Shown here: positions 1-48,699 of the stretch, one piece after another
How the letters are laid out: the number at the start of each line of letters is the position of its first letter
Numbering within the stretch: position 1 is the first letter of the stretch
Assembly (NCBI RefSeq): GCF_016862995.1
Contig: NZ_BOOA01000061.1
Span: 1-48,699, forward strand
Length of the DNA stretch: 48,699 nucleotides
Origin: Acrocarpospora phusangensis
GTDB taxonomy: Bacteria; Actinomycetota; Actinomycetes; Streptosporangiales; Streptosporangiaceae
Direction: 5' to 3'
Notes under the pieces: generated by a model
The model's input: the letters and a program-made list of their open reading frames with translations, nothing else
Databases searched by the model: none
Told to the model about the DNA's origin: nothing
Made by a program: the position numbers and the translations under genes

Positions 1-189
1 GGGCGCGCCGTCGCCCTTGCAGGCGAACCAGCCCTGGTAGCCCACCGTGATCTTCCCGACCACGTCGCCGGGCGGGCTGGCGGCGTTGGCCGCGCTGGTC
101 AGCGCCGACAGCATCGTCGTGGACGACGCCGCGGCGAGAGCGGATCCGGTCACTGCGGAGGCCAGGAACCCCCGGCGGGAGACGGTCAC
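1..189 (-). CDS. Tat-exported protein, possibly GH71/GH99-like (5' part only)
   Basis: Only the first 63 codons are inside the window; the gene runs off the left edge. The product opens with a twin-arginine signal (SRRGFLAS, residues 4-11) and an Ala/Ser-rich hydrophobic stretch, so export through the Tat pathway is likely. The start of the mature part (GYQGWFACKGDGAP, residues 50-63) resembles the N-terminus of secreted GH71/GH99-like glycosidases. That family assignment is from memory on a short fragment and is tentative. The GTG start at 189 is chosen because AGGAG lies 6 nt upstream. It shares its strand with the sugar importer but is separated from it by 298 bp, so it probably has its own promoter. 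Confidence 0.6.
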   Translation of the reverse strand, partial: MTVSRRGFLASAVTGSALAAASSTTMLSALTSAANAASPPGDVVGKITVGYQGWFACKGDGAP

Positions 190-307
190 GTGCCACTCCT
201 TCAGGTCTGAGGGATCGTTCACGCGCCCGCCGGCGGGGTCTGGTTCGGCGAAAGACGTCGAGGCTTCATGCCGACGGGAACGCCGCCAGGGGACACGAAG
301 CGGAGCC

Positions 308-325
308 TGTTATCGCCGCGTAACA
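308..325. promoter_or_regulatory. TGTTA-N8-TAACA half-site pair upstream of the Tat-exported gene
   Basis: The 298-bp gap 190-487 holds no gene. It contains TGTTATCGC, identical over nine bases to a half of the operator at 4347-4360, followed by TAACA. Here the arms are 8 bp apart instead of 4. It could be a weak or diverged site for the same regulator, which would link the exported enzyme to the sugar importer. Confidence 0.3.
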
Positions 326-359
326 TCGGACCGCTGGCGTCATCTTGACAGGGTCCGAT
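325..359. other. Inverted repeat ATCGGACC-N19-GGTCCGAT
   Basis: A perfect 8-bp inverted repeat with a 19-bp spacer lies about 130 bp downstream of the permease stop codon. No U-tract follows on the minus strand. It could be a weak terminator for the importer operon or a regulatory site for the next gene. Confidence 0.25.
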
Positions 360-487
360 ATGCAAACGCAACACTCAAAAAATACGGAGGAAACTTCTAC
401 ACAAGGCACGCAAGAACTCGCGCACACTGGATCGCTCCAGGATCACCTCGCCAATTCATCGGATCTTTCGGGCGTTCTGAAGGTTCA

Positions 488-1672
488 TTACCGGGTCGCG
501 CGGCGCTTGGTCCAGACGTCGAAGGCGACCGCGGCGAGGAGGACGACGCCCTTGACGAGCATGACGCGCTCGCTGGGGGAGCCGATCAGGGACATGCCGT
601 TGTTGATCACGCCCATGATGAGGCCGCCGGTGATGGCGCCGACCACCTTGCCCACACCGCCCTGGACGGCCGCGCCGCCGATGAAGGCCGCCGCGATGGC
701 GTCGAGTTCGAAGGCGTTGCCCGCCGTGGGGCCCGCCTGGTTGAGGCGGCCCGCGAAGATCACGCCGGCGAGCGCGGCCAGCACGCCCATGTTGACGAAG
801 ATCCAGAAGACGACCTGCCTGACGTTGATGCCGGACAGCTGCGCCGCCTGCAGGTTGCCGCCGATGGCGTAGATCTGGCGGCCGAACACCGCGCGGGTGG
901 TGAGCAGCGAGTACGCCAGCACCAGCGCGGCCAGCAGGACCAGCACCCAGGGAAGGTTCTTGAAGCGGGCCAGCTGCACCACCACGACGATGATCACGGC
1001 GGCGGCGGTGAGCAGCTTGAGCAGGAAGACGGGGAGCGGGTCGACGCTCTGGCGGTAGCCGAGGCGGGCGGCGCGGGCGCGCCACTGCGTGGTCGCCATG
1101 CCGGCGATGACCAGCGCCCCGACGATCAGGCTGAAGACGTCGGCGCCGCCGAGCGGGCCGAGGCCCACGTTGCCGAGATAGCCGTCCGTGAAGCCGTTGG
1201 AGAGTGTGCGCACGGGGTCGGGGAAGGGGCCGATGCCCTGGTTGCCCAGCACGGTCAGGGTGAGGGCGCGGAACAGGAGCATGCCCGCGAGGGTGACGAT
1301 GAAGGCCGGGATGCCGTAGTAGGCGATCCAGTAGCCCTGCCAGGCGCCGATGAGGCCGCCCGCGATCAGGGTGATCACCAGGGCCAGCGGCCAGGGCAGG
1401 CCGTACTCGACCATCAGGACGGCGGCGATGGCGCCGGTGACGGCCACGACCGAGCCGACCGACAGGTCGATGTGGCCGGCGATGATGATCAGGATCATGC
1501 CGATGGACAGGATCAGGATGTAGCTGTTCTGGACGATGATGTTGCTGATGTTCTGCGGCTGCAGCAGGGCGCCGTCGGTCAGGATCGAGAAGAGCACGAC
1601 GATCAGCGCGAACGCGATGTAGATGCCGCTCTGGCGGATGTTCAGCGACCTGCCGAGCAGGGATGAGATCAT
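488..1672 (-). CDS. mmsB: Sugar ABC transporter permease (MmsB/XylH type)
   Basis: A 394-aa polytopic membrane protein of the branched-chain/sugar permease family. It would form the membrane channel of an importer for xylose or related monosaccharides. The sequence has the typical Ser/Gly-rich first helices, the loop motif [13 protein letters not shown] near residues 65-77, about ten hydrophobic segments, and a C-terminal [17 protein letters not shown] stretch characteristic of these permeases. Its ATG (1672) overlaps the TGA of the ATPase gene as ATGA, so the two are translationally coupled. It is the last gene of a three-gene operon. The family is clear; the exact sugar cannot be read from the sequence. 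Confidence 0.9.
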
Positions 1673-3201
1673 CGGGGCTGTTCCTTGGTCATCAAGGCCA
1701 TGAGGCGTTCCTGGGTGGCGTCGGCGCGGGCGAGCTCGCCGGTGACGCGCCCGGCCGACAGGGTGTAGATGCGGTCACAGAGGCCAAGCAGCTCGGGCAG
1801 CTCGGAGGAGATGACCAGCACGGCCTTCCCGGAGTCGGCCAGCCGGTTGATGATCGAGTAGATCTCGTACTTGGCGCCGACGTCGATGCCGCGGGTGGGC
1901 TCGTCCAGGATCAGCACGTCGGCGTCGGTGAAGATCCACTTGGACAGCACGACCTTCTGCTGGTTGCCGCCGCTGAGCTTACCGGTGACGCTGAGCACGC
2001 TGGGCGCCTTGATGCCGAGCTCGGTGCGGAACCGGTCGGCGACGCGGTACTCCTCGTTGTCGTCGACCCAGCCGCGCCGGGCCAGCCGGCCCAGGTCGGC
2101 CGCCGAGATGTTCCGCTTGATGTCCTCGATCAGGTTGAGACCGTAGCGTTTGCGGTCCTCGGTGGCGTACGCGATGCCGTGCCGGATGGCGTCCCGGACG
2201 GTCCGGATCTCGACCTGGCGGCCGTCGCGGTAGATCCGGCCGGAGATGTCCGTGCCGTACGAGCGCCCGAAGACGCTCATGGCCAGCTCGGTACGGCCCG
2301 CGCCCATCAGCCCCGCCAGCCCCACGATCTCGCCGCGGCGCACCGACAGGCTGGCTCCGGAGACGACGGCGCGCCCCCGCTGGACCGGGCTGTGCACGGT
2401 CCAGTCCTCGATCCGCAGGGCCTCGGCGCCGATGTCCGGCTCGTGCGGCGGGAACCGGTGCTCCAGGTCCCGGCCGACCATGCCGGCGATGATGCGGTCC
2501 TCGGTGACCTGGTCCTCGGCCAGGTCGAGGGTCTCGATCAGCTCGCCGTCCCGGATGATGGTGATCGAGTCGGCGATGGAGGCGACCTCGTTCAGCTTGT
2601 GCGAGATGATCACGCAGGTGACGCCGTCCTCGCGCAGGCCGCGGAGCAGGTCCAGCAGGTGCGCCGAGTCCTCGTCGTTGAGCGCGGCCGTCGGCTCGTC
2701 CAGGATGAGCAGCCGGACCTCCTTGGCCAGGGCCTTGGCGATCTCGACCAGCTGCTGCTTGCCGACGCCGATGTCGGCCACCGTGGTGACCGGGCTCTCC
2801 GGCAGGCCGACCCGGTCCAGCAGCCGGCCCGCCTCGTGGTTGGTGCGGTTCCAGTCCACCAGGCCGCGCCTGGCCCGCTCGTTGCCGAGGAAGATGTTCT
2901 CGGCGATCGACAGCTGCGGGCAGAGCGCGAGCTCCTGGTGGATGATGACGATCCCGCGCCGCTCGCTGTCGCGGATGTCGGAGAACCGCACGGGCTCGCC
3001 GTCGAAGGTGATCTCGCCCTCGTACGACCCGTGCGGGTACACCCCCGACAGCACCTTCATCAGCGTCGACTTACCGGCGCCGTTCTCCCCGCAGATGGCG
3101 TGGATCTCACCCCGGCGCACCGACAGGTTTACGTCGTGCAGCGCCCGTACGCCGGGGAAGGTCTTCGTGATGGCGCGCATGCGCAGGATGTCATCGCTCA
3201 T
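1669..3201 (-). CDS. mmsA: Sugar ABC transporter ATP-binding protein (MmsA type, two ATPase domains)
   Basis: A 510-aa cytoplasmic ATPase with two fused ABC domains, as usual for monosaccharide importers (XylG/MglA/AraG). The first domain has Walker [10 protein letters not shown] (residues 38-46), a [14 protein letters not shown] signature and Walker [12 protein letters not shown]. The second has the degenerate Walker [11 protein letters not shown], signature [14 protein letters not shown] and [14 protein letters not shown]. The length is normal. The ATG at 3201 overlaps the binding-protein stop by 4 bp (ATGA), so the three importer genes form one coupled operon in the order binding protein, ATPase, permease. 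Confidence 0.93.
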
Positions 3202-4337
3202 CCGAGCTGGGACTCCTGGTAGTAGCCGGTGTCGACCAGCGCCTGCTTGTAGTTGCTCTTGTCCACGATGATGGGCTCAAGCAGGAACGAGGGCACGACC
3301 TTGTTGCCGTTCTCGTAGTCCGTGGTGTTGTTCACCTCGGGCTTGCCGCCCTTGAGCAGGGCGTCGGTCATCTTCACGGTGACGTCGGCGAGCTGCCGGG
3401 TGTCCTTGTAGATGGTCGAGTACTGCTCGTCCCCGATGATCGACTTGACCGAGGCCAGCTCGGCGTCCTGCCCCGTCACGATCGGGTACGGCTGGTCCGA
3501 GGTCCCGTAGCCGTTGCTCTTCAGCGCCGACAGGATGCCGATCGACAGGCCGTCGTACGGCGAGAGCACGCCGTCCACCTGGTCGCCGCCGCTGTAGGTC
3601 TTGGTGAGGATGTCCTCCATGCGCTTCTGCGCCGTGGCCGGGTCCCAGCGCAGGATGGCGACGGTCTTGAAGTCGGTCTGGCCGCTCTTCACGACCAGCT
3701 TGCCGCTGTCGATGTGCGGCTTGAGGATGGACATCGCGCCGTTGAAGAAGAACGTGGCGTTGTTGTCGTCGGGAGAACCGGCGAACAGTTCGACGTTGAA
3801 CGGGCCCTTCGCGTCGCCTTCCGAGCCGTCGGCGTTGAGCACCTTCAGGCCGGTCAGCAGCGAGGTGGCCTGCTGCACGCCCACCTTGAAGTTGTCGAAG
3901 GTGGCGTAGTAGTCCACGTTCGGGCTGTTGCGGATCAGCCGGTCGTAGGCGATGACGGGGATCTTCTTGTCCGCCGCCTGCTGCAGCTGGGTGGTGATGG
4001 CGGTGCCGTCGATCGAGGCGATGATGAGCAGCTTGGCGCCCTTGGTGATCTGGTTCTCGATCTGGTTGACCTGCGTGGGAATGTCGTTCTCCGCGTACTG
4101 CAGGTCTACCTGGTAGCCCAGCTTCTCGAGCCCGGCTTTGACGTTGTCGCCGTCGCTGATCCAGCGCTCGGAGGACTTGGTGGGCATGGTCACGCCCACC
4201 AGCGCGCCCGCGTTGCCGGCGGACGCGGCGGCCGAGGCCTCCTGGTCGACGGTCTTCTCGCTGGAGCCGCAGGCGACGAGCCCGAAGGCCAGTACGGCGA
4301 TCGCGGCGATTCTGGTCAGTGGGGAGGGGTCCATCAT
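3198..4337 (-). CDS. chvE: Sugar-binding lipoprotein (ChvE/XylF-like)
   Basis: A 379-aa extracytoplasmic solute-binding lipoprotein that delivers monosaccharides to the MmsAB importer. The signal peptide ends in lipobox LVAC with Cys23. The mature part has the periplasmic-binding-protein fold signatures of the ChvE family ([38 protein letters not shown]). I chose ATG 4337; ATG 4334 is equally possible. A longer frame opens at 4373, but it would translate the promoter and operator. No good ribosome-binding site precedes 4337. With a -10 near 4352-4347 the transcript would begin within a few bases of the ATG, which suggests leaderless translation. Confidence 0.9.
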
Positions 4338-4346
4338 GGGGAAGAC

Positions 4347-4373
4347 TGTTATCGCTAACATTGACAATGTCAA
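4347..4373 (-). promoter_or_regulatory. Promoter of the sugar importer with LacI-type operator
   Basis: On the minus strand, TTGACA (4373-4368) is followed after 15-16 bp by ATAACA/TAACAG as the -10. The -10 sits inside TGTTA-N4-TAACA (4347-4360), a LacI-family type of palindrome. Two overlapping perfect palindromes, TTGACA-A-TGTCAA (4361-4373) and ACATTG-A-CAATGT (4358-4370), cover the -35 and spacer. A repressor bound here would block both promoter boxes. No LacI gene lies within the window, so the regulator is encoded elsewhere. Confidence 0.6.
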
Positions 4374-4478
4374 TTACATGCCGGTAACAGTAGGGAAACA
4401 CCGAGTTGACCTGGGCCTTTGGTCGGATCGGCAGGCCGTCGTGCCTGCGGTTGCGCTCTCATCCCCGCCCGGGGAAGG

Positions 4479-4928
4479 CTAGGGTGTCTCGCAGAGACGC
4501 TCCAGCACGGGCACCGCGTCCATCAGGGCGCGCAGCTCCTCGGCGGAGAGGCGCTCCAGGTGGCCGGAGAGCCAGACCTCGCGGCTGCGCAGGATCCGGG
4601 CGCGCTCCAGCATCCCGGCGTTGGTCAGCCGGATGCGGGTGGCGCGGCGGTCGGCGGAGTCCTGCTCGCGGGAGATGAGGCCGAGTTCGAACAGGCGGTT
4701 GAGCGAGCGGGTCACCGACGGCGGGCTGACGCCCTCGCTCGCGGCCAGGTCGCCGGCCGTGGTCGGCTGGTTCCTGGCCACGTTGAGGAGCAGGGAGATC
4801 AGCGCGTAGGAGAGGCCGTCGTCGTTCTGCTGCCTGAGCACCCGGCCGAGGCGTCCGAGCGCCATCCGCAGCCGGGTCAGCTCCTCGTGGCTGATCCGCA
4901 CGTCGCCCGGGGATGCCGCTGTCGTCAT
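4479..4928 (-). CDS. MarR-family transcriptional regulator
   Basis: A 149-aa winged-helix regulator. Residues ~50-100 form the wHTH (TTAGDLAASEGVSPPSVTRS, then a wing with DSADRRATRIRLT carrying the conserved D..RR). Flanking helices would form the dimer interface. The ATG at 4928 is preceded by GGGAG about 7 nt upstream. A longer frame to 5021 would run through the probable promoter and adds no conserved sequence. It sits divergent to the DUF4916 gene and upstream of the sugar operon, which has its own promoter. The target and ligand cannot be told from the sequence. Confidence 0.85.
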   Translation of the reverse strand: MTTAASPGDVRISHEELTRLRMALGRLGRVLRQQNDDGLSYALISLLLNVARNQPTTAGDLAASEGVSPPSVTRSLNRLFELGLISREQDSADRRATRIRLTNAGMLERARILRSREVWLSGHLERLSAEELRALMDAVPVLERLCETP

Positions 4929-4958
4929 TCCGCTCCCGGTGGTGGAGGGATTGCGTCT

Positions 4959-4973
4959 GTTAATAATCGTAAC
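4959..4973. promoter_or_regulatory. GTTA-N7-TAAC palindrome, candidate MarR operator
   Basis: GTTAATAATCGTAAC lies 31 bp upstream of the MarR start in the MarR/DUF4916 divergent region. It is AT-rich in a GC-rich context and has the size of a MarR dimer site. Autoregulation through it is an inference. Confidence 0.35.
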
Positions 4974-5074
4974 CTGAATCCCGCCATATGGATGATTCCG
5001 AAATAGCATCGCGAATTGCATTGGCGGTCGCGGTTAATTAGAAGAGAGAACTGAGTGTCCTCTTCTCGGGTGTC

Positions 5075-5126
5075 CTTCCCGGGCGCGAACCGGCGCTCCG
5101 GCCACTAGACCGGCCTGCCCGGGAAG
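5075..5126. repeat. 10-bp perfect inverted repeat between MarR and DUF4916 genes
   Basis: CTTCCCGGGC (5075-5084) and GCCCGGGAAG (5117-5126) are perfectly complementary over 10 bp. The 32-bp interval is rich in nested CCGG elements. The structure ends 12 bp before the DUF4916 start. It could be a regulator-binding pair, since each arm is itself centred on CCCGGG, or a structured leader or small RNA. It is not a tRNA as far as I can fold it. Confidence 0.4.
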
Positions 5127-5138
5127 TACGATCGGTCA

Positions 5139-5675
5139 ATGGCCGAAATGACCGAAACCGCACATGGCTGGCTCGCTCCGGAGGAGCTGGAGTCCATCCG
5201 GAGCCGCATGCCGATCCTGTACGTCGACGCCGTGCCCGTCCGGGTCGACGAGTCCGGCGCGGTCACCCACGTGGGCCTGCTGCTCCGCATCGGCGCGGAC
5301 GGGACGGTCAGCCGCGCCCTGGTCTCGGGCCGGGTGCTCTACCACGAGCGGATCAGGGACGCGCTCCTGCGCCACCTGGAGAAGGACCTCGGCCCGGTGG
5401 CGCTGCCCAGGATCCCGGCCTCGCCGCAGCCGTTCACGGTGGCGGAGTACTTCCCCACCCAGGACGTCACGCCGTACCACGACCCGCGTCAGCACGCGGT
5501 CTCGCTGGCCTACATCGTGCCGGTGGCGGGCGACTGCCGTCCCCGGCAGGACGCCCTCGACCTGGAGTGGTTCACCCCCGGCGAGGCCGCCTCGCCGATC
5601 GTGCAGCAGGAGATGACGGGCGGCCAGGGTGTGCTCCTGAAGCAGGCGCTGGCGTACGTGGGGCGCCTTTCCTGA
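5139..5675 (+). CDS. NUDIX-like DUF4916 family protein
   Basis: A 178-aa cytoplasmic protein that I recognise as the actinobacterial DUF4916 group, Nudix-fold relatives annotated as NUDIX hydrolase family. It starts WLAPEELESIRSRMPILYVD and carries the family stretches VGLLLRIGADGTVSRALVSG and LAYIVPVAGDC. No canonical Nudix box (GX5EX7REUXEEXGU) is visible, so hydrolase activity is uncertain. ATG 5139 and in-frame ATG 5148 are both possible, and the nearest Shine-Dalgarno-like sequence (GGGAAG) is 12 nt upstream of 5139. It is followed 3 bp later by the convergent ynfA gene. Confidence 0.75.
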   Translation: MAEMTETAHGWLAPEELESIRSRMPILYVDAVPVRVDESGAVTHVGLLLRIGADGTVSRALVSGRVLYHERIRDALLRHLEKDLGPVALPRIPASPQPFTVAEYFPTQDVTPYHDPRQHAVSLAYIVPVAGDCRPRQDALDLEWFTPGEAASPIVQQEMTGGQGVLLKQALAYVGRLS

Positions 5676-5678
5676 GGG

Positions 5679-6011
5679 TCAGCCGCGTGGCGCGTACATG
5701 ATGACGGCCACGCCCGCCAGGCAGAGGGCCGCGCCGACGAGGTCCCAGCGGTCGGGGCGGAAGCCGTCCAGGACGACGCCCCAGATGAGGGAGCCGGCCA
5801 CGAACACGCCGCCGTAGGCGGCCAGGACGCGGCCGAAGTGGGCGTCCGGCTGGAAGGTCGCCACGAAGCCGTAGGCGGCCAGGGCCATGACTCCGGCCAC
5901 GATCCAGGCCAGGCCGCGCTGCTCCCGCCAGCCCTGCCAGACCAGCCAGGCGCCGCCGATCTCGGCGAGGGCGGCGAGGGCGAACAGGAGCAGCGAGCGC
6001 AGGACCGTCAT
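5679..6011 (-). CDS. YnfA family (UPF0060) small membrane protein
   Basis: A 110-aa inner-membrane protein with four predicted helices and the YnfA signatures [12 protein letters not shown] (residues 14-25), [15 protein letters not shown] and [17 protein letters not shown] at the C-terminus. YnfA proteins resemble SMR-type efflux transporters, but their substrate is not settled. It lies 16 bp downstream of the second nucleotidyltransferase gene on the same strand and may be the last gene of that operon. Confidence 0.88.
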
Positions 6012-6027
6012 GACGGGTATTCCAGCA

Positions 6028-6777
6028 CTAGCCGAGGCGGGCCCGGAGCACCAGGTCGTGCAGCGCGTCCTCGGCCGTGGCCGCGGGCGGCAGCGGCGAG
6101 TCGTCCCTGGCCTGCTCCAGCACCGCGGTCAGCCGGGTGACGTCCGCGGCCAGCACGTCCGCGGCGGGCGCGCCGCCGGGCAGGCCGCCGTGCTCGGCCG
6201 TCCGCTTGGCCGCCACCAGATCCCGCAGGTACGCCGGCCCGCCCCCGTACAGGCGGGTCAGATCGGCGACGACCTCCCCGGTCCTGACCAGGTGGATGCC
6301 CGTCAGCAGCACCCGGAAGGTGTACAGCAGCGGCTTGAGCCGCCGCTCCTTCTCGAACAGCCGCCACTGCGTACGGGCGAAGCCCAGGTAGTGGTAGGCG
6401 TGGAACCGCGTCAGGCAGCCCGGTACGAGCGACACCAGCTCCCGGTGCAGCGGCGAGCTGGCCACCACCAGCGGCGAGAGCAGCTGCTCCAGCACGTAGC
6501 CGTTGCGGTTCAGCAGCAGCCCGCAGAACTTGGCCAGGTCGTGCGTGACCAGGTCCACCTCGACGCCGCCCCGGTGCCACGTCCTGGTGACGGTCTCCTC
6601 GCCCTGCCGCAGCCCGGCGATCTCGGTCAGCGGCAGCTGGTGCACCCCCCGCAGGTCCACGTCGGAGTCGACGGAGGGGAACCCGTACAGGTGGGCGCCG
6701 CTCACCGTGGCGAAGACGAGGGGGTACGGCTGCTCGGCCGGGATCGAGGCCAGCCAGTCCGGCAGGGTAGCGGTCAC
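6028..6777 (-). CDS. Nucleotidyltransferase-domain protein (YcgL/COG3541-like), second copy
   Basis: A 249-aa protein with an N-terminal polymerase-beta-like nucleotidyltransferase signature: SGAHLYGF (residues 26-33), then DSDVDLRG (37-44), whose Asp39/Asp41 pair would bind the metals. A third acidic element, VEVDLV, follows near residue 74. The helical remainder ([25 protein letters not shown]) is typical of the COG3541 group, whose substrates are largely unknown. GTG 6777 overlaps the TGA of the first copy (GTGA), so the paralogues are translationally coupled and may form a heteromer. Confidence 0.8.
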
Positions 6778-7439
6778 GACATCGACTTTCGTACGGCCAC
6801 CAGGAAATCCTCCACGGCGGCGCGGTCAGGATTCTCGGGCAGCGCGCACGGGGACGCGCCGAGGCCGGCGGTCAGGTCGTCGCGCCAGGCGGCCACCTCG
6901 GCCCAGGAGAGCTCCCCGCGCCGGACGGCCAGCAGCCGGTCGCGGTGGGCGCCGACCTGGACCAGGGGCTCGCCGTGCAGGACCAGGTGGCGGCCGGAGA
7001 GCAGCAGGCGGATCATGTGCATGGCCTGCTTCCACTTCGGCGACTCCGGATTGAGCCGTTTGAACTGGGCGGCCGCGTACTCCAGGAAGGACTGCCTGAC
7101 CCGCTGGGAGAGGAACGCGCGCCGCAGCGCCACCAGCTCGGTCCCGACCGGGGTGATCTTCTCCACGATCGGGGACCACAGGCATTCGAGCACGGTGGGG
7201 TTGCCGGCCAGGGCGAGCGTGACGAAGCGTTCCAGCTCCCAGGAGAACTGCTCGGGCAGCGGCCCCTCCAGGTGCGCCGGCGGCTTGTCCAGCCGCCAGA
7301 ACAGCGGCGTGGGCGCCGCGTAGACGCCCCGCCGGTCGGTGTCGGAGCCGGAGGTCTCCAGCCCGTACGCCCGGGACCCGGTCACGACCGAGAGCACGGT
7401 GTGGTCGGTGATCAGATCCATAGCGGACAACCATGCCAT
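6774..7439 (-). CDS. Nucleotidyltransferase-domain protein (YcgL/COG3541-like), first copy
   Basis: A 221-aa paralogue of the next gene. Its nucleotidyltransferase core is TGSRAYGLETSGSDTDRRGV (residues 20-39) with the metal-binding pair Asp33/Asp35. The helical part contains NPTVLECLWSPIV and KWKQAMHMIRLLLSGRHLV, the counterparts of blocks in its partner. The ATG at 7439 shares one base with the upstream TAA stop (TAATG), typical of translational coupling. Met7 (7421) is an alternative start. The two copies are clearly diverged, so this is an old duplication. Confidence 0.8.
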   Translation of the reverse strand: MAWLSAMDLITDHTVLSVVTGSRAYGLETSGSDTDRRGVYAAPTPLFWRLDKPPAHLEGPLPEQFSWELERFVTLALAGNPTVLECLWSPIVEKITPVGTELVALRRAFLSQRVRQSFLEYAAAQFKRLNPESPKWKQAMHMIRLLLSGRHLVLHGEPLVQVGAHRDRLLAVRRGELSWAEVAAWRDDLTAGLGASPCALPENPDRAAVEDFLVAVRKSMS

Positions 7440-8290
7440 TACAGGGCGGTTGACCGCATCCCCGTTCTCAGGAACTCCAGGATCGGCCCGTTCTGCGAGG
7501 GCACCAGATGCCCGGCCTCGGGCAGCAGGCGCACGGTCGCGTCCGGAGCCGCGGTCTCCAGCCTGGCCTTGGTGGCGGCGGAGTCGAGCATCGCGTCCCG
7601 GCCGCCGACCACGGCCAGCACCGGCATGGTCAGGCGGCCCAGCTCCTCGTCGGTGAAGAGCGGGATGCGCTCCCGGCGGGGACGGAAGTGCCGGTGGATG
7701 AGCAGGACGTAGTCGGCGAACGCCGCGTCCCCCGGGTCCTCGGTCACCCCCAGGATCAGATGCATGGCGGCCCGCCCGCGGCCGAGCAGCTGGAGCAGCA
7801 GCGCGCCCAGCAGCACGAGCACCTTCTGGCGGCCGACCCCCGCCGGGCAGACCAGGGCCAGCCGCTCCACCCGGTCCGGCCGCCGGACGGCGTAGTCGAG
7901 GGCGAGCCAGCCGCCGAGGGACATGCCGACGATGGACGCGCTCGCGACCCCGAGCCCGGCCAGCACCTCGTCCAGCCAGCGCGCGTACGCCTCGGAGCCC
8001 AGTTCGGGACGGGACCGCGCGCTCAGGCCCGGCTCGCCGATCATGTCGATCGCGTAGAGCCGGAAGTCGCGCGACCAGGTCTCCACGTCGTAGCGCCACA
8101 TCGCGGCGTTGGACGCGGAGCCGTGCAGCAGGAGCACGGGCGGCGCGTCCGCGGGCCCGCAGGCCAGCACGAACGTGTCGCCCGCGCCGGTCGGCACGGT
8201 GATCTGCTCGCTCGGCACCGGCCAGTCCGCCAGGTACTCCCGGTACCGCCGCTCGATCTGCCGGGCGCCCGCCTCGGATTTGTAGATCAT
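7439..8290 (-). CDS. Alpha/beta-fold hydrolase
   Basis: A 283-aa alpha/beta hydrolase. It has the oxyanion-hole region LLLHGSASN (residues 53-61), nucleophile elbow GMSLGG with Ser124, acid Asp232 in GGRDAML and His261 in AGHLVPS: a complete triad in standard order. The substrate is unknown. The segment VLVLLGALLLQLLGRGRAAM between residues 157 and 176 is unusually hydrophobic for a lid and might contact membrane lipids. The start overlaps the HTH gene stop (ATGA), and its stop overlaps the next gene start. Confidence 0.85.
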   Translation of the reverse strand: MIYKSEAGARQIERRYREYLADWPVPSEQITVPTGAGDTFVLACGPADAPPVLLLHGSASNAAMWRYDVETWSRDFRLYAIDMIGEPGLSARSRPELGSEAYARWLDEVLAGLGVASASIVGMSLGGWLALDYAVRRPDRVERLALVCPAGVGRQKVLVLLGALLLQLLGRGRAAMHLILGVTEDPGDAAFADYVLLIHRHFRPRRERIPLFTDEELGRLTMPVLAVVGGRDAMLDSAATKARLETAAPDATVRLLPEAGHLVPSQNGPILEFLRTGMRSTAL

Positions 8291-8727
8291 GTCAGCTCCT
8301 TCGCCAGGGTGGCGATGATGCGCAGCAGTTCGGCCGAGTCCTCCAGGCCGCCCAGGATGACGATCCGCAGGGCGGCCCGCTCCTCGTCGTAGATCGACTC
8401 GATCCGCAGCGGCACGCCGTCCCTGGGCCCGCTCCCGCCCAGGGCGGTCAGCGTCACGGTCAGCCGGTCCACCGCGGCGCGGCCGATCGCGTCGATCCGC
8501 ACCACCGTGGACACCTCGGCGTGCCGGTGCCGCCGGGCGGTCTCCCGCGCGGGCGGCTCCACCGGCCTGCCGGTGAACGCCTCCAGGTCCTCGCGGGCGA
8601 TCCGGTACTGCTTGCCGATCCGCACCGCCTTGAGCTTCCCGTCCCTGACGTAGCCCCGGACGGTCTTGACGTGCAGCCCGAGCAGGTCCGCGACCTGCTC
8701 CACCGAGTACGGCGCTTGCTCCATCAT
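8287..8727 (-). CDS. Excisionase/BldC-like HTH DNA-binding protein with extra C-terminal domain
   Basis: A 146-aa protein. Residues ~7-55 are a MerR-like/excisionase HTH (YSVEQVADLLGLHVKTVRGY, then DGKLKAVRIGKQYRIAREDL). Residues ~70-146 form a second domain of alternating strands and helices (VDRLTVTLTAL, LRIVILGG, ELLRIIATLAKEL) that I do not recognise. It may be a ligand or oligomerisation domain. No phage genes are nearby, so it is more likely a transcription factor than a recombination factor. It heads a five-gene overlapping operon. An AAGGA site precedes the first of two adjacent ATGs (8727, 8724). Confidence 0.8.
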   Translation of the reverse strand: MMEQAPYSVEQVADLLGLHVKTVRGYVRDGKLKAVRIGKQYRIAREDLEAFTGRPVEPPARETARRHRHAEVSTVVRIDAIGRAAVDRLTVTLTALGGSGPRDGVPLRIESIYDEERAALRIVILGGLEDSAELLRIIATLAKELT

Positions 8728-8735
8728 GCCTTGTC

Positions 8736-8763
8736 CTTCTCTATCATTCCCTATCGAAGGGAA
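8736..8763 (-). promoter_or_regulatory. Direct and inverted repeats before the HTH gene, candidate autoregulatory operator
   Basis: On the minus strand, GATAGGGAAT and GATAGAGAAG are adjacent 10-bp direct repeats (8755-8746 and 8745-8736). They are partly overlapped by a perfect TTCCCT-N5-AGGGAA palindrome (8747-8763). Excisionase/BldC-type HTH proteins bind head-to-tail repeats about one helical turn apart, so this suits autoregulation by the adjacent HTH protein. The block also lies upstream of the divergent gene at 8835. Confidence 0.45.
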
Positions 8764-8822
8764 CTATACAGGAAGATGGGGAGTGGGAATTCGGGCATCT
8801 GGTTCGGACTGGCGTTCTTCGC

Positions 8823-8828
8823 TAGCCT
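8823..8828 (+). promoter_or_regulatory. TAGCCT -10 box of a probable leaderless promoter
   Basis: TAGCCT ends exactly 6 nt before the GTG at 8835. No Shine-Dalgarno sequence is present. This is the spacing expected when transcription starts on the start codon. Confidence 0.4.
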
Positions 8829-8834
8829 CCACCC

Positions 8835-10889
8835 GTGACGATGCAAGCAGACGCGACTCTGCACGAGGACGACGGCGCACCCCCCGACCACTGGCTGCCC
8901 GTGCGGCCCAGGCTGGTGGTGGCGAGCGCGTTCATGCTGTTCCTGGAACTCGCGCTGATCCGGTGGACCGGGTCCAACATCGTCCACCTGAGTTACTTCA
9001 CCAACTTCGTCCTGCTCGGCTCGTTCCTCGGCATCGGCCTGGGCTTCCTGCGGGTCGGGCGGAGCAAGCGGCAGCCGTACTACTCGCCGGTCCTGCTGGC
9101 CGTGCTGGTGCTCGTCGTCAGCTTCTTCCCGGTCGTGGTCAACCGGGAGACCGAGGGCGTGCTGTACTTCACCAGCCTGAGCACCAGCGGCCCGCCGGCC
9201 TGGCTGATCCTGCCGATCATCTTCGTGACGGCGGCGCTGGTGCTGATGGGGCCGGCCGAGCTGGTCGGCCGCTGCTTCCCCGAGTTGCCGCGCCTGGAGG
9301 CGTACCGGTTCGACCTGATCGGCAGCCTGATCGGCATCGGCCTGTTCACGCTGCTGTCCTTCCTCAGCGCGCCGCCGCTCGTCTGGGGCCTCGTCGCCGC
9401 CGTCTCGTACGGCGTGCTGCTCCGCCCCAAGTCCATCGCGGTCCACTTCGGCCTCGTGATCGCGCCCTCCGTGCTCGTGGTGACGGCGCTCGCGCTTGAA
9501 ACGTTCACGGCGGGGGCGCTCTGGTCGCCGTACTACAAGGTGACCGAGACCAAGTTCGACCGGGACGGCGTGCCGATCATGCGGATCGACGTGAACGGCA
9601 TCCCGCACCAGGAGGCCATCCCGGCCGCCCGCCGCCTGGAGTGGGAACCCCAGTACGGCACGCCGTACGACCGGGCCGCCACCAAGACCCTGGACGACGT
9701 GCTGATCGTCGGCGCGGGCAGCGGCACCGACGTGGCCATCGCGCTGGCCAAGGGCGCCAAGCGCGTGGACGCCGTCGAGATCGACCCCAAGCTGCGCGAG
9801 CTCGGCGGCACCTTCCACCCCGACCGGCCCTACCAGGACCCGCGCGTCACCACCCACATCAACGACGGCCGCGCCTTCCTCGAACGCACCGACAAGAAGT
9901 ACGACCTGATCCTTTTCGCGCTGCCCGACTCGCTCACCCTGGTGTCGGGGGCCAGCTCGCTGCGGCTGGAGAGCTACCTGTTCACCGAGCAGGCCATGCG
10001 CTCGGCCCAGGAGCACCTCAAGCCCGGCGGCGCGTTCGCGATGTACAACTACTACCGCGAGATCTGGCTGATGGACCGGCTGGCCGCCACCGCGCAGGCC
10101 GCCTTCGGCCACAAGCCGTGTGTGGACGTGGTCGGCTGGGGTCAGCAGGCCGTCATCACCGCCGGGCTCACCCCCGCCGACCAGGTCTGCGCGTCCGAGT
10201 GGGGCGGCGCGTCCGCCGACACCCCGCCGCCGACCAGTGACGACCGGCCGTTCCTCTACCTGCACGACACGTCCATCCCGATGCTCTACCTGGTCGCGCT
10301 CGGCCTGATCCTGCTGGTCAGCCTGCTCGCCGTACGGGCGGTGGCGGGGCCGTTCCGGACCATGCGGCCGTACGCGGACCTGTTCCTGCTGGGGGTCGGC
10401 TTCCTGCTCCTGGAGACCAAGAACGTCACCGGGTTCGCGCTGCTGTTCGGCACCACCTGGCTGGTCAACGCCATCGTGTTCGGCGGCGTCCTGGTCGCGG
10501 TGCTCGCCGCCGTGGAGGTCACCCGCCGCTTCCGCACCCCGTCCCTGCCCGTCATGTACGGCGTGGTCCTGGCCGGACTGGCCATCGGCTGGCTGGTGCC
10601 CAACGCCTGGCTGCTTTCGCTGCCGGTGCCGCTGCGCCTGGTCACGGCAGTGGTGATCGCGTTCCTGCCGATCTTCGCGGCGAACGTGGTCTTCGCGAAG
10701 CGGTTCGCCGAGACCGAGAACGGCACGATTGCCTTCGGCGCCAACCTGCTCGGCGCGATGGTCGGCGGCTGCCTGGAGTACCTGGCGCTGGTGGTCGGCT
10801 ACAACGCCCTGCTGATCGTGGCCGGGCTGCTCTACCTGGGCGCGTTCGCGCTCCTGCCGAGAGCCGCGCGCGGTTCCGTGACGGCCTGA
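8835..10889 (+). CDS. Membrane protein with spermidine-synthase-like methyltransferase-fold domain
   Basis: A 684-aa protein with three parts. Residues ~25-235 form an N-terminal bundle of about seven hydrophobic helices. Residues ~270-470 form a Rossmann domain with VLIVGAGSGTDVAIAL (from ~288), the acidic VDAVEIDP strand, NDGRAF and LFALPDSL. Residues ~480-680 form a second helix bundle (LFLLGVGFLLLETKNVTGFA). The middle domain resembles spermidine/spermine synthases. Membrane-embedded versions are widespread, but few if any have a proven reaction, so polyamine synthesis should not be assumed. The GTG start is supported by the -10 box just upstream. It converges with the FtsX-type gene, 7 bp apart. 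Confidence 0.8.
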   Translation: MTMQADATLHEDDGAPPDHWLPVRPRLVVASAFMLFLELALIRWTGSNIVHLSYFTNFVLLGSFLGIGLGFLRVGRSKRQPYYSPVLLAVLVLVVSFFPVVVNRETEGVLYFTSLSTSGPPAWLILPIIFVTAALVLMGPAELVGRCFPELPRLEAYRFDLIGSLIGIGLFTLLSFLSAPPLVWGLVAAVSYGVLLRPKSIAVHFGLVIAPSVLVVTALALETFTAGALWSPYYKVTETKFDRDGVPIMRIDVNGIPHQEAIPAARRLEWEPQYGTPYDRAATKTLDDVLIVGAGSGTDVAIALAKGAKRVDAVEIDPKLRELGGTFHPDRPYQDPRVTTHINDGRAFLERTDKKYDLILFALPDSLTLVSGASSLRLESYLFTEQAMRSAQEHLKPGGAFAMYNYYREIWLMDRLAATAQAAFGHKPCVDVVGWGQQAVITAGLTPADQVCASEWGGASADTPPPTSDDRPFLYLHDTSIPMLYLVALGLILLVSLLAVRAVAGPFRTMRPYADLFLLGVGFLLLETKNVTGFALLFGTTWLVNAIVFGGVLVAVLAAVEVTRRFRTPSLPVMYGVVLAGLAIGWLVPNAWLLSLPVPLRLVTAVVIAFLPIFAANVVFAKRFAETENGTIAFGANLLGAMVGGCLEYLALVVGYNALLIVAGLLYLGAFALLPRAARGSVTA

Positions 10890-10896
10890 CCGGGTT

Positions 10897-13308
10897 TCAC
10901 TCCGCCCGCAGGACGGCGGCGACGCGGATGCGCGCGGCCGTCCTGGCGGGCCACGCCGACAGGCAGGCCGCGGCCAGCAGCGCCGCCGGGGCGATCAGCA
11001 GCAGCGTGCCTCCCGGCGTCGGCGGCGCGTAGAGCATCGGGGCGCTCTCGGCGACGCCGCGCCACAGGATGCGGCCCAGCGCCAGGCCCAGCGGCACCCC
11101 GGCGGCCAGGCCGACCAGGGCCAGCACCGCCGCCTGGGTCAGCACGATCCAGCGGGACTGCGCGGGCGTCATGCCCAGCGCCCGCAGCACCGCCACCTCG
11201 TGCCGCCGCCGCCGGACCCCGGCCGCCAGGGTGTGGCCGGTGGCGGCAAGCGCCAGCAGCGCCAGGAACCCGCCGAGCGCGGACGGGAGGGCGGAGATGC
11301 CCCTGATCTCGGCCAGCTGCCGGGGCTCGAAGAACGGCACGAAGCCGAGGTCGCCGTCCCCCGAGCCGCCTCCCACGGCGGCGCTCGCGACACGGCCGAG
11401 CCGGTCGGCCACGGCGGCGACGTCCGCGCCCGGGCGCAGGGCCACGAGGGCCAGGCCGACCTCGTAGGAGCGGGCCAGGCTGTGGTAGACGCGATCGGGG
11501 GCCAGCGCGCCCTCCGCGTAGTTGTTGGCCGGACCCTCCGGGACGAAGCCGACGCCGGAGACGGTGACGTCGCGGGTGCCCAGCTCGCCGGTGAGCGCGA
11601 TCCGGTCGCCGACGCCCACGCCCAGCGTGTCCGCCGTCCGCGCCGCCAGCAGGACCTCCCCGTCGGAGGCGGGCAGCCGTCCCGCCCTGAGCCGGCCGGC
11701 GGGGATCGGGTGGCGGCCGGGGGCGTAGCCGTACAGGGCGAAGGTGACGTCGCCGGAGACGACGGTGGAGACCGGGCGTTCCTCGATGCCCGCCACGTCC
11801 GGGTCGGCGGCCAGGGCGGGGATCAGCCGGTCGGGGGGCGCGCCCACGCCGTTGAAGCCGATGAAGACGAGGAGCTGGTGGGTCTGGCCGTACCGGGCCG
11901 GGTTGACGCCCGCGTCGTGGACGCCGGCGGCGAAGGTGAAGGCGGCCATCACGCCCAGCACGCCCGCCACGGTCCCGGTGAGGGCCGAGCCGACCGGGAG
12001 GGTGTCCACGCCCCTGCCGCGTTCCAGGGCGAAGCGCAGGCCGGTCTGGACGGGCACCGGCCAGCCCCGCCGCCCGGCGGCGACGGCGATCAGCGACGGG
12101 GTGCGGCGGCGCGGCGACCGCGCGGCGGCGAGCAGGATCCAGGCGTATCCGGCCGCGCTCGCCGCCAGTACGGCGGGCACGCCCAGCAGGCCGGGCAGGA
12201 GCACGGCCCAGTCGAGGTCGAAGCCGGGACGCGGCTCGTACGCGGCCGCCGCGCCGATCGGCATCCACGGCGACACCGCCGCGGCCCCCAGCACCCCCAG
12301 CGCGGACCCGGCCAGCGAGGCCAGCGCCGGGCCGAGGGCGGCGGCGGTCGCCGCCTGCCGCGGGGTGAGACCGGGCGCGCGCAGCGTGCGCAGCGCGGGG
12401 ACGGCCGCGCTGACCAGGCGGGCCGCGGACTGGCCGGCCAGCAGCGCGCCCGCCGACAGCACGGCCAGGCCGAGCGCCAGCAGCACCGCGGCCTCGTACG
12501 CGAGCAGCCGGTCCACCTGCCGGCGCACGCCCGCCAGATTCTCGATTTTGACGGCCGGGAGGCCGGTCAGCTCCGCGAGCCGGGCACGGAACGCCGGTAA
12601 CCCCGCTTCGCCGTCCGTCAGCCGGACGAGCCCGATCGTGAAGCCGCCGCGCCGGTCCGTGCCGATGAAATTTTCGCGATATTTCAGGAACAATCCGGGC
12701 GACGGGAGGATCGTTCCCAGGGCCCCGCTCGGGTCCACGAAGTACGGCGACCGGATCACTCCGACGATGCGCGCCGTGATCCTCGGCCCGTGCCGGAGCC
12801 CGGCCCCGTCCGAGTCCCCGACCAGGTCGGCCTCCTCGGGCGTGCTCAGCCGGATCACCACCGTGTCGCCGACGCCCTTGCCGTACTCGTCCAGGAAGCG
12901 GGGGAGCACGACCACCTCGTCGGGGCGGGACGGGTCGGGCAGCCGCCCGGCCAGCACCACCGGGCGCTCGACGGAGCGCCAGACCTCGGCGTCGGCCGGG
13001 GGAGCGGAGTCCCAGCCCAGCTGAACGCCCTCCACGGAGATGGCGGACACGGCCAGCGGCGCGACCGCCGCGACGCCCGGCAGGGCCCGGGCGCGGTCCC
13101 AGTCGAAGTCCGGGATCTGGCTCTGCACCAGCACGTCGGCGGGCAGGGCGCCGGCCCGCAGCCGTTCCTGCGCGGACGCGCCGCGCCGGGCGCCCGCGAC
13201 CGCGGCCAGGACGGTGGCCAGCGTGAGCGCGACGAGCACGGCCAGGGCGGCGTGCGCCCGCCACCTCGGGGCGACGGCGATCGCCAGCCAGGCACCGGAG
13301 AACCTCAT
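10897..13308 (-). CDS. FtsX-like ABC transporter permease, orphan
   Basis: An 803-aa membrane protein with two FtsX/MacB-type permease units. It has an N-terminal helix (~20-40), a large extracytoplasmic domain (~45-250), helices ~265-390, a second extracytoplasmic domain (~460-660) and three C-terminal helices. RRRRHEVAVLRALGMTPAQSRW near the C-terminus (split by me at residue RR) is the typical cytoplasmic loop that contacts the ATPase. I chose ATG 13308 because GAGGGG lies 5 nt upstream; the GTG at 13311 is too close to it. No ABC ATPase gene is adjacent, so the partner must be elsewhere. Such permeases export lipoproteins, lipids or peptides; the substrate here is unknown. Confidence 0.82.
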   Translation of the reverse strand: MRFSGAWLAIAVAPRWRAHAALAVLVALTLATVLAAVAGARRGASAQERLRAGALPADVLVQSQIPDFDWDRARALPGVAAVAPLAVSAISVEGVQLGWDSAPPADAEVWRSVERPVVLAGRLPDPSRPDEVVVLPRFLDEYGKGVGDTVVIRLSTPEEADLVGDSDGAGLRHGPRITARIVGVIRSPYFVDPSGALGTILPSPGLFLKYRENFIGTDRRGGFTIGLVRLTDGEAGLPAFRARLAELTGLPAVKIENLAGVRRQVDRLLAYEAAVLLALGLAVLSAGALLAGQSAARLVSAAVPALRTLRAPGLTPRQAATAAALGPALASLAGSALGVLGAAAVSPWMPIGAAAAYEPRPGFDLDWAVLLPGLLGVPAVLAASAAGYAWILLAAARSPRRRTPSLIAVAAGRRGWPVPVQTGLRFALERGRGVDTLPVGSALTGTVAGVLGVMAAFTFAAGVHDAGVNPARYGQTHQLLVFIGFNGVGAPPDRLIPALAADPDVAGIEERPVSTVVSGDVTFALYGYAPGRHPIPAGRLRAGRLPASDGEVLLAARTADTLGVGVGDRIALTGELGTRDVTVSGVGFVPEGPANNYAEGALAPDRVYHSLARSYEVGLALVALRPGADVAAVADRLGRVASAAVGGGSGDGDLGFVPFFEPRQLAEIRGISALPSALGGFLALLALAATGHTLAAGVRRRRHEVAVLRALGMTPAQSRWIVLTQAAVLALVGLAAGVPLGLALGRILWRGVAESAPMLYAPPTPGGTLLLIAPAALLAAACLSAWPARTAARIRVAAVLRAE

Positions 13309-13389
13309 CACGACCCCTCGGCCGACGACACGCGGATGGCCCGAATATCCGCCGGGGCGGCGCGGCGCGCCACCGGGCTAGCCCTCATG

Positions 13390-13464
13390 TTGACCGTCCA
13401 GCGGCCCCTGGTTAGCATCCGGATGCGCTCCCTCGAAATTTTCGCACGACAGTGAAAACTTTTC
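13390..13464 (+). promoter_or_regulatory. Promoter module with tandem palindromes before the condensation-domain gene
   Basis: TTGACC (13390-13395), a 17-bp spacer and TAGCAT (13413-13418) make a near-consensus promoter. The perfect 12-bp palindrome GCATCCGGATGC overlaps the end of the -10. Then come CGAAATTTTCG (centre 13439) and GAAAACTTTTC (centre 13459), 20 bp apart. The second centre is 33 bp before the start codon. The same arrangement precedes the GH115 gene at 26661. Confidence 0.65.
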
Positions 13465-13491
13465 GGTCCCGAGATCAGGAGGGGGCGACGG

Positions 13492-14772
13492 GTGTACGCC
13501 GACTTCGGTGGCGGCAGGTCCGGGCAGGCACCGCTGACCTGGGGGCAGCGAGGGATCTGGGACGCCATGGCGCGCAATCCGCCGGGCCATTTCAACATCG
13601 GGCGGGTGCTGATGGTGCCCCGGCGCGGCGGGGCCGAGGTCGCCGAGGTGGCCCGCGCGGTCGGGCTGCTGGCCAAGCGGCACGAGGCGCTGCGCACCCA
13701 GGTGGCGCTCGTCGAGGGCGAGCCCCGGCAGGTGGTGCGGGCGTCCGGGCGCATCCCGCTGACCGTCGTGGCGGCCGACCCCGCCGACGCCGCCGAGGCG
13801 GCCTGCGGGTTCCTGACGCGGTGGACGGCCGAGGCGTTCGACCACGAAGTGGAGTGGCCGCTGCGGGTGGGGGTGGTCTCCTCGGGCGGCCGGGTGCGCT
13901 GGATGGCCCTGGTCCTGTCCCATCTGGCGGCGGACGGGCACGCCACCGAGATCGTCCTGCGCGACCTGCGCCTGCTGCTGCGCCAGGACGCCATCGGCGG
14001 GCCGCCGCCCGCCCAGCCGCTGGACCTGGCCCGCGAGCAGCACGACGCCGGCGCGCGCCGTACCCGTGCCGCCATCGACTTCTGGACCGGGCAGTACGAG
14101 CGGGTCGCGCCCGTCATGTTCTCGCCCGTGCACACCGGCTCGGGGCCCCGGCACCGGCGGGTCCGGCTCACCTCCGAGCCGCTCGCCGCCGCCGCGGGGA
14201 AGGTCGCCGACCGGCACCGGGTCAGCTCCTCGACCGTCCTGCTGGCCGCCACGGCCGCGCTGGTCGGGGCGCGGACCGGCCACGCCTCGGTGGCCCTGTC
14301 CACCATCGTCGGCAACCGGTTCTCCGCCGGGCTGCGCGGCATGGTCACCACCCTCGACCAGCTCGGCCTGTTCGTGCTCGATCTGGCGCCCGGGGCCGGG
14401 CTCGACGAGCTGGTGCCGCGGGCCTGGCGGGCCGCGCTGGCCGCCTACCGGCACGCCTACTACGACCAGCCCGCCCTGGACGCGGCGCTGGCCGCGATGG
14501 GGCGGCGGCGCGGGGCTGAGCTGAACCCGTACTGCTGCTTCAACGACGTGCGGCAGCCCGGCGGTGGCTCCGCGGTGGCCCCGGACGCCTCGTCGCGGCT
14601 GGACTGGCTGCCCGACCCGGACGGCATCCGCTGCCGGTTCTGCCTCCTCGTCGGGGACGCCCCCGGCGCCGGGCTGGTCCTCCAGCTGACGGCGGACACG
14701 CGCTGCCTGACCTCCGACCAGATCGCGCGGTTCCTGCCGGAGCTGGAGAACCTCGTCCTGTCAGCTGTCTGA
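13492..14772 (+). CDS. Stand-alone condensation-domain protein (NRPS-associated)
   Basis: A 426-aa protein made of a single NRPS-type condensation domain of normal length. The active-site motif is SHLAADG (residues 143-149). The usual first His is Ser143, but the catalytic His144 and Asp148-Gly149 are kept, so amide- or ester-forming activity is plausible. Other landmarks are LTWGQRGIW near residue 15, RHEALRT near 63, and the late C-domain block MVTTLDQLGLFVLDL. The GTG start is supported by AGGAGGGG about 8 nt upstream. It converges with the NRPS gene, with only 12 bp between the two stops. It could act as a release or coupling enzyme for that module's product, or be an acyltransferase relative. 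Confidence 0.85.
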   Translation: MYADFGGGRSGQAPLTWGQRGIWDAMARNPPGHFNIGRVLMVPRRGGAEVAEVARAVGLLAKRHEALRTQVALVEGEPRQVVRASGRIPLTVVAADPADAAEAACGFLTRWTAEAFDHEVEWPLRVGVVSSGGRVRWMALVLSHLAADGHATEIVLRDLRLLLRQDAIGGPPPAQPLDLAREQHDAGARRTRAAIDFWTGQYERVAPVMFSPVHTGSGPRHRRVRLTSEPLAAAAGKVADRHRVSSSTVLLAATAALVGARTGHASVALSTIVGNRFSAGLRGMVTTLDQLGLFVLDLAPGAGLDELVPRAWRAALAAYRHAYYDQPALDAALAAMGRRRGAELNPYCCFNDVRQPGGGSAVAPDASSRLDWLPDPDGIRCRFCLLVGDAPGAGLVLQLTADTRCLTSDQIARFLPELENLVLSAV

Positions 14773-14784
14773 TCAGCCGTCTGA

Positions 14785-17700
14785 TCATTCGCCGGCGAGC
14801 AGGCGTTCCGCCTCCTCGTCGGTCAGGTCCGACAGCTCGGCGGCCAGCCCCTCCTCCAGGGCGACCGCCAGGTCGGCCACCGTACGGCGGGTGAACATGG
14901 TGAGGATCGGCAGCTCCACGCCCGTGATGGCGAGCAGCCGCGCGGCCACCCGTACGGCCAGCAGGGACTGGCCGCCGAGGCGGAAGAAGTCGTCGTCCAC
15001 GCCCACCCGCGGCACCCCGAGCACCTCCGTCCAGATGTCGGCGACCAGGGCCTCCGCGTCGGTCCTGGGCGGGGTGAACGCGGCGCGCTGCGCGACCGGG
15101 CTGGGCAGCGCGGCCCGGTCGACCTTGCCGTTCGGGGTCATCGGCAGGGTGGCGATCCGGATGAACCGGGCGGGCACCAGGTGCGCGGGCAGGGTCGCGG
15201 CCAGCGCCCGGGAGACCGCGCCCAGGCTGACCTCGCCCACCACGTACGCGATCAGGTTCTCCTCGTGCACGGCGGCCACCGCCTGCGTGACGCCGGGGAA
15301 CGCCTCGCAGGCCGCCTCCACCTCGCCCAGCTCGATCCGGTGGCCGCGCACCTTGACCTGGTTGTCGGTCCGGCCCAGGAACTCCAGCTCGCCCTCGCGC
15401 CGCCAGCGGACCATGTCGCCGGTGCGGTAGAGGCGGCCGCCGGGCTCGCCGTACGGGTCGGGGACGAAACGGCCGGCGGTGAGGGCCGGGCGGCCGAGGT
15501 AGCCGTGCGCCACCCCGGCGCCGCCGATGAGGAGCTCGCCGGGGACGCCGGTGCGGACCGGGTTGAGGCGTTCGTCCAGGACGTAGACCTGGGTGCCGCC
15601 GATGGGGCCGCCGATCCTGACCGCCGCCGGCTTGGCCGGGACCTCCCAGGAGGTGGACCAGATGGTGGTCTCGGTCGGGCCGTACACGTTGACCAGGCGG
15701 CCGGTGGAGGCGCGCAGGCGGCGGGCCAACTCCGCGCCCAGCGCCTCGCCGCCGACCAGGGCGGTCAGCTCGGGGTCGCGGTAGCCGGAGTCCAGCAGCA
15801 TGCGCCAGCCGGACGGCGTGGCCTGCACGTGGGTGACCGCCGCCTCCTTGATCAGTCGCGACTGGGCGAAGCCGTCCGCCGCCGCGGCCGCCCCGGCGAT
15901 CTCGACCCGGCCGCCGGTGACCAGCGGCAGGTAGAGCTCCAGGGCGGAGATGTCGAAGGAGAGCGAGGTGAGGCCGAGCCAGACGTGCTCGGGGGAGGCG
16001 CCGAGCAGGGCCTCCATCGAGGCCAGCAGGTTGGCCAGGGCGGCGTGCGGGACGGGCACGCCCTTCGGCTTGCCGGTCGAGCCCGAGGTGTAGAGCACGT
16101 AGGCCGTGTCCGAGCCCCGGACCGGCGCGCGGGCGAACCCCTCGCGGGCGGGCGGCGGGTCGTCGGCGAGCACCGTCGGCACCGGGTGGTCCGGCAGCGC
16201 CCTGACCGTCTCCGAGGTGGCCAGGACCAGGCTGGCGGCGCAGTCGTCCAGCACGAAGGACAAGCGGGCCGCGGGGTAGGCGGGGTCGATCGGCACGTAC
16301 GCGGCGCCGGTCCGCTGCACGGCCAGCAGCGCCACCAGGGACTCGGCGGTCCTGGGCAGGCAGACGGCCACCAGCTCGCCGGGGCGTACGGGCAGGCGGG
16401 CGGCCAGGTCGTCGGCGCGGCGGTCGAGCTCGGCGTAGCTGAGGCGGGTGTCGCCCGCGCTGACCGCGATCGCGTCCGGGCGTTCGGCCACCTGGCGCCG
16501 GAACCGGTCCGGGACCAGGTCGCGGACCGGCGGCGCGGTGCGGTTCCACGCGTGGATCAGGCGCTCGCGCTCCGCGCCGGCCGGGGCGGTCAGCTCGGAC
16601 AGGCGCAGGCCGGGGTCGGCGGCCAGGCGGGTCATGAGGGTCTCGAACTCGTGGGCGTACCCGCGGATGGTCTCCTCGTCGAACAGGCCAGTGTCGTAGA
16701 CGAGCAGCAGCTGCCAGACCCCGCTCAGGCCGAAGATGTCCGCCTTCAGGTCGTACGGCATGTGGTCGAACCCGGCGTCGGCGCGTTCGCAGCGCACGCC
16801 CTCCAGGACCAGGCCGGGGCCGCCGGTCTGGTGGTGCATGCCGAACATGGTCTGGAACAGCGGCGTGCGGCTCAGGTCGCGCTCGATGTCCAGCGCGGGC
16901 AGCAGCCGCTCGAAGGGCACCTTCTGGTGCCGGTATCCGGCCAGCAGCCGGGTGCGGGTGCGCCGCAGCACCTCGGTGAAGGCCGGGTCGCCGGACAGGT
17001 CGGCGCGGGACACGACCGTGTTGGAGAAGTAGCCGACCAGGCGTTCCAGCTCCATCCTGTCCCGCCCGGCCGTGGGGAAGCCCACGCAGAAGTCCGTCTG
17101 GCCGCTGCGCGCCGACAGCAGCACCTGGTAGACCGCCATCAGCGCCATGAACAGCGTGCAGCGCTCCCGCGCGGCCAGCGCCGCGAACGCGGTCGTCGCC
17201 TCGCCGGGCAGCGGGTGCAGCAGGTGCGCGCTCGCCGTCGCCGCCACCGCCGGGCGCGGCCGGTCCGTGGCCAGCTCCAGCGGCGCCGCCCCCGCCAGTT
17301 CGCCCGTCCAGTACGCCAGGGACTCGGGGCTCTCCTCCTCCGTCTTCACGACGTCGGAGTACCGGACGGGTAAGGGGTCGAGGGGGGCTTCGCCGTACAG
17401 GGCGGTGAGCTCGTCGGCGATGATGCCGATGGAGCGGCCGTCGCAGACGATGTGGTGCGTCACCACGCACAGGACGTGCTCGTCCGGGCCGCACTCGATC
17501 AGCCACGCCCGCACCAGCCGCCCGGCGGCCAGGTCGAACGGCCGCTCGATGAGCGCCGTCAGCAGCGGCCCCTCCGCCCCCTCGGCCGCCACCCGCGCCA
17601 GCTCGAACTCCCACGGCGGGTCGATCACCTGCACCGGCCCGCCGTCCCCGGCCGGGAACCTGGCGCGCAGCGCCTCGTGCCGGGCGACGACCCCGGTGAA

Positions 17701-17838
17701 CGCGCGGGCCAGCCGCGCCGCGTCCACCGGACCGGTGAGCCGGGTGGCCTGGGACAGATGGTAGGAGGCGTCCTGCGGGTCCACCTGCTGGAGGAACCAG
17801 ACACGCTCCTGGGCGGCCGACAGCGGCAGCTCGATCAT
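14785..17838 (-). CDS. Single-module nonribosomal peptide synthetase (C-A-PCP)
   Basis: A 1017-aa one-module NRPS. The condensation domain (~1-430) has an intact THHIVCDG motif (His128, His129, Asp133). The adenylation domain (~440-860) has YVLYTSGSTGKPKGV (A3), NVYGPTETT (A5), YRTGD (A7), GRTDNQVKVRGHRIELGEVE (A8) and PNGKVDR with the A10 Lys. The carrier domain has LGGQS with phosphopantetheine Ser958. Hand alignment to GrsA gives specificity residues D-I-L-Q-V-G-V-I-W, close to published glycine codes of the DILQLG type. There is no thioesterase, reductase or epimerase domain. A starter C domain implies an upstream acyl or peptidyl donor that is not encoded nearby. ATG 17838 has GGGAG upstream. 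Confidence 0.92.
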   Translation of the reverse strand: MIELPLSAAQERVWFLQQVDPQDASYHLSQATRLTGPVDAARLARAFTGVVARHEALRARFPAGDGGPVQVIDPPWEFELARVAAEGAEGPLLTALIERPFDLAAGRLVRAWLIECGPDEHVLCVVTHHIVCDGRSIGIIADELTALYGEAPLDPLPVRYSDVVKTEEESPESLAYWTGELAGAAPLELATDRPRPAVAATASAHLLHPLPGEATTAFAALAARERCTLFMALMAVYQVLLSARSGQTDFCVGFPTAGRDRMELERLVGYFSNTVVSRADLSGDPAFTEVLRRTRTRLLAGYRHQKVPFERLLPALDIERDLSRTPLFQTMFGMHHQTGGPGLVLEGVRCERADAGFDHMPYDLKADIFGLSGVWQLLLVYDTGLFDEETIRGYAHEFETLMTRLAADPGLRLSELTAPAGAERERLIHAWNRTAPPVRDLVPDRFRRQVAERPDAIAVSAGDTRLSYAELDRRADDLAARLPVRPGELVAVCLPRTAESLVALLAVQRTGAAYVPIDPAYPAARLSFVLDDCAASLVLATSETVRALPDHPVPTVLADDPPPAREGFARAPVRGSDTAYVLYTSGSTGKPKGVPVPHAALANLLASMEALLGASPEHVWLGLTSLSFDISALELYLPLVTGGRVEIAGAAAAADGFAQSRLIKEAAVTHVQATPSGWRMLLDSGYRDPELTALVGGEALGAELARRLRASTGRLVNVYGPTETTIWSTSWEVPAKPAAVRIGGPIGGTQVYVLDERLNPVRTGVPGELLIGGAGVAHGYLGRPALTAGRFVPDPYGEPGGRLYRTGDMVRWRREGELEFLGRTDNQVKVRGHRIELGEVEAACEAFPGVTQAVAAVHEENLIAYVVGEVSLGAVSRALAATLPAHLVPARFIRIATLPMTPNGKVDRAALPSPVAQRAAFTPPRTDAEALVADIWTEVLGVPRVGVDDDFFRLGGQSLLAVRVAARLLAITGVELPILTMFTRRTVADLAVALEEGLAAELSDLTDEEAERLLAGE

Positions 17839-17898
17839 TCGGGATGCTCCCTGGGAGTACGGCGAATGCGTTCGGACTCAACGGGAGCGTTCCCGCCG

Positions 17899-17927
17899 AC
17901 ACTATGATCGCCCCGATCCCTCGTCAA
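17899..17927 (-). promoter_or_regulatory. Promoter of the NRPS gene
   Basis: On the minus strand, TTGACG (17927-17922) and TAGTGT (17904-17899) are separated by 17 bp, a near-consensus housekeeping promoter. The distance to the NRPS ATG at 17838 leaves a leader of about 55 nt. No GAAANTTTC palindrome is present here, unlike at the condensation gene. Confidence 0.6.
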
Positions 17928-17957
17928 GCAACAGTGTGTCGGCCCCGCCGCCCTCCG

Positions 17958-19427
17958 TCAGTCGCCCTCGTAGAGCCTGTCGAGCCCGATGAGCTCCAGA
18001 TCCTCGCGGGCCGCGGCCGCCTCGGTGAGCGCGGGCATGAAACCCGCACCGCCGAACAGCAGGAGCCGGACGCCGTCCGCCACGCCTCCCTCGCGGCGCG
18101 CCAGCAGCCGCCGGACCCGCTCCAGGCGGTCGAGGTGCGCCTGCCCCATGACGTCGCCGCTCTTGGCCTCGCCGATCGCCAGCACCCGCTCCCGCCCGTC
18201 GTCGTCGCGCCCGAAGACCACCACGTCGAGTTCGTGGCCGGTCCGCCGCTCCGGATCCGGGATCGTGCCGGAGCCGACCCTGACGCGGAGCCCGCCCAGG
18301 GTGTCGCTCGCGGCGTGCCAGCGGGCCCAGGTCCTGGCCAGGTGCTCGAAGTGCGGCCCGAGCACCTTGCTCCGGAACCGGCTCAGGGACCGCTCCCAGA
18401 CGGCCGCGCCGTAGCCGGGGCGCTCCAGGTCCGTCCATTCCGGGCGCATGATGGCGTGGTAGAAGGCCAGCACCGGCTCCGTGATCCGGTACGCCGCGCG
18501 CTTGCCGTGGAAGACGTCCGGATCGCGGGCGATCATGCCGACGTCCTCCAGCACGGTCAGCGCGTGCCCGAGATCGGTGGACTTGCGGCCGAGGTAGGAG
18601 GCGATGCCGCCGCGCGCGTGGTTGCCGCCCGCGATGGCCGACAGCACTCCGTGGTAGAGCGCCGTGTCGCGAAGTTCGGGTTCCTCGGCGAGCAGGAACC
18701 TGGCCTCGCGGAACAGCGGGCGGCCGGGATTGAGCACGTTCCTGACCACCCACGGCCCGAAGTCGTCCCGGTCGGCGGGGACGTCGCCGAGCGTGAACTC
18801 CCGGCGGTAGGCGGGCGTGCCGCCGACGACGGCGTTCACCAGGAACGCCAGGCGCGGGTCCTCGATCTCCCAGAACTCCCGGGCCAGCCGGTAGTCCAGC
18901 GTCGGCACCACCAGCTCCAGGCTGGCCCGGCCGCGCAGTGGAGCCGTGCCCGCCAGCAGCCCGCCCATGAACGACATGGCCGAGCCGCACAGCAGCAGCC
19001 GCACCGGGCCGCCCTCCCGCTGCCCCTGCGGCCCCAGCGCCCGCTGGATGAGCGAGGGCAGCTGCGGCGACGCCTTGGACAGGTACGGGAACTCGTCCAG
19101 CACGACCGGCAGCGGCGCGCTTCTGGTCAGCGACATGAGCACCCGGACGGCCTCGTCCCAGCCGGGGAACCGGCGCGGCGCGGGCTCGCCCAGGTACCGG
19201 GCCAGGGCGGTGCCGAACTGGTGCAGCGACTCCGCCTCGGTCGCCTCGGTGGCGGCGAAGTAGAAGCCCCCGGTCGCCTGGCAGACCGCGTCCAGCAGGA
19301 ACGTCTTGCCCTGCCGCCGCCGCCCGGACACCACGCCGAGCGTCGCCTCCGCGCCGGGATAGCTCACGAATCGCGACAGCTCTGACCATTCGTAGTCGCG
19401 GTCGAACATCCCCGTGGGACGGTCCAT
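17958..19427 (-). CDS. AAA ATPase with DUF234-like, PD-(D/E)XK-like C-terminus
   Basis: A 489-aa ATP-binding protein of the COG1672/archaeal-ATPase type. It has Walker A GRRRQGKT (residues 35-42), Walker B LPVVLDEFPYL (~104-114) and a sensor region RLLLCGSAMSFMGG. A winged-helix segment follows in the middle (GGIASYLGRKSTDLGHALTV). Then comes a C-terminal domain with HELDVVVFGRD and AIGEAKSGD, the spacing of a PD-(D/E)XK nuclease core. Related proteins are widespread, often near mobile DNA, with no agreed function. ATG 19427 is chosen because longer frames cross the promoter repeats. It is a single-gene unit upstream of the NRPS. Confidence 0.78.
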   Translation of the reverse strand: MDRPTGMFDRDYEWSELSRFVSYPGAEATLGVVSGRRRQGKTFLLDAVCQATGGFYFAATEATEAESLHQFGTALARYLGEPAPRRFPGWDEAVRVLMSLTRSAPLPVVLDEFPYLSKASPQLPSLIQRALGPQGQREGGPVRLLLCGSAMSFMGGLLAGTAPLRGRASLELVVPTLDYRLAREFWEIEDPRLAFLVNAVVGGTPAYRREFTLGDVPADRDDFGPWVVRNVLNPGRPLFREARFLLAEEPELRDTALYHGVLSAIAGGNHARGGIASYLGRKSTDLGHALTVLEDVGMIARDPDVFHGKRAAYRITEPVLAFYHAIMRPEWTDLERPGYGAAVWERSLSRFRSKVLGPHFEHLARTWARWHAASDTLGGLRVRVGSGTIPDPERRTGHELDVVVFGRDDDGRERVLAIGEAKSGDVMGQAHLDRLERVRRLLARREGGVADGVRLLLFGGAGFMPALTEAAAAREDLELIGLDRLYEGD

Positions 19428-19437
19428 GGAACCCCGA

Positions 19438-19470
19438 TGATAAGTGAACCTATAATAAGTCAGCTTATCA
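19438..19470 (-). promoter_or_regulatory. AT-rich palindrome over the promoter of the AAA ATPase gene
   Basis: TGATAAG (19438-19444) and CTTATCA (19464-19470) are a perfect 7-bp inverted repeat enclosing 19 bp. Inside are two direct copies of ATAAGT(G/C)A 15 bp apart and, on the minus strand, TATTAT as a probable -10. The block starts 11 bp upstream of the ATPase start codon and is strikingly AT-rich for this genome. A dimeric regulator covering the -10 is likely. Confidence 0.5.
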
Positions 19471-19474
19471 TTGC

Positions 19475-20749
19475 CTAGCCGGCGAGGGCGGAGGTGTCGA
19501 GGAGCCAGTACTTCTCGGGGACGGCGAAGAGGGCGTCGACGCCCTGGTGGGTCATGGCGAAGGTGGCGGCGGAGCGGACCAGGTTGCGTTTGGACTCGCT
19601 CTTGGGCGGGTCGGTGGCCTTGTCGGGGGTGGCCCAGTAGACGAGGGGGTCGGCCACGCCGGGGTTGACGCCGCCGGCGCCGAGGACGGGCTCGGGACCG
19701 TACAGGGTCATGAGGGTGGCGGTGACGCCGGTGTCGAGGTCGTAGACGACGGAGCTGGGGACTCCGTCGCCGGCGGAGGAGCCGCGGGGCGGCACGGTCT
19801 GGAGGAGGAGGTAGCGCTGGCCGAGCAGGCCGAACGGGAAGACCACCCACTGCGGGAGCATGGCGCGCCGGGAGCCGTCGGGCCGCTGCACGAAGACCCG
19901 CACGCTGGTGGAGGAGACGATCTGGGTGCCGACGCACCAGCGGGGGCCGCAGTTGACGTCGGCGTCGGCGGGGGCCCGGACGGTGATGCGCTCGCCGGTG
20001 AGCAGGTTGACCAGGCGGCGGTCGTCGCCGAGCCACGGCCAGTCCTTCAGCCGCATGCCCTCGGTGCCGGCCACCCGCTGGACCTCGCCGCCCTTGAGCG
20101 GGACGCGGTCGAGGCCGCCGTGCGGGAAGGTGAAGAACAGGTGCTCGCCGTTGACGGCCAGTCTCGGGTCGCGGCCGACGGTGACGCCGGGGACGGTCGC
20201 GAGCAGCACCGCCTCGCCGCCGTCTGACGGCATCGTCCAGAACTCGCCGGAGGTCCGGCCGTCCTCCTCGACGGTGCGGTACCAGGCGACCACGTCGTCC
20301 TCGGCCACGGCCGAGGTGATCTCGTGCTCGTCGCGTCCCCGCCGGTTGGGGATCGTGCCCATGGGCACGCCCAGGCCCATCTGGAGGTTGTACGCGACCA
20401 GCGTGGACTCCTGGCCGGGGTCGCCGACCTCCTCCATGAGCACCCGCGTCCCGTCCAGCCGCGCCAGCGGTCGCAACGCCAGGTCGCGGTACGACGACCA
20501 GGCCGGGACCTTGACCACGGCGTCCGGCCACACCTCCTGCACGGCCGGGAAGGCCGCCAGCTGCGCCGGGAACGCGGGTACGGCCAGCGTCCGGGCCGGG
20601 CGCGGCGACGCGGGAGGCCGGATCAGGAGCGCGGTCACGCCCACCATGGTCAGGACGAGAAATCCACCGAAGGCGATGTCACCCCAGGCACCCCAGGACC
20701 TCCTGGACCTTCGCGCCACGGCACCTCCCCAGTCGTTCCGCGATTTCAT
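19475..20749 (-). CDS. Membrane-anchored beta-propeller-like protein of unknown function
   Basis: A 424-aa protein. A basic N-terminus (VARRSRRSWGAWG) is followed by one transmembrane helix (IAFGGFLVLTMVGVTALLI, ~24-42), then about 375 residues outside the membrane. These are built of repeated strands of the type VVAWYRTVEE, EFWTMPSDGGEAVLL, HLFFTFPHGGLDRVPL and SSVVYDLDTGV, suggesting a WD40/TolB-like propeller. I do not recognise the family. The conserved-looking Cys pair in NCGPRWC may form a disulfide. ATG 20749 is chosen over the longer GTG frame at 20803, which would overlap a TAGTGT -10-like box. It is divergent from the kinase-like gene, with a 118-bp shared regulatory region. Confidence 0.65.
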   Translation of the reverse strand: MKSRNDWGGAVARRSRRSWGAWGDIAFGGFLVLTMVGVTALLIRPPASPRPARTLAVPAFPAQLAAFPAVQEVWPDAVVKVPAWSSYRDLALRPLARLDGTRVLMEEVGDPGQESTLVAYNLQMGLGVPMGTIPNRRGRDEHEITSAVAEDDVVAWYRTVEEDGRTSGEFWTMPSDGGEAVLLATVPGVTVGRDPRLAVNGEHLFFTFPHGGLDRVPLKGGEVQRVAGTEGMRLKDWPWLGDDRRLVNLLTGERITVRAPADADVNCGPRWCVGTQIVSSTSVRVFVQRPDGSRRAMLPQWVVFPFGLLGQRYLLLQTVPPRGSSAGDGVPSSVVYDLDTGVTATLMTLYGPEPVLGAGGVNPGVADPLVYWATPDKATDPPKSESKRNLVRSAATFAMTHQGVDALFAVPEKYWLLDTSALAG

Positions 20750-20867
20750 CGTGATTCGCGGGACCCGGTCTGTCGAGAGGCGGCGTTCCGGCGGTCTCGA
20801 CACTAGAGATATAGGTGGCTAACGTCCGTAGATAAGGTGGTCTGACCCCCTATCCTGGGAGGCCGTC

Positions 20868-22103
20868 ATGGCGGGCCCGGACGGAGCCTGGCGCGAGAAG
20901 GTCGAGGGAAACGTCGAGCTGGTCGAGGGAGAGGGCGGCGACGCGGACGTGGGCGACGTGAGCGACGGCGACGGGGTCAGATTACGCCTGCTCATCAGGG
21001 AAGAGGGCGCGACCGGTTTCGCGGCGGCGCTGCTGGTGCTGAAAGGTTCGCTGGTCGCCCTGGCGGCGGCCCACCGCGACGGCGCCGAGGCGGCCGCGGC
21101 GGAGGTGACCGTCACCTCCGGGGGCGGTGTCCGGCTGGGCGGCCGGTCCGCCGACCCGCCCGAGTACCGGGCGCCGGAGCTGTGGCGGGGCGCGCCCGCC
21201 AGCCCGGCCGGCGACATGTACGCGGCGACGGCCGTCTTCTTCGAGTGCCTCACCGGAGCCCCGCCCTTCCAGGCCGCGGGGGAGGCGCGGCTGGGCTGGC
21301 TGCACCGGACCGTGCCGCCGCCGGTCGAGCAGGTCCCGGAGGAACTGCGCCGCCTGGTGGAACGCGGCCTGGCCAAGACGCCGCAGCACCGGCCGTCCTC
21401 GGCGGCGATCTTCGCGGCCGAGGTGGAGGCGGCGGCGGTGGCCGCCCTCGGGCCCGACTGGGAGCGCCCCGGCCGGGTGGCGCTCGCCGCGCTGGCCTCC
21501 TCCTACGAACCGGCTCCCCACCAACCTGCCCTTCCCGAGCCGGTACGGCTCCCCGCCCCCCGCTCCAGCCGGATCAAGATCGCCACCGTGGCCGCCCTGG
21601 CCGCGGCCGCCGTGGTCGTGGTGGCCTTCTCCGCCGGGGACCGGCCCGCCCGCCAGTCGAACCAGGCCGCGCCGCAGCCCCCCGCCCGGGTGACGCTGCT
21701 GCCCACGCCCAGCCTCGCGGTCGTCGAACCCGTACGGAACACCGAGAAGCTGCCCGCCCACCGGCCGGCCGTGATCGCCGAGGAGACCGGGTCCCCGCGC
21801 ACCGCGAGCCCGACCGCCTCGCCCACTCCCGGGCCGAAGCGCAAGGGCGGCGCGACGACCGGCGCGACGACGACCTCGGTGCCGGACGAGCAGGACGACG
21901 GCACACGGGAACCGGTGCCCGTGACGGAGGACACCGGGCAGCCGACGCAGCCGACGCAGCCGGCCCAGCCGCCCGCGTCGGAGCCGGCCGGGCAGCCGGT
22001 CCTGGAGGTCGAGGCGTCCGTCGGCCTGCCGCCGCTGCTGGGCGGCACCGGCCTGGACGTGTCGGTCGGCGTGCAGACCGGGCTGCTGGGCCTGTCCCTG
22101 TAG
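20868..22103 (+). CDS. Membrane-anchored Ser/Thr kinase-like protein lacking catalytic motifs
   Basis: A 411-aa protein. Residues ~90-190 match the C-lobe of bacterial Ser/Thr kinases: YRAPELWRG (the APE motif, 100-108), GDMYAATAVFFECLTGAPPF with the subdomain IX Asp116, and GLAKTPQHRPSSAA with the subdomain XI Arg175. Upstream there is no Gly-rich loop, no VAxK lysine, no HRD and no DFG; AHRDGAEAAA and GGVRLGGRS occupy those places. A transmembrane helix (~236-255) and a Pro/Thr-rich tail follow. I call it a pseudokinase that may scaffold or sense. GGGAGG lies 5 nt upstream of ATG 20868. It is followed 19 bp later by pptT. Confidence 0.72.
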   Translation: MAGPDGAWREKVEGNVELVEGEGGDADVGDVSDGDGVRLRLLIREEGATGFAAALLVLKGSLVALAAAHRDGAEAAAAEVTVTSGGGVRLGGRSADPPEYRAPELWRGAPASPAGDMYAATAVFFECLTGAPPFQAAGEARLGWLHRTVPPPVEQVPEELRRLVERGLAKTPQHRPSSAAIFAAEVEAAAVAALGPDWERPGRVALAALASSYEPAPHQPALPEPVRLPAPRSSRIKIATVAALAAAAVVVVAFSAGDRPARQSNQAAPQPPARVTLLPTPSLAVVEPVRNTEKLPAHRPAVIAEETGSPRTASPTASPTPGPKRKGGATTGATTTSVPDEQDDGTREPVPVTEDTGQPTQPTQPAQPPASEPAGQPVLEVEASVGLPPLLGGTGLDVSVGVQTGLLGLSL

Positions 22104-22122
22104 CCGATCCCGGAGGAGTTCG

Positions 22123-22761
22123 TTGATCGAGAAGATCCTGCCGTCATGGGTGGCGAGCGCGGAGGCGTTCGACGATCCGGCGGAGGCCACGCTGTTCCCG
22201 GAGGAGGAGCGCTACATCGCGCCGGCCGTGGCGAAACGGCGGCGGGAGTTCACCACGGCGCGCCACTGCGCGCGGCGGGCCATGGCCAGGCTCGGCGTGC
22301 CGCCCGCGCCGATCGTGCCCGGCGAGCGCGGCGCGCCCGGCTGGCCGCCCGGGGTGGTGGGCGCGATGACGCACTGCGACGGCTACCGCGCCGCCGCGCT
22401 GTCCCTGGAGGCGGTCACGATCGGCATCGACGCCGAGCCCAACGCGCCGCTGCCGGACGGAGTGCTGGACGTCGTCGCGCTCCCCGCGGAGCGGTTGGCG
22501 CTGGGCGACATGCACAGGGACATGCATGGGGGCGTGCACTGGGACCGCCTGCTGTTCAGCGCCAAGGAGTCGGTCTACAAGGCGTGGTTCCCGCTGGCCC
22601 GCCGCTGGCTCGGCTTCGAGGAGGCCGAGATCGAACTCGACCCGGCGGGCACCTTCAGGGCGCGCCTCCTGGTGCCGGGGCCGCGCGGCCTGACCGGTTT
22701 CGACGGCCGCTGGCTGTGCGAGTCCGGCCTGGTGGTGACCGCGATCACGCTGCCGGACTAG
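22123..22761 (+). CDS. pptT: 4'-phosphopantetheinyl transferase (PptT/EntD type)
   Basis: A 212-aa cytoplasmic enzyme that transfers phosphopantetheine from CoA to the serine of carrier proteins in NRPS, PKS and fatty-acid systems. The Mg-binding and catalytic positions are present: GIDAEP with Asp103 and Glu105, and SAKESVYKAWF with Glu149 and Lys153. AKRRREFTTARHCAR near residue 37 and MTHCDGYRAA near 82 match mycobacterial PptT closely. The TTG start (22123) has GGAGGA 6 nt upstream; a downstream ATG would remove conserved sequence. Its likely local client is Ser958 of the NRPS. The 3' end overlaps the convergent metallophosphoesterase gene by 17 bp. Confidence 0.92.
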   Translation: MIEKILPSWVASAEAFDDPAEATLFPEEERYIAPAVAKRRREFTTARHCARRAMARLGVPPAPIVPGERGAPGWPPGVVGAMTHCDGYRAAALSLEAVTIGIDAEPNAPLPDGVLDVVALPAERLALGDMHRDMHGGVHWDRLLFSAKESVYKAWFPLARRWLGFEEAEIELDPAGTFRARLLVPGPRGLTGFDGRWLCESGLVVTAITLPD

Positions 22762-23578
22762 GCAGGATCTGCCGCAGCACGCCGGGCGGCGCCTCGCGCG
22801 GACCCCACTCGCGCGGGTAGCCGAGCGACACCTCCTCGAACCGCACGCCGTCGTACCAGGTGGTGCGGGGGATGTGCAGGTGGCCGTAGACGACGGCGGC
22901 CGCGTCGAAGCGCAGGTGCCAGTCGGCGGTGCGCTCGGTGCCGCACCAGATCGCGAACTCCGGGTAGCGCAGCACGAACGTCGGGTCCCTGACCAGCGGG
23001 TAGTGGTTGACCAGCACGGTCGGCAGGCCCGGCGGCCGGTCGGCCAGGCGGCGTTCGGTCTCGTCCAGGCGCGCCGCGCACCACGCGTCGATGCTCGGGT
23101 ACGGATCGGGGTGCAGCACCATCTCGTCCGTGCACACCACGCCCGCCGCGTGCGCCCGCCGCAGCGCCTCCTCCTTCGAGTCCACCCCCGGCATGCGGAA
23201 GGTGTAGTCGTAGAGCAGCAGCAGCGGCGCGACGGTGACCGGCCCGCCGGGCCCCTCCCAGATCGGGTACGGATCCTCCGGCGTCACCACCCCGAGCTCC
23301 CGGCACATCTTCACCAGCCGCTCGTACCGCTCCACGCCCCGCACCGGGTCGGGGTCGGACGGGTGGGTCCACAGGTCGTGGTTGCCCGGCGCCCACACCA
23401 CCTTCTCGAACCGGGACGCCAGCAGCCCGAGCGCCCACTCGACGCCGGCCACCTTCTCCGAGATGTCGCCGGGCACCAGCAGCCAGTCCGACGGCGTCCG
23501 GGGCCGGATCCGCTCCACGATCTCGCGGTTGTCCGCGTACCCGATGTGCAGGTCGCTGATGGCCAGCAGGAAACTCAT
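22745..23578 (-). CDS. pptH: Calcineurin-type metallophosphoesterase, PptH-like
   Basis: A 277-aa metallophosphoesterase with a complete di-metal set: SDLHIG (Asp9, His11), PGD (Asp38), GNHD (Asn66-His67-Asp68), NHYP and GHLH. In Mycobacterium tuberculosis the gene next to pptT (Rv2794c) is pptH (Rv2795c), which hydrolyses phosphopantetheine off carrier proteins. The sequences around DLHIGYADNREIVE, VWAPGNHDLWTHP and GVVTPEDPYP resemble that protein as I remember it. Here the pair is convergent and overlapping instead of co-directional. The PptH assignment is therefore family and context inference. The terminator of the GH44 gene lies just upstream of the ATG. Confidence 0.82.
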   Translation of the reverse strand: MSFLLAISDLHIGYADNREIVERIRPRTPSDWLLVPGDISEKVAGVEWALGLLASRFEKVVWAPGNHDLWTHPSDPDPVRGVERYERLVKMCRELGVVTPEDPYPIWEGPGGPVTVAPLLLLYDYTFRMPGVDSKEEALRRAHAAGVVCTDEMVLHPDPYPSIDAWCAARLDETERRLADRPPGLPTVLVNHYPLVRDPTFVLRYPEFAIWCGTERTADWHLRFDAAAVVYGHLHIPRTTWYDGVRFEEVSLGYPREWGPREAPPGVLRQILPSPAA

Positions 23579-23602
23579 GGTCGAAAGTGTCTCAAGCCCG
23601 CC

Positions 23603-23632
23603 GGGCGCGGCGGCAGGGGGGCCGCCGCGCCC
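23603..23632 (-). terminator. GC-rich hairpin terminator after the GH44 gene
   Basis: GGGCGCGGCGGC (23603-23614) pairs perfectly with GCCGCCGCGCCC (23621-23632) around a 6-nt loop: 12 bp of pure G-C stem, 8 bp downstream of the GH44 stop. There is no U-tract, as is common in high-GC actinomycetes. Confidence 0.7.
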
Positions 23633-23639
23633 GCGTCCG

Positions 23640-25751
23640 TCACGGTTCCGCGCCCGCCACCCGTACCCCGTCCACGTAGACGGTGACCTTCGGGTTGGCG
23701 GCGTAACCGGGGGCCGGAGCGGCCCAGCTGTGGTCGCCGTGCTCGTTGAACCCGCCGTGTCTGCGGCTCAGGCGCAGCTCGATCGGGCCGGTGGAACCGC
23801 CGGCGCCGAGCGTGCCGCCGGTGAAGCCGACCTCCAGGTACGCGTCCGCCCCCGGCCGGGGCGACGCCAGCGGCACCACCCTCCGGGTGATCTTGGAGCA
23901 GCCGGGCTGGGCCCGCTCGCAGGAGACGGTCACCGGGGACGCGCCGTCGCGGGTGAACCAGTAGCGCATCGTCACCCGGTCGAGCGCGATGGGCTGCGGG
24001 CCGGGGTTGACCGCCTGGAACGCCGGCTTGATCGTGTCGTTGCGCGTGGCGTGGTCCAGGTTGCGGTACCGGGCCTCGGCCCGCTGCCGGGGCACCGTGA
24101 ACAGGGTGATCGAGTCGGCCGGGAACGTGTGGGTGAAGGTGGAGCCGGTGGCCGTACGGGTGAGGGCCTGGTCGGGGGCGCGGACGATGGCGGTCAGGTT
24201 GGCCGCGCCGTACCGGTGGACCTGGGCGGCGGGGGCGTGGCGGCCGGTGAGGTCCACGGGGCTGGTCAGGTCGGCGCCGCTCTTGTTGACGACCATCACG
24301 GTGAGCGCGCCGTCGGAGCCGCGCTCGGCGCCGTACACGGACAGGGCGCCCTGGTCGGCGCTGGTGGAGGAGACGGAGACGTCGCCGAAGCGGCCGCCCG
24401 CGCCGTCGTGGTTGAGGTACATGCGGAACGCGTACGCGCCCGGCTGGTTCGCGGACGGCGGGGCCCACAGGGTGGCCAGGTCGAGGCCCTCGCGGCCGAA
24501 GATGCCGAGGATGTCGGCCTGCGCCAGCGCGCCGTTGACGTGGTCGAGCGCGCCCCAGTTGTACTCGGTGATGGCGGTGCCCGTGCCCGGGTAGTTGGCG
24601 GCGACCAGCTCCTTCATGCGGGGGATGAGCCGCACCTGGGTGCCGATCCAGCTCTCGTCGGTGTACGACGGGTCCCACAGCGCCCGGGTGGAGCGCAGCC
24701 GCAGCGCGTTCACCGCCGGGTCGCCGCCCCCGCCGAACGCCACACCGCCCGCCTGCGGGTAGAAGTGCATGTCGAAGTAGTCCAGCACCCGCACGCCGTG
24801 CCGGTCCTGGTAGTCCTTCATCTGCCGCAGGTACCAGGTCGTGAACGGCAGGCCGCCGCGCGCGGGCCGGTCCGGCGGGTCGCCCCAGCAGCCGGTCCTG
24901 GCGCAGGTCTCCTGGTCGAGTCCCGAGTAGTCCCACGAGGTCCAGCCCCAGCCGACCGGGCCGAGCGTCTTCGCGCCAGGGTCGGCCGCCTTGACGGCCG
25001 CGCCGATCAGGTACGCCCGGTCCCGCAGTTCCGCCGAGCTCGCGCCCAGCGGGTGCACGTCCCGGTGGGTGCTGTGCCAGATGTCCGGCTCGTTGTCCAG
25101 GTTGTAGAACTTCACCCCGCCCTGGGAGGCGGTGCCGTACTTGCCGGTGAGGTGGCCGAGCCAGTCGGCGATGTAGGCCGCCCCCACCTCGACGCTCGTG
25201 TCACGCGGGTCGTTGCCGGTGACCGGGCTGCCGTCGGGGCGTACGCCGTTGCCGCAGTCGGGGCGCCATTCGTCGGTGCGCTGCTGCGGGCCGTACTTGG
25301 CGACGGAGAAGCCGCACGAGCCGTCACGGGCCTTCGGCGCCCAGCCGATCAGCGGCAGCGTCAGCACGGTGGCGGTGCCGGTGCGGCGGTCCTGCTCCAC
25401 GAACTCGTCGGTGGAGGAGCCGTCCGGCAGGGCGGCCGGGTCGCCGTTCTCCTCCTCGATGTTCTCGAAGAACCAGTCGGAGGCCCGGTTGGTGGTGTCG
25501 TAACGGAAGTGGTAGCGGGTGGTCGCGTTCCCGCCCCACCGGCGCACCGGCAGGCGCAGTTCCGCGGCGAGCGCCTCGTCGGTGAAGTTGGTCCCGTAGA
25601 TGTACGGGCTGATCGGGTGCCGCCCGGCGGTCAGGTCGACCGACAGCCGCGGACCCTCGGCGGATGCGGCCGCCGCCGTGGGCGCCGCGTTGCCCGCGAC
25701 GGCCACCGACAGGGCGAGGGCCAGGGCCGGGAAAGGGAGTCTGCTGCGCAC
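23640..25751 (-). CDS. Secreted GH44 endoglucanase/xyloglucanase with CBM3
   Basis: A 703-aa secreted enzyme predicted to cleave internal beta-1,4-glucan or xyloglucan bonds. A Sec signal (LPFPALALALSVAVAG, ending near residue 30) precedes the GH44 catalytic region. This has general acid Glu221 in LDNEPDIW and nucleophile Glu396 in AITEYNWG. A beta-sandwich follows, and the last ~150 residues form a type-3 carbohydrate-binding module (RYRNLDHATRNDTIKPAFQ, YWFT, LEVGFTGG). A TTG at 25787 opens a longer frame, but that triplet coincides with the -35 box. GTG 25751 follows the -10 by 8 nt and gives a better signal peptide, so I use it. The transcript is probably leaderless. Confidence 0.88.
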   Translation of the reverse strand: MRSRLPFPALALALSVAVAGNAAPTAAAASAEGPRLSVDLTAGRHPISPYIYGTNFTDEALAAELRLPVRRWGGNATTRYHFRYDTTNRASDWFFENIEEENGDPAALPDGSSTDEFVEQDRRTGTATVLTLPLIGWAPKARDGSCGFSVAKYGPQQRTDEWRPDCGNGVRPDGSPVTGNDPRDTSVEVGAAYIADWLGHLTGKYGTASQGGVKFYNLDNEPDIWHSTHRDVHPLGASSAELRDRAYLIGAAVKAADPGAKTLGPVGWGWTSWDYSGLDQETCARTGCWGDPPDRPARGGLPFTTWYLRQMKDYQDRHGVRVLDYFDMHFYPQAGGVAFGGGGDPAVNALRLRSTRALWDPSYTDESWIGTQVRLIPRMKELVAANYPGTGTAITEYNWGALDHVNGALAQADILGIFGREGLDLATLWAPPSANQPGAYAFRMYLNHDGAGGRFGDVSVSSTSADQGALSVYGAERGSDGALTVMVVNKSGADLTSPVDLTGRHAPAAQVHRYGAANLTAIVRAPDQALTRTATGSTFTHTFPADSITLFTVPRQRAEARYRNLDHATRNDTIKPAFQAVNPGPQPIALDRVTMRYWFTRDGASPVTVSCERAQPGCSKITRRVVPLASPRPGADAYLEVGFTGGTLGAGGSTGPIELRLSRRHGGFNEHGDHSWAAPAPGYAANPKVTVYVDGVRVAGAEP

Positions 25752-25759
25752 ACGCGCAC

Positions 25760-25787
25760 ACGCTACGCAGGACCGGCCCCCCGGCAA
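25760..25787 (-). promoter_or_regulatory. Probable leaderless promoter of the GH44 gene
   Basis: On the minus strand, TTGCCG (25787-25782) and TAGCGT (25765-25760) are 16 bp apart. The in-frame GTG at 25751 begins 8 nt after the -10. No Shine-Dalgarno sequence precedes it. Confidence 0.4.
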
Positions 25788-25898
25788 GCGAACCCGCGCC
25801 CGGCCGCCGGGACACCCAGGCCGCGGCTGTAATTTTCACAGGCGGAGTCGACTCCAGTGAGGGTCGCTGTCATCGCGTCGCCGCCCCCTGCCAGCCGT

Positions 25899-25904
25899 TA
25901 TCGT
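25899..25904 (+). promoter_or_regulatory. TATCGT -10 box of a probable leaderless promoter
   Basis: TATCGT ends 7 nt before ATG 25912. There is no Shine-Dalgarno sequence and no convincing -35. Confidence 0.35.
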
Positions 25905-25911
25905 GTCGTGC

Positions 25912-26517
25912 ATGCGTTCTCCCAGCCCGCGCTCCGGGACCGGCGCGCTGGAGATCGCCTTCCCGCCGCGGGCTCTGGTCCTGCTCACCGGCCTCCCCGG
26001 CGCGGGCAAGAGCACCCTCCTGGACCAGCTGTACGGCTTGCGCGGCGACGAGACCCGTCCCGTCCTGCGCCACGGCGCCCTGGTGATCGACTCCCGCCAG
26101 GCCCGGGTCCGCTGGGCCCGCCTGCTGCCGCGCCTGCCCCGCCGGGGCCGGAGCCTGGTCGTGCACCTCACCCACGTCTGGCGGATCGCCCGCGCCCTCC
26201 CGAACGGCCATCCCGTCGTCGCCCACTCCCGCGCCGCCTGGCCGCACCTGCTGTACGGCTTCGCCCTGCTGGCCCGCCTCACCGGCCGCCAGCTCCACGT
26301 GGTCATGCTGGACGTCCCGGCGGTGGTCGCCCGCGCCGGGCAGATCGCCCGCGGCCGGATCGTGTCGGAGACCACCTTCGCCCGGCACCGCCGCCGCTGG
26401 GGCTCGCTGCTGACCCGGGCCAGGTCGGGTGAACTGCCGCCCGCGCATGGCGTGCGGGTGCTGGACCGGCCGTCGGCGGACCGGCTCCGGCGCATCGTTT
26501 TCGAACGTTCCCGATGA
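25912..26517 (+). CDS. P-loop AAA-family ATPase/kinase-like protein
   Basis: A 201-aa P-loop protein with Walker A GLPGAGKST (residues 27-35), an RGDETRPVLRHGALVIDSRQ segment where zeta-toxin and gluconate-kinase-like small kinases position substrate, and a strand VVMLDVPA (~140) in the Walker-B-like place. A basic lid follows (RGRIVSETTFARHRRRW). This is the pattern of small-molecule or tRNA kinases annotated simply as AAA family ATPase; I cannot name the substrate. ATG 25912 is preferred over GTG 25903 because the latter lies inside the -10 box. It is divergent from the GH44 gene and upstream of, but independent from, the GH115 gene. Confidence 0.78.
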   Translation: MRSPSPRSGTGALEIAFPPRALVLLTGLPGAGKSTLLDQLYGLRGDETRPVLRHGALVIDSRQARVRWARLLPRLPRRGRSLVVHLTHVWRIARALPNGHPVVAHSRAAWPHLLYGFALLARLTGRQLHVVMLDVPAVVARAGQIARGRIVSETTFARHRRRWGSLLTRARSGELPPAHGVRVLDRPSADRLRRIVFERSR

Positions 26518-26555
26518 AACGTACATCTTTGAGCCTGCGTACTTACCGTCCGTAG

Positions 26556-26632
26556 TTGACCAGGGTAAGCGCCCGGTCTAACATCCCGGGATGCGTCGAT
26601 GGTGAAAGTTTCGTTTGACGTTGGAAACTTTC
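26556..26632 (+). promoter_or_regulatory. Promoter module with tandem GAAANTTTC palindromes before the GH115 gene
   Basis: TTGACC (26556-26561), a 17-bp spacer and TAACAT (26579-26584) form the promoter. The perfect 12-bp palindrome CATCCCGGGATG overlaps its downstream edge. GAAAGTTTC (26604-26612) and GAAACTTTC (26624-26632) follow with centres 20 bp apart. Together they also form a 9-bp inverted repeat with an 11-bp spacer. The second centre is 33 bp before the ATG. GAAANTTTC resembles the CGAANTTCG-type sites of xylan-responsive LacI-family repressors such as BxlR. Confidence 0.7.
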
Positions 26633-26660
26633 GGAACTCTCGCAACCCCGGAGGTCGTTC

Positions 26661-29600
26661 ATGGCAAGGCTCTCCGCAGGTTCCGTCATGTCCAGAATCC
26701 TGCTGGCCGTCGCGCTGGCGGTCGGGACGGGGGTGACGGCGATGCCCGCCGAGGCGGGCGCCCAGCATGACTCCTACATTGTCAGCAGTCCAGGAAACGG
26801 CAGGTTCCCGCTGGTCGCGGGGGGCAGGGCGGCCCCGCTGGTGGTCAGCGCCGACGACTATCCCGGTGTGGTCCGGGTGGTCGGCGACCTGCAGTCCGAC
26901 ATCCAGAAGGTGACCGGCGTGCGCCCGGCGGTGTCCAACCAGACGCCGACCCAGGGCGATGTGGTGATCATCGGCACGCTCGGGCGCAGCCCGCTCGTGG
27001 ACGGCCTGGTCGCCGCGGGCAAGCTGGACGTGTCGAGCATCGCCGGCAAGTGGGAGACCACGATCGAGCAGGTCGTGCGCAACCCGCTGCCGGGCGTGCG
27101 GAGCGCGTTCGTGATCGCCGGCAGCGACCAGCGCGGCACGATCTTCGGCGCGTACGACGTGTCCAAGGAGATCGGCGTCTCGCCCTGGTACTGGTGGGAC
27201 GACGTGCCCGTCAAGCGCCGCGGCTCGCTCTACGTCGAGCCCGGACGGCACACCCAGGGCACGCCCGCCGTGAAGTACCGCGGCTTCTTCATCAACGACG
27301 AGAACCCCGCGCTCGGCACCTGGGGCCCCGAGTTCTTCGGCCCCGGCCTCGCGCCCGGCTTCGAGGGCGGCTTCAACCGCCACCTGTTCGCCAAGGTCTT
27401 CGAGACCATGCTCCGGCTGAAGGCCAACTACCTGTGGCCGGCCGTCTGGGGCCGCGCCTTCGCCGAGGACGACCCCGCCAACCACGCCACCGCCAAGCTG
27501 TACGGCGTGATCATGGGCACCTCGCACGAGGCCCCCATGATGCGGGGCATCGAGGAGTGGAACCGGCACGCGGTGGCCGCCGTACGCGACTCGGCGGGCA
27601 ACATCGTCACCCCAGGCCGCGACCCGTACGGCGGGACCGGCGAGTGGAGCTTCCGCCGCAACCCCGACGCGATCAAGGCGTACTGGCGGGACGGCATCCG
27701 CCGCATGCGCGAGGAGGACTTCGAGGGCGTCGTCACGCTCGGCATGCGCGGCAACGGCGACGTGAGCCTGCCCGACGGCGACGGCATCGAGCTGATGCGG
27801 AGCATCATCGAGAGCGAGCGCGAGATCCTCGCCGCCGAGGCCGGCAAGCCCGTCACGGAGGTCCCGCAGGTCTGGACCCTCTACAAGGAGGTCCAGCGGT
27901 ACTGGGACCGCGGCCTGCGCGTGCCCGACGACGTGACCGTCGTCTTCACCGACGACAACTGGGGCAACATGCGCAAGCTGCCCGACCAGAGCATGCCCGC
28001 CCGGGCCGGCGGCTACGGCCTCTACTACCACTACGACTACGTCGGCGGCGGCCGCAACTACAAGTGGGTGGACACCAACCAGCTGCCCAACATCTGGGAG
28101 CAGCTCAACCTCTCCTACAAGTACGGCGTGGACCGGCTCTGGGTGGTCAACGTCGGCGACATGAAGAACGAGGAACTCCCGCTCCAGTTCTTCCTCGACT
28201 ACGCGTGGAACCCGGACAGGTGGCCGCTGGAGAAGATCTCCGAGTGGGAGGAGCAGTACGCGGCCCAGAACTTCGGCACGGACAAGGCCGAGGCCATCGC
28301 CGAGGTCCTGCACGACTACGCGGCGCTGCAGTCCCGGCGCAAGCCCGAGCTGCTCAACCGCCTGATCAGCCTGGACCCGGCCAAGGACCTGTCCACCGAC
28401 TCCAGCGCGGTGCTCTACGACGACCAGGCCAACCCCTACAGCCTGACCAACTACCGCGAGATGGAACTGGTGACCGCCGAGTGGGCGGCCCTGTCGTCGC
28501 GGGCCGAGAAGATCGGCCGCCAGCTCGGCTCCGCCGCCCAGGACGCCTACTTCCAGCTCGTGCTCTACCAGGTCAAGGCCACCGCCAACCTGTACGCGCT
28601 GCGCCTGGCCGAGTTCGACAACATCCGCTACGCCGCGCAGGGCCGGGCCCTCACCAACGACCTGGCCGCGCTCGCCGAAGCCAGGTTCGCCGACGACCAG
28701 GCCATGAACCACCACTACAACACCGCGCTGGCGGGCGGCAAGTGGAAGAACTGGCAGCTCCAGCCCAAGATCGGCTACGGCGACATCGCCAGGTACGGCC
28801 CGAACGCGCCCTGGCAGCAGCCCGAGCTGAACAACGTGGCCCTGCCCGACGAGATCTTCCCCGCGGTCAAGCGCATCACGCTGCCGGCCGCGGCCGAGAT
28901 GGGCGTGGCCCTGGACGGCTCGGACGCCTGGTGGCCGAACTCCACGGCGCCCGCGGTGCTGCCGGCGTTCAGCCCGTACCAGAGCCAGCCGGCGCAGTAC
29001 ATCGAGGTGTTCAACCGGGGCACGACGGCCTTCGACTACCAGATCAAGCCGTCGGTCTCCTGGCTGAAGGCCGAGCCCAGCCGGGGCCGGCTGGACAAGC
29101 AGGTCCGCAGCACCCTGCGGGTCGACTGGTCCAAGGCGCCCAAGGGCACGACCAACGTGCCGATCACCGTGACCGGGCCCGGCGGGTCCAGCGTGGTAGT
29201 GAAGGCCGTAGTGCAGAAGCCGAACACCGGGCAGGTGAAGGGCTTCGTCGAGGCCAACGGGTACGTGTCGATGGAGGCGGACCAGTACTCCAGGGCCGTC
29301 TCCTCCGGTGGGGTGTCGTGGAAGCGCATCCCGGGCATCGGCCGTACCGGATCGGGCCTGACGCCGATCCCGGTGACGGCGGCGCGCCAGACGCCGGGCG
29401 GTGACAGCCCGCGGCTGGAGTACAAGATGCACCTGTTCACCACGGGTCCGGTGAAGGTGACGGCCTACCTGTCGCCGCGCAACAACGTGCTCGCCACCGA
29501 GGGCCTCAAGTACGCCGTCTCGATCGACGACGGAGCGCCCCAGGTGGTGGACATCATCGCGGCCACCGGTTCGGACGACACCCGGATGAACCGGCAGTGG

Positions 29601-29780
29601 GAGCGCAACACCTCCGACAACGTCAACCGGACGACCACCACGCACACCGTCACCCAGGCGGGGGCGCACACGCTCAAGTTCTGGATGGTGGATCCGACGG
29701 TGATCGTGCAGAAGATCGTCGTCGACACCGGCGGGGTGCTGACCAGCTACCTCGGCCCGCCGCAGAGCACGCGGAGCTAA
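26661..29780 (+). CDS. Secreted GH115 xylan alpha-glucuronidase
   Basis: A 1039-aa secreted enzyme of family GH115, which removes (4-O-methyl)glucuronic acid side chains from xylan. A Sec signal (residues ~1-32, LLAVALAVGTGVTAMPAEAGA split here by me after the first 20) precedes the family's N-terminal domain (FPLVAGGRAAPLVVSADDY). The catalytic barrel follows (VKYRGFFINDENPALGTW, RLKANYLWPAVWGRAF, GVIMGTSHEAPM, VTLGMRGNGD, VVFTDDNWGNMR, YYHYDYVGGGRNYKW). C-terminal beta-domains carry YIEVFNRG and VSMEADQYSRAV. The length matches full-size GH115. GGAGG lies 6-10 nt upstream of the ATG. With GH44 and the sugar importer it suggests plant cell-wall use. Confidence 0.92.
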   Translation: MARLSAGSVMSRILLAVALAVGTGVTAMPAEAGAQHDSYIVSSPGNGRFPLVAGGRAAPLVVSADDYPGVVRVVGDLQSDIQKVTGVRPAVSNQTPTQGDVVIIGTLGRSPLVDGLVAAGKLDVSSIAGKWETTIEQVVRNPLPGVRSAFVIAGSDQRGTIFGAYDVSKEIGVSPWYWWDDVPVKRRGSLYVEPGRHTQGTPAVKYRGFFINDENPALGTWGPEFFGPGLAPGFEGGFNRHLFAKVFETMLRLKANYLWPAVWGRAFAEDDPANHATAKLYGVIMGTSHEAPMMRGIEEWNRHAVAAVRDSAGNIVTPGRDPYGGTGEWSFRRNPDAIKAYWRDGIRRMREEDFEGVVTLGMRGNGDVSLPDGDGIELMRSIIESEREILAAEAGKPVTEVPQVWTLYKEVQRYWDRGLRVPDDVTVVFTDDNWGNMRKLPDQSMPARAGGYGLYYHYDYVGGGRNYKWVDTNQLPNIWEQLNLSYKYGVDRLWVVNVGDMKNEELPLQFFLDYAWNPDRWPLEKISEWEEQYAAQNFGTDKAEAIAEVLHDYAALQSRRKPELLNRLISLDPAKDLSTDSSAVLYDDQANPYSLTNYREMELVTAEWAALSSRAEKIGRQLGSAAQDAYFQLVLYQVKATANLYALRLAEFDNIRYAAQGRALTNDLAALAEARFADDQAMNHHYNTALAGGKWKNWQLQPKIGYGDIARYGPNAPWQQPELNNVALPDEIFPAVKRITLPAAAEMGVALDGSDAWWPNSTAPAVLPAFSPYQSQPAQYIEVFNRGTTAFDYQIKPSVSWLKAEPSRGRLDKQVRSTLRVDWSKAPKGTTNVPITVTGPGGSSVVVKAVVQKPNTGQVKGFVEANGYVSMEADQYSRAVSSGGVSWKRIPGIGRTGSGLTPIPVTAARQTPGGDSPRLEYKMHLFTTGPVKVTAYLSPRNNVLATEGLKYAVSIDDGAPQVVDIIAATGSDDTRMNRQWERNTSDNVNRTTTTHTVTQAGAHTLKFWMVDPTVIVQKIVVDTGGVLTSYLGPPQSTRS

Positions 29781-29789
29781 CCCCCTCAG

Positions 29790-29830
29790 GGGCGCGCGGA
29801 CCCGTTAGGTCGGGACGGGTCCGCGCGCCC
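29790..29830 (+). terminator. Very strong 16-bp hairpin terminator after the GH115 gene
   Basis: GGGCGCGCGGACCCGT (29790-29805) pairs perfectly with 29815-29830 around a 9-nt loop, starting 9 bp after the GH115 stop. It is the longest perfect stem I found in the window. A weak ATT-containing tail follows. Confidence 0.85.
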
Positions 29831-29857
29831 ATTCCGCTGAAATCCCCTTGACAGATT

Positions 29858-29910
29858 GCGACACTCCAGGACAAAACGCATTGTTAAGCGAAAAGTCCTG
29901 AAATTGTCGC
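29858..29910. other. Interrupted stem-loop in the leader region of the metalloprotease gene
   Basis: GCGACA (29858-29863) and CAGGAC (29867-29872) pair with GTCCTG (29895-29900) and TGTCGC (29905-29910). This gives a 12-bp stem with a 3/4-nt internal loop and a 22-nt AT-rich terminal loop. It lies in a 198-bp AT-rich gap between the GH115 terminator and the protease. It could be a regulatory leader or an operator cluster. Confidence 0.35.
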
Positions 29911-30028
29911 GATTTATTGGCAAATGAAGCCTCTTGTGTCGTATTGATATGACGAGTAATCACGTTCATGTCAGCGCATCTGTCATGCGCGGCGGACTTC
30001 CGACGACCGAGCACCCAAGGGGGATTCC

Positions 30029-32203
30029 ATGGCCCGCAAGCGGTTCGCGGGACTGGCGGCCACGGCTCTTGTCCTGCCCTTACTCACCCTCCTCCCGGCG
30101 CCAGCGGGCGCCGCCCCGGGCGCGCCGGCGCCCAGCGACGTACGCGAGTTCACCGGCAAGATCACGAAACTGTCCGGCAAGGAGATCGACGCGCCCTTCG
30201 TGTACACGCCCAGGGCGAGCAAGGCGCGCTCCGCCGCCGCGGCCGTGACGCCGCCGGTGGGCACGGTGCGGACCTGGCCGGCCCTGGACGACACGATCGG
30301 CCAGGCGTACCTCAAAACGTTCACGCTGCGCGGGGTGGGCTCCAAGATCGAGGTCTGGGTGGCCAACGACACGGCGTTCCCGGCCGGCGACTGCCGTACC
30401 CAGATCCCCGGCTCGACCACGGTCACCGACCAGCAGGTCGCGAGCCTGATCAGCGAGTTCGACACCAACATGTACCCGAAGGAGACGGCGGCCTTCAGCA
30501 CCCCGCCGGACCGGGACGGCAGCGGCGCGATCATCGCGGGCGACTACACCGGCCAGGGCGACCGCACGGTCGCGCTGATCGACAACGTCAAAGACGACAA
30601 CTTCTTCGACTTCCCGGCGTTCCCCACCTACATCGCCGGATTCTTCTCGTCGGCCATCAACAATTGGACCGACCGAAATGTCATGACAATTGACGCTTTC
30701 GACTGGGAGCACCGCACCGGTGCCAGTCCGGCCGACGCGTCCACCGCGGACCTGTGCACCAGCCGCCCGGCCCGCCCGCGCCTGTACGAGGGCGTCTTCG
30801 CGCACGAGTGGCAGCACCTGCTGCACTACTACACCGACCCGTTCGAGGGGAACTGGATCAACGAGGGCCTGTCCGACTTCGCGCAGACCCTGGTCGGGTA
30901 CGTGGACGCCACCCGTACCGTGTTCGACCCCGCGCCGGACAGCCACATCTACTGCTACCAGGGCTTCGGCTCCGTGCAGACGCAGTACAACCCCAACCCG
31001 CGCGACTGCGGCGGCCCGGAGAACTCGCTCACGCTCTGGGGTGAGGGCCAGCCCAGCGAGGTCCTCTCCGACTACGGCCACGCCTACTCCGCCATGCTCT
31101 TCCTCTACGACCGGTACGGCACCGACCTCATGTCCCGGCTCCACCGCGACGGCGAACGGCAGGGCCTGGCGAGCCTGGACGCGGCGCTGGAGGCGGAGGG
31201 CGTCTCCGATCCGTACAAGGTGCTGCACGACCACCAGACCATGACCCTGGTCGACAAGATCATCGGAGATTCCAGGCACGGCGTCATGTTGGGCGTGCCG
31301 AAGAGCCGGGTGACCACCAAGAGCCTGCGCTCCACGGTCAACTTCGCCAACCCCAACGTCAACGACAACCCGGGCGCCGCGCCCAACGGCGCCGACTACG
31401 TCGCCCTGCAGAAGGCCAATGGAACCGTGCTGAAGGGCAGCGAACTGCGCTCGCTCAGCTTCAAGGGCGCCAAGTCGCTGCCGCCGCAGCCGCTGACCTG
31501 GACGAGCGTCTCCACCGACCCGGACCGGCCCGGCAACCCCGTGCTCTGGTCCGGCGACGGCAACAACATCAACGCCACCGCCGTGGCCTCGGTGACCGTC
31601 CCGGCCGCCGACCCCACCCTGCGCTTCCTCGCCAAGTACGGCGCGGAGGAGGGCTACGACTACGGCTACGTGCTCGTCTCCGCCGACGGCGGCACCACCT
31701 ACACGGCCATCTCCGGCGACCAGACCGTGGAGGGACCGCTCGGCCCGTCCCTCAACGGCACCACCACCGGCTTCGAGCCGCACACCTTCGACCTGTCGGC
31801 GTACGCGGGACAGTCCATCCTGCTCGGCTTCCAGTACGTCAGCGACGGCGGCGTCAACGAGGGCGGCCTGCGGGTGGACGACGTCACCGTGGGGTCCACG
31901 GTGGTCAGCGACGGCTCCAGCCTGGCGCCGTTCAAGACGCCCACCCAGATCAAGCCCGTCCAGATCAAGAACTGGAACGTGCGGCTGGTGGGGCTCGACG
32001 AGTCCAACAAGATCGCTCTGCAGGCGGAGTTCAACGGCAAGACGAGCTTCTCGCTGAACCGGGTGGAACTGCTGCTCGCGGTTCCCTTCAAGAAGGTCGT
32101 CGCCATCGTCGCGTACGACGAGCCGACCGAGCAGGTCACCCAGTACGCGCCGTACCAGCTCACCGTCAACGGCGTGGTCCAGCCGGGAGGCGCCGCCTTC
32201 TAG
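30029..32203 (+). CDS. Secreted zinc metalloprotease, immune-inhibitor-A/M6-like
   Basis: A 724-aa exported protease. The signal peptide (AATALVLPLLTLLPAPAGA, ending near residue 28) is followed by a propeptide-like region. The metallopeptidase domain has the zinc motif HEWQH (His259, Glu260, His263) and a probable third ligand Glu279 in NEGLSDF, the M6-like arrangement. The C-terminal part (~490-640) is a MAM/jelly-roll-like domain (TLRFLAKYGAEEGYDYGYVL, FQYVSDGGVNEGGLRVDDV), as in immune inhibitor A. AAGGGGG precedes the ATG by 5-6 nt. It has its own promoter region and terminator, so it is monocistronic. Confidence 0.85.
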   Translation: MARKRFAGLAATALVLPLLTLLPAPAGAAPGAPAPSDVREFTGKITKLSGKEIDAPFVYTPRASKARSAAAAVTPPVGTVRTWPALDDTIGQAYLKTFTLRGVGSKIEVWVANDTAFPAGDCRTQIPGSTTVTDQQVASLISEFDTNMYPKETAAFSTPPDRDGSGAIIAGDYTGQGDRTVALIDNVKDDNFFDFPAFPTYIAGFFSSAINNWTDRNVMTIDAFDWEHRTGASPADASTADLCTSRPARPRLYEGVFAHEWQHLLHYYTDPFEGNWINEGLSDFAQTLVGYVDATRTVFDPAPDSHIYCYQGFGSVQTQYNPNPRDCGGPENSLTLWGEGQPSEVLSDYGHAYSAMLFLYDRYGTDLMSRLHRDGERQGLASLDAALEAEGVSDPYKVLHDHQTMTLVDKIIGDSRHGVMLGVPKSRVTTKSLRSTVNFANPNVNDNPGAAPNGADYVALQKANGTVLKGSELRSLSFKGAKSLPPQPLTWTSVSTDPDRPGNPVLWSGDGNNINATAVASVTVPAADPTLRFLAKYGAEEGYDYGYVLVSADGGTTYTAISGDQTVEGPLGPSLNGTTTGFEPHTFDLSAYAGQSILLGFQYVSDGGVNEGGLRVDDVTVGSTVVSDGSSLAPFKTPTQIKPVQIKNWNVRLVGLDESNKIALQAEFNGKTSFSLNRVELLLAVPFKKVVAIVAYDEPTEQVTQYAPYQLTVNGVVQPGGAAF

Positions 32204-32229
32204 CCCACCCGTGACTCCGATCCACAACG

Positions 32230-32267
32230 ACGGAGCCTCCGATGCCACCCGGCACCGGAGGCTCCGT
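32230..32267 (+). terminator. Hairpin terminator after the metalloprotease gene
   Basis: ACGGAGCCTCCG (32230-32241) pairs perfectly with CGGAGGCTCCGT (32256-32267). The 14-nt loop contains a further GCC/GGC pairing. It begins 26 bp after the stop and is followed by CCTCTC. Confidence 0.75.
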
Positions 32268-32386
32268 CCTCTCGCACGGGTCGTCTCTCAGGAGCTTCCG
32301 GAGGAGGTTTCCTTCCGAGACGTCGTGGCCGGTCCGGGTAGGGGCGGGAGGCTGATTCTGTCGGTGGCGGGGTGCACGATGGGGGC

Positions 32387-34513
32387 ATGACTGAAGCCCA
32401 GCCCGGTGGGGTCGCCGAGCCTTTGCCGCATGCCACGCCGATCGCCGACCAGGCCGCCTACGCGGCGGCGGTGAAGTCCGCGGTGGCCGCCGCCGCGGCC
32501 TACTACGCCGACGGTGACTCGGTTCTCGACGACGATACTTATGACCGGTTGGTCCGGGGGATCGAGGCGTACGAGGCCGCCCACCCCGAGCACCTTCTGC
32601 CGGAGTCGCCCACCGGCAAGGTGGCCGGGGGAGCGGTCGTCGGCGACGTGCCCCACACGGTCCCGATGCTCAGCCTGGACAACGTGTTCTCGGCCGACGA
32701 CCTGGCCACCTGGGCGGCGGGCCTGGAGCGCCGGCTGGGGCGGCCGGTCGAACGGTGGAGCGTGGAGCCCAAGCTGGACGGTCTGGCGGTGTCGGCCCGC
32801 TACCGGCACGGCCGCCTGGTCCAACTGGTCACCCGTGGCGACGGCGTGGCAGGTGAGGACGTGTCGCACGCCATCGGCACCGTGCTCGGCCTGCCCGCCA
32901 CGCTGGCCGAACGGGTCAGTGTGGAGATCCGGGGCGAGGTCCTGATGACCACCGCGCAGTTCGAGGCGGCCAACGAGGCGAGGGTCGCCCACGACGGTGT
33001 GCCCTTCGCCAACGCCCGCAGCGCCGCCGCCGGCACCCTGCGCGCCAGAGAACGCACCTACAAATGCGAAACCACCTTCTTCGGGTACGGCGCGCTTCCC
33101 TTCGAGGGCGAGTCCACCGCCGTGCGCGAGGCCGCCCACAGCGACCTCATGAAGCTCATCGCCGGATACGGCGTGCGCACCACCGAGGAGACACCGGTGG
33201 CCGGGACCGTGGCCGCCACGCTGCCGGAGATCCAGGCCAGGATCGAGCAGATCGCCGCGCTCCGGCCGGAGCTGGAGTTCGGCATCGACGGCATCGTCAT
33301 CAAGACCGACCTGGCCGTCGACCAGGACCAGGCCGGCTTCAGCTCACGCGCCCCCCGATGGGCGATCGCGTACAAGCTGCCCGCCACCGAGAAGATCACC
33401 AAGCTGCTCGACGTGACGTGGAACGTGGGCCGGACCGGAGTCATCGCGCCCCGCGCGGTACTGGAACCCGTGCGCCTGGACGGCAGCCTGGTCACCTACG
33501 CCACCCTGCACAACCCGGCCGACATCACCCGCCGCGGCCTCATGCTCGGCGACTCGGTCACCATCTACAAGGCCGGAGACGTGATCCCGCGCATCGAAGC
33601 GCCGGTCGTTCACCTGCGCACCGGCGCGGAGCAGCCGATCGTGTTCCCGTCCGCCTGCCCACGCTGCGGCGGCGAGATCGACGCCTCCCAGGAACGCTGG
33701 CGCTGCGTACGCGGCCGCGACTGCCACACCGTCGCGTCCATCAAGTACGCGGTGGGCCGGGACCAGCTCGACATCGAAGGACTCGGCGAGACCAGGATCG
33801 TGCAGATGGTCACCGCCGGCCTGATCGGCGACTTCGCCGACCTGTTCACCCTCACCAGGGAACAGATCCTCGGCCTCGACCGCATGGCCGAGATCAGCAC
33901 CGACAACCTGCTCGCCGCCATCGAGCGAGCCAAGGGCAAACCCCTCAGCAAGGTGTTCTGCGCCCTCGGTGTGCGCGGCACCGGCCGTTCCATGTCCCGG
34001 CGCATCGCCCGCCACTTCGCCACCATGGACGCGATCAGGGCCGCCGACGTGGACGGCGTCCAGGCCGTCGAGGGCATCGGCCCCGAAAAGGCCACCCTCC
34101 TGGTAGCCGAACTAGCCGAACTCGCCCCCCTCATCGACAAACTCGTCTCCGCCGGCGTCTCCATGACCGAACCCGGCGCCATCCCCCCTTCCGCCGCCAC
34201 CGCTTCCGAATCCACCCCTGACGCAGCCTCCGACGCCGCCTCCGGAGCCGAGAGCGCGCCCGCCCTGCCGCTGGCGGGCATGTCGGTGGTGGTGACCGGC
34301 GCCATGGCCGGCCCGCTAGCCGCACTGTCCCGCAACGAGATGAACGAACTCGTCGAACGCGCCGGCGGCAAGTCCTCCGGCAGCGTCTCCGCCAAGACCT
34401 CACTCGTGGTGGCAGGCGAGAAGGCCGGCAGCAAGAAGGACAAGGCCGAAAAACTCGGCGTACGCATCGTCACCCCAGAGGAGTTCGCCGACCTCGTCAC
34501 CGGCCACTTCTAA
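32387..34513 (+). CDS. ligA: NAD-dependent DNA ligase
   Basis: A 708-aa LigA that seals nicks in DNA using NAD+. All domains are in order. The Ia domain has [20 protein letters not shown]. The nucleotidyltransferase has EPKLDGLAV with adenylated Lys129, and [19 protein letters not shown] and DGIVIK. The OB fold has [17 protein letters not shown]. The zinc finger has CPRCGG...WRCVRGRDC. HhH repeats follow ([17 protein letters not shown]) and a C-terminal BRCT. A Ser/Ala/Asp-rich linker (~605-625) before the BRCT is unusual. ATG 32387 is chosen; GTG 32372 is in frame. Actinomycetes often carry a second ligA-like gene, so this may not be the housekeeping copy. Confidence 0.93.
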
Positions 34514-34565
34514 CGATCACTTTCGATCAGCGCACAAGGCTCACGTGCCGGGGTGTCGTTAAGGG

Positions 34566-35306
34566 TCAGTGCGAGGCGAGGACGCAGAACTCGTGGCCCT
34601 CCGGGTCGGCCAGGCACGTCCACGGGACGTCGCCCTGGCCGAGGTCGAGGTCGGTGGCGCCCAGGGCCCGCAGCCGGGCCACCTCCGCCGCCTTGTCGTC
34701 ACCCGGGTACGGGAGCAGGTCAAGATGGACGCGGTCTGGCACGGTCTTCACGTCGGGCGTGCGAAGGAACTCCAGATACGGGCCGACACCCTTGACCGAG
34801 CGCAACACCGCATGAGCGTCAGTCACCTCGTGCAGGGCCCAGTCCATCGCCTCACCCCAGAACCGGGCCATGGCCCGCGGATCCGCACAGTCGACCACCA
34901 CCCGGGCGATCGGCCCGGTGTCCCGGTAGATCTCCCGGGGCTCCAGCACGCAGAACTCGTTGCCCTCCGGGTCGGCGAGGACCGTCCACGGCACCTCACC
35001 CTGGCCCACGTGGGCGGGCGTCGCACCGAGAGCCTTCACGTGCGCGACCACCTCCGCCTGATGGGCCGCGGAGGTGGTGGCAAGATCGAGATGCACCCGG
35101 TTCTTCGTCGCTGTCTTGGGTCCAGGGACGGGAACCACGTCGACGCAGACGGCGACCGGGTCGGGCCAAACGAGGCCGCCGCCGGGTCCGACGTAGGTGG
35201 TCACGCCAGGGCTGTAAGCACTCCAGCCAAGAGCCTCCGCCCAGAACCGCCCGACCGCCGAGGCATCAAGAGCCTTTATGTTCACCTGAACAGGTCGCAG
35301 TGCCAT
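34566..35306 (-). CDS. Two-domain VOC (glyoxalase-like) protein
   Basis: A 246-aa cytoplasmic protein of two tandem VOC modules of about 120 residues each. Both contain the same landmarks: FWAEALGW / FWGEAMDW, NRVHLDLA / DRVHLDLL, and QGEVPWTVLADPEGNEFCVL / QGDVPWTCLADPEGHEFCVL. The His in RVHLDL and the Glu in NEFCVL are the usual metal positions. These glyoxalase_6-type proteins range from metal enzymes to antibiotic-binding proteins; the substrate is unknown. ATG 35306 has AGGA upstream, and a longer frame to 35378 adds no VOC sequence. Internal similarity suggests a tandem duplication. Confidence 0.85.
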   Translation of the reverse strand: MALRPVQVNIKALDASAVGRFWAEALGWSAYSPGVTTYVGPGGGLVWPDPVAVCVDVVPVPGPKTATKNRVHLDLATTSAAHQAEVVAHVKALGATPAHVGQGEVPWTVLADPEGNEFCVLEPREIYRDTGPIARVVVDCADPRAMARFWGEAMDWALHEVTDAHAVLRSVKGVGPYLEFLRTPDVKTVPDRVHLDLLPYPGDDKAAEVARLRALGATDLDLGQGDVPWTCLADPEGHEFCVLASH

Positions 35307-35408
35307 GCCGGCGATCCTACGGACCCGCTGTGCAACGACGTCCGCGGGTACTGTCGCCCACCTGGCTGACCAACACAATGGTCAACTCGCCAACCAGTGC
35401 GCTCAGCC

Positions 35409-36602
35409 CTATGCGGGATCGCTCAGATCGGTATCAGTGAGTGGGTGGGCGGGGTCCGTCTGGACGGTCACGGTGAGGGCGACGAGCAGGAGCGCGGTCA
35501 GGGGGAGTGGCAGTGGGGTCAGGGGTGTGAGCAGGACGAGGGCGGCTGTGACCGGGAAGGCGAGGTCGATGCGGCGGTCCGCCCGATGGGGGCGGAGGTG
35601 GACGAGCCACACGCTGAGCAGGAAGACCGCCACCGGCGCGGCCGTGGACATGCCGGCCCCGAAACCGCCGACGTGCGCGGTGTGCGTGGCGTAGTCGATC
35701 GCGACCGCCAGCCCCGCCCCGGCTGCGGCGGCCGAGGAAAAGATCAGGTAGTGGCCGTAGCCCCACGGGAACGAGGTCCGGTTGGACGTCAGCAGCCGAT
35801 GGGCGGGCCGGGAGAAGTACAGCCACCACATCCCGAACACGATCACCACACCACTGAGCGCCACCGGCACCAGCGCCGCCGTGGCCAGCCCCCGGTCCAG
35901 CCCCGCCTGAATGGCCAGCGTGGCCGCCAGCACCGACTCACCCAGCACGATCAGCGTGAACAGCCCGTACCGCTCGGCGATATGACGCGGATGCCACGTC
36001 GTCTGCTGGTACCGCTCCGCCCACAACGGCACCACCAGTTCGGCAGCCGCCAGCAGCGCGAACAGCCCAAGCATCGGCGCGTCCCCGAGATCCGTCAGCC
36101 GCTCGACAGCAAGACGCGCCAGCCAGCCGCCCTGCACGGCGGCGATCCCGATCGCGTACCGGACCGCACACGACCGCCCCTCCGGATCCTCCCTGGCCGC
36201 CCGCAGCCACAACGCCACCATCGCCAGCCGCATCACCGCATACCCCAGGGTGATCAGCCCGAAGTTCTTCTCCTCGAACGCCCGGGGCACCCCCGCCGCG
36301 AGAATCAGAACCCCCACGATCTGCACCAGCACCAGCAACCGATACGACACATCGTCGGTGTCATACGCGGAGGCGAACCAGGTGAAGTTCATCCAGGCCC
36401 ACCAGATCGCGAAGAACACCATCGCGTACCCGACGACGCCCGAACCCGCGTGCCCCTCCGCCAGCGCATGGTGCAGACTCGCCGCCGCCTGCGCCACCCC
36501 CACCACGAAACACAGATCGAACAACAACTCCAGCGGAGTCGCGGCCCGATGCCCCTCCCGGCTCCGCCGCACCATCACCCGCCGTAAGCCAGCCCCACCC
36601 AT
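35409..36602 (-). CDS. Low temperature requirement protein A (LtrA) family membrane protein
   Basis: A 397-aa polytopic membrane protein of the LtrA family. The family's N-terminal motif HRAATPLELLFDLCFVVGVAQ (split here by me after 20: HRAATPLELLFDLCFVVGVA) lies near residue 20. It is followed by about ten hydrophobic helices and the conserved WWAWMNFTWFASAYDTDD and AERYGLFTLIVLGES blocks. The name comes from a Listeria mutant; the molecular role is not established. ATG 36602 gives a short basic N-terminus, and Met10 (36575) is an alternative. It stands alone; the VOC gene follows 102 bp downstream on the same strand. Confidence 0.88.
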   Translation of the reverse strand: MGGAGLRRVMVRRSREGHRAATPLELLFDLCFVVGVAQAAASLHHALAEGHAGSGVVGYAMVFFAIWWAWMNFTWFASAYDTDDVSYRLLVLVQIVGVLILAAGVPRAFEEKNFGLITLGYAVMRLAMVALWLRAAREDPEGRSCAVRYAIGIAAVQGGWLARLAVERLTDLGDAPMLGLFALLAAAELVVPLWAERYQQTTWHPRHIAERYGLFTLIVLGESVLAATLAIQAGLDRGLATAALVPVALSGVVIVFGMWWLYFSRPAHRLLTSNRTSFPWGYGHYLIFSSAAAAGAGLAVAIDYATHTAHVGGFGAGMSTAAPVAVFLLSVWLVHLRPHRADRRIDLAFPVTAALVLLTPLTPLPLPLTALLLVALTVTVQTDPAHPLTDTDLSDPA

Positions 36603-36817
36603 AACCGCCCCAAACTCCAGAAAAGAGACGCGCAAGAGTATCCCGCACGACGGGCGGGCGAAGGATGACGCGGGAGCGTTGGGCCGGTGACATGCCGCAG
36701 GCCATCCGCAGGGCGACCGTCCTACCTTGTTGGCGCGGTTGAGCGAGCCATCCGCAGGGTTGGCTCACCGCAAGGTGCGGGGTATGGCTCGGGCGATCGC
36801 GGCCGCTGATGGCTCCC
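36603..36817. other. Non-coding stretch with short direct repeats
   Basis: I see no gene between the LtrA start and the small frame at 36818. The stretch holds two copies of GCCATCCGCAGGG (36701-36713 and 36747-36759). It also holds the first of two copies of CGGCCGCTGATG (36800-36811; the second is at 36849-36860, inside the small frame). GAGCCA/TGGCTC (36745-36750 and 36761-36766) could form a weak hairpin. The block reads like decayed sequence, but no parent element is recognisable. Confidence 0.4.
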
Positions 36818-36985
36818 CTACTTGGCCGCCCCGCACCCATCCACGACTCGGCCGCTGATGCGGCCGTCGCTCTGCCGTTCGCGCATCCGTGCCGCGTGCC
36901 GGGTGATGATCAGGTCGTGGGATACCGGGTTTCTACCGAGGATGAGGTGGTCGCGCAGGTGGCGCCGCCGGCTGATCGTGGTCAC
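36818..36985 (-). CDS. Possible 55-aa basic protein coupled to the upstream membrane protein gene
   Basis: A GTG at 36985 overlaps the TGA of the membrane-protein gene as GTGA and opens 55 codons. The product is strongly basic at its start ([17 protein letters not shown]) and has no membrane segment. The stop/start overlap is typical of real coupled genes in this genome, but the second half falls over a short direct repeat. I do not recognise it. It may be a chance frame. Confidence 0.3.
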   Translation of the reverse strand: MTTISRRRHLRDHLILGRNPVSHDLIITRHAARMRERQSDGRISGRVVDGCGAAK

Positions 36986-37572
36986 ACTGCGCGGGGACCG
37001 CGTTCGCGGTAGGTGTCGGGGAAGTCCGGGTCGTCAGGCCAGTTGAAGTCGGGAATGTCGTCGTCGTACCGCCGGGGGTTGGTGGTCTCGGACGGGGTGG
37101 GGCCGGTGCCGTTGTCGTGGTCCCAGTCCTCGATGCGTCGCACGCGTGAGGGCATGGGGATGTCGCCTCGGCGGTAGGCGGGAGCGGCCATGACGGTGTT
37201 GGCCAGCAGGGCGGCGGTCAGCAGGTAGGTGGCGTAGCCGATGGTGGCGTGCTGCTGGGCGGTGGCGGTGATGACGGTGACCCACAGGCAGAGCAGGGCG
37301 GCCGGCGCGGCGAGCAGGATGAGCAGCGGCGAAATGCGGCTGGGAGAGTGGGCGGTGGCCAGGGCCAGCAGGGCGGTCGCGGTGGTGAGGGCGAAGGTCC
37401 ATCCGGACCAGCCGTGGACGGGGGCCTCGCCGACCGAGAACACGGAGATCTCTTCGCGGTTGGGGAGGTGGATCACGGGAGCGGCCCACAGGTAGACGAT
37501 GGCGAGCATGGCGAAGGTCCACGGGCCTTCTCGGGTCAGGCGGGTGTAGCTGTAGGTGGTCAGTTCGCCCAT
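36982..37572 (-). CDS. Unknown four-helix membrane protein with acidic tail
   Basis: A 196-aa protein with about four transmembrane helices (FAMLAIVYLWAAPVIHL, GWTFALTTATALLALATA, PLLILLAAPAALLCLWVTVI and YATYLLTAALLANTVMA). A cytoplasmic-type C-terminal tail of ~60 residues follows, rich in Asp and Pro (RRYDDDIPDFNWPDDPDFPD). I do not recognise the family. GGAGGG lies 5 nt upstream of ATG 37572. The 231-bp gap before it carries no gene. It contains CTTGACTTGAGTTGATC, a short repeat-rich element that might be its promoter. Confidence 0.65.
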   Translation of the reverse strand: MGELTTYSYTRLTREGPWTFAMLAIVYLWAAPVIHLPNREEISVFSVGEAPVHGWSGWTFALTTATALLALATAHSPSRISPLLILLAAPAALLCLWVTVITATAQQHATIGYATYLLTAALLANTVMAAPAYRRGDIPMPSRVRRIEDWDHDNGTGPTPSETTNPRRYDDDIPDFNWPDDPDFPDTYRERGPRAV

Positions 37573-37803
37573 GGCGACCCTCCAGTGGATGATCTTGGCG
37601 CGTTCCGCGGCTTGACTTGAGTTGATCTCGCCCCCCGGTGCGACGCGTCAGCGCCGCTCTTGACATCCATAAGAACAATTCCGCGACGCATTTGCAGCGA
37701 GTCAAGTCATCTGTCAGAAGTGCGGAGGCCGCGATTCGGCTCGATCGCGGTTGTGCCCAGCGCGTGGGAGACGTCACACCCCCGGACAGGGTGTCGGGGT
37801 CGG

Positions 37804-38853
37804 TCAGGGGCGGCGGCCCGGGCCCGATTGGAGTTCGCGGATTCGGGCAGGCCCGCTGGTACGGGCGGACAGGGGCGGCGTGTCGAGGTCGGCGGCCGTG
37901 CGCATGCCCTCCAGGAGTTCGAGCAGGGCCTCGACGGCGGTGTACGCGGGAACCCAGCCGAGTTCGTCGTGGGCGCGGGACGTGTCCATGACCGGCAGGC
38001 GGAGAGTCAGGTCGACGAGGCCGGGTGAGGCCGGGATGAGGCGGAGGTGCCAGGCGGCGGCGACGGCATTGCGCAGAATGCCACGGGGAACCGGGATCAG
38101 CCGGGCGCCGAGGATGTCGGCCAGCAGGTGAGGCTCGATCACGGGACCGGCGGCGATGTTGAAGGCCCCGGAAACGCGTTGGGTGATCGCGAGCCGGTAC
38201 GCCTCGGCCACGTCGTCGGTGTGTACGGCCTGAAGCCGGAACCCCGGCGTGTCGGGCACGAAGGGGATCATGCCGGGCCGTACCAGGCGGTTGGGCAGGA
38301 AAGGGCCGGCGAACAGGCGGCGCTGTTCGGTGGCGGACGTGCGCTTGAAGGTGAAGCCGGGGCGGAGCCGTACGACGCGGATGGTGGGGTGGTCGCGTTC
38401 GAAGATGTCGAGGAGGCGTTCCACGTAGGACTTCTCGCAGCCGTACGCGGCGGTGGGCCAGGCGTGGGTCGGCCACTCCTCGGTGACGGGCAGGTCGTCG
38501 ACGCCGGGTGAGTACGCGCCGACCGAGGAGGCGTACACGAGGGCGGGCACCTCGGCCCTGGCCACGGCCTCGAAGAGGCGCAGGCTGCCGAGCACGTTGT
38601 TCCGCCAGGTCGTGGCCCGGTCGCGGGTCGGCTGGAACAGCCAGGCCAGGTGCACGACCGCGTCGGCCCCGGCCAGGTGCGGCACGAGGTCCCCGGTGGT
38701 CACGTCCAGCGTCCGCCAGGAGGTTTTGGGCGGATACCAGCCGGGTTGCCGGCGCGCCACCGCGATGATCGAGGAGACGTCCGGGTCGGCGGCGAGCGCG
38801 GACACCACGCTCGTGCCGACGTTGCCACTTGCACCTACGACGACGACACGCAT
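37804..38853 (-). CDS. NAD-dependent epimerase/dehydratase (extended SDR)
   Basis: A 349-aa extended SDR enzyme. The N-terminal Rossmann motif VVGASGNVGTSV (residues 5-16) binds NAD(P). LDVTTGDL and ADAVVHLAWL follow. The catalytic region has YASSVGAYSPG and YGCEKSYVE (YxxxK). The C-terminal half (RPGFTFK, HTDDVAEAYRLAI, FNIAAGPVI) is typical of sugar-nucleotide epimerase relatives. The substrate cannot be assigned. ATG 38853 has GGGGG 4 nt upstream and places the Rossmann motif at the usual position. The longer frame to 38910 is rejected for that reason. It stands alone, downstream of the frameshifted gene on the same strand. Confidence 0.86.
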   Translation of the reverse strand: MRVVVVGASGNVGTSVVSALAADPDVSSIIAVARRQPGWYPPKTSWRTLDVTTGDLVPHLAGADAVVHLAWLFQPTRDRATTWRNNVLGSLRLFEAVARAEVPALVYASSVGAYSPGVDDLPVTEEWPTHAWPTAAYGCEKSYVERLLDIFERDHPTIRVVRLRPGFTFKRTSATEQRRLFAGPFLPNRLVRPGMIPFVPDTPGFRLQAVHTDDVAEAYRLAITQRVSGAFNIAAGPVIEPHLLADILGARLIPVPRGILRNAVAAAWHLRLIPASPGLVDLTLRLPVMDTSRAHDELGWVPAYTAVEALLELLEGMRTAADLDTPPLSARTSGPARIRELQSGPGRRP

Positions 38854-38910
38854 AGTGCCCCCGTGCCCCGCCATATGCCGACAAAACGGGATATATCTGG
38901 ACGAATCCAC

Positions 38911-39508
38911 TTAGAACGGATAAGCGTTACCGTCTGTAGAAGGTTTCATCGTCCAGATGCGTGGCTTCTGGTTCACGGTGACCCGGGTGGCGCAGGGCGC
39001 GTATCCGAGACCCCCGGGGTAGGTGATCTCGACGGGCGTACCGGGCGGCAGGGCGGTGAAGGAGGGGAGTCGCCCGGAGAACACCCCGTCCTTGCCGGTC
39101 GTGAGCCGCTCCACCAGCTCGGCCTGGGCGCCGTCCCGCGCCGTGAGCAGCACGTACGCGTTCGCGACGGGATCCCCCGAAGGGCGGACTGCCCTGCGCC
39201 TGCGGAGCGATCCGTACGACCACGCAGTAGTGGGCGAAGCCGATGGGCATGAAGAAGAAGCCGCCCTGGGCCGGTGGCCGCCAGCCCATGCGGAACTCGC
39301 GGGCGCCGCCGGCGGGGATGTTCCCCTGGTTCCAGCCGAGGAAGGTCTCCGGCCCGGACGCGGACACGCTGAAATCCTTGATCCAGAACCCCATCCCGAC
39401 CCGGGTGGCGTCCACAATGCCCGAATTGCGCACCGCGCCACTGGGCGTCGTCGCCATAGCACCAGTCGTAAAGGGCGTAAAGGCCGACGTGCCGGCTGCG
39501 GTTGTCAT
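38911..39508 (-). pseudogene. Unknown ~198-aa protein interrupted by a single-base frameshift
   Basis: Two overlapping frames each look real over half their length. The 5' frame (39508 to ~39180) encodes a beta-rich segment (GIVDATRVGMGFWIKDFSV, FFFMPIGFAHYCVVVRI). The 3' frame (~39175 to 38911) encodes GDPVANAYVLLTARDGAQAE and TVNQKPRIWTMKPSTDG. Removing one base from the five-C run at 39174-39178 joins them as ...SPPFGDPVANAY..., giving about 198 aa. It is either a sequencing error, a recent inactivation or slippage. I do not recognise the family. ATG 39508 overlaps the stop of the small upstream frame (ATGA). Confidence 0.6.
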
Positions 39509-39657
39509 CGCGCCGCCCATTCGATCTCGCTGGTCACTCCCGTGTAGCGCCCTGGCGGGGGTACAGGTGAGTCAGCCGGGAGCGTGGGCATTGCCAGGTC
39601 CGCGACAGAAATGTGGCGCTCAGGTGCTCTGAGGGATTTCCAGCGTGGCCGAGGCAC
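39505..39657 (-). CDS. Possible 50-aa protein coupled to the frameshifted gene
   Basis: A GTG at 39657 opens a 50-codon frame. It ends in TGA at 39507-39505, overlapping the next gene's ATG as ATGA. The product is basic and Pro-rich (PRPRWKSLRAPERHISVADL, then PVPPPGRYTG) and ends near GVTSEIEW. The coupling argues that it is translated. No Shine-Dalgarno is obvious. I do not recognise it. Confidence 0.4.
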   Translation of the reverse strand: MPRPRWKSLRAPERHISVADLAMPTLPADSPVPPPGRYTGVTSEIEWAAR

Positions 39658-39738
39658 ATTAATCGCTCACGGGGGAAGTAATCAGTTCGAACGATTTCGC
39701 CCTGTTCGTGACGGACGCTCGTTTCGGAGGGATCGCCT

Positions 39739-40977
39739 GTGACCGTTCAGAATCCGCATTCCGGCACGCCGCACGCCGTGGTCGTGGGGGCCGGGTTCGC
39801 CGGGCTCGCCGCCACGCGGGAGCTGGCGCGGGCCGGCGTCCGGGTGACGCTGGTGGACCGGCATCCGTACACGACGTTCCAGCCGTTGCTCTACCAGGTG
39901 GCGACGGCCGGGCTGGGCGCGGGGGACGTGTCGTTCCCGACGCGGGCGTTCGCCGCGCGCTACCGGGAGGTGCGGGCCCGGCGGGCGGGACTGAGCAAGA
40001 TCCGGCCGGACGAACGGGTCGTGGAGTTAGACGACGGAGGCGTGCTGAGCTACGACTACCTGGTGCTGGCCACCGGGGTCACCACCAACTGGCTCGGCGT
40101 GCCCGGGGCCGAGGAGCACGCGTCGCCGATCTACTCCGTGCACGACGCCCAGGCGCTGCGCCGGCGGTTGCAGGCATGCCTGGAGCAGACGGCGGCGGGG
40201 GAGCGGGACGCCACCCACGTCGTGGTCGTCGGCGGCGGGTCCACCGGCGTGGAGATGGCGGGCACCCTGGCGGAGCTGCGCCGCCGGACGATCCCGCTGA
40301 CCCATCCCGAGATCGGCTCGGGCCAGACGAGCGTGACCCTGGTGGAGCGGCTCGACCACGTGCTCGCGCCGTACCGGCCGAGGCTGCGGGACGCGGCGGC
40401 CCGCGCGCTCGCCAAGCGGGGGGTGCGGATGCGGCTCGGCTCGACGGTGGCGGCGGTCGAGCAGGAGGCGGTCGTGCTCGCCGACGGCACCCGGCTGCAC
40501 AGCGACGTGACCGTGTGGGCGATGGGCGTCGCCGCCGCCCCCGAGGTCGCGGACTGGGGGCTGCCGCAGGGCAAGGGCGGCCGGATCACCGTCACCCAGG
40601 CGCTCAACGTGCCCGCCCACCCCGAGATCTTCGTGGCCGGGGACCTGGCGGGGCCGCCGGACACGCTGCCGCAGCTCGCCCAGCCCGCCCTCCAGATGGG
40701 CAAACACGCCGGCAGGCAGATCGCCGCGGCGGTCAAGGGTCAGCCGGTGCGGGACTTCGCGTACCGGGATCCGGGCATCATGGCGACGGTCGGGCGGGCC
40801 GAGGCCGTGCTCCAGCTCCGCAACGGGTGGACGATGCACGGCCTGCTCGCCTGGCTGGCCTGGATCGGCCTGCACGTGGCCTACCTGCTGGGCGGCCGCA
40901 ACCGTCTCACCGTGCTGATCGACTTCCTCTGGCGGTACGCGGGGCCGCGCCGCACCGCCGCCTCCGTCATCGAATGA
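39739..40977 (+). CDS. NAD(P)/FAD-dependent oxidoreductase, type II NADH dehydrogenase-like
   Basis: A 412-aa flavoprotein with the two dinucleotide-binding folds of NDH-2 enzymes. It has VVVGAGFAGLAATREL for FAD (residues 14-29), DRHPYTTFQPLLYQVATAGL (the typical NDH-2 quinone-side segment), LVLATGVTTNW, and VVVVGGGSTGVEMAGTLAEL for NADH. IFVAGDLAG is the second FAD contact. A C-terminal amphipathic/hydrophobic segment (WLAWIGLHVAYLLGG) would bind it to the membrane. The usual reaction is electron transfer from NADH to quinone without proton pumping. The GTG start has GGAGGG upstream. Its 3' end overlaps the convergent HxlR gene by 11 bp. Confidence 0.88.
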   Translation: MTVQNPHSGTPHAVVVGAGFAGLAATRELARAGVRVTLVDRHPYTTFQPLLYQVATAGLGAGDVSFPTRAFAARYREVRARRAGLSKIRPDERVVELDDGGVLSYDYLVLATGVTTNWLGVPGAEEHASPIYSVHDAQALRRRLQACLEQTAAGERDATHVVVVGGGSTGVEMAGTLAELRRRTIPLTHPEIGSGQTSVTLVERLDHVLAPYRPRLRDAAARALAKRGVRMRLGSTVAAVEQEAVVLADGTRLHSDVTVWAMGVAAAPEVADWGLPQGKGGRITVTQALNVPAHPEIFVAGDLAGPPDTLPQLAQPALQMGKHAGRQIAAAVKGQPVRDFAYRDPGIMATVGRAEAVLQLRNGWTMHGLLAWLAWIGLHVAYLLGGRNRLTVLIDFLWRYAGPRRTAASVIE

Positions 40978-41464
40978 CCCGCCGCGCCGCGTAACGGTCG
41001 CGCATGCCCGGCCCGGCGGCCGGTCCCGCCGCGAACACGTACGCGTCGCTGTCGTCGAGCCTGCGGCCGGTCCTGGCGTCCACGACCACGGGCTCGACCG
41101 CCTCGCCGCTCTCCGCCTCGACGAGGATCATGCTGCGCTGCTCGGGGGCCAGCCGGGAGTTGCCCCACGCGGCCAGCGCCACGATGACCGGGCGCAGCGA
41201 CCGGCCCAGATCGGTCAGCACGTACTCATACCTGACCGGATTGCTCTGGTACGGCCGGCGCTCCATCAACCCGTCCGCCACCAGGGTCTTCAGCCGCGTG
41301 GTGAGCATGCTGGACGAGATGCCCATGCTCTCCTGGAACTGGTCGAAGCGGGTGTAGCCATCGAAGGCGTCATGAAGGATCAGCAACGTCCACCATTCGC
41401 CCACGTGCTGAACCGTCGTGGACAGCGGGCACTCCCGATCCTCCAGCCTGATCCGGCCACCCAT
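40967..41464 (-). CDS. HxlR-family transcriptional regulator
   Basis: A 165-aa regulator of the HxlR family. CPLSTTVQHVGEWWTLLIL near residue 12, YTRFDQFQESMGISSSMLTT (recognition region), RLKTLVADGLMERRPY and VRYEYVLTDLGRSLRPVI are the hallmark blocks. Cys12 may sense oxidants or electrophiles, as in some family members. About 50 residues after the wHTH are less conserved. ATG 41464 is chosen because AGAGG lies 8 nt upstream; GTG 41473 is too close to it. It is divergent from an SDR gene, its most likely target. Confidence 0.87.
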   Translation of the reverse strand: MGGRIRLEDRECPLSTTVQHVGEWWTLLILHDAFDGYTRFDQFQESMGISSSMLTTRLKTLVADGLMERRPYQSNPVRYEYVLTDLGRSLRPVIVALAAWGNSRLAPEQRSMILVEAESGEAVEPVVVDARTGRRLDDSDAYVFAAGPAAGPGMRDRYAARRVIR

Positions 41465-41496
41465 GGATTCCACCTCTCCGAGTTGCTGCTAAAGTC

Positions 41497-41517
41497 GAAG
41501 TCAGTAACTTCTATTCT
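41497..41517. promoter_or_regulatory. GAAGT-N5-ACTTC operator and TATTCT -10 between HxlR and SDR genes
   Basis: GAAGT (41497-41501) and ACTTC (41507-41511) form a perfect inverted repeat. It directly abuts TATTCT (41512-41517), a likely -10 for the SDR gene. An HxlR dimer bound here would overlap the SDR promoter. Confidence 0.5.
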
Positions 41518-41573
41518 AGCACTCACCTGGCTCGGGGACCTCGCGTGCCCGCACCCGGGGAACGGAAGATCGT

Positions 41574-42359
41574 GTGACCATCACCAGCGAATCCCTGGAC
41601 GGCCGGCGCGCGCTGGTCACCGGCGGGACGAAGGGCACCGGCGCGGCCATCGCCCGCCGCCTCCGCCAGTCTGGCGCGACCGTGCTCGTGGCCGCCCGCG
41701 GCCACCCTGAAACCGGCACCGACGACAAGACGTTCATCGCCGCGGATCTGTCCACCGCGGAAGGCGCCGCCCGCGTGGCCGCCGAAGTGGCGGACCGCGT
41801 GGGCGGGGTCGACATCCTGGTCGACAATCTCGGCGGCTCCGGGTCGCCCGCCGGCGGGTTCGCGGCGCTCACCGACGAGGACTGGGCCAGGGAGCTGAGC
41901 ACCAACCTCCTGGCCGCCGTCCGCCTGGACCGGGCGCTGCTGCCCGGCATGATCGAGGCGGGCGGCGGGGCGATCGTGCACGTCGCCTCGATCCAGCGGC
42001 GCATGCCGCTGTGGAACGGCACCCTGGCGTACGCGGCCGCCAAGGCGGCGCTGACGACCTACAGCAAGGGCCTGGCCAACGAGGTCGCCCCGCGCGGGGT
42101 CCGGGTCAACACCGTCTCGCCCGGCTTCGTGCGGACCGCCGCCGCCGACCGCCTGGTCGCCAGGATCGCCGAAGAGGCGGGCGGCACCCACGAGGCGGCC
42201 CTGGACAAGCTCATGGACTCCCTGGGCGGCATTCCCCTGGGCCGTCCCAACCGGCCCGAGGAAGTCGCCGAGCTGGTCGCCTTCCTCGTCTCCGACCGGG
42301 CTTCCGCCATCACCGGCGCCGACCACGTCATCGACGGGGGCACCACCCCCACCGTCTGA
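41574..42359 (+). CDS. SDR-family oxidoreductase
   Basis: A 261-aa classical short-chain dehydrogenase. It has the cofactor motif [10 protein letters not shown] (residues 16-25), ADLS acidic strand, DNLGGSG in place of NNAG, catalytic Ser in VASIQ, and YAAAKAAL with Tyr and Lys. PGFVRT and the C-terminal VIDGG are also present. GTG 41574 is preceded by GGAAG. It is followed 11 bp later by the SnoaL-like gene and faces the HxlR regulator, so the pair is probably an inducible unit for a reactive carbonyl or similar compound. Confidence 0.9.
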
Positions 42360-42370
42360 GAGGACCCCAC

Positions 42371-42721
42371 ATGCACAACCGGACCATCGCCACGGACGAG
42401 CTGCCCGAGGTCGTCACCCGGTACCTGGCGGCGCACCGCGTCCGCGACGCCGCCACCGCGATCACGGCGTTCACCGAGGACGCGGAGGTGACCGACGACG
42501 GCAAGACCTACCAGGGCGTCGCGGAGATCGAACGGTGGCTGAACCGGGCGGCGAGTGAGTACACCTACACCGTGGAGCTCATCGGCGCGGAGCGGCTCGG
42601 GGCGGCGGACTACGTCGCGACGCAGCACCTCGAGGGGAACTTCCCCGGCGGCACCGTCGATCTGCGCTACCGGTTCGCGCTGCGCGGCGCGTCGATCGAA
42701 CGCCTGGTCATCGCGCCATAA
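42371..42721 (+). CDS. SnoaL-like / NTF2-family protein
   Basis: A 116-aa protein with the cone-shaped NTF2-like pattern. It has an N-terminal helix pair (LPEVVTRYLAAHRVRDAATA), FTEDAEVTDDGKTYQGVAEI with the conserved Asp-rich loop, IERWLNRAASEYTYTVELIG, and C-terminal strands (VDLRYRFALRGASIERLVI). Members include polyketide cyclases, isomerases and binding proteins. GAGGA straddles the SDR stop codon, so translation follows directly from that gene. Confidence 0.82.
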   Translation: MHNRTIATDELPEVVTRYLAAHRVRDAATAITAFTEDAEVTDDGKTYQGVAEIERWLNRAASEYTYTVELIGAERLGAADYVATQHLEGNFPGGTVDLRYRFALRGASIERLVIAP

Positions 42722-42763
42722 ATCGCGTTGCGGCACGACACGGCGGCGGCCCAGACTGTGGCC

Positions 42764-43279
42764 GTGATCGTGCGACGTGAGACACCCGCCGACGTGGCGG
42801 ACATCCGGGCCGTGGTGGCCGCGGCCTTCGCCACGCCGGAGACGCCCGAGCCGATCGAGGCTCCGCTGGTGGACCGGCTCAGGGCCGACGCGGGCTGGCT
42901 GCCCGCCCTGTCGATGGTGGCCGTCGCGGACGGCGGTGAGGTCGTCGGGCACGTCGTCTGCACGCGCGGACACGTCGGGGACACGCCCGCGCTCGGGCTC
43001 GGGCCGCTCAGCGTGCGGCCCGACCGGCAGCGGCAGGGCGTCGGGCTCGCGCTGATGCACGCCGTCCTGGGGGCCGCCGACGCGCTCGGCGAACCCCTGG
43101 TGGCACTGCTCGGCAACCCCGCCTACTACGGCCGGTACGGCTTCCGCGCCGCCACCGACCACGGCGTCGAGCCGCCCGATCCGGCCTGGGGCGCGTACTT
43201 CCAGGTGCGGACGCTCAGCGCGTACCGGCCGTCGATGAAGGGCGGGTTCCGCTACGCCGAGCCCTTCGACGGCCTCTGA
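42764..43279 (+). CDS. GNAT-family N-acetyltransferase (YhbS-like)
   Basis: A 171-aa acetyltransferase. RRETPADVADIRAVVAAAF opens the fold. VVGHVVCTRGHV, GLGPLSVRPDRQRQGVGLAL (the acetyl-CoA pyrophosphate loop) and LLGNPAYYGRYGF are the YhbS-type blocks. The start is uncertain: in-frame TTG 42728 and GTG 42758, 42764 and 42770 are all possible, and none has a clear Shine-Dalgarno. I use 42764 because it places the first strand as in the family. It follows the SnoaL-like gene by about 40 bp. Confidence 0.82.
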   Translation: MIVRRETPADVADIRAVVAAAFATPETPEPIEAPLVDRLRADAGWLPALSMVAVADGGEVVGHVVCTRGHVGDTPALGLGPLSVRPDRQRQGVGLALMHAVLGAADALGEPLVALLGNPAYYGRYGFRAATDHGVEPPDPAWGAYFQVRTLSAYRPSMKGGFRYAEPFDGL

Positions 43280-43285
43280 TCCGCG

Positions 43286-43900
43286 TCACGCCGGGCGCAG
43301 CGCGGCCAGCTGTTCGGCGAAGGGCACGACCGTGTCCCGGGAGGGCGCGGCGGGGGCCGGGCGGTGGCGCAGCAGGGCGGCCAGCTCGCCCGCGGCCCTG
43401 CCGACGCGCGCGGACAGCGCCGAGTCGCCGGTGGAGGCCCAGTCCTCGGACGCGGCGTAGACGGCGGTCGGGACGACCGTCGCGCGCAGGTAGGCGAACA
43501 TCGGGCGGAGCGCGTGCTCCAGGGCCAGCGAGTGCCGTGCCGTGCCGCCGGTCGCCGCGATCAGCACGGGCTTGCCCTCCAGGGCGGTGTTGCCGAGCAC
43601 GTCGAAGAACGACTTGAACAGCCCGCTGTACGACGCCGTGAAGATCGGGCTCACCGCGATCAGGGCGTCGGCCCCCGCCACCGCGTCCAGGGCCTCGGCC
43701 AGGGCGGGGGAGGGGAAGCCGGTCACCATGTTCTTGGCGATGTCCACGGCCAGGTCGCGGAGCTCGATCACGCGGACCTCGGCCGGGCGCTCGGCGGCCA
43801 GGTCCTGCCGGGCCGCCTCGGCCAGGCGGTCACCCAGCAGCCGGGTGGAGGAGGGCTTGCTCAGACCGGCGGTCACGACCACCAGCTGGTAGGGGAGCAT
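43286..43900 (-). CDS. NAD(P)H-dependent FMN reductase (CE1759-like)
   Basis: A 204-aa flavodoxin-fold reductase with VVTAGLSKPSSTRLLGDRLA at the N-terminus for FMN phosphate, SPIFTASYSGLFKSFFDVLG and LIAATGGTARHSLALEHALR. It resembles the CE1759-type FMN reductases, which pair with CE1758-type luciferase-like monooxygenases and supply reduced flavin. Exactly such a gene lies immediately upstream. ATG 43900 has GGAAGGA 7 nt upstream. It converges with the GNAT gene, 6 bp apart. Confidence 0.87.
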   Translation of the reverse strand: MLPYQLVVVTAGLSKPSSTRLLGDRLAEAARQDLAAERPAEVRVIELRDLAVDIAKNMVTGFPSPALAEALDAVAGADALIAVSPIFTASYSGLFKSFFDVLGNTALEGKPVLIAATGGTARHSLALEHALRPMFAYLRATVVPTAVYAASEDWASTGDSALSARVGRAAGELAALLRHRPAPAAPSRDTVVPFAEQLAALRPA

Positions 43901-43935
43901 CGATGTCCTTCCTGCTCGCGGGACGCGTACGGGGA

Positions 43936-45021
43936 TCAGACGGCGACCGCGGCGGCGCGGGCGACCTGGGACGCGTGGGTCGGCCCGCCGGGCACGTCGG
44001 CGGGGCGGTTCACGGCGAACTCGCGGCGCAGCACGGGGATGACCTCCTCGCCGAGGATGTCCAGCTGCTCCAGGACCGTCTTCAGCGGCAGGCCCGCGTG
44101 GTCCATCAGGAACAGCTGCCGCTGGTAGTCGCCGAAGTGCTCGCGGAAGGCGAGCGTCCTGTCGATGACCTCCTGCGGGCTGCCCACGGTGAGCGGCGTC
44201 TGCTCGGTGAACTCCTCCAGCGAGGGGCCGTTGCCGTACACGGGGGCCTTGTCGAAGTAGGGGCGGAACTCGCGGACCGCGTCCTGGGAGTTCTTGCGCA
44301 TGAACACCTGGCCGCCGAGTCCCACGTACGCCTGCTCGGGCGTGCCGTGGCCGTAGTGGGCGTACCGCTCGCGGTACAGGCTGATCAGGCGGATGAAGTG
44401 CTCCTTCGGCCAGAAGATGTTGTTGGCGAAGAAGCCGTCGCCGTAGTACGCGGCCTGCTCGGCGATCTCCGGGCTGCGGATGGAGCCGTGCCAGACGAAG
44501 GGGGGCACGCCGTCCAGCGGGCGCGGAGTGGAGGTGAAACCTTGCAGGGGCGTACGGAAACGGCCTTCCCAGTCGACCACGTCGGTGCGCCACAGTTCGT
44601 GCAGGAGGGCGTAGTTCTCGACGGCCAGCGGGATGCCCATCCGGATGTCCTGGCCGAACCACGGGTACACGGGCCCGGTGTTGCCGCGGCCCAGCATCAG
44701 GTCCACCCGGCCGTCGGCCAGGTGCTGGAGCATCGCGTAGTCCTCGGCGATCTTGACCGGGTCGTTGGTCGTGATCAGGGTCGTCGCGGTGGACAGGATC
44801 AGCCTCTCGGTCCTGGCCGCGATGAAGCCCAGCATGGTCGTCGGCGAGGACGGCACGAACGGCGGGTTGTGGTGCTCGCCGGTCGCGAAGACGTCCAGCC
44901 CGACCTCCTCGGCCTTCAGCGCGATCGCCACCATCGCCTTGATCCGCTCGTGCTCGCTCGGCACGCTCCCGTCGGTCGGGTCCGGCGTCACGTCGCCCAC
45001 CGAGAAGACTCCGAACTGCAT
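43936..45021 (-). CDS. LLM-class flavin-dependent oxidoreductase (CE1758-like)
   Basis: A 361-aa luciferase-like monooxygenase with a TIM-barrel pattern. It has MQFGVFSVGDVTPDP at the start, LDVFATGEHHNPPFVPSSP (family metal/flavin region), LSTATTLITTNDPVKIAEDY, LADGRVDLMLGRGNTGPVYP and GDGFFANNIFWP. It would use FMNH2 from the neighbouring reductase; the substrate is unknown. ATG 45021 matches the family start. ATG 45030 and a longer frame to 45153 are alternatives, but the latter crosses the divergent promoter region. The reductase gene follows 35 bp downstream, so the two form an operon. Confidence 0.88.
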   Translation of the reverse strand: MQFGVFSVGDVTPDPTDGSVPSEHERIKAMVAIALKAEEVGLDVFATGEHHNPPFVPSSPTTMLGFIAARTERLILSTATTLITTNDPVKIAEDYAMLQHLADGRVDLMLGRGNTGPVYPWFGQDIRMGIPLAVENYALLHELWRTDVVDWEGRFRTPLQGFTSTPRPLDGVPPFVWHGSIRSPEIAEQAAYYGDGFFANNIFWPKEHFIRLISLYRERYAHYGHGTPEQAYVGLGGQVFMRKNSQDAVREFRPYFDKAPVYGNGPSLEEFTEQTPLTVGSPQEVIDRTLAFREHFGDYQRQLFLMDHAGLPLKTVLEQLDILGEEVIPVLRREFAVNRPADVPGGPTHASQVARAAAVAV

Positions 45022-45157
45022 CCTGCCCACCATCCTGACGACTAGTGATCCAAAAGACGTTTCAACGAGAGATTCAAGAACGATCCGGCTCGTGACACCA
45101 GCCCGGACAGCAAAGGGACACGGCAACTTATTCCGCGCCGCAACAATCACCACTGAG

Positions 45158-45163
45158 TAGGAT
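45158..45163 (+). promoter_or_regulatory. TAGGAT -10 box before the Nudix gene
   Basis: TAGGAT ends 8 nt before ATG 45172. It overlaps an AGGA that could also serve as a poorly spaced ribosome-binding site. Leaderless translation is plausible. Confidence 0.3.
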
Positions 45164-45171
45164 CGGACCTC

Positions 45172-45714
45172 ATGACCGAAGCGGTGATCCGGACGATCTC
45201 CTCACGAGTGGTGTACGCCAACGCCTGGATGACCGTGCGAGAGGACGAGATCGAACGGCCGGACGGTTCGCCCGGCCTCTACGGCTACGTGGACAAGCCG
45301 GACTTCGTCCTGGTCATCCCGAGGGAACGGGACGGGTTCCACCTCGTGCAAGAGTACCGGTACCCGATCGGGCGCCGGTCGTGGAGCTTCCCGCAGGGGG
45401 CGGCCCCCGCGCGGGACCGCGCCGACGAGGCGCGCACCGAACTGGCCGAGGAGACCGGTCTCACCGCGGCGCGGCTGGAGTCGCTGGGCCGGCTGGACAA
45501 CGCGCACGGGACCATCACCCAGGGCTTCCACGTCTACCTCGCCACCGGCCTGACCCCCGGTCCGGCCAGGCGGGAGGCGTCCGAGCAGGACATGACCCAG
45601 ACCTGGGTGCCCCGGGCGGAGCTGGAGCGCATGATCCACGACGGGAGCTTCCGCGATTCCTGCTCGATCGCGGCATACGCGTTGCTGCTTCTCCATGAGC
45701 GAACCGGCAAGTAG
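45172..45714 (+). CDS. Nudix hydrolase (ADP-ribose-pyrophosphatase-like)
   Basis: A 180-aa Nudix protein. The context VLVIPRERDGFHLVQEYRYP and WSFPQG resembles ADP-ribose/nucleotide-sugar pyrophosphatases. The Nudix box reads G...EARTELAEETGL. The metal-binding Glu residues of ELAEE are kept, but the usual Arg before them is Thr, the upstream Glu is lacking and the loop is one residue short. Activity may therefore be altered. It is divergent from the LLM monooxygenase gene. Confidence 0.85.
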   Translation: MTEAVIRTISSRVVYANAWMTVREDEIERPDGSPGLYGYVDKPDFVLVIPRERDGFHLVQEYRYPIGRRSWSFPQGAAPARDRADEARTELAEETGLTAARLESLGRLDNAHGTITQGFHVYLATGLTPGPARREASEQDMTQTWVPRAELERMIHDGSFRDSCSIAAYALLLLHERTGK

Positions 45715-45752
45715 TGCTTAATTAGAGGTATCCAACGTTATTGGGGGCGGAT

Positions 45753-46445
45753 GTGCGGCGGGACGGACAGGTGCTCATCTTCGATGCGGATGACACCCTG
45801 TGGGAGAACAACATCCTGTTCGAGCGGGTCATCGACGACTTCTTCGACTGGCTGGCCCATCCCACCCTGGCCAAGCCCGAGATCAGGGCGATCCTGGACG
45901 ACATCGAACGGGCCAACGCGGTCGCCCACGGCTACGGCAGCAAGGTCTTCCTGCGCAGCCTCGCCGAGTGCCTGGAGCATCTGAACGAGCGCCCCGCCAC
46001 GGCCGAGGAGAAGCGGCGGATCGAGGAGCTGGCCGTCCGGCTGATCAGGGGCGAGATCGAGCTGATCCCGGGCGTCGCGGACACCCTGGCCGACCTCGGC
46101 GCCCGCCACCGCCTGCTCCTGCTCACCAAGGGCGACCCCGCCGAACAGCAACGCAAACTAGACGCCTCACAACTCGCCCGATTTTTCGGAAATATCCATA
46201 TTGTTCCGGAGAAGGGGGTGGAGGTGTACGAATGGCTCGCCCGGGAACACTCCCTGGCGCTGCCGTCCACCTGGATGATCGGCAACTCCCCGAAATCCGA
46301 CATCGGCCCGGCCAGGCAGGCCGGGATGAACGCGGTCTTCATCCCGCACGAGCACACCTGGGTCCTGGAACACGCCGAACTGGACCCGCACGATCAGGGC
46401 GTGCTCCGGCTGACCCGATTCCCCGAACTTCTCGACCACTTCTAA
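45753..46445 (+). CDS. HAD-superfamily hydrolase
   Basis: A 230-aa haloacid-dehalogenase-like phosphatase. Motif I is DADDT with nucleophile Asp11 and Asp13. Motif II is LLLLTKGD, motif III is the Lys in KGVEVYEW, and motif IV is IGNSPKSDIGPA. A helical cap lies between residues ~20 and 90. It is similar in layout to phosphoglycolate-phosphatase-type HADs; the substrate is unknown. I use GTG 45753 because GGGGGCGGA lies just upstream; TTG 45741 is in frame. It is followed 34 bp later by the coiled-coil gene. Confidence 0.85.
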   Translation: MRRDGQVLIFDADDTLWENNILFERVIDDFFDWLAHPTLAKPEIRAILDDIERANAVAHGYGSKVFLRSLAECLEHLNERPATAEEKRRIEELAVRLIRGEIELIPGVADTLADLGARHRLLLLTKGDPAEQQRKLDASQLARFFGNIHIVPEKGVEVYEWLAREHSLALPSTWMIGNSPKSDIGPARQAGMNAVFIPHEHTWVLEHAELDPHDQGVLRLTRFPELLDHF

Positions 46446-46479
46446 ATCCCATGATTCGGCCTCGGCGAGGGGGTCCCGA

Positions 46480-47496
46480 ATGTCAGGAAATCCCAGGTAC
46501 GTGGATGTGGCGCTGGCCGGGGAACGTGCCATTGCGTTCGACGGCGAGCGCCGCCGCAGGATCGAGGAGCGCCGCCGCCAGGAGGAGGACCGCCGCCGCG
46601 CCAGGGCCGCCGCGCACGCCTCCCGGCTGGCGCGGGAGCGGGAGCGGCTGTCCGCCCGGCTGGTCGCGCTGGCCCGCCGTACGGAGGCGCTGGCCGGCAT
46701 CCGGGTGAGCGGCACGGCCGAGGACGAGCGGCAGGGGGTGCTGCGCACGCTGGCCGTGCTCGGCACCCGGCTGGCCCGGGTCTCCAACCAGGCCGACGCG
46801 GACGCCGTGCACATCGACCTGGTCGCCGCCGCCCGCCGCCTGGAGGCCGTCCGGGCCGGGCTGGCCGCGGCGCTGGCCGAGGACGAGCGCCTGGCGGCCC
46901 TGTCCCTGGTGGAGACCCGCCTGGCGGAGTGGGACGACCGGGAGGCCCTGGACGCCGACGGCGCCCAGGCGGTGGCCGACCAGCTGGCCGCCGTACGCGC
47001 CGGAGTGGCCGACACCCGCACGTTCCGGTTCGGGTACGCCCGCCTGAACGAGCTGGTCGGCGACCACCTCACCCTGGTGGCCCGGCGGACCGCCCTGCTG
47101 GCCGAGGCCAGGGACAGCGCCCAGGAGGCCGGCGAGGCGCTGACGGCGATCCTCACCGAGGCCGACGCCCTGGCCGTCGAACTGCCCGGCCGGGAGGCCG
47201 CCCAGGAGGTGCGCGACCTGCTCGCCGCCCACCTGGCCGCGGGCCGCTTCCAGGAGGCCGCCCACGGCGCCGTACGGCTGGCCGGTTCGGCGCCCTCCCT
47301 GGAGAAGGCCCTGGAGGAGCACCTGGACCACCGCGAGCTCACCCGCCACGTCACCGAGGCCGCCGCCCAGGCCGGCCTGGTGATCGTCGAGGTCAGCCCG
47401 GCCGCCCGCGCCTGCCGCCTCGCCTACCGGGGGGAGCTCACCGCCGACGTGCTGGCCCGATTACGCGCGGACGGCGTCGAGCCGGGATCACCGTAG
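46480..47496 (+). CDS. Coiled-coil protein of unknown function
   Basis: A 338-aa protein, overwhelmingly alpha-helical. A highly charged helix (ERRRRIEERRRQEEDRRRAR, residues ~23-42) leads into long heptad-like stretches rich in Ala, Leu, Arg and Glu. A final ~40-residue mixed domain follows (LVIVEVSPAARACRLAYRGE). I recognise no family and no catalytic motif. Its last 9 bp overlap the convergent RES gene. A structural or scaffolding role is the most one can infer. Confidence 0.65.
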   Translation: MSGNPRYVDVALAGERAIAFDGERRRRIEERRRQEEDRRRARAAAHASRLARERERLSARLVALARRTEALAGIRVSGTAEDERQGVLRTLAVLGTRLARVSNQADADAVHIDLVAAARRLEAVRAGLAAALAEDERLAALSLVETRLAEWDDREALDADGAQAVADQLAAVRAGVADTRTFRFGYARLNELVGDHLTLVARRTALLAEARDSAQEAGEALTAILTEADALAVELPGREAAQEVRDLLAAHLAAGRFQEAAHGAVRLAGSAPSLEKALEEHLDHRELTRHVTEAAAQAGLVIVEVSPAARACRLAYRGELTADVLARLRADGVEPGSP

Positions 47497-48135
47497 GAGC
47501 ACCCGCGCCCGGTACGGCCGCAGCACCACGTCCAGCCAGGCCAGCCCGGCCGTGTCGTCCAGCTCGACGTGGAGCGGGGTGGGCGCCAGCGGCGGGTCGG
47601 GGCAGCGGTCCCGGAACAGGATGACGCTGCGTTTGGGCAGGTCCCTGCGGGAGATCCAGTCGAGTCCCGCCGCGCCCGTGTCGTGGCCGCGCATCCAGTG
47701 CGCCCACCGCCGGGTGAGCGGGTACTCGGGCGGCTCCGCCTGGATCAGCCACTCGTCCTGGGCCACCGCGGCCAGCGCGGGCGTGCTCGCCAGCGAGATG
47801 AGCGGCAGCTCCCGGGTGGTCTCGACCAGGGACAGCCGCCGCCCCTCCAGCTGGGCGAAGGAGATCTCGCGGGGGCCCTCGTCGTCGAACGCGACCGAGC
47901 GGAGCAGGCATTCGGCCAGCGCGGTGCTCTGCTCGTACGCGAGGTAGCAGTGGTCGTACCGGTCGGCGGCGGCGCCGTCGAAGCGGCCGCCGGACCGGCC
48001 GGGGTCGTCGCGGCCCGGGGTGAACGAGTCGCACGGGTACTCCCGCCGGTGTACCCGCCAGAGCTGCGTCCCGGCGGGGAGCAGCAGGCGGTGGGCGGGG
48101 GCGGCGTGCTTGTCCGGGGGTTCCTGCGCCGGCAC
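47488..48135 (-). CDS. RES-domain protein (NAD+-degrading toxin-like)
   Basis: A 215-aa RES-domain protein. It has TQLWRVHRREYPCDSF near the N-terminus with the conserved Arg, GGRFDG and DHCYLAYEQSTALAECLLR with the conserved Tyr and Glu, and later RLSLVETTREL. RES toxins of RES-Xre type systems destroy NAD+, acting as ADP-ribosyl-transferase-fold phosphorylases or hydrolases. The GTG start at 48135 lies one base after the partner's stop, with a GGAG about 8 nt upstream. The length is typical of longer actinobacterial versions. Toxin activity itself is inferred from the family. Confidence 0.8.
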   Translation of the reverse strand: MPAQEPPDKHAAPAHRLLLPAGTQLWRVHRREYPCDSFTPGRDDPGRSGGRFDGAAADRYDHCYLAYEQSTALAECLLRSVAFDDEGPREISFAQLEGRRLSLVETTRELPLISLASTPALAAVAQDEWLIQAEPPEYPLTRRWAHWMRGHDTGAAGLDWISRRDLPKRSVILFRDRCPDPPLAPTPLHVELDDTAGLAWLDVVLRPYRARVLLR

Positions 48136-48136
48136 C

Positions 48137-48699
48137 TCAGTACTCCTCTCGAAGGGCCTGCGCGGCCTCGATCACGTCGCCGGGCCGGCCGGCGAGCAGG
48201 CGCGCGGGGACGTCGCCGAGCAGCGCGTTGCCCCGCAGCCACCAGTGGGCGGCCCCCCACGGGTCGCGGCCGGCGGACAGGATCAGGTTGACGGCGCGTA
48301 CGGCGGGCAGCTCCGCGCCGTCCGGGCCGAACTGGAACGACGGGAAGGTGACGCCGCCGGGGCCGGGCAGCCGCAGCAGGCCGGGCGCGTCGGGGTCGCC
48401 GCCCCTCGCTCGCAGTTGCCCGGGAGTGAGCGAGGGGGTGGCGCGCAGCCGGTCCCGCACCCGGCGCACGTCCTCGTCCAGTTCGCCGTCGGGTGCCCCG
48501 CCGCCGGGCCGCCCAGGTCCGGGCCCGCCGAGCTCGACGGGTTCGCCAGGCTGGCCGGGTCCGCCGGGTTCGGTGCCGAAGTTCGCCAGGTCGGGCAGCA
48601 TCGCCCTGAGCACGTCCAGGGTGGCGGCGATCTCCGTGTCGGCGGCCGGGCCGCGGAGCCCGGTGGACAGGTGCTCGTCGATGACGCGCCGGATCTCGT
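48137..48699 (-). CDS. MbcA/ParS/Xre antitoxin-like protein (3' part; runs off the right edge)
   Basis: The open frame continues through the right edge, so the N-terminus is missing. The C-terminal ~80 residues (FPSFQFGPDGAELPAVRAVN, then GRDPWGAAHWWLRGNALLGD and RLLAGRPGDVIEAAQAL) match the MbcA/ParS/Xre antitoxin domain that pairs with RES toxins. The visible upstream part is mostly Gly/Pro-rich linker (GGPGQPGEPVELGGPGPGRP) and a helix with EIRRVIDEHL. It sits one base upstream of the RES gene in one operon, as expected for antitoxin then toxin. An internal ATG at 48613 exists, but coding clearly continues upstream. Confidence 0.75.
   Translation of the reverse strand, partial: EIRRVIDEHLSTGLRGPAADTEIAATLDVLRAMLPDLANFGTEPGGPGQPGEPVELGGPGPGRPGGGAPDGELDEDVRRVRDRLRATPSLTPGQLRARGGDPDAPGLLRLPGPGGVTFPSFQFGPDGAELPAVRAVNLILSAGRDPWGAAHWWLRGNALLGDVPARLLAGRPGDVIEAAQALREEY

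What the first reader, a model, noticed from the sequence alone, without database searches (positions are those of the whole stretch)
13390..13492. Condensation-domain gene and GH115 gene share one promoter/operator module
Upstream of 13492: TTGACC-N17-TAGCAT, palindrome GCATCCGGATGC, then GAAATTTTC and GAAAACTTTTC with centres 20 bp apart. Upstream of 26661: TTGACC-N17-TAACAT, palindrome CATCCCGGGATG, then GAAAGTTTC and GAAACTTTC with centres 20 bp apart. In both, the second centre is exactly 33 bp before the start codon. Such matching geometry before a stand-alone NRPS condensation domain and a xylan glucuronidase is unlikely by chance. It implies a common regulator, possibly a LacI-type repressor of the xylan-responsive kind, or a copied promoter cassette. 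It would tie a small nonribosomal peptide pathway to plant-polymer sensing.
Basis: partly seen in the sequence, partly recalled or inferred. Interest (0 to 1): 0.85.

Follow-up and report, generated by a model that had tools for sequence, protein, structure and literature searches.

The report
Peptide-synthesis gene under xylan-type operator
In a group of soil bacteria, a gene for joining building blocks of a small peptide carries the same kind of on/off switch as genes for digesting the plant polymer xylan, which suggests that the bacteria may make this unknown peptide when they sense plant material.

Summary
Tandem GAAANTTTC-type boxes, centres 20 bp apart, follow TTGACC-N17-TARCAT promoters at 13492 (stand-alone NRPS condensation gene) and 26661 (GH115); shuffles give a mean of 0.00. 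The layout recurs at the condensation gene in 5 of 5 genomes held of the genus (Acrocarpospora) and at GH115 in the 4 with a whole gene; an extended form of the module has no other exact match in those genomes. Boxes, -35/-10 and a start-site block stay fixed while the bases between drift. The same box lies beside GH10, GH30, GH5, sugar-transport and LacI genes and resembles the published BxlR xylobiose-repressor site (passages). So the condensation gene most likely belongs to a BxlR-like xylan regulon. Two stated details fail: the 33-bp distance to the start codon and the perfect palindrome are not conserved. Regulator, inducer and peptide are inferred. Precedent: CebR at thaxtomin synthetase genes. 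Extra: the condensation gene faces its C-A-T partner, whereas 9 of 9 paralogous pairs picked are co-directional; and a conserved promoter-box-hairpin unit without a gene is a candidate small RNA.

The parts
13390..13395 (+). -35 TTGACC of the condensation-gene promoter
   Evidence: 6/6 columns invariant in 5 genomes
13413..13418 (+). -10 TAGCAT, spacer 17
   Evidence: 5/6 invariant; spacer 18 in G106
13416..13427 (+). CATCCGGATGCG block over the presumed transcription start, shared with the GH115 promoter
   Evidence: exact pattern only at these two genes in 5 genomes; 14/16 columns between -10 and box 1 invariant
13435..13443 (+). operator box 1, GAAATTTTC
   Evidence: GAAANTTTCG 9/10 invariant
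13454..13464 (+). operator box 2, GAAAACTTTTC, centre 20 bp after box 1
   Evidence: 9/11 invariant, 0/10 between the boxes
13492..14772 (+). stand-alone NRPS condensation-domain gene (426 aa, GTG start)
   Evidence: Pfam PF00668 E 3.1e-20; orthologs 72-82% in the 4 other genomes of the genus; PDB hits to C domains
14785..17838 (-). convergent NRPS module C-A-T (1017 aa), presumed partner
   Evidence: beside the condensation gene in 5/5 genomes
26556..26561 (+). -35 TTGACC of GH115 promoter
26579..26584 (+). -10 TAACAT of GH115 promoter
26582..26595 (+). CATCCCGGGATGCG block
26604..26612 (+). operator box 1, GAAAGTTTC
   Evidence: 10/10 with the following G
26624..26632 (+). operator box 2, GAAACTTTC
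   Evidence: 9/9
26661..29780 (+). GH115 (xylan alpha-glucuronidase family) gene, 1039 aa
   Evidence: Pfam PF15979 E 1.6e-134 and PF17829; orthologs 91-92% in 3 genomes, a piece in G106

Best explanation
The two boxes are operators of a xylan-oligosaccharide repressor of the LacI family (BxlR-like), and the stand-alone condensation gene is a member of that regulon in this genus. SHOWN from sequence: a promoter-like pair of hexamers, then two GAAANTTTC-type palindromes about two helical turns apart before the start codon, kept in all five genus genomes and shared with GH115 and other xylan genes. INFERRED: two repressor dimers bind side by side downstream of the transcription start and block RNA polymerase; imported xylobiose or a related oligosaccharide releases them, so that condensation enzyme and xylan enzymes appear together. 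The most likely regulator is the LacI protein at G000:C45:54594-55637; the LacI at C79:33322-34317 is a second candidate. The condensation enzyme probably works in trans with the adjacent, oppositely transcribed C-A-T synthetase, so a sugar signal would gate completion of a small peptide. The promoter was copied from, or converged with, that of GH115 about 13 kb away.
For: Tandem pattern at up to 3 mismatches in the own genome: 48 forward/46 reverse against 6/5 for the reversed control. At up to 1 mismatch: 6, 5, 7, 7, 8 forward matches in the 5 genus genomes, control 0/0 in four and 1/1 in G127. Neighbours: GH115, GH30, GH5|LacI, sugar-binding protein, GSDH-CBM2, GH10. Footprints: boxes and promoter fixed, 0/10 and 1/10 invariant columns between the boxes. 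In G106 only a piece of GH115 is found and the usual upstream neighbour is not beside the condensation gene, yet its boxes stay. Outside the genus the exact tandem box precedes GH115 in G109, G033 and G012 (80, 81 and 68% to the window GH115). C45 LacI: ortholog in each of 11 genomes searched (81-98% in the ten others), tandem box upstream at 1 mismatch in 9 and at 2 in G012 and G051. Literature passages: CGAAACTTTCG / CGAANNTTTCG as BxlR site at xylanase promoters.
Against: No binding, expression or inducer data. Box 2 at the condensation gene is a variant with four A's before the centre in 5 of 5 genomes, and box 1 is GAAATTTTC in 4 of 5. The nearest outside ortholog (G051, 58%) and 24 of 24 more distant condensation genes have no box, so the link is limited to one genus. 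The C-A-T partner has no box. BxlR itself could not be compared by sequence. Other LacI paralogs also have a box upstream: G079:C17:62817 and G106:C35:102805 (1 mismatch, coordinates), C79 in the own genome (2 mismatches), so the cognate regulator is uncertain. C26 and C24 are good matches without a xylan gene; 9 of 12 exact tandem sites read outside the genus are not at GH115 and have mixed or unclear neighbours.
Confidence: 0.7

Rival explanations
1. The boxes at the condensation gene are bound by a different regulator (a LacI paralog with another sugar, or an unrelated factor with a similar site) and signal something other than xylan.
For: 4 to 7 LacI paralogs per genus genome at E 1e-60 or better, some with a box of their own; variant boxes at the condensation gene.
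Against: G106 carries the ordinary GAAAGTTTC as box 1; the extended module is shared with GH115 only; 0 of 9 paralogous LacI loci fetched has a tandem box at 2 mismatches or fewer upstream, though others not fetched do.
Confidence: 0.22
2. The promoter of the condensation gene is a copied cassette from GH115 that is kept mainly for promoter strength; the operators are passengers.
For: The extended block occurs only at these two genes; local alignment of the two promoters scores above all of 1000 mononucleotide shuffles.
Against: Across orthologs 9/10 and 9/11 box columns are invariant while 0/10 between the boxes are: passengers would drift.
Confidence: 0.05
3. The leader acts as RNA: the GCUCCCUC after the start pairs with the Shine-Dalgarno region and the conservation is structural.
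For: Such pairing appears in the minimum-energy folds of the condensation-gene leaders of G000, G127, G079 and G027, and in a shorter form in G106.
Against: z-scores only -2.23, -0.78, -1.97, -0.75, -1.98; four GH115 leaders -1.01 to +0.34; the same boxes lie in other positions at other genes. No Rfam match in the five loci searched.
Confidence: 0.03
4. The boxes control the divergent FtsX/MacB-type permease (10897-13311, minus), not the condensation gene.
For: It is divergent and close.
Against: Boxes lie between promoter and condensation gene on the plus strand; in G106 the first permease-like frame is over 4 kb away and the boxes stay.
Confidence: 0.02
5. Chance.
For: None found.
Confidence: 0.01

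Closest known systems
BxlR regulon of Streptomyces (xylobiose-responsive LacI repressor)
   Same: Palindrome CGAAACTTTCG / CGAANNTTTCG at xylanase promoters and upstream of the bxlR gene (passages of PMC4743123 and PMC12772271)
   Different: Here boxes come as pairs 20 bp apart, targets include GH115 and GH30, and a condensation-domain gene is a target
CebR control of thaxtomin synthesis in Streptomyces scabies
   Same: A LacI repressor of plant-polymer use also binds at NRPS genes txtA, txtB and activator txtR (passages of PMC5332605 and PMC4890002)
   Different: CebR site TGGGAGCGCTCCCA and cello-oligosaccharides; here a xylan-type box and only a stand-alone condensation gene; no CebR-type site was looked for in this genome
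NRPS condensation-domain proteins
   Same: PF00668; second His and DG of the HHxxxDG motif kept (SHLAADG); PDB C-domain hits
   Different: First His is Ser in 6 of 6 orthologs L032-L037 and Cys in the 24 more distant relatives read; convergent with its C-A-T partner

Membership tests
BxlR-type xylan regulon | Operator palindrome CGAANNTTTCG-like near the promoter | tested here: met
   Boxes CGAAATTTTCG and GAAAACTTTTC at 13434-13464; 5/5 genomes; published form
BxlR-type xylan regulon | Same box at xylanases, a sugar-transport gene and a lacI gene of the same genome | tested here: met
   GH115, GH30, GH10, sugar-binding protein, GH5|LacI, at 0 to 2 mismatches
BxlR-type xylan regulon | Regulator orthologous to BxlR | not testable with these tools
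   BxlR sequence not at hand; LacI candidates found by box and position only
BxlR-type xylan regulon | Binding in vitro and release by xylobiose; induction on xylan | not testable with these tools
   needs bench work
NRPS condensation domain | PF00668 match above cut-off and HHxxxDG motif | tested here: inconclusive
   72.8 bits against cut-off 30.6; motif SHLAADG, first His replaced; predicted structure of low confidence, mean pLDDT 42.5, not used
CebR/thaxtomin-like control | Carbohydrate-use repressor site at an NRPS pathway gene | tested here: inconclusive
   site present by sequence, repressor and pathway not shown; operator and sugar class differ from CebR, so at most it works like it

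The most novel reading that the evidence does not exclude
A xylan-oligosaccharide repressor gates a two-part nonribosomal peptide synthetase by controlling only its free-standing condensation enzyme, which was turned round relative to its C-A-T partner and given the GH115 promoter. The same repressor also controls a conserved small RNA. The bacterium would thus couple plant-polymer sensing to a peptide and to RNA-based regulation.
Probability: 0.3. Interest if true: 0.8.

Novelty: new variant of a known kind. Interest (0 to 1): 0.6.

Why it matters
If true, it gives a simple candidate inducer (xylan or xylobiose) for an unknown peptide pathway in a little-studied actinomycete genus, and a second case beside CebR-thaxtomin in which a polysaccharide repressor has taken over a peptide-synthesis gene. 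The switch can be tested directly by growth on xylan, and the five genomes already give natural variants of the operator.

Tried and rejected
Palindromes GCATCCGGATGC / CATCCCGGGATG as a separate operator: perfect form in 2 of 5 and 1 of 4 promoters only, left arm is the -10; not excluded in degenerate form.

Exact 33-bp geometry: not conserved.

RNA leader: weak z-scores.

Spacing scan of perfect box pairs at 1-30 bp gap: 9 distinct places in 5 genomes; 4 are the GH115 pairs with 20-bp centres, the other 5 have centres 30-37 bp apart. By coordinates one of these (G027:C44:122056) lies about 100 bp before a LacI paralog; not followed.

Family sample of 150 genomes with the exact tandem: 16 with a match, 5 of them the genus. 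Outside it there are 13 places; I read 12. Three are GH115; the other 9 have mixed or unclear neighbours by eye.

Own-genome matches whose best is 2 mismatches: 9 distinct places. C80 and C113 are GH10, C79 is LacI|GH10-CBM2, C1 is tautomerase|epimerase near a sugar-transport and LacI cluster; C15, C52, C55, C63 and C100 show no clear xylan gene (by eye). The 3-mismatch matches were not sorted, except one between a sugar-binding protein and a LacI gene (C1:50275).

A first reading took the first 1500 bases as upstream for all relatives; strands were put right.

The structure prediction of the condensation protein (5-sequence alignment) came back with mean pLDDT 42.5 and was not used; no fold search was made.

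Paper searches for a published link between xylan control and such a gene: nothing of the kind in the listings; only this open-access library was searched.

Full report
WHAT WAS CLAIMED.

OBSERVATION. All stated elements are present at the stated places. The tandem pattern GAAANTTTC-N12-AAANTTT at up to 2 mismatches is found in the 48.7-kb window only at these two sites; 100 shuffles gave a mean of 0.00. Exact TTGACC-N17-TANCAT occurs only at these two sites. By composition 0.0002 to 0.007 exact tandem matches are expected in the whole genome. The gene at 13492 is PF00668 (E 3.1e-20), the gene at 26661 is GH115 (E 1.6e-134).

GENOME-WIDE. In the own genome (9.1 Mb) the pattern at up to 3 mismatches gives 48 forward and 46 reverse matches against 6 and 5 for the reversed control (near-palindromic sites count on both strands). 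At up to 1 mismatch there are 9 distinct places: the two of the window; C43 (before a secreted GSDH-CBM2 protein); three in a xylan cluster on C45 (between a GH5 and a LacI gene; before a sugar-binding protein; before GH30, with GH10 and GH43 genes in the cluster); C82 (start of a GH10 cut by the contig end; 55% over 47 aa to another GH10); C26 (before a BTAD-type regulator gene); and C24 (no same-strand gene; see noticed items). Nine further places have 2 mismatches at best: two GH10 genes (C80, C113), a LacI gene facing a GH10-CBM2 (C79), a tautomerase gene near a sugar-transport and LacI cluster (C1), and five with no clear xylan gene by eye. So 6 of the 8 places at 1 mismatch or less other than the condensation gene are beside plant-polysaccharide genes.

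CONSERVATION. Named matches with the same coordinates as G127, G079 and G027 are Acrocarpospora pleiomorpha, macrocephala and corrugata, so the window belongs to that genus as grouped here. Five genomes of the genus are held and all 5 have the condensation gene. All 5 have -35, -10, both boxes and the 20-bp centre spacing. Invariant columns: -35 6/6, spacer 6/17, -10 5/6, between -10 and box 1 14/16, box 1 9/10, between boxes 0/10, box 2 9/11, upstream 41/128, box 2 to start 8/26. For GH115 in 4 genomes (in the fifth, G106, only a piece was found) the same items are -35 6/6, spacer 9/17, -10 6/6, between -10 and box 1 16/19, box 1 10/10, between boxes 1/10, box 2 9/9, upstream 92/125 (partly coding), box 2 to start 17/28. 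The distance to the start codon varies (33, 34, 35, 43, 19; and 33, 30, 32, 32), whereas -10 to box 1 is fixed at 26 and at 29 bp. In G106 the usual upstream neighbour is not beside the gene, yet the boxes are kept. The 58% ortholog in another genus (G051) and 24 of 24 more distant condensation genes have no box at 2 mismatches or fewer within 500 bp.

A SHARED MODULE. The pattern CATCC-N1-5-TGCG-N3-14-GAAANTTTC, taken from the two promoters, matches only the condensation gene (5 of 5 genomes) and GH115 (4 of 5) and nothing else in these genomes; control 0. The pattern was made after seeing the two promoters, so the informative part is its absence elsewhere. Local alignment of the two promoters scores above all of 1000 mononucleotide shuffles; the block between -10 and box 1 alone is reached by 35 of 5000. 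A copy and convergence cannot be told apart.

THE LIKELY REGULATOR. The LacI gene at G000:C45:54594-55637 has an ortholog in each of the 11 genomes that I chose for the search (81-98% in the ten others). A tandem box lies upstream in 9 at 1 mismatch and in 2 (G012, G051) at 2 mismatches; 0 of 9 fetched LacI paralogs have one. But paralogs that were not fetched do: by coordinates G079:C17:62817 and G106:C35:102805 (1 mismatch) and C79 in the own genome (2 mismatches), so C79-type LacI is a second candidate. Outside the genus the exact tandem box stands before GH115 in G109, G033 and G012 (80, 81 and 68% identity). Published: CGAAACTTTCG is given as the BxlR site and as present at xylan genes of S. 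lividans (PMC4743123, passages); CGAANNTTTCG is shared by two xylan-induced promoters of Streptomyces sp. SirexAA-E and the region upstream of its BxlR homolog, which was found in a promoter pull-down (PMC12772271, passages). I could not compare with BxlR itself.

THE PEPTIDE SIDE. The condensation gene faces a 1017-aa C-A-T synthetase (14785-17838, minus) 12 bp beyond its stop codon; the pair is on opposite strands in 5 of 5 genomes (matched stretches 12-41 bp apart). Nine paralogous pairs that I picked from the capped lists as lying within 1.3 kb are all on the same strand. So the two proteins look like partners, and in the copy with the xylan box one of them has been turned round. Only the condensation gene has the box. 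The A-domain signature read by eye resembles the glycine code from memory. The condensation protein keeps the second His and the DG of HHxxxDG; the first His is Ser. Closest solved relatives are C domains (6oyf, E 5.6e-12). The predicted structure was of low confidence (mean pLDDT 42.5) and says nothing.

MECHANISM. Two palindromes centred 20 bp apart lie roughly 15 and 35 bases after the expected transcription start (counted from the -10; inferred). This fits two repressor dimers on one face of the DNA acting as a road-block, released by a xylan oligosaccharide. Binding, inducer and expression remain to be tested. The nearest precedent for the logic is CebR acting on txtA, txtB and txtR of the thaxtomin cluster (PMC5332605, PMC4890002, passages).

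VERDICT. Real, conserved and functional-looking; most likely a new target of a known kind of xylan regulon, in one genus. The link to a peptide pathway is plausible but rests on one gene.

Noticed in passing
G000:C24:13605-13744 (L099:4606-4745; L166-L170): A promoter, the tandem boxes and a strong hairpin lie between two convergent genes with no same-strand gene called after them. The unit is present in 5 of 5 genus genomes (83-92%; outside it 12 of 200 genomes match the hairpin part only). From inside box 2 through the hairpin 60 positions have one variable column, besides a one-base insertion in 2 of 5; fold z -4.28; no Rfam match. Candidate small RNA under the xylan repressor; a bidirectional terminator would explain the hairpin but not promoter and boxes.
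   Followed up: partly
window 13492-17838 and paralogous pairs: Stand-alone condensation gene plus C-A-T synthetase is a recurring pair; same strand in 9 of 9 paralogous pairs picked, opposite strand in 5 of 5 copies of the window pair.
   Followed up: partly
window 17839-19474: In G027 a 1004-aa DUF11 gene stands between the synthetase and the next gene (L105:10171-13185); tblastn finds no trace of it in the window.
   Followed up: partly
window 12667-12675: A further GAAATTTTC lies inside the FtsX-type permease gene; the same 9-mer is at the like place in 4 of 5 genus loci. Probably coding constraint.
   Followed up: no
G000:C26:52381-52408: A 1-mismatch tandem box lies 17 bp before a BTAD-type (SARP-like) regulator gene next to an ABC exporter gene.
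   Followed up: no
G106:C46:112711-113343: GH115 was found only as a piece matching residues 660-871 at E 1e-80 or better.
   Followed up: no
window 22150-22761 and 22745-23578: PptT/Npt-like phosphopantetheinyl transferase overlapping a metallophosphoesterase gene; recalled as a usual housekeeping pair, so not proof of a dedicated peptide cluster.
   Followed up: no
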